Below, one piece after another: positions 1-33,357 of a stretch of DNA of 33,357 nucleotides. The stretch comes from a virus. The stretch covers positions 1 to 33,357 of IMG/VR virus record IMGVR_UViG_3300047496_000109; one strand, 5' to 3'. The notes below the pieces were generated by a model. The model had not been told where the DNA came from. It ran no database searches and was given only the letters and a program-made list of their open reading frames with translations. A program made the position numbers and the translations under genes. The stretch's first letter is position 1. Every line of letters begins with the position of its first letter.

Positions 1-51
1 TTATTTAGTAGCCATGATCGTAAAAATACATTTTATAAAATAACTGACTAA
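1..51 (+). CDS. 3' end of the small gene that starts at 33090
   Basis: This is the last part of the 63-aa reading frame at 33090-33281, repeated here because of the circular overlap. The stop codon is at 49-51. It is not a separate gene. Confidence 0.85.
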   Translation, partial: LFSSHDRKNTFYKITD

Positions 52-127
52 TAAAACTAAACTTGGAGTATAGAAAGATGTTAATAAAATTTATAACAAA
101 AACAGATGCCCGCACATTTTATGAAAA
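1..127. repeat. Terminal direct repeat, left copy (circular junction)
   Basis: Bases 1-127 are identical to 33231-33357. The repeat starts inside one small gene (stop at 49-51) and ends inside the next (start at 78), so gene order runs smoothly across the join. An exact overlap of 127 bases is what an assembler leaves when it closes a circle. P22-like phages package by headful and have circularly permuted ends, so this is probably an assembly overlap and not a physical terminal repeat. Confidence 0.95.
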
Positions 128-290
128 TAGTGTGGTATACGATTGGAAATGGTTTGAAGGTTTTACCCATGATAAATTAATAGATTTTATTTATTTACAT
201 GCTCATGAACATTATGCTTTTCACAAATTATTAAGTGATTTTTTAAAAACATATAATCAAAATCCAAAAGATTATGGCCTTACAGAATAG
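78..290 (+). CDS. Small hypothetical protein, 70 aa
   Basis: I chose the ATG at 78 because a GGAG Shine-Dalgarno lies nine bases upstream; an in-frame TTG at 63 lies upstream of that site and is unlikely. The product starts MLIKFITKTDARTFYENS and is rich in aromatic residues and His, with no membrane segment or motif that I recognise. It belongs to the early plus-strand run that starts at 32909 and crosses the junction. Its leader, AAACTTGGAG followed by TATA, closely resembles the leader of the gene at 33090. Function unknown. Confidence 0.7.
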   Translation: MLIKFITKTDARTFYENSVVYDWKWFEGFTHDKLIDFIYLHAHEHYAFHKLLSDFLKTYNQNPKDYGLTE

Positions 291-306
291 ATAACCCATC
301 CACCCA

Positions 307-327
307 GGCGCGGCTAATCCCCGCGCT
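307..327 (+). promoter_or_regulatory. GC-rich hairpin between small genes
   Basis: GCGCGG (308-313) pairs with CCGCGC (321-326) around a seven-base loop, and TAATTTTA follows. It is the only GC-rich spot nearby and sits between two early genes. The tract after it is too poor in T for a strong intrinsic terminator, so an attenuator or an mRNA-stabilising or processing hairpin is more likely. Confidence 0.5.
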
Positions 328-345
328 AATTTTAGGAGTATAACC

Positions 346-570
346 ATGTCAAAATTAACCGCCGACGAAAAAATAGTTCTTGATCATTTCTTAAAAGAGT
401 ATCCATTGGATTCTTCTTATATTTATATTTTACATTTAATCGTTACTGAAGATGATGAGGTAACCATAAATGGACTTTACAATGATTTAAGTAAAGGAAG
501 ATTAATATGCGCGATGAATGACTTAAGATATGCATTAAATAATTATACATTTACAAAAAAGGTAAAATAA
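346..570 (+). CDS. Small hypothetical protein, 74 aa
   Basis: The ATG at 346 follows TAGGAG at a good distance. The product is mostly helical in character, starting MSKLTADEKIVLDHFLKEY, with a later ARTGR-less stretch NDLSKGRLICAMNDLRYAL. The two helical blocks separated by an acidic turn could be a compact winged-helix-like fold, but I see no diagnostic motif. The next gene starts two bases after its stop, so the two are probably co-transcribed. Function unknown. Confidence 0.7.
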   Translation: MSKLTADEKIVLDHFLKEYPLDSSYIYILHLIVTEDDEVTINGLYNDLSKGRLICAMNDLRYALNNYTFTKKVK

Positions 571-572
571 AC

Positions 573-788
573 ATGCTCGATGATGAAGAAACAGAAAAAA
601 AACTGACGGTAATTAATAGAAATTTATTAGGTATTAATGACTCTATACAAGAATCGTTGCAACATATAAAAGCAAAACTAAATACCATTGAAAATCTTAT
701 TAATGATCATTTAAATCACGTGATGAATTTTATTTATATTTTGATTGGCTTAATGATTTTACCGTATATTTTAAAATTATTTCATTGA
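573..788 (+). CDS. Small C-terminally anchored coiled-coil membrane protein, 71 aa
   Basis: Residues 1-48 are hydrophilic with heptad-like hydrophobics, which suggests a short coiled coil. Residues 52-69 (NFIYILIGLMILPYILKL) form one hydrophobic segment at the C-terminus, so a tail-anchored inner-membrane protein is likely. It starts two bases after the previous stop and is followed closely by the ribbon-helix-helix gene. Its position in the early run argues against a role in lysis timing, though a holin or antiholin function cannot be excluded. Function unknown. Confidence 0.65.
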   Translation: MLDDEETEKKLTVINRNLLGINDSIQESLQHIKAKLNTIENLINDHLNHVMNFIYILIGLMILPYILKLFH

Positions 789-802
789 TGAGAGATAACA
801 AC

Positions 803-997
803 ATGTACAAGAAACCAGCGAAATACGTTTACAAATCGTTTCGTGTACCCGAAAAAACGCAAGAAGAACTAAAGGAAGTATCGCGCATTTATGGTGAATG
901 CCCAAGTGCAGTGATCAGACGGTTGATCACGGAAGCCTATACATTTTTGATGGCACACCCTGAACTAAAAAACTATAAAAAAGAGGAGTTAATTTAA
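803..997 (+). CDS. Ribbon-helix-helix DNA-binding protein (Arc/CopG-like), 64 aa
   Basis: I chose the ATG at 803, which follows GAGAG at a normal distance; an in-frame ATG lies at 788. The pattern is a basic beta strand (YKSFRVP) followed by two helices with the SAVIRRLITEAY block expected of the second helix in Arc/MetJ/CopG proteins. Such proteins dimerise and bind operators. P22 itself uses RHH regulators (Arc, Mnt), so an early transcription regulator is plausible. Its stop overlaps the next start (TAATG). It is one of three RHH proteins in this genome. Targets are unknown; the dyads near 32848 and 32776 are candidates. Confidence 0.75.
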   Translation: MYKKPAKYVYKSFRVPEKTQEELKEVSRIYGECPSAVIRRLITEAYTFLMAHPELKNYKKEELI

Positions 998-1107
998 TGA
1001 TGGTCGGAATGTTTATTTTATGTATAATTTACAATGCGCCTTTTTGGATAACTTTACTCATTGCATTGCCTGCGTTTGTTGAGTTTGTCGATTTTATTCA
1101 AAATTAA
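997..1107 (+). CDS. Very small hydrophobic membrane protein, 36 aa
   Basis: The start overlaps the preceding stop as TAATG, with GAGGAG upstream inside the RHH gene. Nearly the whole product is hydrophobic (MFILCIIYNAPFWITLLIAL and onward), enough for one or two short membrane spans. It is the last gene of the plus-strand run and its stop overlaps the stop of the convergent lysis gene by four bases. Translational coupling and composition support a real gene. Function unknown. Confidence 0.55.
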   Translation: MMVGMFILCIIYNAPFWITLLIALPAFVEFVDFIQN

Positions 1108-1364
1108 GCTTTAGCATTAACGATAGCACATTGGTTACAGACAAATTCATGTTCGATTGTCTTTAACTTTTGCGGTGTCTTTGGGTCATTGATCATAGCG
1201 CTAGCTATTGCGGGTACATTACTAGTCGTTTGCTCATAGAGCGCGGCTAGTAATCTCACGACTTGTTCGGCTAATGGCCCACCTAATGCACCGGCAATGG
1301 AGGGCGCATATTGTTCTAATAATGGCATGATCATTTTAATTTCTTTGACCAGAAATTCATTCAT
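1104..1364 (-). CDS. Holin-like or lysis-associated small protein, 86 aa
   Basis: I chose the ATG at 1364, which overlaps the end of the endolysin gene and has GGAG ten bases upstream; a longer frame opens at 1403. The segment APSIAGALGGPLAEQVVRLL resembles the amphipathic N-terminal part of small phage holin-family proteins (GTA_holin_3TM type), but hydrophobicity is modest and the C-terminus carries a CxxC pair (CNQC). The position directly after the endolysin in the same operon suggests a role in lysis. Holin is an inference from context; no clear three-membrane-segment pattern is present. Confidence 0.5.
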   Translation of the reverse strand: MNEFLVKEIKMIMPLLEQYAPSIAGALGGPLAEQVVRLLAALYEQTTSNVPAIASAMINDPKTPQKLKTIEHEFVCNQCAIVNAKA

Positions 1365-1782
1365 AAATGCCCGTCTCCATGAGTTTAGCCAATTCCACCG
1401 CACGGCTTTTCACTTGCTGTGCCCATTGGCTATTAAGCATTTCATAAGCGGCTGTTTTATAATCACCCCGCTCAAGTGCGATCAACATTTTTTCAAAGCT
1501 AAGTAATTTCTTAATGCCCATAAATGCCATGTCAATCAAGACTATTTGTCTGACATAGTTTAAGTTTCGATACCAGGGAAATTGACTAAGCTTTTGATAG
1601 AAATAACATACATCCGTTTCATATTGTCCGTTGATCCATTCATCTGTCATGCCTCTATCGGTCAAGTTATAACCAATACCGATCGTAATTTTACCCAGAG
1701 AATCTAAATAAGGATATTTTTGGTACGATTCATGCCGAAGTAACATCGCTTTCAGTTTGTCTTGCGCATCCTTCGTGAGCAT
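1357..1782 (-). CDS. Endolysin, T4-type lysozyme (GH24 muramidase)
   Basis: The protein has 141 aa. The catalytic signature of phage T4 lysozyme is present near the N-terminus: Glu18 in RHES, Asp27 in YLDS, and Thr33 in KITIGIGYNL, in the E-8-D-5-T spacing of the family. It would cleave the glycosidic bonds of peptidoglycan from the cytoplasmic side at the end of infection. There is no signal peptide or SAR anchor, so it needs a holin for release; the gene downstream is the candidate. Its start lies inside the 3' end of a small cysteine-rich frame (1730-1894), which suggests coupled translation. A terminator lies upstream at 1895-1919. Confidence 0.93.
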   Translation of the reverse strand: MLTKDAQDKLKAMLLRHESYQKYPYLDSLGKITIGIGYNLTDRGMTDEWINGQYETDVCYFYQKLSQFPWYRNLNYVRQIVLIDMAFMGIKKLLSFEKMLIALERGDYKTAAYEMLNSQWAQQVKSRAVELAKLMETGIYE

Positions 1783-1894
1783 GCTGTCCTTGGCTAAATG
1801 TTAAACATGGTAAACCACAATTATCACAGACGTAATAATCATGCAAGATATTCACATTTTGTTGACAGCACCGGCTTAACATATTCCGATCCAT
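1730..1894 (-). CDS. Small cysteine-rich protein upstream of endolysin, 54 aa
   Basis: The frame starts ATGGATCGG at 1894, directly after the T-run of an intrinsic terminator, with the GGGG of the terminator stem as its only possible ribosome site; an alternative ATG follows four codons later. The product has seven Cys, including adjacent CC at 9-10 and CDNCGLPC at 23-30, with a later His-x-His and Cys, which would suit a small zinc ribbon. It overlaps the endolysin start by about 50 bases out of frame. It may be a leader gene for the lysis operon. Function unknown. Confidence 0.5.
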   Translation of the reverse strand: MDRNMLSRCCQQNVNILHDYYVCDNCGLPCLTFSQGQHAHEGCARQTESDVTSA

Positions 1895-1919
1895 AAAAAA
1901 ACCCCGCTGATAACGGGGT
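1895..1919 (-). terminator. Intrinsic terminator between VRR-NUC gene and lysis genes
   Basis: Read on the minus strand, ACCCCG (1919-1914), the loop TTATCAG and CGGGGT (1906-1901) form a six-pair GC-rich stem, followed directly by a run of seven T. This is a textbook rho-independent terminator for the replication-nuclease operon. It lies upstream of all lysis genes in the same direction. Confidence 0.85.
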
Positions 1920-1993
1920 GATCAACTTAAAGTACCAAAGGAATTTAAGGAATTTAAACGTAACATATCATGGAAGATATGGAGTGTTTCATC

Positions 1994-2410
1994 TTAAGCT
2001 ATTTTAATCGTATTAGCAAGATAGCTATTGAGTATTTCAATCGCATCATCACAACCGTAAGCGTAAGCGGCATAGTGTCCTATCTTGTTCAGCCGGTCAA
2101 TCCAAAGCACTTGATCTGGGTTTTTCTTCGCATGCCGTTTATCACTACGTTTAAACTCAAGCCAGAGCCCGTGGTAAGACGCATTAGGCACGGGATAGTG
2201 GTAGTCAGGCAAGCCAGGTCTTAAGCCAGTAGCGAGCAATGCTCTCGCATACCATACTTCCCTAATTCCTTCATTCACGTTTTTGATCATGTGGTCGCGT
2301 AGCATGGGATAACACTGGCAGTATTGCCAAAATGCTTTACATTCCTGATATTCGCTAGCAATGGCCTTTTTTGGTTCATAAGGTACGAGTACTAATCGGG
2401 GTCTTCGCAT
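1994..2410 (-). CDS. VRR-NUC domain nuclease
   Basis: The protein has 138 aa, mostly a single small VRR-NUC domain of the PD-(D/E)xK nuclease superfamily. The core is PGLPD (Asp69) followed by GLWLEFKR (Glu85 and Lys87), matching the D-...-ExK active site. Stand-alone phage VRR-NUC proteins are thought to process branched DNA or act as end-processing nucleases. The start overlaps the HNH gene upstream by 35 bases. It follows the replication protein and HNH protein, so it probably acts on replicating or recombining DNA. It is the best candidate for the missing nuclease partner of the annealing protein at 5331. A terminator lies downstream. Confidence 0.85.
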   Translation of the reverse strand: MRRPRLVLVPYEPKKAIASEYQECKAFWQYCQCYPMLRDHMIKNVNEGIREVWYARALLATGLRPGLPDYHYPVPNASYHGLWLEFKRSDKRHAKKNPDQVLWIDRLNKIGHYAAYAYGCDDAIEILNSYLANTIKIA

Positions 2411-2735
2411 TTTCTCGTCCTTGAGAATGATGTTGACGATGATGTTTAAAACATAACCATATTACTTTATATGGCTGCCCATAATCATCATGATGTGCTT
2501 CCACATTAACTTGTGTATCACAAACTTCGCAAGGCTGGCGTATCAGTGATCCGCGTTTAATTCGCATCCCTGTCTTGCGTCTGACATTAGCTTTGAATCG
2601 TTGTTCTTTAGTCAAATGATGGTTTTTTCGCCATTCACGCATATAAGTCGCGGCACATGAATGACAATATCGCTTTGATTTTACTTCTCTCTCACCTTGA
2701 CATTTTGAACACCGCTTATTCTTTGAATAAGTCAT
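2376..2735 (-). CDS. HNH-type zinc-finger endonuclease-like protein
   Basis: The 119-aa protein has an N-terminal zinc ribbon (C9, C12, C24, C27) and a C-terminal HNH-like unit: CEVC at 69-72, AHHDDY with His81-His82, then WLCFKHHRQHH with Cys95 and several His. This arrangement is common in small phage HNH proteins placed beside replication or nuclease genes. The start at 2735 has AAGGATG upstream. A short hairpin (TCATGT/ACATGA) lies in the leader. It may nick DNA during replication or packaging, or be a homing-type nuclease. No host gene is interrupted nearby, which argues against simple homing. Confidence 0.8.
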   Translation of the reverse strand: MTYSKNKRCSKCQGEREVKSKRYCHSCAATYMREWRKNHHLTKEQRFKANVRRKTGMRIKRGSLIRQPCEVCDTQVNVEAHHDDYGQPYKVIWLCFKHHRQHHSQGRENAKTPISTRTL

Positions 2736-2792
2736 ATTTCATCCTTGATCATGTTTCACATGACACATTTAGTAAAACAATTCGCCTTAAAA

Positions 2793-3032
2793 TTATTCAT
2801 GATTAAACATATCCAATAAGTCTTGTTCAGAATATAATCTAAGATAGCCTAATAATTCAATATCTGTCATACCGCTGTAAAATTCACGTCCACGCCGTTT
2901 TAGCTCACTAAACTTCGCCGATACCGATTGATAGCACTTTGGCCATTCATGATGTGGGCAATATAAATTCCGCAGCCTTTCGCAAATTTCCTCTCCCATT
3001 GTTATTTCTGGATATTTTGCTTCCATTCGCAT
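2793..3032 (-). CDS. Small hypothetical protein overlapping the replication gene, 79 aa
   Basis: The ATG at 3032 lies out of frame inside the last 86 bases of the replication gene and has a strong AAGGAAAG site just upstream, so I accept this start. The product holds a Cys/His cluster (LYCPHHEWPKCY) followed by charged helices ending in SEQDLLDMFNHE. The first part may bind zinc. Location directly after the O-like gene is where lambdoid phages keep a helicase loader, but the protein is far too small and has no AAA or DnaC features. Function unknown. Confidence 0.6.
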   Translation of the reverse strand: MRMEAKYPEITMGEEICERLRNLYCPHHEWPKCYQSVSAKFSELKRRGREFYSGMTDIELLGYLRLYSEQDLLDMFNHE

Positions 3033-4017
3033 GAGACTTTCCTTGTCTTAGCTCTTGATAATATTTTTCCATTGCATCACGACTAGCTTCACTTATAGGT
3101 GGAAAATCTTTCACCGTTGATTTTACTTCACCCGTTCTGTCCGAAGGCGTTTTCCATGGCATGTAAGGGGTCAAATTTTCTCTAGGCTGCATTTTTACAG
3201 TATGGGCAGTAGGTTTGCTAGGGGTAATGTCGTCAAGCCAGCGTTCGCCGTTTAAATAGCTTGTAGCATGTGGGATGAATTGGGCGTCTTGCCATTGGGC
3301 GTCATTAGCTAGCCTATTTTTGATGTCAGTAAGTAACAAATCAATTTTGTCATCAAGGTTTAGTCGTACCCAAATTTCTTTAGCCCGTTTCTTATTTTTT
3401 TTCCGTGGATAGTTTTGATAAAAAATCTCAAAATTTATATCGCGTGCTCCGTCAGGAGCACAATAGCTCTTTCTTTGTGCTTTTTCTTTTATATGTATTT
3501 TTCTATTATATGTAGTGGTACGATTTTCCGTATGCGGGTTTTCCGTATGCGGGTTTTCATCACACGGTGAAGTATGCGTGGCTGTAGGGCTGAGTGACTG
3601 TGCTCTGTGTGCTTGCGCAACTTTGAGCACATGTGTGGGCACATGTGCCTTTGTGCCTTGCACATGTTTTTTTAGATGAATATTTGATTTCAAAAAACAT
3701 TCACCATTTTTAATAATGTAATAATTTTGTCCAAACGTGCCGTCAGCATTCTTTTCTTGTATTTGCTCCATTAAATTATATTTAATTAAATTCCTGAAAA
3801 CTTTATATGCTTTTTGTCTACCAATATTAAAATGATTTTGTACATATTTTACACTAATTTCCCAATCTTCAGGTTTTCCCTGGAAATGACACCATAAACC
3901 AATCACTTCGATATCATTACATTCCGCCAACACTTTGGATAATATTTGTGCATAAGGTTTGGTTTCATGTTTTAACTTACCTTTGAGATAATTAGGTTTA
4001 AATTTTTCGACTGACAT
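2947..4017 (-). CDS. Replication initiation protein, lambda O-like
   Basis: The 356-aa protein has an N-terminal winged-helix region (about residues 52-100, with a helix-turn-helix around NIGRQKAYKVFRNLIKYNLM), a long polar linker, and a C-terminal part with FYQNYPRKKNKKRAKEIW and FIPHATSYLNGERWLDD. The latter pair is typical of phage replication proteins with a C-terminal helicase- or DnaB-interacting region. The linker holds a pentapeptide repeat (ENPHT twice) and repeated DNA boxes, as in lambda O where the origin sits inside the gene. AAAGGAT precedes the ATG at 4017. There is no phage helicase or polymerase, so it would recruit the host replisome. Confidence 0.82.
   Translation of the reverse strand: MSVEKFKPNYLKGKLKHETKPYAQILSKVLAECNDIEVIGLWCHFQGKPEDWEISVKYVQNHFNIGRQKAYKVFRNLIKYNLMEQIQEKNADGTFGQNYYIIKNGECFLKSNIHLKKHVQGTKAHVPTHVLKVAQAHRAQSLSPTATHTSPCDENPHTENPHTENRTTTYNRKIHIKEKAQRKSYCAPDGARDINFEIFYQNYPRKKNKKRAKEIWVRLNLDDKIDLLLTDIKNRLANDAQWQDAQFIPHATSYLNGERWLDDITPSKPTAHTVKMQPRENLTPYMPWKTPSDRTGEVKSTVKDFPPISEASRDAMEKYYQELRQGKSHANGSKISRNNNGRGNLRKAAEFILPTS
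3524..3667. other. Candidate replication origin inside the O-like gene
   Basis: Within the linker-coding part there is a perfect tandem 15-bp repeat (TTTTCCGTATGCGGG at 3524-3538 and 3539-3553). Further on are three copies of GCACATGT at 3627, 3639 and 3660, the middle one within a perfect 12-bp palindrome GGCACATGTGCC (3638-3649). In lambda and relatives, iterons in the linker of gene O are the binding sites for O and the origin. That role is inferred here from position and repetition. Confidence 0.5.
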
Positions 4018-4038
4018 AATTTTGATCCTTTAAAATGT

Positions 4039-4065
4039 TTGACTTTCCATAAGTGCGGTTATAAT
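4039..4065 (+). promoter_or_regulatory. Promoter divergent from the replication gene
   Basis: TTGACT (4039-4044) and a perfect TATAAT (4060-4065) are separated by 15 bases (16 if TTTGAC is the -35). Transcription would start near 4072, away from the O-like gene. The inverted repeat GTTTGAC (4037-4043) / GTCAAAC (4100-4106) is centred on that start, so a regulator may bind both flanks. Confidence 0.6.
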
Positions 4066-4071
4066 CTAGCG

Positions 4072-4181
4072 GAAGGCTAGGATAGTCTACTTACTGAATG
4101 TCAAACAGTTAGTTAAATAATCGAGTAGTAATAGTTTCAAGTTTCCGCTGAAGGCGTTCTAATACGACGCCTTTTCAGTTT
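4072..4181 (+). ncRNA. Candidate small RNA upstream of the replication gene (oop-like)
   Basis: A promoter ending at 4065 and a hairpin with a T-rich tail ending near 4181 bracket about 110 bases with no convincing reading frame. AGCGGAA (4068-4074) is complementary to TTCCGCT (4143-4149), so the two ends of the transcript can partly pair. Phage lambda makes the 77-nt oop RNA from exactly this place and direction, just upstream of and divergent from gene O. Here the RNA would not overlap an annotated gene in antisense, so its target is unclear. Existence and function are inferred. Confidence 0.5.
4148..4181 (+). terminator. Hairpin terminator of the candidate small RNA
   Basis: AAGGCGT (4151-4157) pairs with ACGCCTT (4167-4173) around a nine-base loop; CTGA (4148-4151) and TCAG (4175-4178) can extend the stem with two bulged T. 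The tail is TTTTCAGTTT, imperfect but T-rich. It reads on the plus strand only. Confidence 0.5.
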
Positions 4182-4245
4182 CTAAATCCACTATATCCCG
4201 CCGGTCTTAAATATTGCAAACATTACTAAATAATCATCCTGAATT

Positions 4246-4255
4246 TGTATATAAT
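4246..4255 (+). promoter_or_regulatory. Promoter of the 4288-11787 operon
   Basis: A perfect TATAAT at 4250-4255 lies in TTTGTATATAATATATAC, 33 bases before the first gene. No good -35 is present at 16-18 bases, so it is likely an upstream-TG type or activated promoter. AAAGGGA gives the ribosome site of the gene at 4288. Confidence 0.5.
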
Positions 4256-4287
4256 ATATACTTAACCAATCAATAAAGGGACTAATC

Positions 4288-4560
4288 ATGGGTGCCGATA
4301 AATCTAATAAAACGATTGCGCATACTTCTAACCATCTTTTTCACCCACATAAACCCGTGATAGTTCCGCCTGTCCATGTCCCCGAGAAACATAAGCAAGC
4401 GACTATCAGTATTTTTAACAAAGTTGAAATTAATCCTGTTGATAACAAACTAGAAAAAATAGATGCCTTGATTAAATCCAACAGCCGCACTGAAGAAAAG
4501 AAAAAGGAAGATAATTGCGTTTCTTGTTTTTCAGCATTAATTAGATGCATCAGAGGTTAA
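4288..4560 (+). CDS. Hypothetical protein, 90 aa
   Basis: First gene of the long early plus-strand run, with its own -10 box 33 bases upstream and a good AAAGGGA site. The product is hydrophilic: a His/Pro-rich N-terminal part (HPHKPVIVPPVHVPEKH), a charged middle with a poly-Lys/Glu stretch, and a Cys-containing end (NCVSCFSALIRCIRG). There is no membrane segment or known motif. A position right after the promoter is typical of host-takeover or anti-host-defence proteins in phages, but nothing in the sequence proves that. Function unknown. Confidence 0.6.
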   Translation: MGADKSNKTIAHTSNHLFHPHKPVIVPPVHVPEKHKQATISIFNKVEINPVDNKLEKIDALIKSNSRTEEKKKEDNCVSCFSALIRCIRG

Positions 4561-4566
4561 AAATAC

Positions 4567-4614
4567 TTGCAATCGCCATTTTATATGCTATAGTTGTTGT
4601 ATAAGTGATATAAA
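4567..4614 (+). promoter_or_regulatory. Tandem extended -10 promoters before an RHH gene
   Basis: TTGCAA (4567-4572), 16 bases, then TATAGT (4589-4594) preceded by TGC gives an extended -10 promoter. A second TGA-TATAAA (4606-4614) follows. The same TGATATAA string is in the promoter at 32840. The gene downstream codes for a DNA-binding protein, so autoregulation is likely. Confidence 0.6.
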
Positions 4615-4636
4615 TTGAATAAATATAGGTCAAAAG

Positions 4637-4825
4637 ATGAGTATAGACAATTATCCAAAACAGTATCGTTTACGTGTTAACTATCAGATGTGGGATTATC
4701 TAAACAACCAATCTTGTTTAGAACGTACTAATATATCTGACATGATTCGTAAGTCGATTGATTTTTATAGAGAAAACCATAAATTGTTTAAGAAAAAAGG
4801 TAAAAGAAAAACTAAGAAAGGCTAA
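4637..4825 (+). CDS. Ribbon-helix-helix DNA-binding protein, 62 aa
   Basis: The fold pattern is a beta strand (KQYRLRVN), helix one (YQMWDYLNNQSCLER), turn, and helix two (TNISDMIRKSIDFYREN), as in CopG/Arc-type repressors, followed by a basic tail (FKKKGKRKTKKG) that may add DNA contact. It has its own promoter pair upstream and a large hairpin immediately downstream, so it may be a separately regulated unit. Likely a transcription regulator of the early or middle genes. RHH regulators are known in P22 (Arc and Mnt), but this one is not close enough for me to name. Confidence 0.75.
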   Translation: MSIDNYPKQYRLRVNYQMWDYLNNQSCLERTNISDMIRKSIDFYRENHKLFKKKGKRKTKKG

Positions 4826-4826
4826 G

Positions 4827-4861
4827 TATGTATAGCCAGCGCGCTAACGCTGGCATACATA
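4827..4861. promoter_or_regulatory. Long 14-bp hairpin after the RHH gene
   Basis: TATGTAT-a-GCCAGCG (4827-4841) pairs with CGCTGGC-ATACATA (4848-4861), 14 base pairs with one bulged A and the loop CGCTAA. It starts two bases after the stop of the RHH gene. No T-run follows in either direction, so it is not a standard terminator; mRNA stabilisation, RNase III cleavage or attenuation fit better. Confidence 0.6.
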
Positions 4862-4910
4862 AAGGAAGTTACCATATTAACAACAGATTATTAACTACTA
4901 GGAAAATAAA

Positions 4911-5303
4911 ATGTCATTACCGACTATAGCTCATAGCGTTAAATCGTGTCAAGAACGGACAAGTAAAATGACAAGGCTGTCAGAAAAGCAACTCGATGTA
5001 TTCATTCGTGATTTAATTGACGAATATTCCATCAATAGACATACACATTACGAACTGTTCGTGTCAAACCTTCCTTTTTCTATACAAAAATTGTTTTTAT
5101 CGCATGTATTAGATACAGATGAATATGTGTGGTCAATCGAAAACAATACCCGTTTAGAACGAGTACTGGCTGAAAACAAACCTTACTTACAATCGTTAAT
5201 TGACAATGTGGCCGAAGAAAGGTTCGCAGAGCATATGGACGATGCGGGGTTTAAAGCCTATCACCACGAAGATAACAATGACGTTTACTGGGCTAAATAT
5301 TAA
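4911..5303 (+). CDS. Hypothetical protein before the annealing protein, 130 aa
   Basis: The ATG at 4911 follows TAGGAAAAT. The product is acidic and helical, with LSEKQLDVFIRDLIDEYSI in the first half and AEERFAEHMDDAGFKAYH near the end; it has no membrane segment or catalytic motif that I recognise. It is directly upstream of the Bet/RecT-type gene (27 bases away), a place where recombination modules often hold a nuclease inhibitor (Gam) or accessory factor. It does not look like lambda Gam. Function unknown. Confidence 0.6.
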   Translation: MSLPTIAHSVKSCQERTSKMTRLSEKQLDVFIRDLIDEYSINRHTHYELFVSNLPFSIQKLFLSHVLDTDEYVWSIENNTRLERVLAENKPYLQSLIDNVAEERFAEHMDDAGFKAYHHEDNNDVYWAKY

Positions 5304-5330
5304 TCTATTAACTATTATTGGAGTATTTTT

Positions 5331-6257
5331 ATGTCAGTCAATCAATTACCCGTACAAAATAACAACGTGGTTAGCGTACTACAACAGACTTTATACCCTG
5401 AGGCCACGACACAAGAAGCTGAGATGATTATTTCTTATTGCCGCGCACGTAAAATCGACCCGATGTTAAAGCCTGTTCATTTAGTTCCCATGAATGTGAA
5501 AACAAATAGAAAAGACCCACAGGGAAAATCCATTTATGAATACCGGAATGTGATTATGCCAGGGATTGCACTTTATCGTATTGATGCCTCGCGTACAGGC
5601 CAATACGCAGGGATGTCTGAACCTGAATTTGGCGAAGATGTCACAGAGCAAATAGGGATGAAGAAAATAACCTATCCAAAATGGTGCAAAATTACGGTCA
5701 ATAAATTAATGAATGGACAAGTCTATCAATTTAGCGCCAAAGAATATTGGAAAGAAAACTACGCTACTAAATCACGTACCGATAATTCACCTAATGATGT
5801 ATGGACAAAAAGAGCATATGGACAATTGGCCAAATGTGCCGAAGCCCAGGTATTGCGTAAAGCTTTCCCCGAAGCCGTGCCGCATGAATATACTAAAGAA
5901 GAAATGGAAGGAAAAACATTTCCAGATCACAAACCTATCTTAAACTATGCAAATATTGTTCAAGATAAGGTAACTCAAATATCCCCAGCTATCATTAACG
6001 ATAATACCGTAGATGACCTGCAATTATTGTTTGTCGATTATCTCTATGAAATTAAAAATGCTGACAGTTTGGAAAAATTAAAATCCATTTATGACGAAGT
6101 GAAAGCCAAAAATTTTCATCGTGAACCAGAACTATTTAAAAAGCTGGTCTTGGCCAAGGATGAAAGAAAACTTTACTTTGACCACATCAACGCAGAAAAA
6201 AACATGTTGTCACAACTTGATGCCGTTAATGTGGAAACAGGCGAGGTGTTATCATGA
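5331..6257 (+). CDS. bet: Single-strand annealing protein, RecT/Bet family
   Basis: The 308-aa protein matches the Red-beta/RecT superfamily in the order of its conserved blocks: EAEMIISYCRARKIDPMLKP, the VPM...GKSIYEYRNVIMPGIALYRIDASRTG core, then PNDVWTKRAYGQLAKCAEAQ and LRKAFPE. These proteins form rings on single-stranded DNA and anneal complementary strands, serving recombination and end-to-end joining of replicating phage DNA. GGAG precedes the ATG. The next gene overlaps its stop by four bases (ATGA) and is a Gp157-type protein, the usual partner in such modules. No RecE or lambda-type exonuclease is nearby. The C-terminal 100 residues are divergent and charged. Confidence 0.88.
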   Translation: MSVNQLPVQNNNVVSVLQQTLYPEATTQEAEMIISYCRARKIDPMLKPVHLVPMNVKTNRKDPQGKSIYEYRNVIMPGIALYRIDASRTGQYAGMSEPEFGEDVTEQIGMKKITYPKWCKITVNKLMNGQVYQFSAKEYWKENYATKSRTDNSPNDVWTKRAYGQLAKCAEAQVLRKAFPEAVPHEYTKEEMEGKTFPDHKPILNYANIVQDKVTQISPAIINDNTVDDLQLLFVDYLYEIKNADSLEKLKSIYDEVKAKNFHREPELFKKLVLAKDERKLYFDHINAEKNMLSQLDAVNVETGEVLS

Positions 6258-6748
6258 GTATGCGATTATATGAGTTAGCCAACCAATACCAATTTTTGTT
6301 ATCTGATCTATATGATGACGAGACAGGCGCAGTCAGGATAACTACGCTAGATCAACTTCACAACTTAAACGAGCCTATTGAATCAAAATGTATTAATGTC
6401 GTCAAGGTGTTTAAGGATTTAGAGGCAGAGGCCAAAGCGATTGAAATTGAACGTAAAGCAATGGCTGCACGTGAGAAAGCATTAAAATCACAAGTAGATA
6501 GCCTCAAAGAATATTTACGGTTCAATATGGAAAGATGTGAAATCAATGAAATCAAATGCCCGCAATTTGTGATTAAACTTGCCAATAATCCACCTGCTGT
6601 GGATATTGAATGCGAAAATCTTATTCCTGATGAATATAAGAAAGTAAAAATTGAATTTGATCTAGCACATATGCGCGATGATATGAAGAATGGGGTTGTC
6701 ATCCCAGGGGCAAATCTGATACAAAGAAAATCGGTGAGAATCAAATAA
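6254..6748 (+). CDS. Gp157-like recombination-module protein
   Basis: The 164-aa protein starts MSMRLYELANQYQFLLSDLYD, then has a long charged helix (EAEAKAIEIERKAMAAREKA) and a C-terminal beta-rich part with PQFVIKLANNPPAVDI and IPDEYKKVKIEFD. This is the profile of the Siphovirus Gp157 family, which was first linked to phage resistance in Streptococcus thermophilus and is widespread beside single-strand annealing proteins. The start overlaps the preceding stop, so the two are translationally coupled. Function is not established for the family; a recombination or DNA-protection role is inferred from context. Confidence 0.8.
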   Translation: MSMRLYELANQYQFLLSDLYDDETGAVRITTLDQLHNLNEPIESKCINVVKVFKDLEAEAKAIEIERKAMAAREKALKSQVDSLKEYLRFNMERCEINEIKCPQFVIKLANNPPAVDIECENLIPDEYKKVKIEFDLAHMRDDMKNGVVIPGANLIQRKSVRIK

Positions 6749-6783
6749 CAGGTATCATTGATATATTGAGTAAAGGGGATTCA

Positions 6784-6996
6784 ATGCGTAATAGGACATT
6801 AGAAAAAGACAAAATAACCTATGATGATTTAAGCATGATGTTGGAAGATTGCTTGAAACGCAAAAAAAAACTATCGGAATGGGAATACGGTTTTGCGGAA
6901 GCATTGCATAAATATTTTAAAAAAAATTATCTATTAACAGAAAGGCAGACCCAAATACTTTGTGATATCTGGGAAAAAGCCACCGGCCATTTTTAA
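6784..6996 (+). CDS. Small hypothetical protein, 70 aa
   Basis: I chose the ATG at 6784, six bases after AAGGGG; a TTG at 6766 is upstream of that site. The product is helical with YDDLSMMLEDCLKRKKKLSEWE followed by LLTERQTQILCDIWEKATG. The last block (LT-x-x-Q-x-x-x-L-x-x-I) resembles a short helical motif often seen in small proteins of phage recombination and replication modules. It lies just after the annealing and Gp157-like genes, so a link to DNA metabolism is plausible. Function unknown. Confidence 0.65.
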   Translation: MRNRTLEKDKITYDDLSMMLEDCLKRKKKLSEWEYGFAEALHKYFKKNYLLTERQTQILCDIWEKATGHF

Positions 6997-7017
6997 TTAA
7001 ATCAAAGAGGAAATATC

Positions 7018-7497
7018 ATGGAAATATCCATTGCTAACAACAAGCAATTAAATTCAATTAAATGGGAAAATGTCACTTATGATGATAGAACCATAAATAA
7101 AAAGTTAGACTCAGATAGAATCTATATTACGATCCATCATCTTATTTTAAAAAAAAAGAGCAGTAAATTAAAAATCAGGTTTTATTTAGGTAAAGATATA
7201 TTAGATTTATTTAATTTTAAGTTGAATGACAAATTATCTGTGCAAATTTCGCCAGATGGAAAATTAATTAGAATTACTAAATCAATCTCAACGGTAGGAT
7301 TTTTAATACAAATACCAAAAAATAAAAACACTAAGAAAGAAATTAAAGGTAGGACGCCTTATATTAATTGCAGAATAAACAGTAAATATAATTATAGTGA
7401 GCAGAAGAAAAATACAGAAGTCATGTTTGAATTGTTCGATAATAAAACTATATTGATCAATATGACCGATTTTATTAAAGGTAAAAACGATGAGTAA
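7018..7497 (+). CDS. Hypothetical beta-rich protein, 159 aa
   Basis: AGAGGA precedes the ATG. The product is basic and beta-rich. The section LKIRFYLGKDILDLFNFKLN followed by DKLSVQISPDGKLIRITKS looks like a swapped-hairpin or AbrB-like pattern (strand, short helix, GD/ND turn, two strands). That suggests a DNA-binding fold, but I see the resemblance only at pattern level. The second half repeats a similar strand-rich layout (VMFELFDNKTILINMTDF). The next gene starts inside its last codons (overlap of eight bases). Function unknown. Confidence 0.6.
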   Translation: MEISIANNKQLNSIKWENVTYDDRTINKKLDSDRIYITIHHLILKKKSSKLKIRFYLGKDILDLFNFKLNDKLSVQISPDGKLIRITKSISTVGFLIQIPKNKNTKKEIKGRTPYINCRINSKYNYSEQKKNTEVMFELFDNKTILINMTDFIKGKNDE

Positions 7498-7768
7498 AGA
7501 AAAAGAAAACGATCTCATGTTACAAATACACAAAGACATTATGTTTTCTATTTTTAGACATGAGTTTGAAGATTATAAGGTTTTCAATATCATATCTTCA
7601 TCTTTTGCGCTTTCTATCGCTGCATTTTTAATGACATTGCAAATAACGAGTAAAAAGCAAATTGATAATTTTTTAATAACACTAAGGCATGCTATAGATG
7701 ATGTGATTAAAAATAAAGATAAATTTAATATAAAAGAAGTCCATGTGAACAATGAAGTAAAACATTAG
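7490..7768 (+). CDS. Small helical protein, paralogue family member A, 92 aa
   Basis: The start overlaps the preceding gene. After a charged N-terminus comes a hydrophobic helix (FNIISSSFALSIAAFLMTLQ) and a charged C-terminal helix (LITLRHAIDDVIKNKDKF). The layout matches the proteins at 9859, 10197, 11087 and 11349: about 40 polar residues, a Ser/Ala-rich hydrophobic helix, then a charged helix. It is the most divergent of the five. The hydrophobic helix may be a membrane helix or the core of a helical bundle. Function unknown. Confidence 0.6.
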   Translation: MSKEKENDLMLQIHKDIMFSIFRHEFEDYKVFNIISSSFALSIAAFLMTLQITSKKQIDNFLITLRHAIDDVIKNKDKFNIKEVHVNNEVKH

Positions 7769-7801
7769 GATGGCAGTAAATGAAAGCGGGAGTTAAATTA
7801 A

Positions 7802-7972
7802 ATGAATAAATTATCTAAATTCCAGGTAATTATCATTATTTTCTTATTAGGATTTATAGCCAGTCATCTTCCTAATATAAATAATTCTCAACGCGGATAT
7901 ATTTATGGTTTTATCTTGGGTTATTTTATCGTTGAAATATTTAATATTTATTACGGATTAAATTATGACTGA
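7802..7972 (+). CDS. Small two-span membrane protein, 56 aa
   Basis: GGGAG lies upstream of the ATG at 7802. The product has two hydrophobic segments, FQVIIIIFLLGFIAS and IYGFILGYFIVEIFNIYYG, joined by a polar loop (HLPNINNSQRG). It overlaps the next small membrane gene by eight bases. Three small two-span proteins follow each other here, which suggests a set acting in the inner membrane. Function unknown; superinfection exclusion or lysis control are possible. Confidence 0.55.
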   Translation: MNKLSKFQVIIIIFLLGFIASHLPNINNSQRGYIYGFILGYFIVEIFNIYYGLNYD

Positions 7973-8147
7973 AATGCAAGGTTGGATAATTATCGGATTG
8001 TTATTTTACGAATTAGCTTATGCAATTAAGCGTGATAGATATTACGATAAGAAAGAGAATTCTAATTGCCCTGCTGTTTATATATTAACATTAGCTTCGA
8101 TATTATGCTTTATAAAAGTCATTATAATAGGCATTTTTCATCATTAA
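7965..8147 (+). CDS. Small two-span membrane protein, 60 aa
   Basis: Starts inside the 3' end of the previous gene, which suggests coupled translation. Two hydrophobic stretches, GWIIIGLLFYELAYAI and AVYILTLASILCFIKVIIIG, flank a basic loop (KRDRYYDKKENS), so both ends would be on the same side of the membrane, probably outside if the loop is cytoplasmic. No motif that I recognise. Function unknown. Confidence 0.55.
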   Translation: MTEMQGWIIIGLLFYELAYAIKRDRYYDKKENSNCPAVYILTLASILCFIKVIIIGIFHH

Positions 8148-8156
8148 GGAATAACC

Positions 8157-8315
8157 ATGGCTAATTCTAATAATCATTATGTTTTAATTTTAGCCTTATT
8201 AATCATTATACAAATTAATTTCGAGGATAACAAACTCATTCAGGCGATCACTTCATTAAGCGCTGCTATTTGGATTAGTTATGGTATCTATTTAATGTTA
8301 AAACATAGAATGTAA
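8157..8315 (+). CDS. Small two-span membrane protein, 52 aa
   Basis: The start is preceded by ATTAAGGAATAACC, an 18-base leader (8143-8160, including the start) that recurs exactly before the gene at 8619. The product holds YVLILALLIIIQI and LSAAIWISYGIYLML as two hydrophobic segments with a short polar link (NFEDNKLIQ). Third of three consecutive small membrane proteins. Function unknown. Confidence 0.5.
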   Translation: MANSNNHYVLILALLIIIQINFEDNKLIQAITSLSAAIWISYGIYLMLKHRM

Positions 8316-8331
8316 TGATAACGAGATAATA

Positions 8332-8616
8332 ATGAATAAATGCTCACACAATCCCGTCGAAACAAAAGGGGCTATTGGTATGTATCATTGTCCAGTATGT
8401 GGCGATATGATTGTTGCTGGTTTTGATCATCCTGATACAGACAAAGAAATTCTAGCTTATGGAAAATATTGTGACAAACGCTATGATGATTTAAAAAAAT
8501 ATATATCTAGTCATCTAGGCGATGGTTTGTTGTCAGTCATTGACTTGATGGAAACTAAACAAGAAGTAAAAGCAGTGTTAATGGAAATATGGCTTAGAGC
8601 GGATATTAAGGAATAA
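8332..8616 (+). CDS. Small zinc-ribbon-like protein, 94 aa
   Basis: Cys4, His6, Cys20 and Cys23 in CSHNP...HCPVCGDMIV form a compact probable zinc site in the first 25 residues, followed by GFDHPD and a helical C-terminal part (LLSVIDLMETKQEVKAVLME). The fold looks like a small zinc ribbon with a helical tail. The leader TAATGATAACGAG recurs before the gene at 9315. Proteins of this general type occur in many gammaproteobacterial phages without known function. Confidence 0.65.
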   Translation: MNKCSHNPVETKGAIGMYHCPVCGDMIVAGFDHPDTDKEILAYGKYCDKRYDDLKKYISSHLGDGLLSVIDLMETKQEVKAVLMEIWLRADIKE

Positions 8617-8618
8617 CC

Positions 8619-9026
8619 ATGGAACTATCAGAACAAGTAGTCAGTCTTGATCTTGCTAAACGATTAAAAGAGCTAGGGGTTAAGCAACATAGTCTGTTTT
8701 ATTTTGTTAAACGCAATAATAAGAATAGATATTCTATTGCTTACTTATCAAAATCATTCATAGATTATAATAATGAGTTTGATGATATTTGCTCCGCATA
8801 CACGACAACTGAATTGGGTGAGTTATTACCAGCAATGATAAACTCTACTCCTTTAGAAATATTGAAAGGATTAAAATTTGGTGATATCCAACCATTATAT
8901 TGCGTTAGATATTATAATGCAGATTTAATAGGTGAGCCTGATAAAAGCATGGCTAATGCGATGGCAAAAATGCTTATTCATTTAATCGAAAATAAATTGA
9001 TGGATATATCTAATGATGGAAAATAA
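8619..9026 (+). CDS. Conserved phage protein of unknown function, 135 aa
   Basis: The pattern LSEQVVSLDLAKRLKELGVK then HSLFYFVKR, a central TTELGELLPAMI block and an end with NAMAKMLIHLIENKLM is one I recognise from many prophages of gammaproteobacteria, where it appears as an uncharacterised conserved protein in early or accessory regions. No catalytic residues stand out. It shares its leader with the gene at 8157. Function unknown. Confidence 0.7.
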   Translation: MELSEQVVSLDLAKRLKELGVKQHSLFYFVKRNNKNRYSIAYLSKSFIDYNNEFDDICSAYTTTELGELLPAMINSTPLEILKGLKFGDIQPLYCVRYYNADLIGEPDKSMANAMAKMLIHLIENKLMDISNDGK

Positions 9027-9297
9027 TTCTGGATCAGCAATCACAATGATAGTTTTTATCTCTGCTGCATTATTGATAGCTTATTGGATTGGTATTACTA
9101 ATCCAAAAGACGCTTATAACGCATTGGATAACATGGGATACAAGAATATAGAAATGACAGGTTATAACTTTTTTGCATGTAGCAAAGATGATTGGTACCA
9201 CACTGGTTTTAAAGCGATCAATCAAAATGGAAAAATTGTGACTGGCACTGTTTGTTCAGGATTATTATTTAAAAATTCAACCGTCAGATTCAACTAA
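9013..9297 (+). CDS. Conserved small phage membrane-anchored protein, 94 aa
   Basis: One N-terminal membrane segment (ITMIVFISAALLIAYWIGI) is followed by a soluble domain with ALDNMGYKNIEMTGYNFFAC, CSKDDWYHTGFKA and VTGTVCSGLLFKNSTVRF. This soluble part matches a family common in Enterobacteriaceae and other prophages as an uncharacterised small protein. Two conserved Cys could form a disulfide, so the domain may face the periplasm. It overlaps the previous gene by 14 bases. Either ATG of a double start (9013 or 9016) may be used. Function unknown. Confidence 0.7.
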   Translation: MMENNSGSAITMIVFISAALLIAYWIGITNPKDAYNALDNMGYKNIEMTGYNFFACSKDDWYHTGFKAINQNGKIVTGTVCSGLLFKNSTVRFN

Positions 9298-9314
9298 TGA
9301 TAACGAGGTAAATT

Positions 9315-9569
9315 ATGATAGAAATAAAATTAATTTATGGTGAGATAATGCCTTGTAGCGGACAGTATGGGGTTCGAGTAACTGCGATTGATAAAGAAAC
9401 GAATAGTACCTGTGATTCTGTTTTTAATACCATTGGCTTTCAACGTATCTCAATTAAAAGAGCCGAAACATTCATTATGGTATTAGAGCAAAATATTAAC
9501 CAATGTATGAAAGGCGTTTTAGGGTTAATTCCAACAATAGAATATCCAAAAATAGGCAAGCCAGAATAA
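9315..9569 (+). CDS. Small hypothetical protein, 84 aa
   Basis: GAGG precedes the ATG. The product looks like a small alpha-beta protein: strands MIEIKLIYGEIMP and GVRVTAIDKETN, then the helix RAETFIMVLEQNINQCMKGV. No recognised motif or membrane segment. A palindromic hairpin lies just after its stop. Function unknown. Confidence 0.55.
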   Translation: MIEIKLIYGEIMPCSGQYGVRVTAIDKETNSTCDSVFNTIGFQRISIKRAETFIMVLEQNINQCMKGVLGLIPTIEYPKIGKPE

Positions 9570-9574
9570 GGTAA

Positions 9575-9592
9575 CGATAAGGCCGCTTATCG
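9575..9592. promoter_or_regulatory. Palindromic hairpin in a 108-base gap
   Basis: CGATAAG (9575-9581) and CTTATCG (9586-9592) pair around GCCG. No T-run follows. The rest of the gap to 9677 holds a short tandem CGTAATA repeat (about 9649-9663) and no convincing promoter. An operator or processing hairpin is possible. Confidence 0.4.
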
Positions 9593-9677
9593 CTATCATG
9601 ATTAGTAAATTGATTGTACAAGTAAAAATGAAGATTAATGTAATATAACGTAATACGTAATACAGGAGTTTAAATTA

Positions 9678-9862
9678 ATGAGTGACAAATTTCGTAAAGT
9701 TTATAAAACGCTTCATTATGTGAAGTTATCAATAAATCAACTGAGATAATAGATTTAACTAATAATATACGTACAAAAGAAATGGATTTAGTCATAGATA
9801 AATTTAATTATATTGTAATTGAGATGTTGGGTGAAATTAGAAGATATAGGGACAATAAATGA
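9678..9862 (+). pseudogene. Frameshifted small gene, possible degenerate paralogue
   Basis: A strong CAGGAG site and ATG at 9678 open a frame that stops after 23 codons (MSDKFRKVYKTLHYV...). In the -1 frame an open stretch continues from the same place to 9862, reading CEVINKSTEIIDLTNNIRTK and ending MDLVIDKFNYIVIEML...EIRRYRDNK. Joined, they give about 61 aa. The end resembles the C-terminal helix of the protein at 10197 (KLLDNVYKEVLAIINHYEKE). A single-base deletion near 9718, or an assembly error there, would explain it. No clear slippery heptamer is present. Confidence 0.5.
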
Positions 9863-10200
9863 AGAAATATTGTGATTACGATGAATGTTTCGTACAAATG
9901 CAGGAACATTATCATATTGATGAGCATACGATCAGATTTAGTAAAGATGATCCACAAGGAAAAAAAATGACAGACGTTGAAAGAATAGAAAAGTTAGGTG
10001 TGAAAATTCAAGAGATAATTTTAAATGAATTTGATCAAAAATCAACAGATCAAGTAATATGTATCATGACATTATTAAGTTCATTAATTTGCTCATATAT
10101 AGATTCATGTGCTAAAGATAATGAACTTAAAATATTAATGATTGATAGGCTAAATAATTTACTAAAAGAAAATATAACGAATAAAGAGGACAGTGAATGA
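9859..10200 (+). CDS. Small helical protein, paralogue family member B, 113 aa
   Basis: The ATG at 9859 overlaps the stop of the frameshifted frame and follows AGGGA. Residues 1-36 are an extra acidic/His N-terminal part absent from its relatives. From Met37 (9967), itself preceded by AAGGA, the product aligns with the other members: charged helix, hydrophobic helix (ICIMTLLSSLICSYIDSC), KDNELK, then charged helix. Two starts may therefore be used, giving 113-aa and 77-aa forms. The next gene overlaps by four bases (ATGA). Function unknown. Confidence 0.65.
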   Translation: MKKYCDYDECFVQMQEHYHIDEHTIRFSKDDPQGKKMTDVERIEKLGVKIQEIILNEFDQKSTDQVICIMTLLSSLICSYIDSCAKDNELKILMIDRLNNLLKENITNKEDSE

Positions 10201-10466
10201 CTAATGAGGAATTAGAAATTAAATGTAAATCTTTAGTGTTAAATCTTAAAGAAGTCATCAATGATAATATAGTAAATCTTTCATGTAAAGAAGGTACTAC
10301 CATTGTTTCATCAACATTAGCATATTTATTGGGTAATTTCATTGAATCTATGATAAAAGAAGATAAATTTAAGAGTAAAATTAAATTACTCGATAATGTT
10401 TATAAAGAAGTATTGGCTATTATTAATCATTATGAAAAAGAAAGGAAACATAAACAATATGATTGA
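10197..10466 (+). CDS. Small helical protein, paralogue family member C, 89 aa
   Basis: Coupled to the previous gene by ATGA with AGAGGA upstream. The second half (TIVSSTLAYLLGNFIESMIK, then EDKF, then KIKLLDNVYKEVLAIINHYE) lines up position by position with member E at 11349 (STAFSYLIADSIDKIIK, DDRF, KKNLLNDIYNSALVMIEDKE). The shared features are a Ser-rich hydrophobic helix, a KxDKF/KxDRF turn and a charged terminal helix ending EKERK. No known family assigned. Function unknown. Confidence 0.68.
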   Translation: MTNEELEIKCKSLVLNLKEVINDNIVNLSCKEGTTIVSSTLAYLLGNFIESMIKEDKFKSKIKLLDNVYKEVLAIINHYEKERKHKQYD

Positions 10467-10602
10467 ATGGATGTTATCCGCTACAATTATGTTAATTATT
10501 GGTGACATTAATCATTTAACAGCTTATCAAGTTATATTAAATATTAATTTATTTGCAATAGTACTTACATTAGATTCAATTAAAAGAAGGTTAAAACCAT
10601 GA
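10459..10602 (+). CDS. Small membrane protein, 47 aa
   Basis: I chose the ATG at 10459, which follows AGGAAA and overlaps the end of the previous gene; a longer frame begins at 10396. The product has two hydrophobic stretches (MLSATIMLIIGDI and VILNINLFAIVLTL) and a basic end (DSIKRRLKP), consistent with one or two membrane spans with the C-terminus inside. The next gene overlaps by four bases (ATGA). Function unknown. Confidence 0.55.
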   Translation: MIEWMLSATIMLIIGDINHLTAYQVILNINLFAIVLTLDSIKRRLKP

Positions 10603-11087
10603 AAAAATTATTAATCTGTTTATTGTTAGCCAATACAACTTATGCGTTTGAAGGGGAAGGCTATAAAGTCCTTAACGAGCATTTCCATAGTACATTTAAA
10701 AACGCTCATATAGAACATCTTAGTAATGCACAGATGAGAGCGTTAGATAAATCTGTTGCCGCCCACGCTTATGATGCCCAGGGGTTAGTAAAAACTAATA
10801 TACAAGTACAATCAACACATAGCGTTTATGTGCTTAATGCGACGCCTTATGTCCAACGTTATCATTATAAATTCGAATTGTCATGCTTACAGCTAGATCA
10901 ATACTATAGCTATGACGTAGAGTTACAACCGCAAGGTCATTTTGGGGATAATAGTAGAAACTTTGGGGATGTGTGGAATGATAGAAACGTACGTTTAAAT
11001 ATAGATGCAACGACTTCATTAGACGGTGATGCGTTTGATTATGCAGCGAGTAACGGCACATTAATTATTACAGGCGGGTTTAATTAA
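10599..11087 (+). CDS. Exported protein with signal peptide, 162 aa
   Basis: A classic Sec signal peptide is visible: MKKLLICLLLANTTYA with probable cleavage after Ala16. There is no lipobox at the cleavage site. The mature part (about 146 aa) starts FEGEGYKVLNEHFHSTFKNA, is rich in His, Tyr and Asn, and has beta-type segments (VKTNIQVQSTHSVYVLN, RYHYKFELSCLQL) and a Gly/Asn-rich end. It is not a tail or lysis protein by position; it sits among paralogues in the early run, coupled to both neighbours (ATGA before, one-base overlap after). A periplasmic or surface role such as superinfection exclusion or a host-phenotype gene is possible. Function unknown. Confidence 0.7.
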   Translation: MKKLLICLLLANTTYAFEGEGYKVLNEHFHSTFKNAHIEHLSNAQMRALDKSVAAHAYDAQGLVKTNIQVQSTHSVYVLNATPYVQRYHYKFELSCLQLDQYYSYDVELQPQGHFGDNSRNFGDVWNDRNVRLNIDATTSLDGDAFDYAASNGTLIITGGFN

Positions 11088-11356
11088 TGGATAATACTGA
11101 CTTAGAATTTTTCAAAAAATCTTCTGAACTATCAATTAAAATAGGCTTATTATTTGATGAATATGTAAACAATAATAATCGTTCAGACTCTTACGCATTA
11201 ATTACTAATTCAATTGCTTCGTCTACTGCGTGTTTTATTCATGCAGCAATTAAGGATGATAAATTTAACATAAAAATAGAAATTGCCAATAGAATACATG
11301 ACATGGTTTTAGATAATTTGAATAAGATTGAAAATAATAGGAGTAAAAATGACTGA
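11087..11356 (+). CDS. Small helical protein, paralogue family member D, 89 aa
   Basis: The start overlaps the previous stop by one base (TAATG). It has the family layout: charged N-terminal helix (DLEFFKKSSELSIKIGLLFD), a Ser/Ala-rich hydrophobic helix (SIASSTACFIHAAI), KDDKF, then a charged helix (KIEIANRIHDMVLDNLNKIE). The KDDKF turn is identical in kind to KEDKF (10197) and KDDRF (11349). Function unknown. Confidence 0.66.
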   Translation: MDNTDLEFFKKSSELSIKIGLLFDEYVNNNNRSDSYALITNSIASSTACFIHAAIKDDKFNIKIEIANRIHDMVLDNLNKIENNRSKND

Positions 11357-11639
11357 TAACAATAAAATAATACATTTAAGTAAAAAATTAATCAAAGAAA
11401 TAGAAGAGGTAATAAGTAAAAATTGTCATTGTCACAATGATTTAACTGTACAAGAATTTGGTATTTCTCTCAGTACCGCTTTTTCATATTTGATTGCTGA
11501 TTCAATAGATAAAATAATAAAAGATGATAGATTTACTGTTAAAAAGAATCTATTAAATGATATTTATAATAGTGCTTTAGTAATGATTGAAGATAAAGAA
11601 AAGGAAAGGAAAAATAATGAAAGCCAAATTGATATATGA
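11349..11639 (+). CDS. Small helical protein, paralogue family member E, 96 aa
   Basis: I chose the ATG at 11349 because TAGGAG precedes it; it overlaps the previous stop by eight bases. The layout is the same as member C, with the extra CHCHND stretch in the N-terminal half that might bind a metal. The hydrophobic helix is ISLSTAFSYLIADSIDKII, then KDDRF, then NLLNDIYNSALVMIEDKEKE. Function unknown. Five copies in one operon point to repeated duplication. Confidence 0.66.
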   Translation: MTDNNKIIHLSKKLIKEIEEVISKNCHCHNDLTVQEFGISLSTAFSYLIADSIDKIIKDDRFTVKKNLLNDIYNSALVMIEDKEKERKNNESQIDI

Positions 11640-11787
11640 ATTACCAGAGGGTGCCGAAGTCGAACGAATAATAATTGCTAATAAAGATAAATTATACATT
11701 CTGGTTAATCACAATAATTCACAAGCTATTTATGAAATTACCGAAGATGGTGATATTAAAGAAAAACTTAACTATGTTTGTCCTTAA
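11617..11787 (+). CDS. Small hypothetical protein, 56 aa
   Basis: I chose the ATG at 11617, preceded by AAGGAAAGG inside the previous gene. The product is a short beta-rich protein (MKAKLIYELPEGAEVERIII, then KLYILVNHNNSQAIYEITED). It is the last gene of the long early run and its 3' end overlaps the convergent membrane-protein gene by 20 bases. Function unknown. Confidence 0.58.
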   Translation: MKAKLIYELPEGAEVERIIIANKDKLYILVNHNNSQAIYEITEDGDIKEKLNYVCP

Positions 11788-12055
11788 AATAAGCGACTAA
11801 TATCAATGTGGCTAATGGTGGGAATGTTGTCATGCATATATCTAATAACTTCGTCCCCGCATTAGGCCTTAGCAAATAAGCAATAATCGTAATCACATAC
11901 AGTATAGCAAGCCCTAGCAAAATCTGTTTGGCGGCGATAAATTTGTCCTTATCGCTGATTTTGCCTATGTTTTCATGTGCTTCGACATCCTTAGTTTCAA
12001 AAGTCTTGACGGTGAAAATATCGTCCAATATATTTTCGCTCCTTTCGTCCTTCAT
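11768..12055 (-). CDS. Two-span membrane protein paired with an RHH protein, 95 aa
   Basis: A cytoplasmic-type acidic N-terminal part (about 40 residues) precedes two hydrophobic segments, ILLGLAILYVITIIAYLL and LLDICMTTFPPLATLILVAY, ending in KDKHS. The start overlaps the RHH gene by four bases (ATGA) and has no ribosome site of its own, so translation is coupled. The pair has its own promoter and opposes the flanking plus-strand runs. Such pairing resembles toxin-antitoxin or addiction units with a membrane-acting toxin, but no known toxin family is recognised. Function unknown. Confidence 0.65.
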   Translation of the reverse strand: MKDERSENILDDIFTVKTFETKDVEAHENIGKISDKDKFIAAKQILLGLAILYVITIIAYLLRPNAGTKLLDICMTTFPPLATLILVAYFKDKHS

Positions 12056-12252
12056 CTAATCAAAATTTTAGTTTCATGCGTTCCTTTGCGTGCAAATAGT
12101 TCGCCTTTGGCTTTGTCTACATAAGCGGCGGTTTTTAATACGGCGATAGCTTTTGATATAATTTCGGCTTTAGTTTTCACGTTATAATGTTTCATTAAGT
12201 CTTTGATTGACTGGCTGGCTTTATTGTCTAGTTCTAACGTAATTTCACTCAT
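12052..12252 (-). CDS. Ribbon-helix-helix protein (antitoxin- or regulator-like), 66 aa
   Basis: Strand ITLELDN, helix ASQSIKDLMKHYNV, turn KTKAEI, helix IISKAIAVLKTAAYVDKAK: the arrangement of a ribbon-helix-helix regulator, with a charged tail. AAAGG precedes the ATG. It heads a two-gene unit with the membrane protein at 11768 and has a likely promoter upstream (12290-12318), so it could repress its own unit, as RHH antitoxins do. It is the third RHH protein in the genome. Confidence 0.72.
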   Translation of the reverse strand: MSEITLELDNKASQSIKDLMKHYNVKTKAEIISKAIAVLKTAAYVDKAKGELFARKGTHETKILIR

Positions 12253-12289
12253 AGATGACCTTTTTTATAATAAGTTAATGATAGGCCAC

Positions 12290-12318
12290 TATATAAACCT
12301 ATAGCAGCCTAATTTCAA
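12290..12318 (-). promoter_or_regulatory. Promoter of the RHH and membrane-protein pair
   Basis: On the minus strand TTGAAA (12318-12313), a spacer of exactly 17 bases and TATATA (12295-12290) match the sigma70 pattern. The start site would be near 12283, about 30 bases before the RHH gene. Confidence 0.6.
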
Positions 12319-12321
12319 GAA

Positions 12322-12483
12322 TTAATGGTGCTTTTTATGTTTCATCTTTTTAAGCTCTTTATGTTCTTTTTTTTCTTCTTTTTCGTGTTTATGCAATTCA
12401 TGTAATACTTTTTTAGCTTCTTTGTGATGGTGTTCGGCTTTCTTTAAATGGTGCATCGCTTTTTTATGGTGTGAATGTTTCAT
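12322..12483 (-). CDS. His/Lys-rich small protein, 53 aa
   Basis: A clear AAAGGA site lies ten bases before the ATG at 12483. The product has 18 Lys, 15 His and 8 Glu among 53 residues, in patterns like AMHHLKKAEHHHKEAKK and HKHEKEEKKEHKEL, and would form one long charged helix. It could bind metal ions (nickel, zinc, copper), nucleic acid or polyanions. It lies upstream of the RHH pair on the same strand and is divergent from another very basic small protein (12570). Length, start signal and codon-like periodicity favour a real gene, but low complexity lowers confidence. Confidence 0.6.
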   Translation of the reverse strand: MKHSHHKKAMHHLKKAEHHHKEAKKVLHELHKHEKEEKKEHKELKKMKHKKHH

Positions 12484-12569
12484 TGCAAGAATGTCCTTTT
12501 TCTTGATAAATGGGGAATTTCAGATTACCATGATACTATGTTAACGTATCAAAAAAAAGGAATGATCTT
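12484..12569. promoter_or_regulatory. Divergent promoter region between two basic small genes
   Basis: Plus-strand options are TTGATA (12503-12508), 17 bases, TACCAT (12526-12531), or an extended -10 TGATACTAT at 12531-12539. On the minus strand a TTGATA and a GGTAAT lie 17 bases apart. TGATAC (12531-12536) and GTATCA (12546-12551) form an inverted repeat across the start region, a possible operator. Confidence 0.4.
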
Positions 12570-12731
12570 ATGCCGTTAGTCAAGGGAAGTTCAAGAAAAG
12601 CTATAGGACAAAATATAAAAGAAATGGAAGCAAGTGGTCATCCAAAAAAGCAAGCGATTGCTGCTAGCCTAAATGAAGCAAGAATGTCAGGTGCTAAAAT
12701 TAAAAAGAAAAAGAGGAAAAAGAAGAAATGA
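12570..12731 (+). CDS. DUF6496-like small basic phage protein, 53 aa
   Basis: The N-terminal part MPLVKGSSRKAIGQNIKEME and the following GHPKKQAIAASLNEAR match a small family seen in many phages (consensus: MPLVKG/S-S-K-K-x-I-x-x-N-I ... G-x-P-x-K-Q-A-x-A-I-A). The C-terminus is a poly-Lys/Arg tail. AAAGGA precedes the ATG. It overlaps the next start by four bases (ATGA). These proteins often sit beside structural genes; a DNA- or virion-associated role is guessed from charge only. Confidence 0.72.
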   Translation: MPLVKGSSRKAIGQNIKEMEASGHPKKQAIAASLNEARMSGAKIKKKKRKKKK

Positions 12732-12931
12732 TGGTTACGTTTTTTAATGAAGATGGTACTAAATCATTTTCTTTAATGCTTTATCTAGATAAAGAATGGT
12801 CAGATGGTGATATTAAGAAAAATAAAATATGGATTAAAACGGAAGATGGCGAAGGCGGTACATTTGATGCAGATGAAATTAGTGATGTCATTTATAATGC
12901 AATTAAAGCCTATTATGACAAAAAACTTTAA
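12728..12931 (+). CDS. Small acidic hypothetical protein, 67 aa
   Basis: Coupled to the previous gene by an ATGA overlap. The product is acidic and beta-rich, with two acidic loops (KEWSDGDIKK and EDGEGGTFDADE) and a terminal helix (DVIYNAIKAYYDK). The combination of a very basic protein followed by a very acidic one suggests that they may interact, but that is only charge logic. Function unknown. Confidence 0.58.
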   Translation: MMVTFFNEDGTKSFSLMLYLDKEWSDGDIKKNKIWIKTEDGEGGTFDADEISDVIYNAIKAYYDKKL

Positions 12932-12942
12932 GGATTAATTCA

Positions 12943-13089
12943 ATGTGCGATGAACACAAAACAACGGAAGAAGTAGAAGCGGCCAATCACCATCCAGATC
13001 AGCCGCTCGTTGAAGAACGCAAAGATACGATTACCCACACACCTGATGGCTTCACGATAAAATATGATCCGCCAATTACACGATATTAG
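12943..13089 (+). CDS. Small acidic hypothetical protein, 48 aa
   Basis: AAGGA lies nine bases before the ATG. The product begins MCDEHKTTEEVEAANHHPDQ and ends TPDGFTIKYDPPITRY, a short, soluble, acidic peptide. Its stop overlaps the stop of the convergent tail fibre gene by four bases, so the two transcription units meet with no spacer. Function unknown. Confidence 0.5.
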   Translation: MCDEHKTTEEVEAANHHPDQPLVEERKDTITHTPDGFTIKYDPPITRY

Positions 13090-14651
13090 CGCACGCGCCT
13101 AGCTGCTAACCATCCAAATGCTGCTACGGTTGATACTGTAAAATTAGAATTAACGCTCAAATAAATAGTTGTAGTAGTTGAAAGACTAATTCTAGTAGTT
13201 GGTAATGGTAGCCAAAAACCTTGTCCTGCATTTGCTGGCATTGTATATGGGCCGACTACAGGACTATTAGGACTATTTGTTGGTATAGTTGCTGAAACAT
13301 TATTAATACTGCATACCCAAGATGACATTAATGTTGATCCAGCTACCGTATTTGCTGCAACTGCCGATAAATCCCAATCACCTGCTGTTAAATTGATACT
13401 TGTAATATCAGCGGTGACACCACTTGATAACGATATAGCACTACCTGCTAGAACATTGTTACTTATAAACTCACCCACTTTACCTGCTGCTGCATTATCA
13501 TTGGTCGTGGTTCCGACTATACCGCCTGTGGTTGGGCTAAAGGTAATGGATGAGGTGATAAAAGCAGGTAATGTCGAGCTAATACTTGGTACGCCCCCTG
13601 CGCTTGTGACTAAAACGCCACTATTCGCTGTTGCTAATGCCGACATGACATTCGCAGAACTTGCATACAATAGTGTATTAATGGCGTTTGTTAATGGATA
13701 GGTACTGGTTGACCAAATGGGTGCTGTACTTGCTCCTGACATGAGCATTTGATTGGCCGTGGCTGTACCCGCTAAAATCGCACCCGCACTTGCGGTACTA
13801 TAAAAGATGCCACCATTACTCGCGACTAACGATGCACCCGTGCCACCATTCGCTAGACTAATCGGCAATGAGGCACTAAATTGAGAAAAGGTAATCGGGT
13901 CAGTACCAATCGTCGTGACAGTAGCCGTTTCAATCCACGATGAATTAGTGAGCGTATTACCCGCCGTGATAATGACTAAATCGCCTGCGTTAATCTGTGC
14001 GGGTTGGTTATAATCAGTCGCCCGTGTCATCACCCAATTGGTGGCACCACTTCCGATATTCGTAACGGTATAAATGCCATTTTGTAATGTACTCGCTTGG
14101 TTTTTAACTAAGATTCGATCATTCACAACGGCTGCAATGCCATCTAACGTCAATGCCACTTGAGCGCCAGCATTTGTCAACGTAGCACCCACACCAGCCG
14201 TACCATTGGCATAAGTAACGGTCAACGCGCCAGTAGTACCTAAACGGCAAGCACCTTGTACGGTGATACCTTGTGCCACTGCATCAACATAAGCCTTTGT
14301 CGCTGCATCTTGGGCAAGTGTTGGATCAGTTAAAGAATTAATCTGGTGTGAACCCATGTTAATGGCACCTGACATCGTTCCACCTGCTAAAGCTAATTTC
14401 GTATCGGCATAAGCTTTAGTTGCTGCGTCTTGTGCGCCGACGGGATCAGTGACCGCACTGATTAAATGCGATCCCATATTTAATACGCCAGTCATCGTGC
14501 CACCAGCAAGCGGTAACATTATCGTTTGAAAAAGCGTAGAAACTTGAGTGAGTGAAACTTTATATGTAACACCCCCTTGCACTTCAGGTAAAACATCCGT
14601 AATCAGCGCCGATGGGGATGCAGGCAAACCACTTATTTTTATACCAGCCAT
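13086..14651 (-). CDS. Tail fibre protein with collar-type repeats
   Basis: The 521-aa protein has two copies of a known phage tail-fibre repeat near the N-terminus (PLAGGTMTGVLNMGSHLISA...DAATKAYAD and ALAGGTMSGAINMGSHQINS...DAATKAYVD). Next comes a module with VNDRILVKNQASTLQNGIYT and a W-x-x-TRATDYN segment that is shared with the fibre at 14822. The rest is a Ser/Thr/Ala/Gly-rich region and a beta-rich C-terminal domain with AGDWDLSAVA and TTTTIYLSVNSNF, probably the receptor-binding tip. It is the last gene of the late operon. AAGGATG precedes the ATG. Confidence 0.85.
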   Translation of the reverse strand: MAGIKISGLPASPSALITDVLPEVQGGVTYKVSLTQVSTLFQTIMLPLAGGTMTGVLNMGSHLISAVTDPVGAQDAATKAYADTKLALAGGTMSGAINMGSHQINSLTDPTLAQDAATKAYVDAVAQGITVQGACRLGTTGALTVTYANGTAGVGATLTNAGAQVALTLDGIAAVVNDRILVKNQASTLQNGIYTVTNIGSGATNWVMTRATDYNQPAQINAGDLVIITAGNTLTNSSWIETATVTTIGTDPITFSQFSASLPISLANGGTGASLVASNGGIFYSTASAGAILAGTATANQMLMSGASTAPIWSTSTYPLTNAINTLLYASSANVMSALATANSGVLVTSAGGVPSISSTLPAFITSSITFSPTTGGIVGTTTNDNAAAGKVGEFISNNVLAGSAISLSSGVTADITSINLTAGDWDLSAVAANTVAGSTLMSSWVCSINNVSATIPTNSPNSPVVGPYTMPANAGQGFWLPLPTTRISLSTTTTIYLSVNSNFTVSTVAAFGWLAARRVR

Positions 14652-14681
14652 TTAAATTCATCCTTGAATTTTAATTTTAAG

Positions 14682-14822
14682 TTAACCTGTTAATATAAAG
14701 CTTCCACTTTCAGTTAATATATCCAGATTATTTTCCGTCATTAATGAAAATTCTTCGAGTATAGATTCAGCTATACTCGAATAATTAATAATGGGAATAA
14801 AACCACCACCCACATAATTCAT
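14682..14822 (-). CDS. Small tail-fibre-associated protein, 46 aa
   Basis: The start overlaps the stop of the fibre gene at 14822 as TAATG, so translation is coupled. The product begins MNYVGGGFIPIINYS and ends NNLDILTESGSFILTG. Short proteins with this kind of end are common next to phage tail genes and may be accessory or connector peptides. A perfect 10-bp inverted repeat (14755-14764 and 14771-14780, six-base loop) lies within the coding region. Function unknown. Confidence 0.6.
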   Translation of the reverse strand: MNYVGGGFIPIINYSSIAESILEEFSLMTENNLDILTESGSFILTG

Positions 14823-15814
14823 TAAGCGACCCTTTCAAGTAATCCACTAATACGTAATGAACCTGCGGTATAATCTGTTGCACCGCCTGAATATTTAAAT
14901 GTTAAAGCGGCACCTGCGGCTGTTGAAGTGTTATTTGCTGCTGATGCGGCATTAGGCAATCCAGTGACACCCCAACGGGCATTAACCAATGATTGCATCG
15001 TGGCTGCTGGAATAACGCTATACACAGTCGTACCATCAGTGACTTGGCCTAGTCTATCTCCACCGCCACCACTAAAGTTAGTGCCACCGCTTTCTAATTC
15101 TAAGGTACGGATTTTATATTGCTTGGAACCAGAACTAGCTTGTAATGTGACACTTCCGCCAGTGGCTAATGCAGCTTGCCCGACGGTAATATCAAACGTG
15201 ACTAAATTAGCACCTTGGTCTGGCGTCACAATGCCTGACGTTAATACTTTATTAGCGGCTACTGGGCCATTGGCAACCGTTCCGGCTGTATCATTCGATT
15301 GTAAAATATTTCCAGTCGTTGTAGCGGCTGCAACTGACGCCAATGACGCTTTGGAGTTATCGCTCGCTGCTTTTCCTGCGGCAGTGCCCAATGCTGAATT
15401 TAAGGGAGAAGCTGAGAACAATAAACTATTCACACCTAACAAAGCTGGCAATGGTTCGATAATCACAAATGCGGCACCTGCATTCACGGTACCCGCCCCG
15501 ACTGCAACAAATTGCCCGACTTTTAATTGTTCATTATTTTGTAAGTCGTTCGAACGCTGTAATACTACTGTTGAGCTAATAGAATTGACGATATAAATAC
15601 CGTTTTCATTACCATTGGTTTGGCCTTGTAATAAAAGTCGATCACCCACATTCAACACAACGCTATCAATTGTTAGTGAGCTAGCCGCAATGGTAAGTGT
15701 CGCACCCACACCATTTTGTGATGGGCCATTATTATACGTTCCCGCCACGTTCGTTAAAGATACCACACGAACAGAGGTTAATTGTTCGTAAATATTATAT
15801 TGTTGTAACGCCAT
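14822..15814 (-). CDS. Tail fibre-like protein, 330 aa
   Basis: The first 130 residues contain the module NVAGTYNNGPSQNGVGATLT, then DSVVLNVGDRLLLQGQTNGN, ENGIYIV and QRSNDLQNNEQLKVGQFVAV, which also appears in the fibre at 13086. It is a module I recognise from fibres and tail-tip proteins of several phages. The middle is Ala/Ser/Thr-rich and the C-terminal part has a glycine-rich turn (GGTNFSGGGGDRLG) and beta strands. Likely a virion appendage protein on or near the fibre. Order in the late operon supports this. Function within the fibre is not resolved. Confidence 0.75.
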   Translation of the reverse strand: MALQQYNIYEQLTSVRVVSLTNVAGTYNNGPSQNGVGATLTIAASSLTIDSVVLNVGDRLLLQGQTNGNENGIYIVNSISSTVVLQRSNDLQNNEQLKVGQFVAVGAGTVNAGAAFVIIEPLPALLGVNSLLFSASPLNSALGTAAGKAASDNSKASLASVAAATTTGNILQSNDTAGTVANGPVAANKVLTSGIVTPDQGANLVTFDITVGQAALATGGSVTLQASSGSKQYKIRTLELESGGTNFSGGGGDRLGQVTDGTTVYSVIPAATMQSLVNARWGVTGLPNAASAANNTSTAAGAALTFKYSGGATDYTAGSLRISGLLERVA

Positions 15815-15853
15815 TTTATTCGCTCCTTGAATATATTAAATGTAAAATCCGTT

Positions 15854-16144
15854 TTAACTGCCCCAGATAATTCCTGTCGCACTTGTTCCCGTTGTATTGA
15901 CACCTAAACTATAAATAGGGTGCCAAACTCCCGCTGCTAATCCTGGTATCACTTGCGTATTTCCGTCCCATTTTACTATAGAAACATCGCCCGTAACAGA
16001 TACATATAACCAACGTGCAAATTCACCGTACGGAACATCTAACGTGACATTATTCATTCGTGCAACACCCGCCATGACACGAGCAGGCCCACTATAATTA
16101 TTCGGGTCTAAAGGTGGGACATTCAACGTATTTTGTAATACCAT
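15854..16144 (-). CDS. Small tail/spike-base-like protein, 96 aa
   Basis: I chose the ATG at 16144 with AAGGA nine bases upstream; an in-frame TTG at 16153 is less likely. The product has the pattern ARWLYVSVTGDVSIVKWDGNT then GVWHPIYSLGVNTTGTSATG, which matches the small beta-barrel proteins often annotated as phage spike-base proteins (strand, TGDV, DG, GTTATGI). Located between two tail fibre genes. A base or adapter for a fibre is likely. Confidence 0.68.
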   Translation of the reverse strand: MVLQNTLNVPPLDPNNYSGPARVMAGVARMNNVTLDVPYGEFARWLYVSVTGDVSIVKWDGNTQVIPGLAAGVWHPIYSLGVNTTGTSATGIIWGS

Positions 16145-16156
16145 TGTTTTCAATCC

Positions 16157-17722
16157 TTAAAGTTTAAAATATACATTACAATGTACTGTCGGTTGTATCA
16201 CATTAAAAGGTGTTCCACCACCTTGGCTAGCCACTGTAACACTACCTGGAGAAGCAATAGTTACTGTATCGGCGGCACCAGCACCACGCGAATTTGCTTG
16301 ATTAGAGAATGGAACAGTTGAACCAGGATGATTATGCGATGGCATTTCGGCAATCGTTTGTGTATGTGCATCTTCACCCGCTGTTTGTCCAAGTGCCCAA
16401 TTAGTTGAACTTCCAGAACTTGCGGTTCCGACACCAGCAATAACACGCCCTAATGATTTGGTTAATGACATGGCTTTATTAGCTGCAAAATCTGCGCCTG
16501 CACTTGCGCCCCTTCCCCCCACAACGGGTGCATAGGTATCACTGACATTTATCCATAACACTTCGTACAGAGGAAACGTATCAATATTAGCTCTTGTCGT
16601 TGCACCTGATGATGCGCTACCTATACCACCATCATTCGCAGGAACATAACCAAAATAAGTAGGTGTTAAAAATGTTTGGTTATATGAAATTAACGTATCA
16701 CCACTTCGAGGGGAATTGATTACGCTGTCTATTTGATCATAGGTTAAATAAGTTTGTGAAGGAATAATGGAACCTAAAGTAAAAGTGGGTTGTGCAAAAT
16801 TAATGGTACATGCTGCACCTAATGGATATTGAAATTGAATAAACAGTGCATCGTCACCACAAGCACCTAAAACTTTACCTGCAATACTGGGCACCGTAGT
16901 GGTCACTGTATATTTTACCCAACTGTTTGATAATGAAAATGTTTGTATCGGTGTAATCACTTCAGGGCTAGCGCCACCTTGCTGGCCGAAGTATTGTCTT
17001 AATTGAACAAGAATGTTTTGTGTGCCGCTTAATCCTTGTGCCCAAAATGTAATCGTCACCATATTGTTTTCTAGGTTCTTGACCCCATGTGTAATCGGGA
17101 ACTGTAAACATTTTTGTGTTTCACCAGCGGGTGTATTAGTACAAGCATATTGCATGTACTGTAATGGTGTTGTATCGCCTGTTAATGGATTAGTGCCCAA
17201 TGGGAAATTTAAAAATGTTATGCTATCGGTTGCTGTGTTCGTATTTTTTAAGAAACGTACTTCCGTGCTAAACGCATTTAATGCTGAATGGTTGCCAGGT
17301 GCTAAAACAGTAAATTGTGATCCAGGTGAAACGGTGCCACAATTACGCCAAAAGACATTGTTCGTAATATAGTTAGATAAATTAATACCTGTCGTGATAA
17401 TACTTCCACCACCACCACCAGCCGGTAAATAATTATCAACCGACCATTGAAACACCATATTAACGTCGTAAACTTCAATATAATACGTTTCATTCGGATT
17501 AGCAGAATCTACTTGCCAATAGAAAGGCCCTTGTGAACCATTAAGATCAAAGCGCACTGGGTCAGGCCATGCAAAATTACCCGCAGGGTCTTGGAAGATG
17601 AATTTCAATTGTGATTTATTCAGACTGCGATAAGTAAACATATAGCCCGCGCTTAACGGCTTGCCAAATATGTCGGCGATATACCACTTTGGATTAGGCC
17701 CTATACTATAGCTTATCGTCAT
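16157..17722 (-). CDS. Tail fibre with C-terminal collar-type domain, 521 aa
   Basis: The N-terminal region (GKPLSAGYMFTYRSLNKSQL, then FQDPAGNFAWPDPVRFD and YYIEVYDVNMVFQWSVDNY) is the pattern of a tail-attachment domain seen in phage fibres. A central carbohydrate-binding-like jelly-roll region (about 130-310) with GETQKCLQFPITHGV and VTITFWAQGLSG follows. The C-terminal part holds VLWINVSDTYAP and AEMPSHNHPG with an FNVIQPTVHCNVYFKL end, a phage tail-collar-type tip. First fibre gene after the ejection proteins, the place of tailspike gene 9 in P22. Probably the main adsorption appendage. Confidence 0.83.
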   Translation of the reverse strand: MTISYSIGPNPKWYIADIFGKPLSAGYMFTYRSLNKSQLKFIFQDPAGNFAWPDPVRFDLNGSQGPFYWQVDSANPNETYYIEVYDVNMVFQWSVDNYLPAGGGGGSIITTGINLSNYITNNVFWRNCGTVSPGSQFTVLAPGNHSALNAFSTEVRFLKNTNTATDSITFLNFPLGTNPLTGDTTPLQYMQYACTNTPAGETQKCLQFPITHGVKNLENNMVTITFWAQGLSGTQNILVQLRQYFGQQGGASPEVITPIQTFSLSNSWVKYTVTTTVPSIAGKVLGACGDDALFIQFQYPLGAACTINFAQPTFTLGSIIPSQTYLTYDQIDSVINSPRSGDTLISYNQTFLTPTYFGYVPANDGGIGSASSGATTRANIDTFPLYEVLWINVSDTYAPVVGGRGASAGADFAANKAMSLTKSLGRVIAGVGTASSGSSTNWALGQTAGEDAHTQTIAEMPSHNHPGSTVPFSNQANSRGAGAADTVTIASPGSVTVASQGGGTPFNVIQPTVHCNVYFKL

Positions 17723-17749
17723 TTCTTAACATCCTTGTTAATTTATTGC

Positions 17750-19009
17750 TTATTTATGTTCTGATGATGGATAACCAAACATTTGATTATAAATATAGTG
17801 AGTCAAACTAAACGCTCCAATCCCAGATAGTGTTGGAAATAAATGATTTCTAATGATTAATGCTGGATGTGCCGAACCTTTATTGATATAAAATTCATCA
17901 TCTGATAAATGATTTACTAATTTTTTAGCACTAATTTTTTTGTTTTTATAATCTTGTATAAAAGGATTATATTTATATGGAACAACATTTTCGCGATAGC
18001 TATTTGTTACTTTGTCATATCTATTTTTTAAATTCTGGTTAATATTACCATTATTATTTTTGAACATATTATCATGTATATGATCTTCTGCTGCTTTTGC
18101 TGCTTCATATAATTTAACTTCTTCCGTGGTTAGACCTTGTTTTTCAGATTTACCTTTATATATATCTTGAATTCTTTTCATGTCACTTTGCGCTTTTTGT
18201 GCGCCTTCAAGTGTAGGATTATTAATAAAATCTATTAATGACTGATGTTGTTTTGGTATTGTATATTTTTTTATTGTTGAAAGATTATTAGAGAGTAAAT
18301 TTGTATCTATAGGTACTTGATTATATCCTGTTTTATCTGCATCTTTCCAAATACCATTATATATTTTACTATGTGTAGCAATTTGTTGTTTTTCTGTATT
18401 GACTACATCCTTTGCAATACTCTTTGATGTTAAATTTAATGGATTTAAATTATATGCAAGATCACCTAAACCAATAATATTATTTATATTGCGTACACCA
18501 CCTCTTAATAATTTTTCACCCGCATATTGTGGAGAACCCAATGTTTCATTAATCATTTGTTCTCTATCTGGCATGCGTGCCATTTGTACTTGTTGGTTAA
18601 TATCTTGCGGAACCAGATTTAAACGATTAGTTGCATAATTAATTAAATCATGCGGTAAATTAAATGTATTTTGTCCAAGTTCAGTTAAACCCGCTAATGC
18701 TTGTTTACCGACATGACTAGGATGTGTGGCTAGATTATTAATTAATCCATTGATTTCATTGGGGGCTGCATTCAAGTAACCAGGGATATTTTGTATGGCA
18801 CTCATAGCGCGGCGGTAATTATCTTCAGCAAAACGAAACGGCGATTTTGTTAGTGCTGCACCAAAACTTTCATTGGGATCAGGTTGCATAGAATTTGGTT
18901 GTTGTTGTACTGCTTCCCAATCACCGCCAATTTGTGATGGTTGATTATCCATATTAACTGGTTGCAAATTTTTTGCTGGATTATCTTGTATTGCTTCCCA
19001 GTCAGACAT
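17750..19009 (-). CDS. DNA ejection (pilot) protein, gp16-like
   Basis: The 419-aa protein is the third of three consecutive virion proteins between the tail accessory genes and the fibres, the place of P22 gene 16. The N-terminal part repeats SDWEAIQDNP and GDWEAVQQQP, a short motif common at the N-terminus of phage and prophage ejection proteins. The rest is Asn/Leu-rich and helical, ending in a hydrophobic stretch (GIGAFSLTHYIYNQMFG). P22 gp16 (609 aa) enters the host membrane to help DNA passage. The assignment rests on position and composition, as these proteins diverge quickly. Confidence 0.62.
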   Translation of the reverse strand: MSDWEAIQDNPAKNLQPVNMDNQPSQIGGDWEAVQQQPNSMQPDPNESFGAALTKSPFRFAEDNYRRAMSAIQNIPGYLNAAPNEINGLINNLATHPSHVGKQALAGLTELGQNTFNLPHDLINYATNRLNLVPQDINQQVQMARMPDREQMINETLGSPQYAGEKLLRGGVRNINNIIGLGDLAYNLNPLNLTSKSIAKDVVNTEKQQIATHSKIYNGIWKDADKTGYNQVPIDTNLLSNNLSTIKKYTIPKQHQSLIDFINNPTLEGAQKAQSDMKRIQDIYKGKSEKQGLTTEEVKLYEAAKAAEDHIHDNMFKNNNGNINQNLKNRYDKVTNSYRENVVPYKYNPFIQDYKNKKISAKKLVNHLSDDEFYINKGSAHPALIIRNHLFPTLSGIGAFSLTHYIYNQMFGYPSSEHK

Positions 19010-19011
19010 AA

Positions 19012-20337
19012 TTATCCCTTATATCCATATTTACTTCTTGCATCTCCAATAGGAACCGTAACAACTTCTTTTGTCTTTTTATTCCTAAGTGTAATCATTG
19101 GGTTTAATGTATCATGTATTTGTTGACGCATTTTATTAATATCAATAGATTTATCAGCTAATTGTTCAGCTTTTCCTTTATTCATTTTATAATCATTCAT
19201 TAATTGTGAGGTTAAACGTGTTCTTGCTAATAGCATTTGGTTCATTAAATTTAATGATTGCGCTTTACCTATCATTACATCAGGCATGTCAGATTTATTA
19301 GGTTTCATTCCCATTAATAATTGTTGTTCACCCTTTCTAAACTGGCCATTAAAATCTTTAGCTGATAAAACAATCACATTTCCCATTTGTGCATCAAGAG
19401 AACCAATTAATTTCTTTTCTTCTGGATTACCTTCTTTTTCATACCATCCTATTTCATGTTGTCCTGCTAATGGCAATTGTCTAATTTGTCTTAGGATTGG
19501 TGAAGCAATCATCCTATTTAAATCATCAAGTACAGTTTGTTTAGTTTGTGCATTAAATGCCATGTCATCCAATTCTTTAATTTGGTCAGCACGAATTTTT
19601 CCTTCTTCCTTTCCTTGTTCCACTGTTCCTTCATAACTTCCTGTATTTTGTGCCATTTGTGTATTAGGACTATTATTATTAATCGCAGATTGACCATTGG
19701 ATGTGTCAACAGGTTGATTGCTTGCTGTATTAATAGTTTGTGAAGGTGTTGGATTATTCACAACAGGTTGGTTTTGTACTTGGCCATTATCAGTTGATTG
19801 CCATTGGTTTGGTGGCTGTAATTGATTTTGACCTGGTTGTGGGCTTTGGTTTTGTTGCTGTTGGTTCTGATAATAGGCTGGAACTGTTGGCGTTTGTAAT
19901 AACGCATTATTATTTTGTGGTGGTGGTGCAAAAACATTTCCACCAAAAAAACTATGCAATGCGTTTCTTAACCAACTTTGTCCATTTCCACCTTGTTGAT
20001 CTGGCGAAAGATTATTTTGACTCGTTAATATATTATTAGATGTTGGTTGGCCTGTCGCCGCATTAATGACTCTATTGATGGCTGCATTTGCTTGATCAGG
20101 TTGTAATTGGGCTAATATATTGGTATTACCTAATGCCTTAGCCGTAAATTGTGGCCCCATTAAATTAGCATATGCATTTTTAGCATTTGCATTAGCGGTA
20201 ACTATAGCAGGCGCATATTTAGCATTGACTGCGGCAATTTCATTTTGATAATGTTGGTTGACCAATTGGTTTAATGTACTCATGGCATTGGGTATGGTAT
20301 TGGTCGTAATACTTGGTAAAGGTAAATTAAAAGCCAT
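19012..20337 (-). CDS. DNA ejection (pilot) protein, gp20-like, with Q/N-rich linker
   Basis: The 441-aa length is close to P22 gp20 (471 aa), and the gene is in the same position. Layout: an N-terminal helical part (NQLVNQHYQNEIAAVNAKYA), a very Gln/Asn/Pro-rich region (about 110-225), then a helical, charged C-terminal half (KEEGKIRADQIKELDDMA and MNDYKMNKGKAEQLADKSID). Ejection proteins are packaged in the capsid and pushed out ahead of the DNA; flexible low-complexity linkers suit unfolding through the portal channel. Spaced two bases from each neighbouring gene. Confidence 0.65.
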   Translation of the reverse strand: MAFNLPLPSITTNTIPNAMSTLNQLVNQHYQNEIAAVNAKYAPAIVTANANAKNAYANLMGPQFTAKALGNTNILAQLQPDQANAAINRVINAATGQPTSNNILTSQNNLSPDQQGGNGQSWLRNALHSFFGGNVFAPPPQNNNALLQTPTVPAYYQNQQQQNQSPQPGQNQLQPPNQWQSTDNGQVQNQPVVNNPTPSQTINTASNQPVDTSNGQSAINNNSPNTQMAQNTGSYEGTVEQGKEEGKIRADQIKELDDMAFNAQTKQTVLDDLNRMIASPILRQIRQLPLAGQHEIGWYEKEGNPEEKKLIGSLDAQMGNVIVLSAKDFNGQFRKGEQQLLMGMKPNKSDMPDVMIGKAQSLNLMNQMLLARTRLTSQLMNDYKMNKGKAEQLADKSIDINKMRQQIHDTLNPMITLRNKKTKEVVTVPIGDARSKYGYKG

Positions 20338-20339
20338 GA

Positions 20340-20984
20340 TTAACCCCCAAACATTTTAGCAATGCCAGCAAATAATGAATTGCGGTCTTGTTGTTTGCCA
20401 TATTGTTCACCATAAGCTGTACCGCCTGCATATTCCCCCGCATTACTTGCCAATTGGCTTAATATATCTGCTGCATGTTGGCCCCATCCTGTTTCCTGGC
20501 CTAATCCTTTGCCATATTGCGTATTAATGCCTAATACATTTTGCAGCCAATTATTCATATCTTGCGATGATATATTTTGCGCCATTTGATTGTTTGCATT
20601 AGCCAAAGGCGTTGAGCCAATTAACCCAGATTTTGATGCTGCATTATTAGCGGCATTTACCCCTTGTTGCGTCTGAAAACGCGCCCAAGGCGATTGCTGG
20701 TAATTGTTCATCAAATGATTAATAAAATCTTGAGGGTTTTGCATGCTATTGACCCAGTTTTGATATTGGGGTATCGCATTGGTACCCGCATTATAAAAAG
20801 GGTTTTGTTGGCCTTCGGCTTTCTCATAATAAGGTTGGTAGGCGTTCCATGCTTTTTTATAGGGTTCGCCGGAATTGCCAAACAGTCCTTGTAATACCCC
20901 TGGTAGTCCTTGAAAGAATGAGCCAAATTCGCTATTACCGCCCATAGAACCCATAGAACTTGGATTGAACCCGCTTGCAGCCAT
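20340..20984 (-). CDS. DNA ejection protein, gp7-like
   Basis: At 214 aa it is close to P22 gp7 (229 aa) and takes its position. It has a Gly/Ser-rich start with an amphipathic segment (FGSFFQGLPGVLQGLFGNSG), a Tyr/Asn-rich helical middle (AWNAYQPYYEKAEGQQNPFY) and a section GVNAANNAASKSGLIGSTPL typical of phage internal virion proteins. It would leave the capsid with the genome and help form a trans-envelope conduit. AAAAGGAT lies before the ATG. Confidence 0.65.
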   Translation of the reverse strand: MAASGFNPSSMGSMGGNSEFGSFFQGLPGVLQGLFGNSGEPYKKAWNAYQPYYEKAEGQQNPFYNAGTNAIPQYQNWVNSMQNPQDFINHLMNNYQQSPWARFQTQQGVNAANNAASKSGLIGSTPLANANNQMAQNISSQDMNNWLQNVLGINTQYGKGLGQETGWGQHAADILSQLASNAGEYAGGTAYGEQYGKQQDRNSLFAGIAKMFGG

Positions 20985-20997
20985 ATAAAAATCCTTT

Positions 20998-21267
20998 TTA
21001 TACCGTGGTGAATGTCACCCAACTTCCTGCTTTAAAACCCTGAAATTCGTTTGCTGTACTATTATATATCATTTGCCCGTTGACTGGCGATTGCAAAGTA
21101 TTGCGTTGCGCTGTCGTCAATACAGGTATAAATATCCCGTTTTGGGATAAATAGCCGACCAGTGATTGGTAAAACGTTGACATAAAATCACGCCAAATAT
21201 CACTCAAGAATATTTTGTTTTTAACCAATTCATCATATAACGGAAACTCATCAAAATCTGTCGCCAT
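20998..21267 (-). CDS. Small virion protein at the tail-needle position, 89 aa
   Basis: The gene lies directly after the gp10-like gene, where P22 keeps tail needle gene 26, but at 89 aa it is much shorter than gp26 (233 aa). The N-terminal half is helical (DEFPLYDELVKNKIFLSDIW) and the C-terminal half LTTAQRNTLQSPVNGQMIYN then FQGFKAGSWVTF is a small beta unit often found at the tips of phage tail or head fibres. AGGAGTAATC precedes the ATG. A short needle, plug or decoration protein are options. Confidence 0.55.
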   Translation of the reverse strand: MATDFDEFPLYDELVKNKIFLSDIWRDFMSTFYQSLVGYLSQNGIFIPVLTTAQRNTLQSPVNGQMIYNSTANEFQGFKAGSWVTFTTV

Positions 21268-21279
21268 GATTACTCCTTG

Positions 21280-23133
21280 TTACTCTGGCAATATCTCGAA
21301 TGACCAACTTGCCCCTAAAATAATGAAAGGCACCGCATCAAAAAATTCTAACTTGACGACAAACCCCTGGCCTCGTGGTATCGTGCCTAGTTTTCGCCAT
21401 AACGTCCTAAATGTCCTTTGACCAACGGCACCCATCGGCGCTTTTAAAATATAACCAAAGGTTTCTCCACCATCTTTAGAGATAGATAAATAAATATATA
21501 ATTGGTTTTGTTGGGTGATGATGACTGATTGGTCTAATAAAATATTGTTACCATCTTCTGTTTCTAAAATGAAATTATCTTCGGTCAATAAATCGAGTTC
21601 ATTAAAGACTTGTTGTAAATTAGCAATAGAACCTTGCTGTACATCTACTTGAAAACGGTCAATTCGTCTTCGATGATAACCAGGGTCTACAATGTCACGG
21701 CTAATACGCATACGTCTAATGTTTTCACCATCATTAGAAAATAGATCAACGTCCATTTCATATAGAATAGGTTTGGCATAATCACCGACATAATTCACAC
21801 CATTAAAATACACATGCGTTTGTGCAGGGTGTCTGTCACCATTCAATATTTCTTCTTCATGCCAGAATTTTGTTTGTTCATTAGACGGATCAGAAAAAGT
21901 CACGTCATAAACAAAGGTATGGTTGGCTTTGGTAAAATTTAATCTATAAAAAATAATCCCATTTTCTTTGATTAAAAAACCTCGTGCATCAGCGACACCC
22001 ATTAAAGGATCAGCCGCATAACGTGATAAAGTAAAATCTAATGCTTTCGTACTCACGGGAATAGATTGTGTCCCCGCTACTTCCATCACTGAACCTAATC
22101 CATCGCGGTCTTGCGCTAAGAAAAACATCTTATCAAAGCCAACGCTAATGCTACCTAATGCTGGTGTGCCATATTCCATTAATAACGAATTATTGCGCCT
22201 AAATGGTAAATTAGTCCCAATGCCTGCGTTTTCCCATACTTCCGTAAAAAACTGGCTGAATAAAAAAATACGACGGTGTAAAGTTCGGCAACCGACAATT
22301 GTCCCAGGGTGTGAAGTAATAGCACCTTGTTGTAATTGACCTAATGAAGTAATCGTATTGGTAGGCGTTCCATTAGTCGTTAAGGTAATGGCTGTACCTG
22401 CAATCGCATTAGCATATGTTGTTGCCACTCGAATATGAGTAGCATCTAAATGAATAGCATAATAAGTGACACCGGCCACTAATGGATTAGGCAATGCGCC
22501 ACTGGTTGATACTTGAAAAGGTACACCTGTTTGATAATTAGCAGTCGTCGATAATATTAACCAATTATTTCCGCCAGTATCATCAGCCGTAAATGTTTGC
22601 GTATCTGGGCCCCAGACTAAGCCCTGGTTTAAACTAGATAATCCAAACGTATTGGTATTGCCATTGGCGACCAGAAAAAACCCATCTAAGAAACAAACAT
22701 CAATTGGATTAGTCGGGAAACTTGTATCAGTAATTTGTGTAAAGGTTTGCGCGGTAGTGTCCCAAATATATCCTTTAGCACCATCAACAAAGATGACTTG
22801 AAAGGTATTTGCATCAATGCCCACGTAACCTGTTGCTGTGGTAATGGTGCCTAAGACAGTAGTAGTAAAGGCGCTATCTGTACGAAAAACTGTACCGCCA
22901 ACCACAGAATAAAAAAAGCCTAAAAAGAAAAACTGCTGACGGAACCCCCCTGTTTCACTGTCCCAAATAATATTGGTATTTAAAATACCTGCGGTATTGA
23001 TTAATATTTTTGGTTTTTTTCCAAGCGGGTCAACATATTCAAACAGATTAACTGAACGCTCAGCATCTATTTCACGCACACGCTGATTATTGTAGCTTCC
23101 GACAATATCAAAATCTTCAGTGGTGCTACTCAT
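21280..23133 (-). CDS. Packaged-DNA stabilisation protein, P22 gp10-like
   Basis: The 617-aa protein has the hallmarks of the phage stabilisation family: VGSYNNQRVREIDAERSVNL at the start, GGTVFRTDS and ATGYVGIDANTFQVIFVDGAKG repeats of beta-propeller type, IVGCRTLHRRIFLFSQFFTE, and RRIDRFQVDVQQG further on. In P22, gp10 closes the portal channel with gp4 and gp26 after packaging. It is longer than P22 gp10 (472 aa), with an inserted beta module around residues 175-265. It overlaps the gp4-like gene by one base. Confidence 0.85.
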   Translation of the reverse strand: MSSTTEDFDIVGSYNNQRVREIDAERSVNLFEYVDPLGKKPKILINTAGILNTNIIWDSETGGFRQQFFFLGFFYSVVGGTVFRTDSAFTTTVLGTITTATGYVGIDANTFQVIFVDGAKGYIWDTTAQTFTQITDTSFPTNPIDVCFLDGFFLVANGNTNTFGLSSLNQGLVWGPDTQTFTADDTGGNNWLILSTTANYQTGVPFQVSTSGALPNPLVAGVTYYAIHLDATHIRVATTYANAIAGTAITLTTNGTPTNTITSLGQLQQGAITSHPGTIVGCRTLHRRIFLFSQFFTEVWENAGIGTNLPFRRNNSLLMEYGTPALGSISVGFDKMFFLAQDRDGLGSVMEVAGTQSIPVSTKALDFTLSRYAADPLMGVADARGFLIKENGIIFYRLNFTKANHTFVYDVTFSDPSNEQTKFWHEEEILNGDRHPAQTHVYFNGVNYVGDYAKPILYEMDVDLFSNDGENIRRMRISRDIVDPGYHRRRIDRFQVDVQQGSIANLQQVFNELDLLTEDNFILETEDGNNILLDQSVIITQQNQLYIYLSISKDGGETFGYILKAPMGAVGQRTFRTLWRKLGTIPRGQGFVVKLEFFDAVPFIILGASWSFEILPE

Positions 23134-23870
23134 TAGTAGCTCAATATATTAGGCCAATAGAACGGCTCAGGCGCAGTCAAGGTGACGGACGGACGAATAG
23201 TTATATCGGTTTCATTAGCATTTTTTAATGTTTGGTAATAATCTTGGTATTCATCTTCGCTGGTTTGTGGCCAATTTCCCGATGGATAATAAGACAAGAA
23301 TTTTCGTGCTAAGGCGTATTTTAAAAAACCATAATAATTAGGTGGTAGTTCGCCCAACGTATCTTGGTTGCCTAAATCATTGATCATCGCTTTGACTTGC
23401 AACGTACAAGGATAAGGTTGATCAGGCGCAGGATAGACAGTGACAAATGATTCTAACGGTTGCTTGTCTAAGAAGATAAAACCAGGTCTAGCTAATAAAT
23501 TATTTTGTCTAACGACACCCCAATAAGTCGCCTTGTTAATAATCCGCATGGGATAAACAAGGTTCGTATTTCCTGTGGTGGGCACGGTGTAATTAGCTAA
23601 CGATAAATCAACGATACGATCTGCGGTAATATCAGCTATCATCATATCAGAGATAGAATAAGTCGCTTTACCCATCACTAGATTAAAATTAATCGTGGTC
23701 AGATAAGGAATGTAAATAGAATCTGATGCAAATTTATCAAGTAACTCGTTTAATAAATCAAGACCCGTCGTCAACATAAAAGCATCAGGTGTTTCGTTAA
23801 CCCCTAATTCCCCTAAGAGAAAAAGAGAGTTAACGATGACATCATTAGTCGTCCGAATGACTTGAGGCAT
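23133..23870 (-). CDS. Tail accessory factor, P22 gp4-like
   Basis: The 245-aa protein begins with a helical unit (TTNDVIVNSLFLLGELGVNE then GLDLLNELLDKFASDSIYIP) typical of gp4-type head-completion proteins that bind under the portal, followed by a beta-rich part (PMRIINKATYWGVVRQNN, FVTVYPAPDQPYPCTLQV) and a C-terminal helix (KYALARKFLSYY). In P22, gp4 (166 aa) is also a peptidoglycan hydrolase; the extra length is in the C-terminal half. One-base overlap with the next gene indicates coupled translation. Confidence 0.83.
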   Translation of the reverse strand: MPQVIRTTNDVIVNSLFLLGELGVNETPDAFMLTTGLDLLNELLDKFASDSIYIPYLTTINFNLVMGKATYSISDMMIADITADRIVDLSLANYTVPTTGNTNLVYPMRIINKATYWGVVRQNNLLARPGFIFLDKQPLESFVTVYPAPDQPYPCTLQVKAMINDLGNQDTLGELPPNYYGFLKYALARKFLSYYPSGNWPQTSEDEYQDYYQTLKNANETDITIRPSVTLTAPEPFYWPNILSY

Positions 23871-23888
23871 AGCATTCCTTGGCCAAGA

Positions 23889-24155
23889 TTACTTAACGGG
23901 AAATGCTACTTTGTCTAAGCCTTTGGTAATTTCGCGTGTCAGTTCTTGTGCATGTTCGCCGTTATTGCACATATAAGCGTTAAATTCCATTGACTTTTCT
24001 TCAAGTTTAGGCGGTCTACCTTGATTACGCGCTTGTTCCATGTTCACACGTTTAGCAAATTCATTATTGCTATTGTGTTCAGCTTCCATTCTCGCATGAC
24101 GTGTTTTCGCCATTTTTGCGTCTTTTCCTGGGTTGTTGTCGTATCTGTTCTTCAT
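23889..24155 (-). CDS. Small hydrophilic protein in the head-tail module, 88 aa
   Basis: GGAG lies 11 bases before the ATG. The product is very polar and Asn/Lys/Glu-rich (KTRHARMEAEHNSNNEFAKR), with a central ARNQGRPPKLEEKSMEFNAY and a C-terminal helix. It is likely helical or partly disordered. It lies between the coat and gp4-like genes and overlaps the small gene upstream by about 77 bases. It may be an assembly or packaging accessory. Function unknown. Confidence 0.6.
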   Translation of the reverse strand: MKNRYDNNPGKDAKMAKTRHARMEAEHNSNNEFAKRVNMEQARNQGRPPKLEEKSMEFNAYMCNNGEHAQELTREITKGLDKVAFPVK

Positions 24156-24318
24156 TGATGTGTTGCTCCTTAACTTTTAGCGGATGATCAAACCAATCAC
24201 CTGTGGCCATTAATTCGTCTTTTTCAGCGTTGCTTACGACACGCATTGGGTAGGTTGCGTGATAAATGCAGTTCCACCCAATTTGTTCATTTTCCTTAAG
24301 ACAGTTCTTTTGCTGCAT
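24079..24318 (-). CDS. Small protein after the coat gene, 79 aa
   Basis: The frame overlaps the end of the coat gene. I chose the ATG at 24318; a GTG at 24342 is also possible and neither has a strong ribosome site, so translation may be coupled to the coat gene. The pattern CIYHATYPMRVVSNAEKDEL and MATGDWFDHPLKVKE, with a W-F/HP end, matches a short class of phage proteins found just after coat genes. The C-terminus is basic. Function unknown; a minor head protein is plausible. Confidence 0.6.
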   Translation of the reverse strand: MQQKNCLKENEQIGWNCIYHATYPMRVVSNAEKDELMATGDWFDHPLKVKEQHINEEQIRQQPRKRRKNGENTSCENGS

Positions 24319-25507
24319 ATTGAGGGTGCCATTTAAATCCACATAAAATGTCTAAACGCATTAAGTTTTGATAACCTAAAATGTCGCCTGTTTGTGTCAC
24401 TGCTAAACTCAAGCCTGTTTCTGGGTCAACTGACACGCTGGAATAAGGGACTTGCAGTTTATAAAGTGGCGGGCAAATAATATCTAAGCCGCGGGATGGA
24501 TAAGCGACGTTCACATTATAAGAACCGACCACAGTCACCGTTGCGCCATTAGGCACAGGGTTGCTGACGTTTTGCAGTGGGTTGCTGGTATCACTAATAA
24601 TCGAAGGCGCGACACTTATGGTTAATGCACCTGCACCGGATGAGTTAGCGGGTGCCGTGATGACAAACTGCATATTTTGACCAGTGGATTGCCTAGATAA
24701 TGGATTAACACTTTGTACACCAGAGATAGTGATTAAATCGCCAGGTAAAAAGTAATTGGTCACACTGATAGTTGCGCCTGATAATACAATCGTGTTCCCA
24801 CTTGATACCGCTCCATTCACTAATAAGGTATCACCAGAGTGTAAGGTAGGGCCTGCACCGGCAATGTGACGCACGATATTTTGGGATTGGAAAATATCAA
24901 AATAGGATAAATGCCCAATCGCTGATTGACGGGTGATTTCTTCGTTAAATACAGGGGTGAAACTATTTAATAAGCCTTGCTTTAACGATGAACCATCGCG
25001 AACCGTCATGGCCATGTATGCATCGCTAGAGATATTAACGCCTTGCTCAAGCAATTTAACACCGGCTAAATCGACAGCGCCGAAAGAGTTAATCGGCGTA
25101 CCCGCGGCACCTGAATAGTAATACAACTCTAATTCGGCTGAGCGGCAAATATCACGTTCCATTTGCGTAATAATATTTTGTATCGCAGGTTGTATGAACA
25201 TGCGGCTAAAATCTTGAATACGCAAACTTAAATCTTGTACGGTATAAGCAATGAGTGCGTGATATTGATGCGCGATAGTAATATTTTCGACGGTTTCGAT
25301 AATATCTTGTGGTACAGCGGTTGAACCATCGCCAATCACGAAGTTATTTTGTCTGCGTACTTGTAAAGTATCGCCAATTTTATAACCCGAAGAAGTAAAG
25401 TCGTCTTGATAAATACGTGAGCCAGTCATCACAAACGGCGCGTTATTTGCAAACATCGCAAGCGCAGTGTTACTGACCAATTGCGTGGTAATAAATTGAT
25501 TAGGCAT
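24296..25507 (-). CDS. Major capsid protein, P22 coat (gp5) family
   Basis: The 403-aa protein has the P22 coat signatures: SNTALAMFANNAPFVMTGSR, YKIGDTLQVRRQNNF, then the helix-rich core (YTVQDLSLRIQDFSRMFIQP and QMERDICRSAELELYYYSGA) and a beta insertion (about 225-320, with VSVTNYFL-like loops and GDLITISGV). Length is close to P22 gp5 (430 aa). HK97-like fold is known for the family. AAGGATG precedes the ATG. It follows the scaffold gene, as in P22. Confidence 0.88.
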   Translation of the reverse strand: MPNQFITTQLVSNTALAMFANNAPFVMTGSRIYQDDFTSSGYKIGDTLQVRRQNNFVIGDGSTAVPQDIIETVENITIAHQYHALIAYTVQDLSLRIQDFSRMFIQPAIQNIITQMERDICRSAELELYYYSGAAGTPINSFGAVDLAGVKLLEQGVNISSDAYMAMTVRDGSSLKQGLLNSFTPVFNEEITRQSAIGHLSYFDIFQSQNIVRHIAGAGPTLHSGDTLLVNGAVSSGNTIVLSGATISVTNYFLPGDLITISGVQSVNPLSRQSTGQNMQFVITAPANSSGAGALTISVAPSIISDTSNPLQNVSNPVPNGATVTVVGSYNVNVAYPSRGLDIICPPLYKLQVPYSSVSVDPETGLSLAVTQTGDILGYQNLMRLDILCGFKWHPQYAAKELS

Positions 25508-25558
25508 TTCAATCCCATCCTTGTGACCGAATTTAAGATTTCATTTCCGAATAAAATC

Positions 25559-26356
25559 TTATTTCCAGTTGTTCTTCATCCGTTGCCGTAAGTCACTTAC
25601 GGGTGTCTTTTCCGTTATAGACGATGAATTAGTCACAGGGTTGCTTTTGATGTTGCCAATCGGTTTTTCATCTTGGGTCTTAATCGCCGAATTACCGCCT
25701 AGCAACGCATGTGATAGTTTCACCATCTCGCTTGCTTGATCTAATGGGTGAAGGTTGGCAATACGTTGTAATTCAGAGGGATTTTTACCAAGTTTATACA
25801 AGACTTCTCCGGCGCTACCTGCCCCCGATTTTGGAAGCATAAGAGATGCATCGCGCATGTGGGCTGTGAAGGGTGCAGATTCATTCCGCACAACGTCTTC
25901 AAAGTCATCGTACTTGTCACCCATACGGTTTAAATGGTTGTCCAGTTCGCCGTATTGTTTTTGTACGTGTTGCGCTTGCTGCATGTCTTTAGCTTTGCGC
26001 TCCTGCATTTCCTTTTGCTGTAGCGCGTAGCTAACCGCCTGTTGAATTTGCTCACTTACATTGCCGCCTTGGTTAGTGGCGTCATTGTATGGATTGTTGC
26101 TAGCGTCATCCTGTGGTGGATTAGACTGTTGCGCAAGTCTTTGTTCAAAGTCTGCACGCAATTGTCGTAATTCCCTTTGATGTCTTTTTTCCTGCCGTCC
26201 CAGCCGGTCTTTGACACCTTTAGGCAAGTCATCCTGTTTGCCTTCGCCCTCTTGTTCGTGCTTCTCAGCATTAACAGATTCATTGGGCATACCCACATTA
26301 TCCAACACGTCACTAGCATGAGCGTCTTGCTCTGGTAAATCCTGAACGTTGTCCAT
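25559..26356 (-). CDS. Scaffolding protein
   Basis: I chose the ATG at 26356, preceded by AAGGGA; an ATG 40 codons upstream (26476) has no ribosome site. At 265 aa the size is near P22 gp8 (303 aa). It is highly charged and Gln-rich, with long helices (GRQEKRHQRELRQLRADFEQ and YALQQKEMQERKAKDMQQAQ), a middle part with PKSGAGSAGEVLYKLGKNPS and a basic C-terminal helix (VSDLRQRMKNNWK) that would bind the coat, as in gp8. It guides procapsid assembly and leaves before or during packaging. Confidence 0.75.
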   Translation of the reverse strand: MDNVQDLPEQDAHASDVLDNVGMPNESVNAEKHEQEGEGKQDDLPKGVKDRLGRQEKRHQRELRQLRADFEQRLAQQSNPPQDDASNNPYNDATNQGGNVSEQIQQAVSYALQQKEMQERKAKDMQQAQHVQKQYGELDNHLNRMGDKYDDFEDVVRNESAPFTAHMRDASLMLPKSGAGSAGEVLYKLGKNPSELQRIANLHPLDQASEMVKLSHALLGGNSAIKTQDEKPIGNIKSNPVTNSSSITEKTPVSDLRQRMKNNWK

Positions 26357-26582
26357 AAATCCCTTCACGCGGCTTAATAGTTGCCCCAGATATTCGGCTA
26401 TCTGTGTCGCCCCAGTTTCGGCCTTGAAACTGTATAAAATGACTATGAGCGCATTATTTGTACTTCGCAAGTCCATTAGTAGACATATAGGAAGTCAAGG
26501 TTACGATTGGGTATAGAAAATCACTGAATCTTCCTTGACATAAGAGGGCATAAAAAGGGCAAAGCGATTAGATTAATAGAAA

Positions 26583-26600
26583 ATGTCTACCTATAGACAT
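26583..26600. promoter_or_regulatory. Operator-like dyad
   Basis: ATGTCTA-CCTA-TAGACAT is a perfect seven-base inverted repeat. It covers the expected first transcribed bases of the minus-strand promoter (start near 26601). A further half site, TAGACAT followed by ATAGG, lies at about 26479-26490. A repressor or activator dimer is the likely reader. Confidence 0.55.
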
Positions 26601-26607
26601 AAATGAC

Positions 26608-26636
26608 GTTATAATATGAGGGCATAAAAAGGGCAA
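26608..26636 (-). promoter_or_regulatory. Likely second late promoter, before the scaffold gene
   Basis: On the minus strand TTGCCC (26636-26631), exactly 17 bases, then TATAAC (26613-26608). It would drive scaffold, coat and all downstream tail genes. The -35 lies within the second 20-bp repeat and the dyad at 26583 begins at the start site. The plus strand also has a TATAAT at 26610-26615 but with no -35. Confidence 0.55.
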
Positions 26637-26645
26637 AAGAGTACC

Positions 26646-26701
26646 GCCAAGCCTAGGTCTGCAACCGAACTGCGAGAACAACCTCACTCGCTTGGCTTGG
26701 C
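26646..26701. other. Long imperfect stem with inner hairpin
   Basis: GCCAAGCC (26646-26653) pairs with GGCTTGGC (26694-26701), or in another register with GCTTGGC at 26690. Inside, GCGAG (26672-26676) pairs with CTCGC (26687-26691). The GC-rich block is unlike its AT-rich surroundings. It could be a structured RNA, a cruciform or a binding site. It is not a tRNA. Confidence 0.5.
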
Positions 26702-26722
26702 TATTATTAAAAATCGAAGGAT

Positions 26723-26765
26723 AGGGGTGGTTTTAGGGGTGGTTTTAGGGGTGGTTTTAGGGGTG
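26723..26765. repeat. G-rich 12-bp tandem repeat, potential G-quadruplex
   Basis: The unit AGGGGTGGTTTT is repeated three times from 26723 and a partial fourth copy (AGGGGTG) follows. The plus strand therefore carries four GGGG runs 12 bases apart (26724, 26736, 26748, 26760) with GG between them. This is a G-quadruplex-capable arrangement, and could also be an array of protein sites. Confidence 0.75.
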
Positions 26766-26858
26766 ATAAGGTACATAATTTTACAAATAGCCATTGAAAC
26801 TAATATAAATCTAATAATTTCGTACCTATTTTTGCAGTTTTTCTTCAAAATTGGCGCT

Positions 26859-26878
26859 TAAGTACGGTTAAGTACGGT
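26859..26878. repeat. 10-bp tandem repeat
   Basis: TTAAGTACGG occurs twice in tandem at 26859-26878 and is followed by TTAAC. It lies 40 bases after the portal stop. GGTAC (26770-26774) and GTACC (26822-26826) flank the AT-rich stretch before it. Together these look like iterated binding sites. Confidence 0.55.
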
Positions 26879-26917
26879 TAACTATTCCTTAATTACCCTT
26901 TTTCTAATAAATGTGCT

Positions 26918-29110
26918 TCAATCATTGCCCTTCTTGTTCTTTGCTATTTGCCTATCGTTTTCCAGTTTGCCTTCGTGTTTGTGTACGTCAGCTAAAATAT
27001 TTGCGATCTTTGCCGTAAAATCTAAATCAGTTTTCTTGTGGTCAAGGTCATGCACAATAGTGGCCTTATGCAAATCTAATTGATGGTCAACTAAATTCAA
27101 TTGGTTTTCTTGTTGCACTTTTTGCGCGTCCATCATTAACTTGGCTTTTTCAATATCTAATTTTTGTTGGTCATTTGCAATCTTTTGTGCATCAAGTTGT
27201 AAGCGTTGCTGTTTCTCTTGCATTTCCATTTGCATCATTTGTTGTTGTGGATTAGGCTGCGGCGGTGGTGGTGGTTCGCCCGCTTCTTTAGCTAAAATCT
27301 CAGGTGGTACTAATGTTTTAAACCGTTCGGCTATTTGCGGCATAAATTGTACATCTAAGTTCTTAGCCCATAGATCAGCAACCAATGGGAACACTTGTTC
27401 TGGATTTGCTGCAATAGATTGTTGCAAAAACTCAAGCGCCACTTCTTTTTGTACGGCAAAAGATGGGCCTGTATCTATTTCAATATCATAATCGCCAGCT
27501 GTCATTTGGTTTTCCATATCACCATCAGATGTTTTCTTATTTAATGTAATCGTTTGTGAGCTTCCATCTTTTTTAGATATATTGACGTTACGTTCATCAT
27601 TACCATAAATGTAGGGCAATAAATCTAATACGACTCGCCCCGCTTGCTCAATAGCTTGGTTTAAATTATCAAAATAAACATAAGCCGACATGCTTGATTC
27701 TAATTTACGTTCACGTCTAGCAGTCCCAGATATATCTTTACCTTGCAATTGGTCATTTTCACTCACGCCTAATATTTCGCGAATATCCATGGTAGCGCGT
27801 TGAAAGTTTTGCATCAGTGCGGGCGATAAATCCCACGGCGGCTGTTTAATAGGCATTTGCCCTGTCTTAGGATCAGGCTTTGCCATTAACGCACCCATTT
27901 GCAATTCAGGGTTACGCCATTGCTGTTCATATCCAATAATATTATCGGGTGTTGCTAGCCATTGTTCGCGGCGACGGTTTTTAACTTCCGCTGCAATTTC
28001 CGAACCAAAATAATTTACGCATTTTTGTGCATCTCGTGCTTCATGAATAAATGAACGACTGTATTGTTGTCCTTGAATAAAATAACTATCACCGTCCACA
28101 AAAATAATCGGCAAGCATTTAGAAGGCCAACGCATAAAATCAATGATTTGGTTTTGCAACAACCGATAATGCATGATGTAATAATCTTGCGTTTGACGCG
28201 TACTAATAATGCGTGGCATTTCTTTCATAATAATGCCACCGACAATCGAACCTTTGACCAGTTCTTTTTGTTCTTTAAATAATTTCTGTAAATTGTCCCA
28301 TTCTTTATCTGTCACGACTTGGCCATTAGATAATTGATGAATAGTCAATGGAAACCATTCTTTGACAAAATAATCACAAATGACAATCGTATCGCGTGAT
28401 TGGATTTCAAAATCTAATAAAGTGAATGGGTCTGAATAACTGACAGGGTTAGTGATGTAGGGATAGGTTGCATCAAATTCTTTTCGCCCAAACGTATAAT
28501 TACGCGCACAAAAATCACCATCACCTTTGTGTGGTTTAATGGCTTTAGGGTCAAAGAAGGTGCGTATTGGGTCAGTGATCATATCGAATTTAATGATCTT
28601 GTTAAAACTGCGTGGGTTTTCATAATCAATGCAAACTTGGAATGCACCAAATCCCATGGTCAATGCTGATTTAAAAGCTGTCTGATAAACTAAATCATTT
28701 TGCGATTGATAAGAAATAGTCCTCACTAAATCCGCGCGCAAATCAATTTGTTGTTGCGTAGATTTTCCCGTCAACGAACGCACAATTAAATCAGGTTTGT
28801 TTTTACGTTGTTCGCCAACAGTCTTTTTAATTTCAGGATAGATTTTGTTAAACGTCATGGCGGGTTTAAACAATCGCGTAAACTCTGAACGCTCAACCGC
28901 TGTCCATTGGTCGCGTAAACAAAAGTTCATATCATCTTTACCGCGGACAATGTTCTCATTAAAAAATGAGTTCCACGTTTCGATGTTTTCTTTCGCAGAA
29001 TCTAAGACACTCCCTTCGTCTATGCCCGCTTTGTTTAATTGCTCGACTCGTCGGTCTTCCAATTCGTTAATGTCATCCAATGACATTTCCGTGTCGTTTG
29101 TCATATCCAT
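26918..29110 (-). CDS. Portal protein, P22 gp1-like
   Basis: The 730-aa protein is almost exactly the size of P22 portal (725 aa). Typical features: SAKENIETWNSFFNENIVRG, then NFCLRDQWTAVERSEF, GEQRKNKPDLIVRS, YRLLQNQIIDFMRWPSK and a helical C-terminal barrel-like tail with PPPPPQPNPQQQ and long Gln/Lys/Asp-rich helices. The portal forms the dodecameric DNA channel of the capsid vertex and receives the terminase. AGGA precedes the ATG. The MTase gene upstream overlaps its start by 38 bases. It is followed by the control region instead of directly by scaffold. Confidence 0.88.
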   Translation of the reverse strand: MDMTNDTEMSLDDINELEDRRVEQLNKAGIDEGSVLDSAKENIETWNSFFNENIVRGKDDMNFCLRDQWTAVERSEFTRLFKPAMTFNKIYPEIKKTVGEQRKNKPDLIVRSLTGKSTQQQIDLRADLVRTISYQSQNDLVYQTAFKSALTMGFGAFQVCIDYENPRSFNKIIKFDMITDPIRTFFDPKAIKPHKGDGDFCARNYTFGRKEFDATYPYITNPVSYSDPFTLLDFEIQSRDTIVICDYFVKEWFPLTIHQLSNGQVVTDKEWDNLQKLFKEQKELVKGSIVGGIIMKEMPRIISTRQTQDYYIMHYRLLQNQIIDFMRWPSKCLPIIFVDGDSYFIQGQQYSRSFIHEARDAQKCVNYFGSEIAAEVKNRRREQWLATPDNIIGYEQQWRNPELQMGALMAKPDPKTGQMPIKQPPWDLSPALMQNFQRATMDIREILGVSENDQLQGKDISGTARRERKLESSMSAYVYFDNLNQAIEQAGRVVLDLLPYIYGNDERNVNISKKDGSSQTITLNKKTSDGDMENQMTAGDYDIEIDTGPSFAVQKEVALEFLQQSIAANPEQVFPLVADLWAKNLDVQFMPQIAERFKTLVPPEILAKEAGEPPPPPQPNPQQQMMQMEMQEKQQRLQLDAQKIANDQQKLDIEKAKLMMDAQKVQQENQLNLVDHQLDLHKATIVHDLDHKKTDLDFTAKIANILADVHKHEGKLENDRQIAKNKKGND

Positions 29111-29888
29111 ATATTTTTGTCCTATCTTCCTTGATAGCTTTTTTATGTGTGAATTCTTCCCATCGCTTGATAATTATATCACAATAATTAGGTAATATTT
29201 CCATCATAAAGCAATGCCTATTTAAATTTTCGCAAGCGATTAGAGTTGAACCTGAACCGCCGAATAAATCAAGAATAATATCGCCAGTTTTAGATGAATT
29301 AATACAGGCTATTTCAGCCAATTTAACAGGTTTCATTGTTGGATGTAGATTAGATGATTTGATTTTTGGGCAATCCCATACTGTACTTTTATTTCTACCA
29401 CCAAACCATTGGTGTTTTTTACCTTTATAACCATACCAGCATATTTCGTGCTTCCAGTGGTAATCAGCGCGCCCAATAACAAACGTTGATTTATTCCAGA
29501 TAAGTTGTGATTGTACATGCCATCCAGAATCAATAATTGCTTGCAAAATCGCTGCGCCTTGAAGGAGCGTCGGAGACCATACATAGATTGAACAAACATT
29601 GGAAACAATTGCAGCATTACTTAATGCCAATTGAATAAATTCTTTATGATCATTGCCTTTTTTATCATCATTAGCTATTGGTTCAAATTTTCTATTTTTC
29701 CCTCTTTTATCTATTGAAATATATTGTCCTTGCTTAAAAGCAACGCCATAAGGCGGATCTGTAAAAACCATATCAGCTTTTTTTCCATCCATCATCTTTT
29801 CAACATCATCAATCATTATTGAATCGCCACACATTAACCGGTGATTTCCTAATATCCATATATCACCTTTTTTAACATTGTTGTCCAT
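29073..29888 (-). CDS. DNA methyltransferase, beta class (N6-adenine or N4-cytosine)
   Basis: Motif IV DPPY at residues 44-47 (VFTDPPYGVAF) precedes motif I at 206-215 (LDLFGGSGST), the order of beta-class amino-methyltransferases, with HPTMKPVKL at 182-190 in the usual place just before motif I. The 271-aa length suits a complete small orphan enzyme. It uses S-adenosylmethionine to methylate adenine or cytosine amino groups and probably protects phage DNA from host restriction. There is no restriction partner nearby. It lies between terL and portal, where P22 has no gene. The target sequence cannot be read from the protein. Confidence 0.88.
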   Translation of the reverse strand: MDNNVKKGDIWILGNHRLMCGDSIMIDDVEKMMDGKKADMVFTDPPYGVAFKQGQYISIDKRGKNRKFEPIANDDKKGNDHKEFIQLALSNAAIVSNVCSIYVWSPTLLQGAAILQAIIDSGWHVQSQLIWNKSTFVIGRADYHWKHEICWYGYKGKKHQWFGGRNKSTVWDCPKIKSSNLHPTMKPVKLAEIACINSSKTGDIILDLFGGSGSTLIACENLNRHCFMMEILPNYCDIIIKRWEEFTHKKAIKEDRTKIYGYDKRHGNVIG

Positions 29889-29906
29889 AAACCATCCTGG
29901 TTAATA

Positions 29907-30134
29907 TTATCTAACTAATGAAACACGCTTTCCATAATTAGGGTCTAAGTGTTTGTATTTAAAATCAGGGTTTAATATCCATTGTTTAACAAATATCTTG
30001 CTTGTGTGGTGTGACCCACCAATCACGCAATCAATGTATTTCCATGTGGTCTTATCTTCAAACTCATACTTCCAATATGGCTGTAATGGTGGTCTGCTTG
30101 GTTCTATGCGTCTATTTTTTCTCGTCCGTGCCAT
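29907..30134 (-). CDS. Small basic hypothetical protein, 75 aa
   Basis: The ATG directly follows the previous stop (TAAATGG). It starts MARTRKNRRIEPSRPPLQPY and contains a block YEFEDKTTWKYIDCVIGGSH and a basic end (YGKRVSLVR). It has aromatic and basic residues throughout, suggesting a small nucleic acid-binding or head-associated protein. It is part of the three-gene insertion between terL and portal. Function unknown. Confidence 0.6.
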   Translation of the reverse strand: MARTRKNRRIEPSRPPLQPYWKYEFEDKTTWKYIDCVIGGSHHTSKIFVKQWILNPDFKYKHLDPNYGKRVSLVR

Positions 30135-30284
30135 TTATGATCCCTTATTCATTGTACGAAAAAACAGTTCTTCATCTTTCAAGCATGTGGGTTTTTCGTC
30201 TTGTTCTTTTTTAGTCACAATCCCAGGCACTTGACGTTTAATATCGTCCAGTCCTTGATTCACTAACTTGTCATCGGTGTGCAT
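30135..30284 (-). CDS. Small hydrophilic hypothetical protein, 49 aa
   Basis: The frame begins at an ATG at 30284, 11 bases after the terL stop, and ends next to the following ATG. It starts MHTDDKLVNQGLDDIKRQVP and ends DEELFFRTMNKGS, a small charged protein. Tight spacing on both sides supports a real gene. Function unknown. Confidence 0.55.
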   Translation of the reverse strand: MHTDDKLVNQGLDDIKRQVPGIVTKKEQDEKPTCLKDEELFFRTMNKGS

Positions 30285-30294
30285 ATAATTATTC

Positions 30295-31857
30295 CTAATT
30301 GAAGATACGAAGAATCGGGTTATACATATCTATTGTACTCTGCGTAAACTTTTCTTTGGTAATATTTTCTGAGGCTAATTCCAAGCAAGCATAACCTAGC
30401 CCATCCATAGGATGACTAGACATATTTTTTTCTGGCTTATCCTTATATCTTTCTTCGCCTGATACAGCCAAACGTTTATAAATATAATCTTTTACAAATC
30501 CACGGTATAATGTTGGACAATTTGATCTTGAAAGTAATAATGCTGGTTTACCATCAATCATCTTATTTAAAAAGAACCTTACCGATCCGATCCTTGGTTC
30601 AATATCATTTGTTCTTGCGGCTATTGTTTTAATACCTAATGAATTTAATTCACCTATACATGACATTTCTTCCATAATTTCATTTCTTGAATTTCCGGCT
30701 GGATCAGCATACGAAAACCATTTAGGACAATATGGAAAATCTCTTTTAATAGAAGGTATAAGTATCATTTCTGCAAAAGTTCTTATACCCATATCTTGAC
30801 TAACATATTCTTTTAATATTAATAATTGTCCCCTAGCTGTTATTTGCATAACAACACATGCAGGTGTTAATCCAAAATCTATTCCCAAATAAAGGGGTTC
30901 TCCTTGAATAGCTTCTATTTTTTCCACAGCATGTAAATCAGAATTAAATTCAGGATATACACGCTTACCAAAGCCAACACTTCCATATTCGCCAAGACAA
31001 AATACTTTAATGAAGTCTTCCGTTTGGCCTTCGGCTAATTTTAAATAATAATCTTGTGCAAGGTTGGCGTAGTTATCGCACTGTGGGTTTTGATACCACC
31101 GGTTATCATCATCTTTTAATAGTCCTGGCGGTTGCTTAAATATCTTGTAACTATCCAATGATTTAATTTCAAAGTCTTTGTAAATCCAATGGTCTACGTC
31201 TGGCGGGTTAGTATCAGCAATAATGCCTGACCAGTAAGGCTCTGGGCAAAATGAATAGGATGGATAGCGACGGTTCACACGGCCTTTTAAATGCGAGAGT
31301 GCGCCCTGTGGCACTTCGGATAATTCATTGATATAACAACCAGTGAGTTCCAATGATTTAATCTTCCTTAAATCTTCTTCCCTGTCTAACGCAATAAATA
31401 TTAGTTCCAGTTCGACGATGCCATGACCATCATTAAACGTATGCTCATAAGTGAGTAGAGGCTTTTGTCGTTTGTGTATGTCGCCGAGATCACCGAACCA
31501 CTGGAGCCAGGTCTGTAAGGTAGTACTTGATAGCTCACCGCTGGTATTTCTAACGATCCCCCACCTTGCACGTCGCCGTCCGTTGTACCAAACTGGCATT
31601 GAACAGGCGTGGCGTACAATGTGATTAACGCAGAGTGTACTTTTTCCACTTCCATAAGGCCCCATAACAAGCTTAACAAAGCTATTATCTGCATGAAAAA
31701 GATAGCCTGTAGGAGTCGGCACGTATATTTTATCGTTGTGGGTTGCATAAATAACCGTATCCGTTTGATTAAATTTAATGTGTTGTGAGTCACGCAATTG
31801 TTGTGAGGCTAATAAAATCCTAGACTGCTTGAGTGCATCCTTTAATATCGCCGACAT
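30295..31857 (-). CDS. terL: Terminase large subunit, P22 gp2-like
   Basis: The 520-aa protein has the ATPase Walker A GPYGSGKST at 66-74 and a Walker B-like CYINELSEV block near 174-182. The nuclease domain shows Asp327 in LGIDFGLTPA, Asp385 in YADPAG and Asp485 in HPMDGLGYA, the three acidic residues expected of RNase H-type terminase nucleases. It cuts concatemeric DNA and pumps it into the procapsid. Size is near P22 gp2 (499 aa). The start lies inside the end of the zinc-ribbon gene. Headful packaging is expected from the family. Confidence 0.92.
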   Translation of the reverse strand: MSAILKDALKQSRILLASQQLRDSQHIKFNQTDTVIYATHNDKIYVPTPTGYLFHADNSFVKLVMGPYGSGKSTLCVNHIVRHACSMPVWYNGRRRARWGIVRNTSGELSSTTLQTWLQWFGDLGDIHKRQKPLLTYEHTFNDGHGIVELELIFIALDREEDLRKIKSLELTGCYINELSEVPQGALSHLKGRVNRRYPSYSFCPEPYWSGIIADTNPPDVDHWIYKDFEIKSLDSYKIFKQPPGLLKDDDNRWYQNPQCDNYANLAQDYYLKLAEGQTEDFIKVFCLGEYGSVGFGKRVYPEFNSDLHAVEKIEAIQGEPLYLGIDFGLTPACVVMQITARGQLLILKEYVSQDMGIRTFAEMILIPSIKRDFPYCPKWFSYADPAGNSRNEIMEEMSCIGELNSLGIKTIAARTNDIEPRIGSVRFFLNKMIDGKPALLLSRSNCPTLYRGFVKDYIYKRLAVSGEERYKDKPEKNMSSHPMDGLGYACLELASENITKEKFTQSTIDMYNPILRIFN

Positions 31858-32002
31858 ATTTTTTAACGTCCATGTGTTCTTTTGTCGTGTATCTTCCCTT
31901 GCAATCTAAACACTCACGCCGCCTGACCGTGGCATTTTCATTTTCATGGTGGCGCGTATAAATCACTTTGCTATCCAGTGAACCGCAACGTAAACATTGC
32001 AT
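31820..32002 (-). CDS. NrdR-like zinc-ribbon protein, 60 aa
   Basis: C3-x2-C6 and C31-x2-C34 frame VIYTRHH...VRRRECLDC, and RYTTKE follows. This closely follows the N-terminal zinc ribbon of NrdR, the ribonucleotide reductase repressor (CPFC ... VRRRRECLxC ... RFTT), but the ATP-cone domain is missing. It might bind DNA as a truncated NrdR mimic and alter nucleotide-reductase control, or act as a late regulator of the Ogr type. The start overlaps the previous stop (TGATG), and its end overlaps terL by 38 bases. Confidence 0.72.
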   Translation of the reverse strand: MQCLRCGSLDSKVIYTRHHENENATVRRRECLDCKGRYTTKEHMDVKKYVGDIKGCTQAV

Positions 32003-32172
32003 CACTTTGCATCCAACACTTCATTTAATACTTGATCACGATGCGTAATGCGCGCACGTCTGTTGGTGGGATGTGGTACGGTTTGATTGCCATAATACAT
32101 TGGCTTTGGAAGTTCGGCTTTTTCGTCCATGCTCATATCTAACGCTGGCGCTTTATCAGTAAACTCAGTCAT
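32002..32172 (-). CDS. Small hypothetical protein, 56 aa
   Basis: AAAGGAGTG precedes the ATG at 32172. The product begins MTEFTDKAPALDMSMDEKAE and has a central proline/basic stretch (TVPHPTNRRARITHRDQV). It is soluble with no membrane segment. It lies between two small genes in the terS-terL interval with one-base coupling to the zinc-ribbon gene. Function unknown. Confidence 0.6.
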   Translation of the reverse strand: MTEFTDKAPALDMSMDEKAELPKPMYYGNQTVPHPTNRRARITHRDQVLNEVLDAK

Positions 32173-32173
32173 G

Positions 32174-32356
32174 CTATTTCACTCCTTTGCGAACGCCTCT
32201 CAATGTTCTATGTCCTAACACGCGGTTGGCTTTAGCGTCAATCTTTTCTTCACTGGCCTTTGATAGCTTGCCTTTCTTCACCATTTGCGACGCACGCGCT
32301 TTGGCGTTCGCTGCATGGCTTTTATTAGTCCGTTTTGCTGCATTCAGTTTTGCCAT
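32174..32356 (-). CDS. Small highly basic protein, 60 aa
   Basis: GGAAG precedes the ATG. Lys, Arg, Ala and Ser dominate: KLNAAKRTNKSHAANAKARA, then SKASEEKIDAKANRVLGHRT and a basic end GVRKGVK. It overlaps terS by 32 bases. The composition suggests DNA binding, perhaps at the packaging stage, but no fold can be assigned. Function unknown. Confidence 0.6.
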   Translation of the reverse strand: MAKLNAAKRTNKSHAANAKARASQMVKKGKLSKASEEKIDAKANRVLGHRTLRGVRKGVK

Positions 32357-32753
32357 GGTTGCTTCCTTTTTGTTCAGCCAGTTTTAAGATGTTGTTTGCT
32401 AGTTCTTTGATCATATCACTATCAACGCCGTATTCGTCACGATAGACGCGTTCGAGAAACCATTGCAATGCTGTAAAGTTTTTGGGTCTTGTTAAGAGTA
32501 CAGTGACGGTTCCACCGGCTATTTCTGCTCGTTTATTTGCATATTCAGTATAAAGCTGTGCAAATGGAGAGCTGATATTAGCATGTGCTTCATCATGCCC
32601 ACGTTTAATCCATTCATCGAAAGTACGAGGATGGACCATGGCGATAGCGGCGATGTGGTTTTGTACATAGCCTTTCTCAATAGATGAAATGATCTTTTTA
32701 TGGACCTCTGGTGTCAGCTTTGAATGGAAGCCAGATGGATTTGCTTTGCGCAA
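32325..32753 (-). CDS. terS: Terminase small subunit
   Basis: The product (142 aa) has a helix-turn-helix pattern near the N-terminus: LTPEVHKKIISSIEKGYVQN then IAAIAMVHPRTFDEWIKRGH, as in DNA-recognition domains of small terminases. The rest is helical with an Ala/Val segment and TALQWFLERVYRDEYG. The start is a TTG at 32753, chosen because AAAGGA lies nine bases upstream and no in-frame ATG fits near it. It recognises the packaging site and partners TerL. First gene of the late operon. Confidence 0.78.
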   Translation of the reverse strand: MRKANPSGFHSKLTPEVHKKIISSIEKGYVQNHIAAIAMVHPRTFDEWIKRGHDEAHANISSPFAQLYTEYANKRAEIAGGTVTVLLTRPKNFTALQWFLERVYRDEYGVDSDMIKELANNILKLAEQKGSNHGKTECSKTD

Positions 32754-32775
32754 TTGTGCAATTCCTTTGCAAAAT

Positions 32776-32796
32776 AATGTTCAATTATCAAACATT
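32776..32796. promoter_or_regulatory. Operator-like dyad before terS
   Basis: AATGTT-CAATTATCA-AACATT is a perfect six-base inverted repeat. It is in the 155-base divergent region between terS and the early run. On the minus strand a TTGCAT (in TTTGCATTGG) lies 17 bases from GAGAAT, a weak candidate for the late promoter, with this dyad just downstream. Confidence 0.45.
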
Positions 32797-32839
32797 CTCA
32801 CTTATTTTTGCGACCAATGCAAATATATTTAAAAAAGTA

Positions 32840-32867
32840 TTGCGTAATATCAATTATGTGATATAAT
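32840..32867 (+). promoter_or_regulatory. Early promoter with extended -10 and dyad
   Basis: TTGCGT (32840-32845), 16 bases, then a perfect TATAAT (32862-32867) with TG one base before it. ATATCA (32848-32853) and TGATAT (32859-32864) form an inverted repeat over the spacer and -10, a typical repressor site. It drives the early plus-strand run that crosses the junction. Confidence 0.72.
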
Positions 32868-32908
32868 TTTTTTATTGAAACGAACACTAACTACTAGGAA
32901 ATAAGAAA

Positions 32909-33058
32909 ATGTTAAATAGAAAAGAATTTATCGAAACACGCACAAAAGAAAAAGCGCAAGAAGAAGCACCTTGGGCTTGTAAATTGGTGAGAACTTATGG
33001 TGGTTATTTAGCGTTTGAAAGCATGGACGATTTTAAAGAATGGAAAAATCAATTTTAA
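32909..33058 (+). CDS. Small hypothetical protein, 49 aa
   Basis: The first gene after the early promoter. It starts MLNRKEFIETRTKEKAQEEA and ends ESMDDFKEWKNQF, a short charged, probably helical protein. Its start region (32906-32924) is identical over 19 bases to that of the next gene at 33090. TAGGAAATAAG serves as the ribosome site. First genes after an early promoter often act on the host. Function unknown. Confidence 0.6.
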   Translation: MLNRKEFIETRTKEKAQEEAPWACKLVRTYGGYLAFESMDDFKEWKNQF

Positions 33059-33089
33059 ATAAAATAACTTTAAAACTTGGAGATATAAA

Positions 33090-33281
33090 ATGTTAAATAG
33101 AAAAGTTATCGGAATAGTCACCCAAAGTACTGACCCTTATGTTCCATTAAATGAAAAATGCGTAATATGGATAAACAAAAAATATGAAGTATATGGCGTC
33201 CATAGAATATCCGACGGCGCAGGTACTTATTTATTTAGTAGCCATGATCGTAAAAATACATTTTATAAAATAACTGACTAA
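33090..33281 (+). CDS. Small beta-rich hypothetical protein, 63 aa
   Basis: Starts MLNRKVIGIVTQ after GGAG. It has several short strands (VIWINKKYEVYGVHRI, GTYLFSSHD) and looks like a small beta-barrel or SH3-like unit. Its stop at 33281 equals position 51 on the other side of the circular overlap. The gene and the leader before it resemble the neighbours at 32909 and 78. Function unknown. Confidence 0.65.
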   Translation: MLNRKVIGIVTQSTDPYVPLNEKCVIWINKKYEVYGVHRISDGAGTYLFSSHDRKNTFYKITD

Positions 33282-33357
33282 TAAAACTAAACTTGGAGTA
33301 TAGAAAGATGTTAATAAAATTTATAACAAAAACAGATGCCCGCACATTTTATGAAAA
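33231..33357. repeat. Terminal direct repeat, right copy (circular junction)
   Basis: Identical to bases 1-127. It contains the end of the gene at 33090 and the first 50 bases (from 33308) of the gene given at 78-290. One copy should be removed to obtain the 33,230-bp circle. Confidence 0.95.

Follow-up and report, generated by a model that had tools for sequence, protein, structure and literature searches.

Why would a small phage genome carry several look-alike proteins in one operon, and do they form a single family? The initial annotation had proposed that five ORFs, starting at 7490, 9859, 10197, 11087 and 11349, are paralogs of a family that fits no described one, with a frameshifted gene at 9678 as a possible sixth copy, and that their local amplification points to strong selection, for example by variable host defenses or for assembly into a hetero-oligomer. 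All five ORFs are present at these positions with usable start sites, and we refer to them as A to E in order of position.

Genomic context of the array

The window, by which we mean the whole stretch of DNA analyzed, is a 33,357-base IMG/VR record whose opening 20-mer is found again at offset 33,230 and whose closing 20-mer is also present at offset 107. Positions 1-127 and 33231-33357 are apparently identical, as judged from these end 20-mers, and the 127-bp overlap suggests that the window is a complete, circularly closed genome. The large genes (portal, major head protein, scaffold, head closure and terminase) are P22-like, and the genome is probably the complete one of a P22-like podophage. 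The rightward early operon opens with RecT (5331-6257, + strand) and a Siphovirus Gp157 / Gam-like gene (6254-6748, +), followed by roughly 5 kb filled with small AT-rich genes, most of them orphans, that include B to E. We infer that these genes belong to the accessory portion of this operon, "early" being read from gene order alone. The array is broken between C and D by a gene for a hydrophobic, probable membrane protein of 47 aa (10459..10602, +) and another for a 162-aa exported protein with a signal-peptide-like start (10599..11087, +). Right after gene A, positions 7802-8315 encode three successive tiny hydrophobic proteins (56, 60 and 52 aa), a possible membrane-protein cluster.

For comparison with kin phages, we used an alignment of portals to retrieve 220 related contigs from IMG/VR, kept the 80 best, and assembled a sample of loci (L numbers below, followed by positions) from about 100 contigs matched by portal or RecT, plus extra stretches of approximately 30. 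One kin phage encodes a homolog of the exported 162-aa protein (L004:8379). A search for hosts by portal scan of GTDB genomes gave no match, and a major-capsid scan hit just two contigs, both in MAGs and each assigned to a different phylum. These contigs (L151 and L152) are near relatives of the window, with a major capsid 78% identical, in MAGs labelled Planctomycetota and Sulfuricurvum; because both resemble stray phage contigs, the MAG labels give no host.

Membership of the family

Comparison of the predicted products indicates that B, C, D and E almost certainly form one four-member paralogous family. C (10197..10466, +, 89 aa), D (11087..11356, +, 89 aa) and E (11349..11639, +, 96 aa) are similar to each other far above chance in pairwise and profile tests alike, with within-genome E-values of 2.5e-11 (C-E), 1.8e-8 (C-D) and 5.6e-4 (D-E). 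B pairs with D (7e-4) and was the best non-member (E=0.008) when a profile of C, D and E was run against a background of 15,000 sequences; its score was reached by none of 500 layout-preserving shuffles and none of 500 full shuffles. The support for B is weaker than for the other three, but clear, and we assign its product to the family on that similarity. The annotatable ORF (9859-10200) matches the family only from residue 37 on, and the matching 77-aa domain (9967..10200, +) starts at an internal ATG, at 9967, with AAGGA upstream. Start or stop overlaps with neighbors are found for all four genes: the ATG of C overlaps the stop of B, that of D overlaps the stop of the gene before it, and E starts 8 bases inside D, with AGGAG upstream of its ATG. 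Such tight packing argues that the genes are real and translated.

The four copies retain 21-34% identity, in agreement with the proposal that genes of an early accessory operon were amplified locally and diverged. Third codon positions are near the composition expectation, and second codon positions are 53-72% identical versus approximately 34% expected, an excess that is partly a product of the protein-guided alignment. We found no DNA-level repeats between the copies, hence the duplications are old.

The fifth proposed member, A (7490..7768, +), fared differently. Its similarity to B to E had p values of 0.09-0.99 in pairwise tests and about 0.01-0.06 in profile tests, and its score was reached by 11 of 500 shuffles with the CDE profile and by 32 of 500 and 58 of 1000 with the BCDE profile. 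The profile comparison suggested in the initial annotation recovered B and failed for A, whose profile-profile score with C was lower than the reversed-sequence null. We rejected A as a member because the similarity was not clearly above what layout and composition give. A groups instead with the kin-phage proteins L141:7011, L124:10354 and L132:3414, a separate family. In its AlphaFold model, A itself has the same three-helix layout as B to E. A crude layout filter, with settings picked after examples had been seen, passed 3.0% of similar-sized kin genes versus 1.4% of shuffled ones, which makes layout alone weak evidence.

The putative sixth copy is a small gene with a frame interruption (9678..9862, +). 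Its ribosome-binding site is good and the final frame terminates at the start codon of the ORF at 9859, so this is probably a small gene that has been broken. We saw no resemblance to the family either in its pieces or in the read-through (p of at least 0.14; 0.14-0.39 by shuffles); the pieces also lack the hydrophobic middle helix, and we dropped the gene from the set.

Database searches bore out the view that no described family accounts for B to E. The best E-values were 0.013 in Pfam, far below the curated cut-off, and 0.035 among PHROGs. Searches of GenBank phages by tblastn returned nothing for E or A and only chance-level matches for C (best E about 4); D had no match in GenBank plasmids by the same method. 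Scanning IMG/VR with degenerate patterns for C, for D, for E and for the alignment retrieved no relatives, and HMM searches of the kin-phage ORFs in the sampled loci gave no confident one. As far as these searches and those of PDB described below reach, B to E appear to be an orphan family. Its absence from the sampled kin phages also means that it is not a group-wide necessity. The finding, an orphan family plus local gene amplification, is modest and of an ordinary kind.

Predicted fold and proposed role

AlphaFold, run on the four-sequence alignment, modeled C with helices at residues 3-25, 31-54 and 57-88 (mean pLDDT 75, pTM 0.33; low confidence). A low pTM with a fair pLDDT fits a protein that requires a partner and equally fits a shallow alignment. 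From this model, a three-helix fold is very likely for B to E. The single-protein structure prediction that the initial annotation had also suggested yielded three helices in both A and C, at low confidence and with no PDB counterpart: C had no profile match in PDB and, as a low-confidence model, no significant fold match; fold searches with both models gave no significant match; and the family model matched no known counter-defense fold. Conservation among B to E peaks where helix 2 ends and in the turn that follows, K-(D/E)-(D/N)-x-(F/L), and is lowest in the loop between helices 1 and 2.

The hydrophobic helix raises the possibility that B to E are small membrane-associated proteins that insert it for superinfection exclusion or membrane disturbance. 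Hydrophobic or exported neighbors (7802, 7965, 8157, 9013, 10459 and 10599) would suit such a role, as would the best 19-residue hydropathy of A (1.84) and B (1.81). However, the usual threshold for a membrane helix is about 1.6, and a helix above it is not common to the members: B is borderline, and C (1.22), D (1.35) and E (1.12) fall below. In these last three, polar or charged residues also lie within the helix or at its end. Hence, we consider membrane insertion very unlikely.

The reading that we prefer, tentatively and by analogy, is that B to E are small three-helix proteins, duplicated locally, each of which binds a different host or defense target early in infection. Each would be mostly soluble, the hairpin of helices 2 and 3 and its conserved turn would form the core of an oligomer, and the variable helix 1-2 loop and the tail would contact the partner. 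The copies would have arisen by repeated local duplication and been kept since each, early in infection, binds its own host or defense target or its own variant of a shared one. Their mode of action would then be like that of the clustered AcrID1 paralogs of rudiviruses, which are early, small and diversified inhibitors. That the proteins oligomerize is, in our estimation, an evenly balanced proposition; that their role is directed at the host or its defenses is plausible, though short of probable. The paralogy, the tight operon, the position after RecT and Gp157 in an orphan-rich stretch, the three helices, the conservation pattern, the low hydropathy of helix 2 in C, D and E, the excess identity at second codon positions and the AcrID1 precedent all argue for this preferred reading. 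Against it stand the lack of an annotated relative or a counter-defense fold match, the low confidence of a model built from four sequences, and the absence of the family from the sampled kin phages.

Some of the same features would be expected if B to E were subunits of a single hetero-oligomer with one job, such as a mixed helical bundle or ring: the genes share one operon and overlap, the helix 2-3 core is common to the proteins, and all four copies are intact. Yet unrelated membrane and exported genes break the array, and none of the four is present in the sampled kin phages. We find this arrangement unlikely.

Two known systems serve as comparators for host- or defense-directed proteins, the AcrID1 arrays coming closest to the pattern of the window. 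In four rudiviruses, 26 out of 35 AcrID1 homologs are clustered (PMC11065993). Like B to E, the AcrID1 clusters of Sulfolobus rudiviruses are made of small early viral proteins in several diverged copies close together, and this trait of clustered, diverged paralogs in one genome is found in the window. The rudiviruses are, however, archaeal viruses, and the likeness drawn here is one of gene pattern. The anti-CBASS sponge Acb2 (PMC12043709) is a small all-helical phage protein with an N-terminal helix and two antiparallel helices. It shares with B to E the small size, the all-helical composition and the three helices, and is oligomeric, as B to E may be. Its first helix, in contrast to that of B to E, is short, and Acb2 is not known to occur in local arrays. 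Acb2 acts as a hexamer that binds cyclic nucleotides. The solved Acb2 structures gave no profile match to B to E and no significant fold match to the low-confidence model.

For a genome of about 33 kb, keeping one orphan gene in four diverged versions is a sizeable outlay, and arrays of this sort have marked counter-defense families in other viruses. B to E and their kin-phage counterparts thus offer a small, ready candidate set for counter-defense screens. Should they be unrelated to defense, they would still document the local amplification of an orphan protein.

Small-gene amplification in kin phages

Amplification of small genes recurs in this phage group. Approximately 20 of 33 related genomes contained one or more pairs of similar small genes, a count in which a few of the pairs may reflect split genes or overlapping contig ends, and the largest duplicated set among the 33 genomes examined is the four-member set of the window. 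This frequency, and the broken gene adjoining the array at 9678, would be consistent with B to E being retained duplicates without a special role, the noise of amplification in a region where small genes come and go. However, the four copies are intact and deeply diverged, their starts overlap and the hydrophobic pattern is preserved, all of which suggests constraint, and we regard noise as an improbable explanation.

Other orphan families in the kin loci encode helical proteins of 90-115 aa with a similar layout. The L040 family (L040:6791-7063, L120:15107-15391, L145:8416-8709 and L004:10017-10289) comprises orphans of approximately 90 aa that, like B to E, have this layout and lie outside the conserved structural genes; the L004 gene lies after RecT and a Gp157-like gene, an order also seen in the window. 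The homology of the L040 family to B to E is no more than suggestive. Another related phage carries a tandem triplet of diverged helical orphans of approximately 100 aa (L101:3646-4575), similar to B to E in its arrangement and different in its location between terminase and portal and in that only one of its three proteins scores with the B-E profile.

Could all of these proteins, A to E and the many kin-phage orphans, belong to one ancient and fast-evolving three-helix superfamily? The AlphaFold models of A and C have the same layout, C matched a merged profile of A and the L040 family (E=0.0026, a score reached by none of 500 shuffles), and the L040 protein and one L101 protein scored above nearly all shuffles with the B-E profile. 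The links are, however, non-reciprocal: two of the three L101 proteins score at chance, as do most proteins of the L040 family, the tests of A described above were marginal or below the null, and many profile pairs were tried. We therefore consider a superfamily rather unlikely, and rejected the superfamily profiles from merged families because they produced only isolated, non-reciprocal links. A weak match of one kin protein to PHROG_1739 did not generalize either. An even broader scenario, in which this clade of P22-like environmental podophages keeps such a superfamily and repeatedly amplifies it (B to E, the L101 triplet, and the L040 and A types) in different genomes to supply a diversifying set of counter-defense or host-targeting inhibitors, is in our view a long shot.

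One kin phage also carries another repeated small-gene family, with Cys/His pairs close to the C-terminus that are reminiscent of a zinc ribbon (L155:8088-8303, 8511-8747 and 11055-11282). Downstream of the array, on the minus strand of the window, an overlapping gene pair (11768-12055, 95 aa with hydrophobic segments, and 12052-12252, 66 aa) is conserved, the two genes being adjacent in the kin phages L037 and L039 as well. Also on this strand, positions 12322-12483 encode a 53-aa protein made nearly entirely of His, Lys, Glu and Leu/Ala, and a similar His/Lys-rich protein is encoded in a kin phage (L039:4759-4926).
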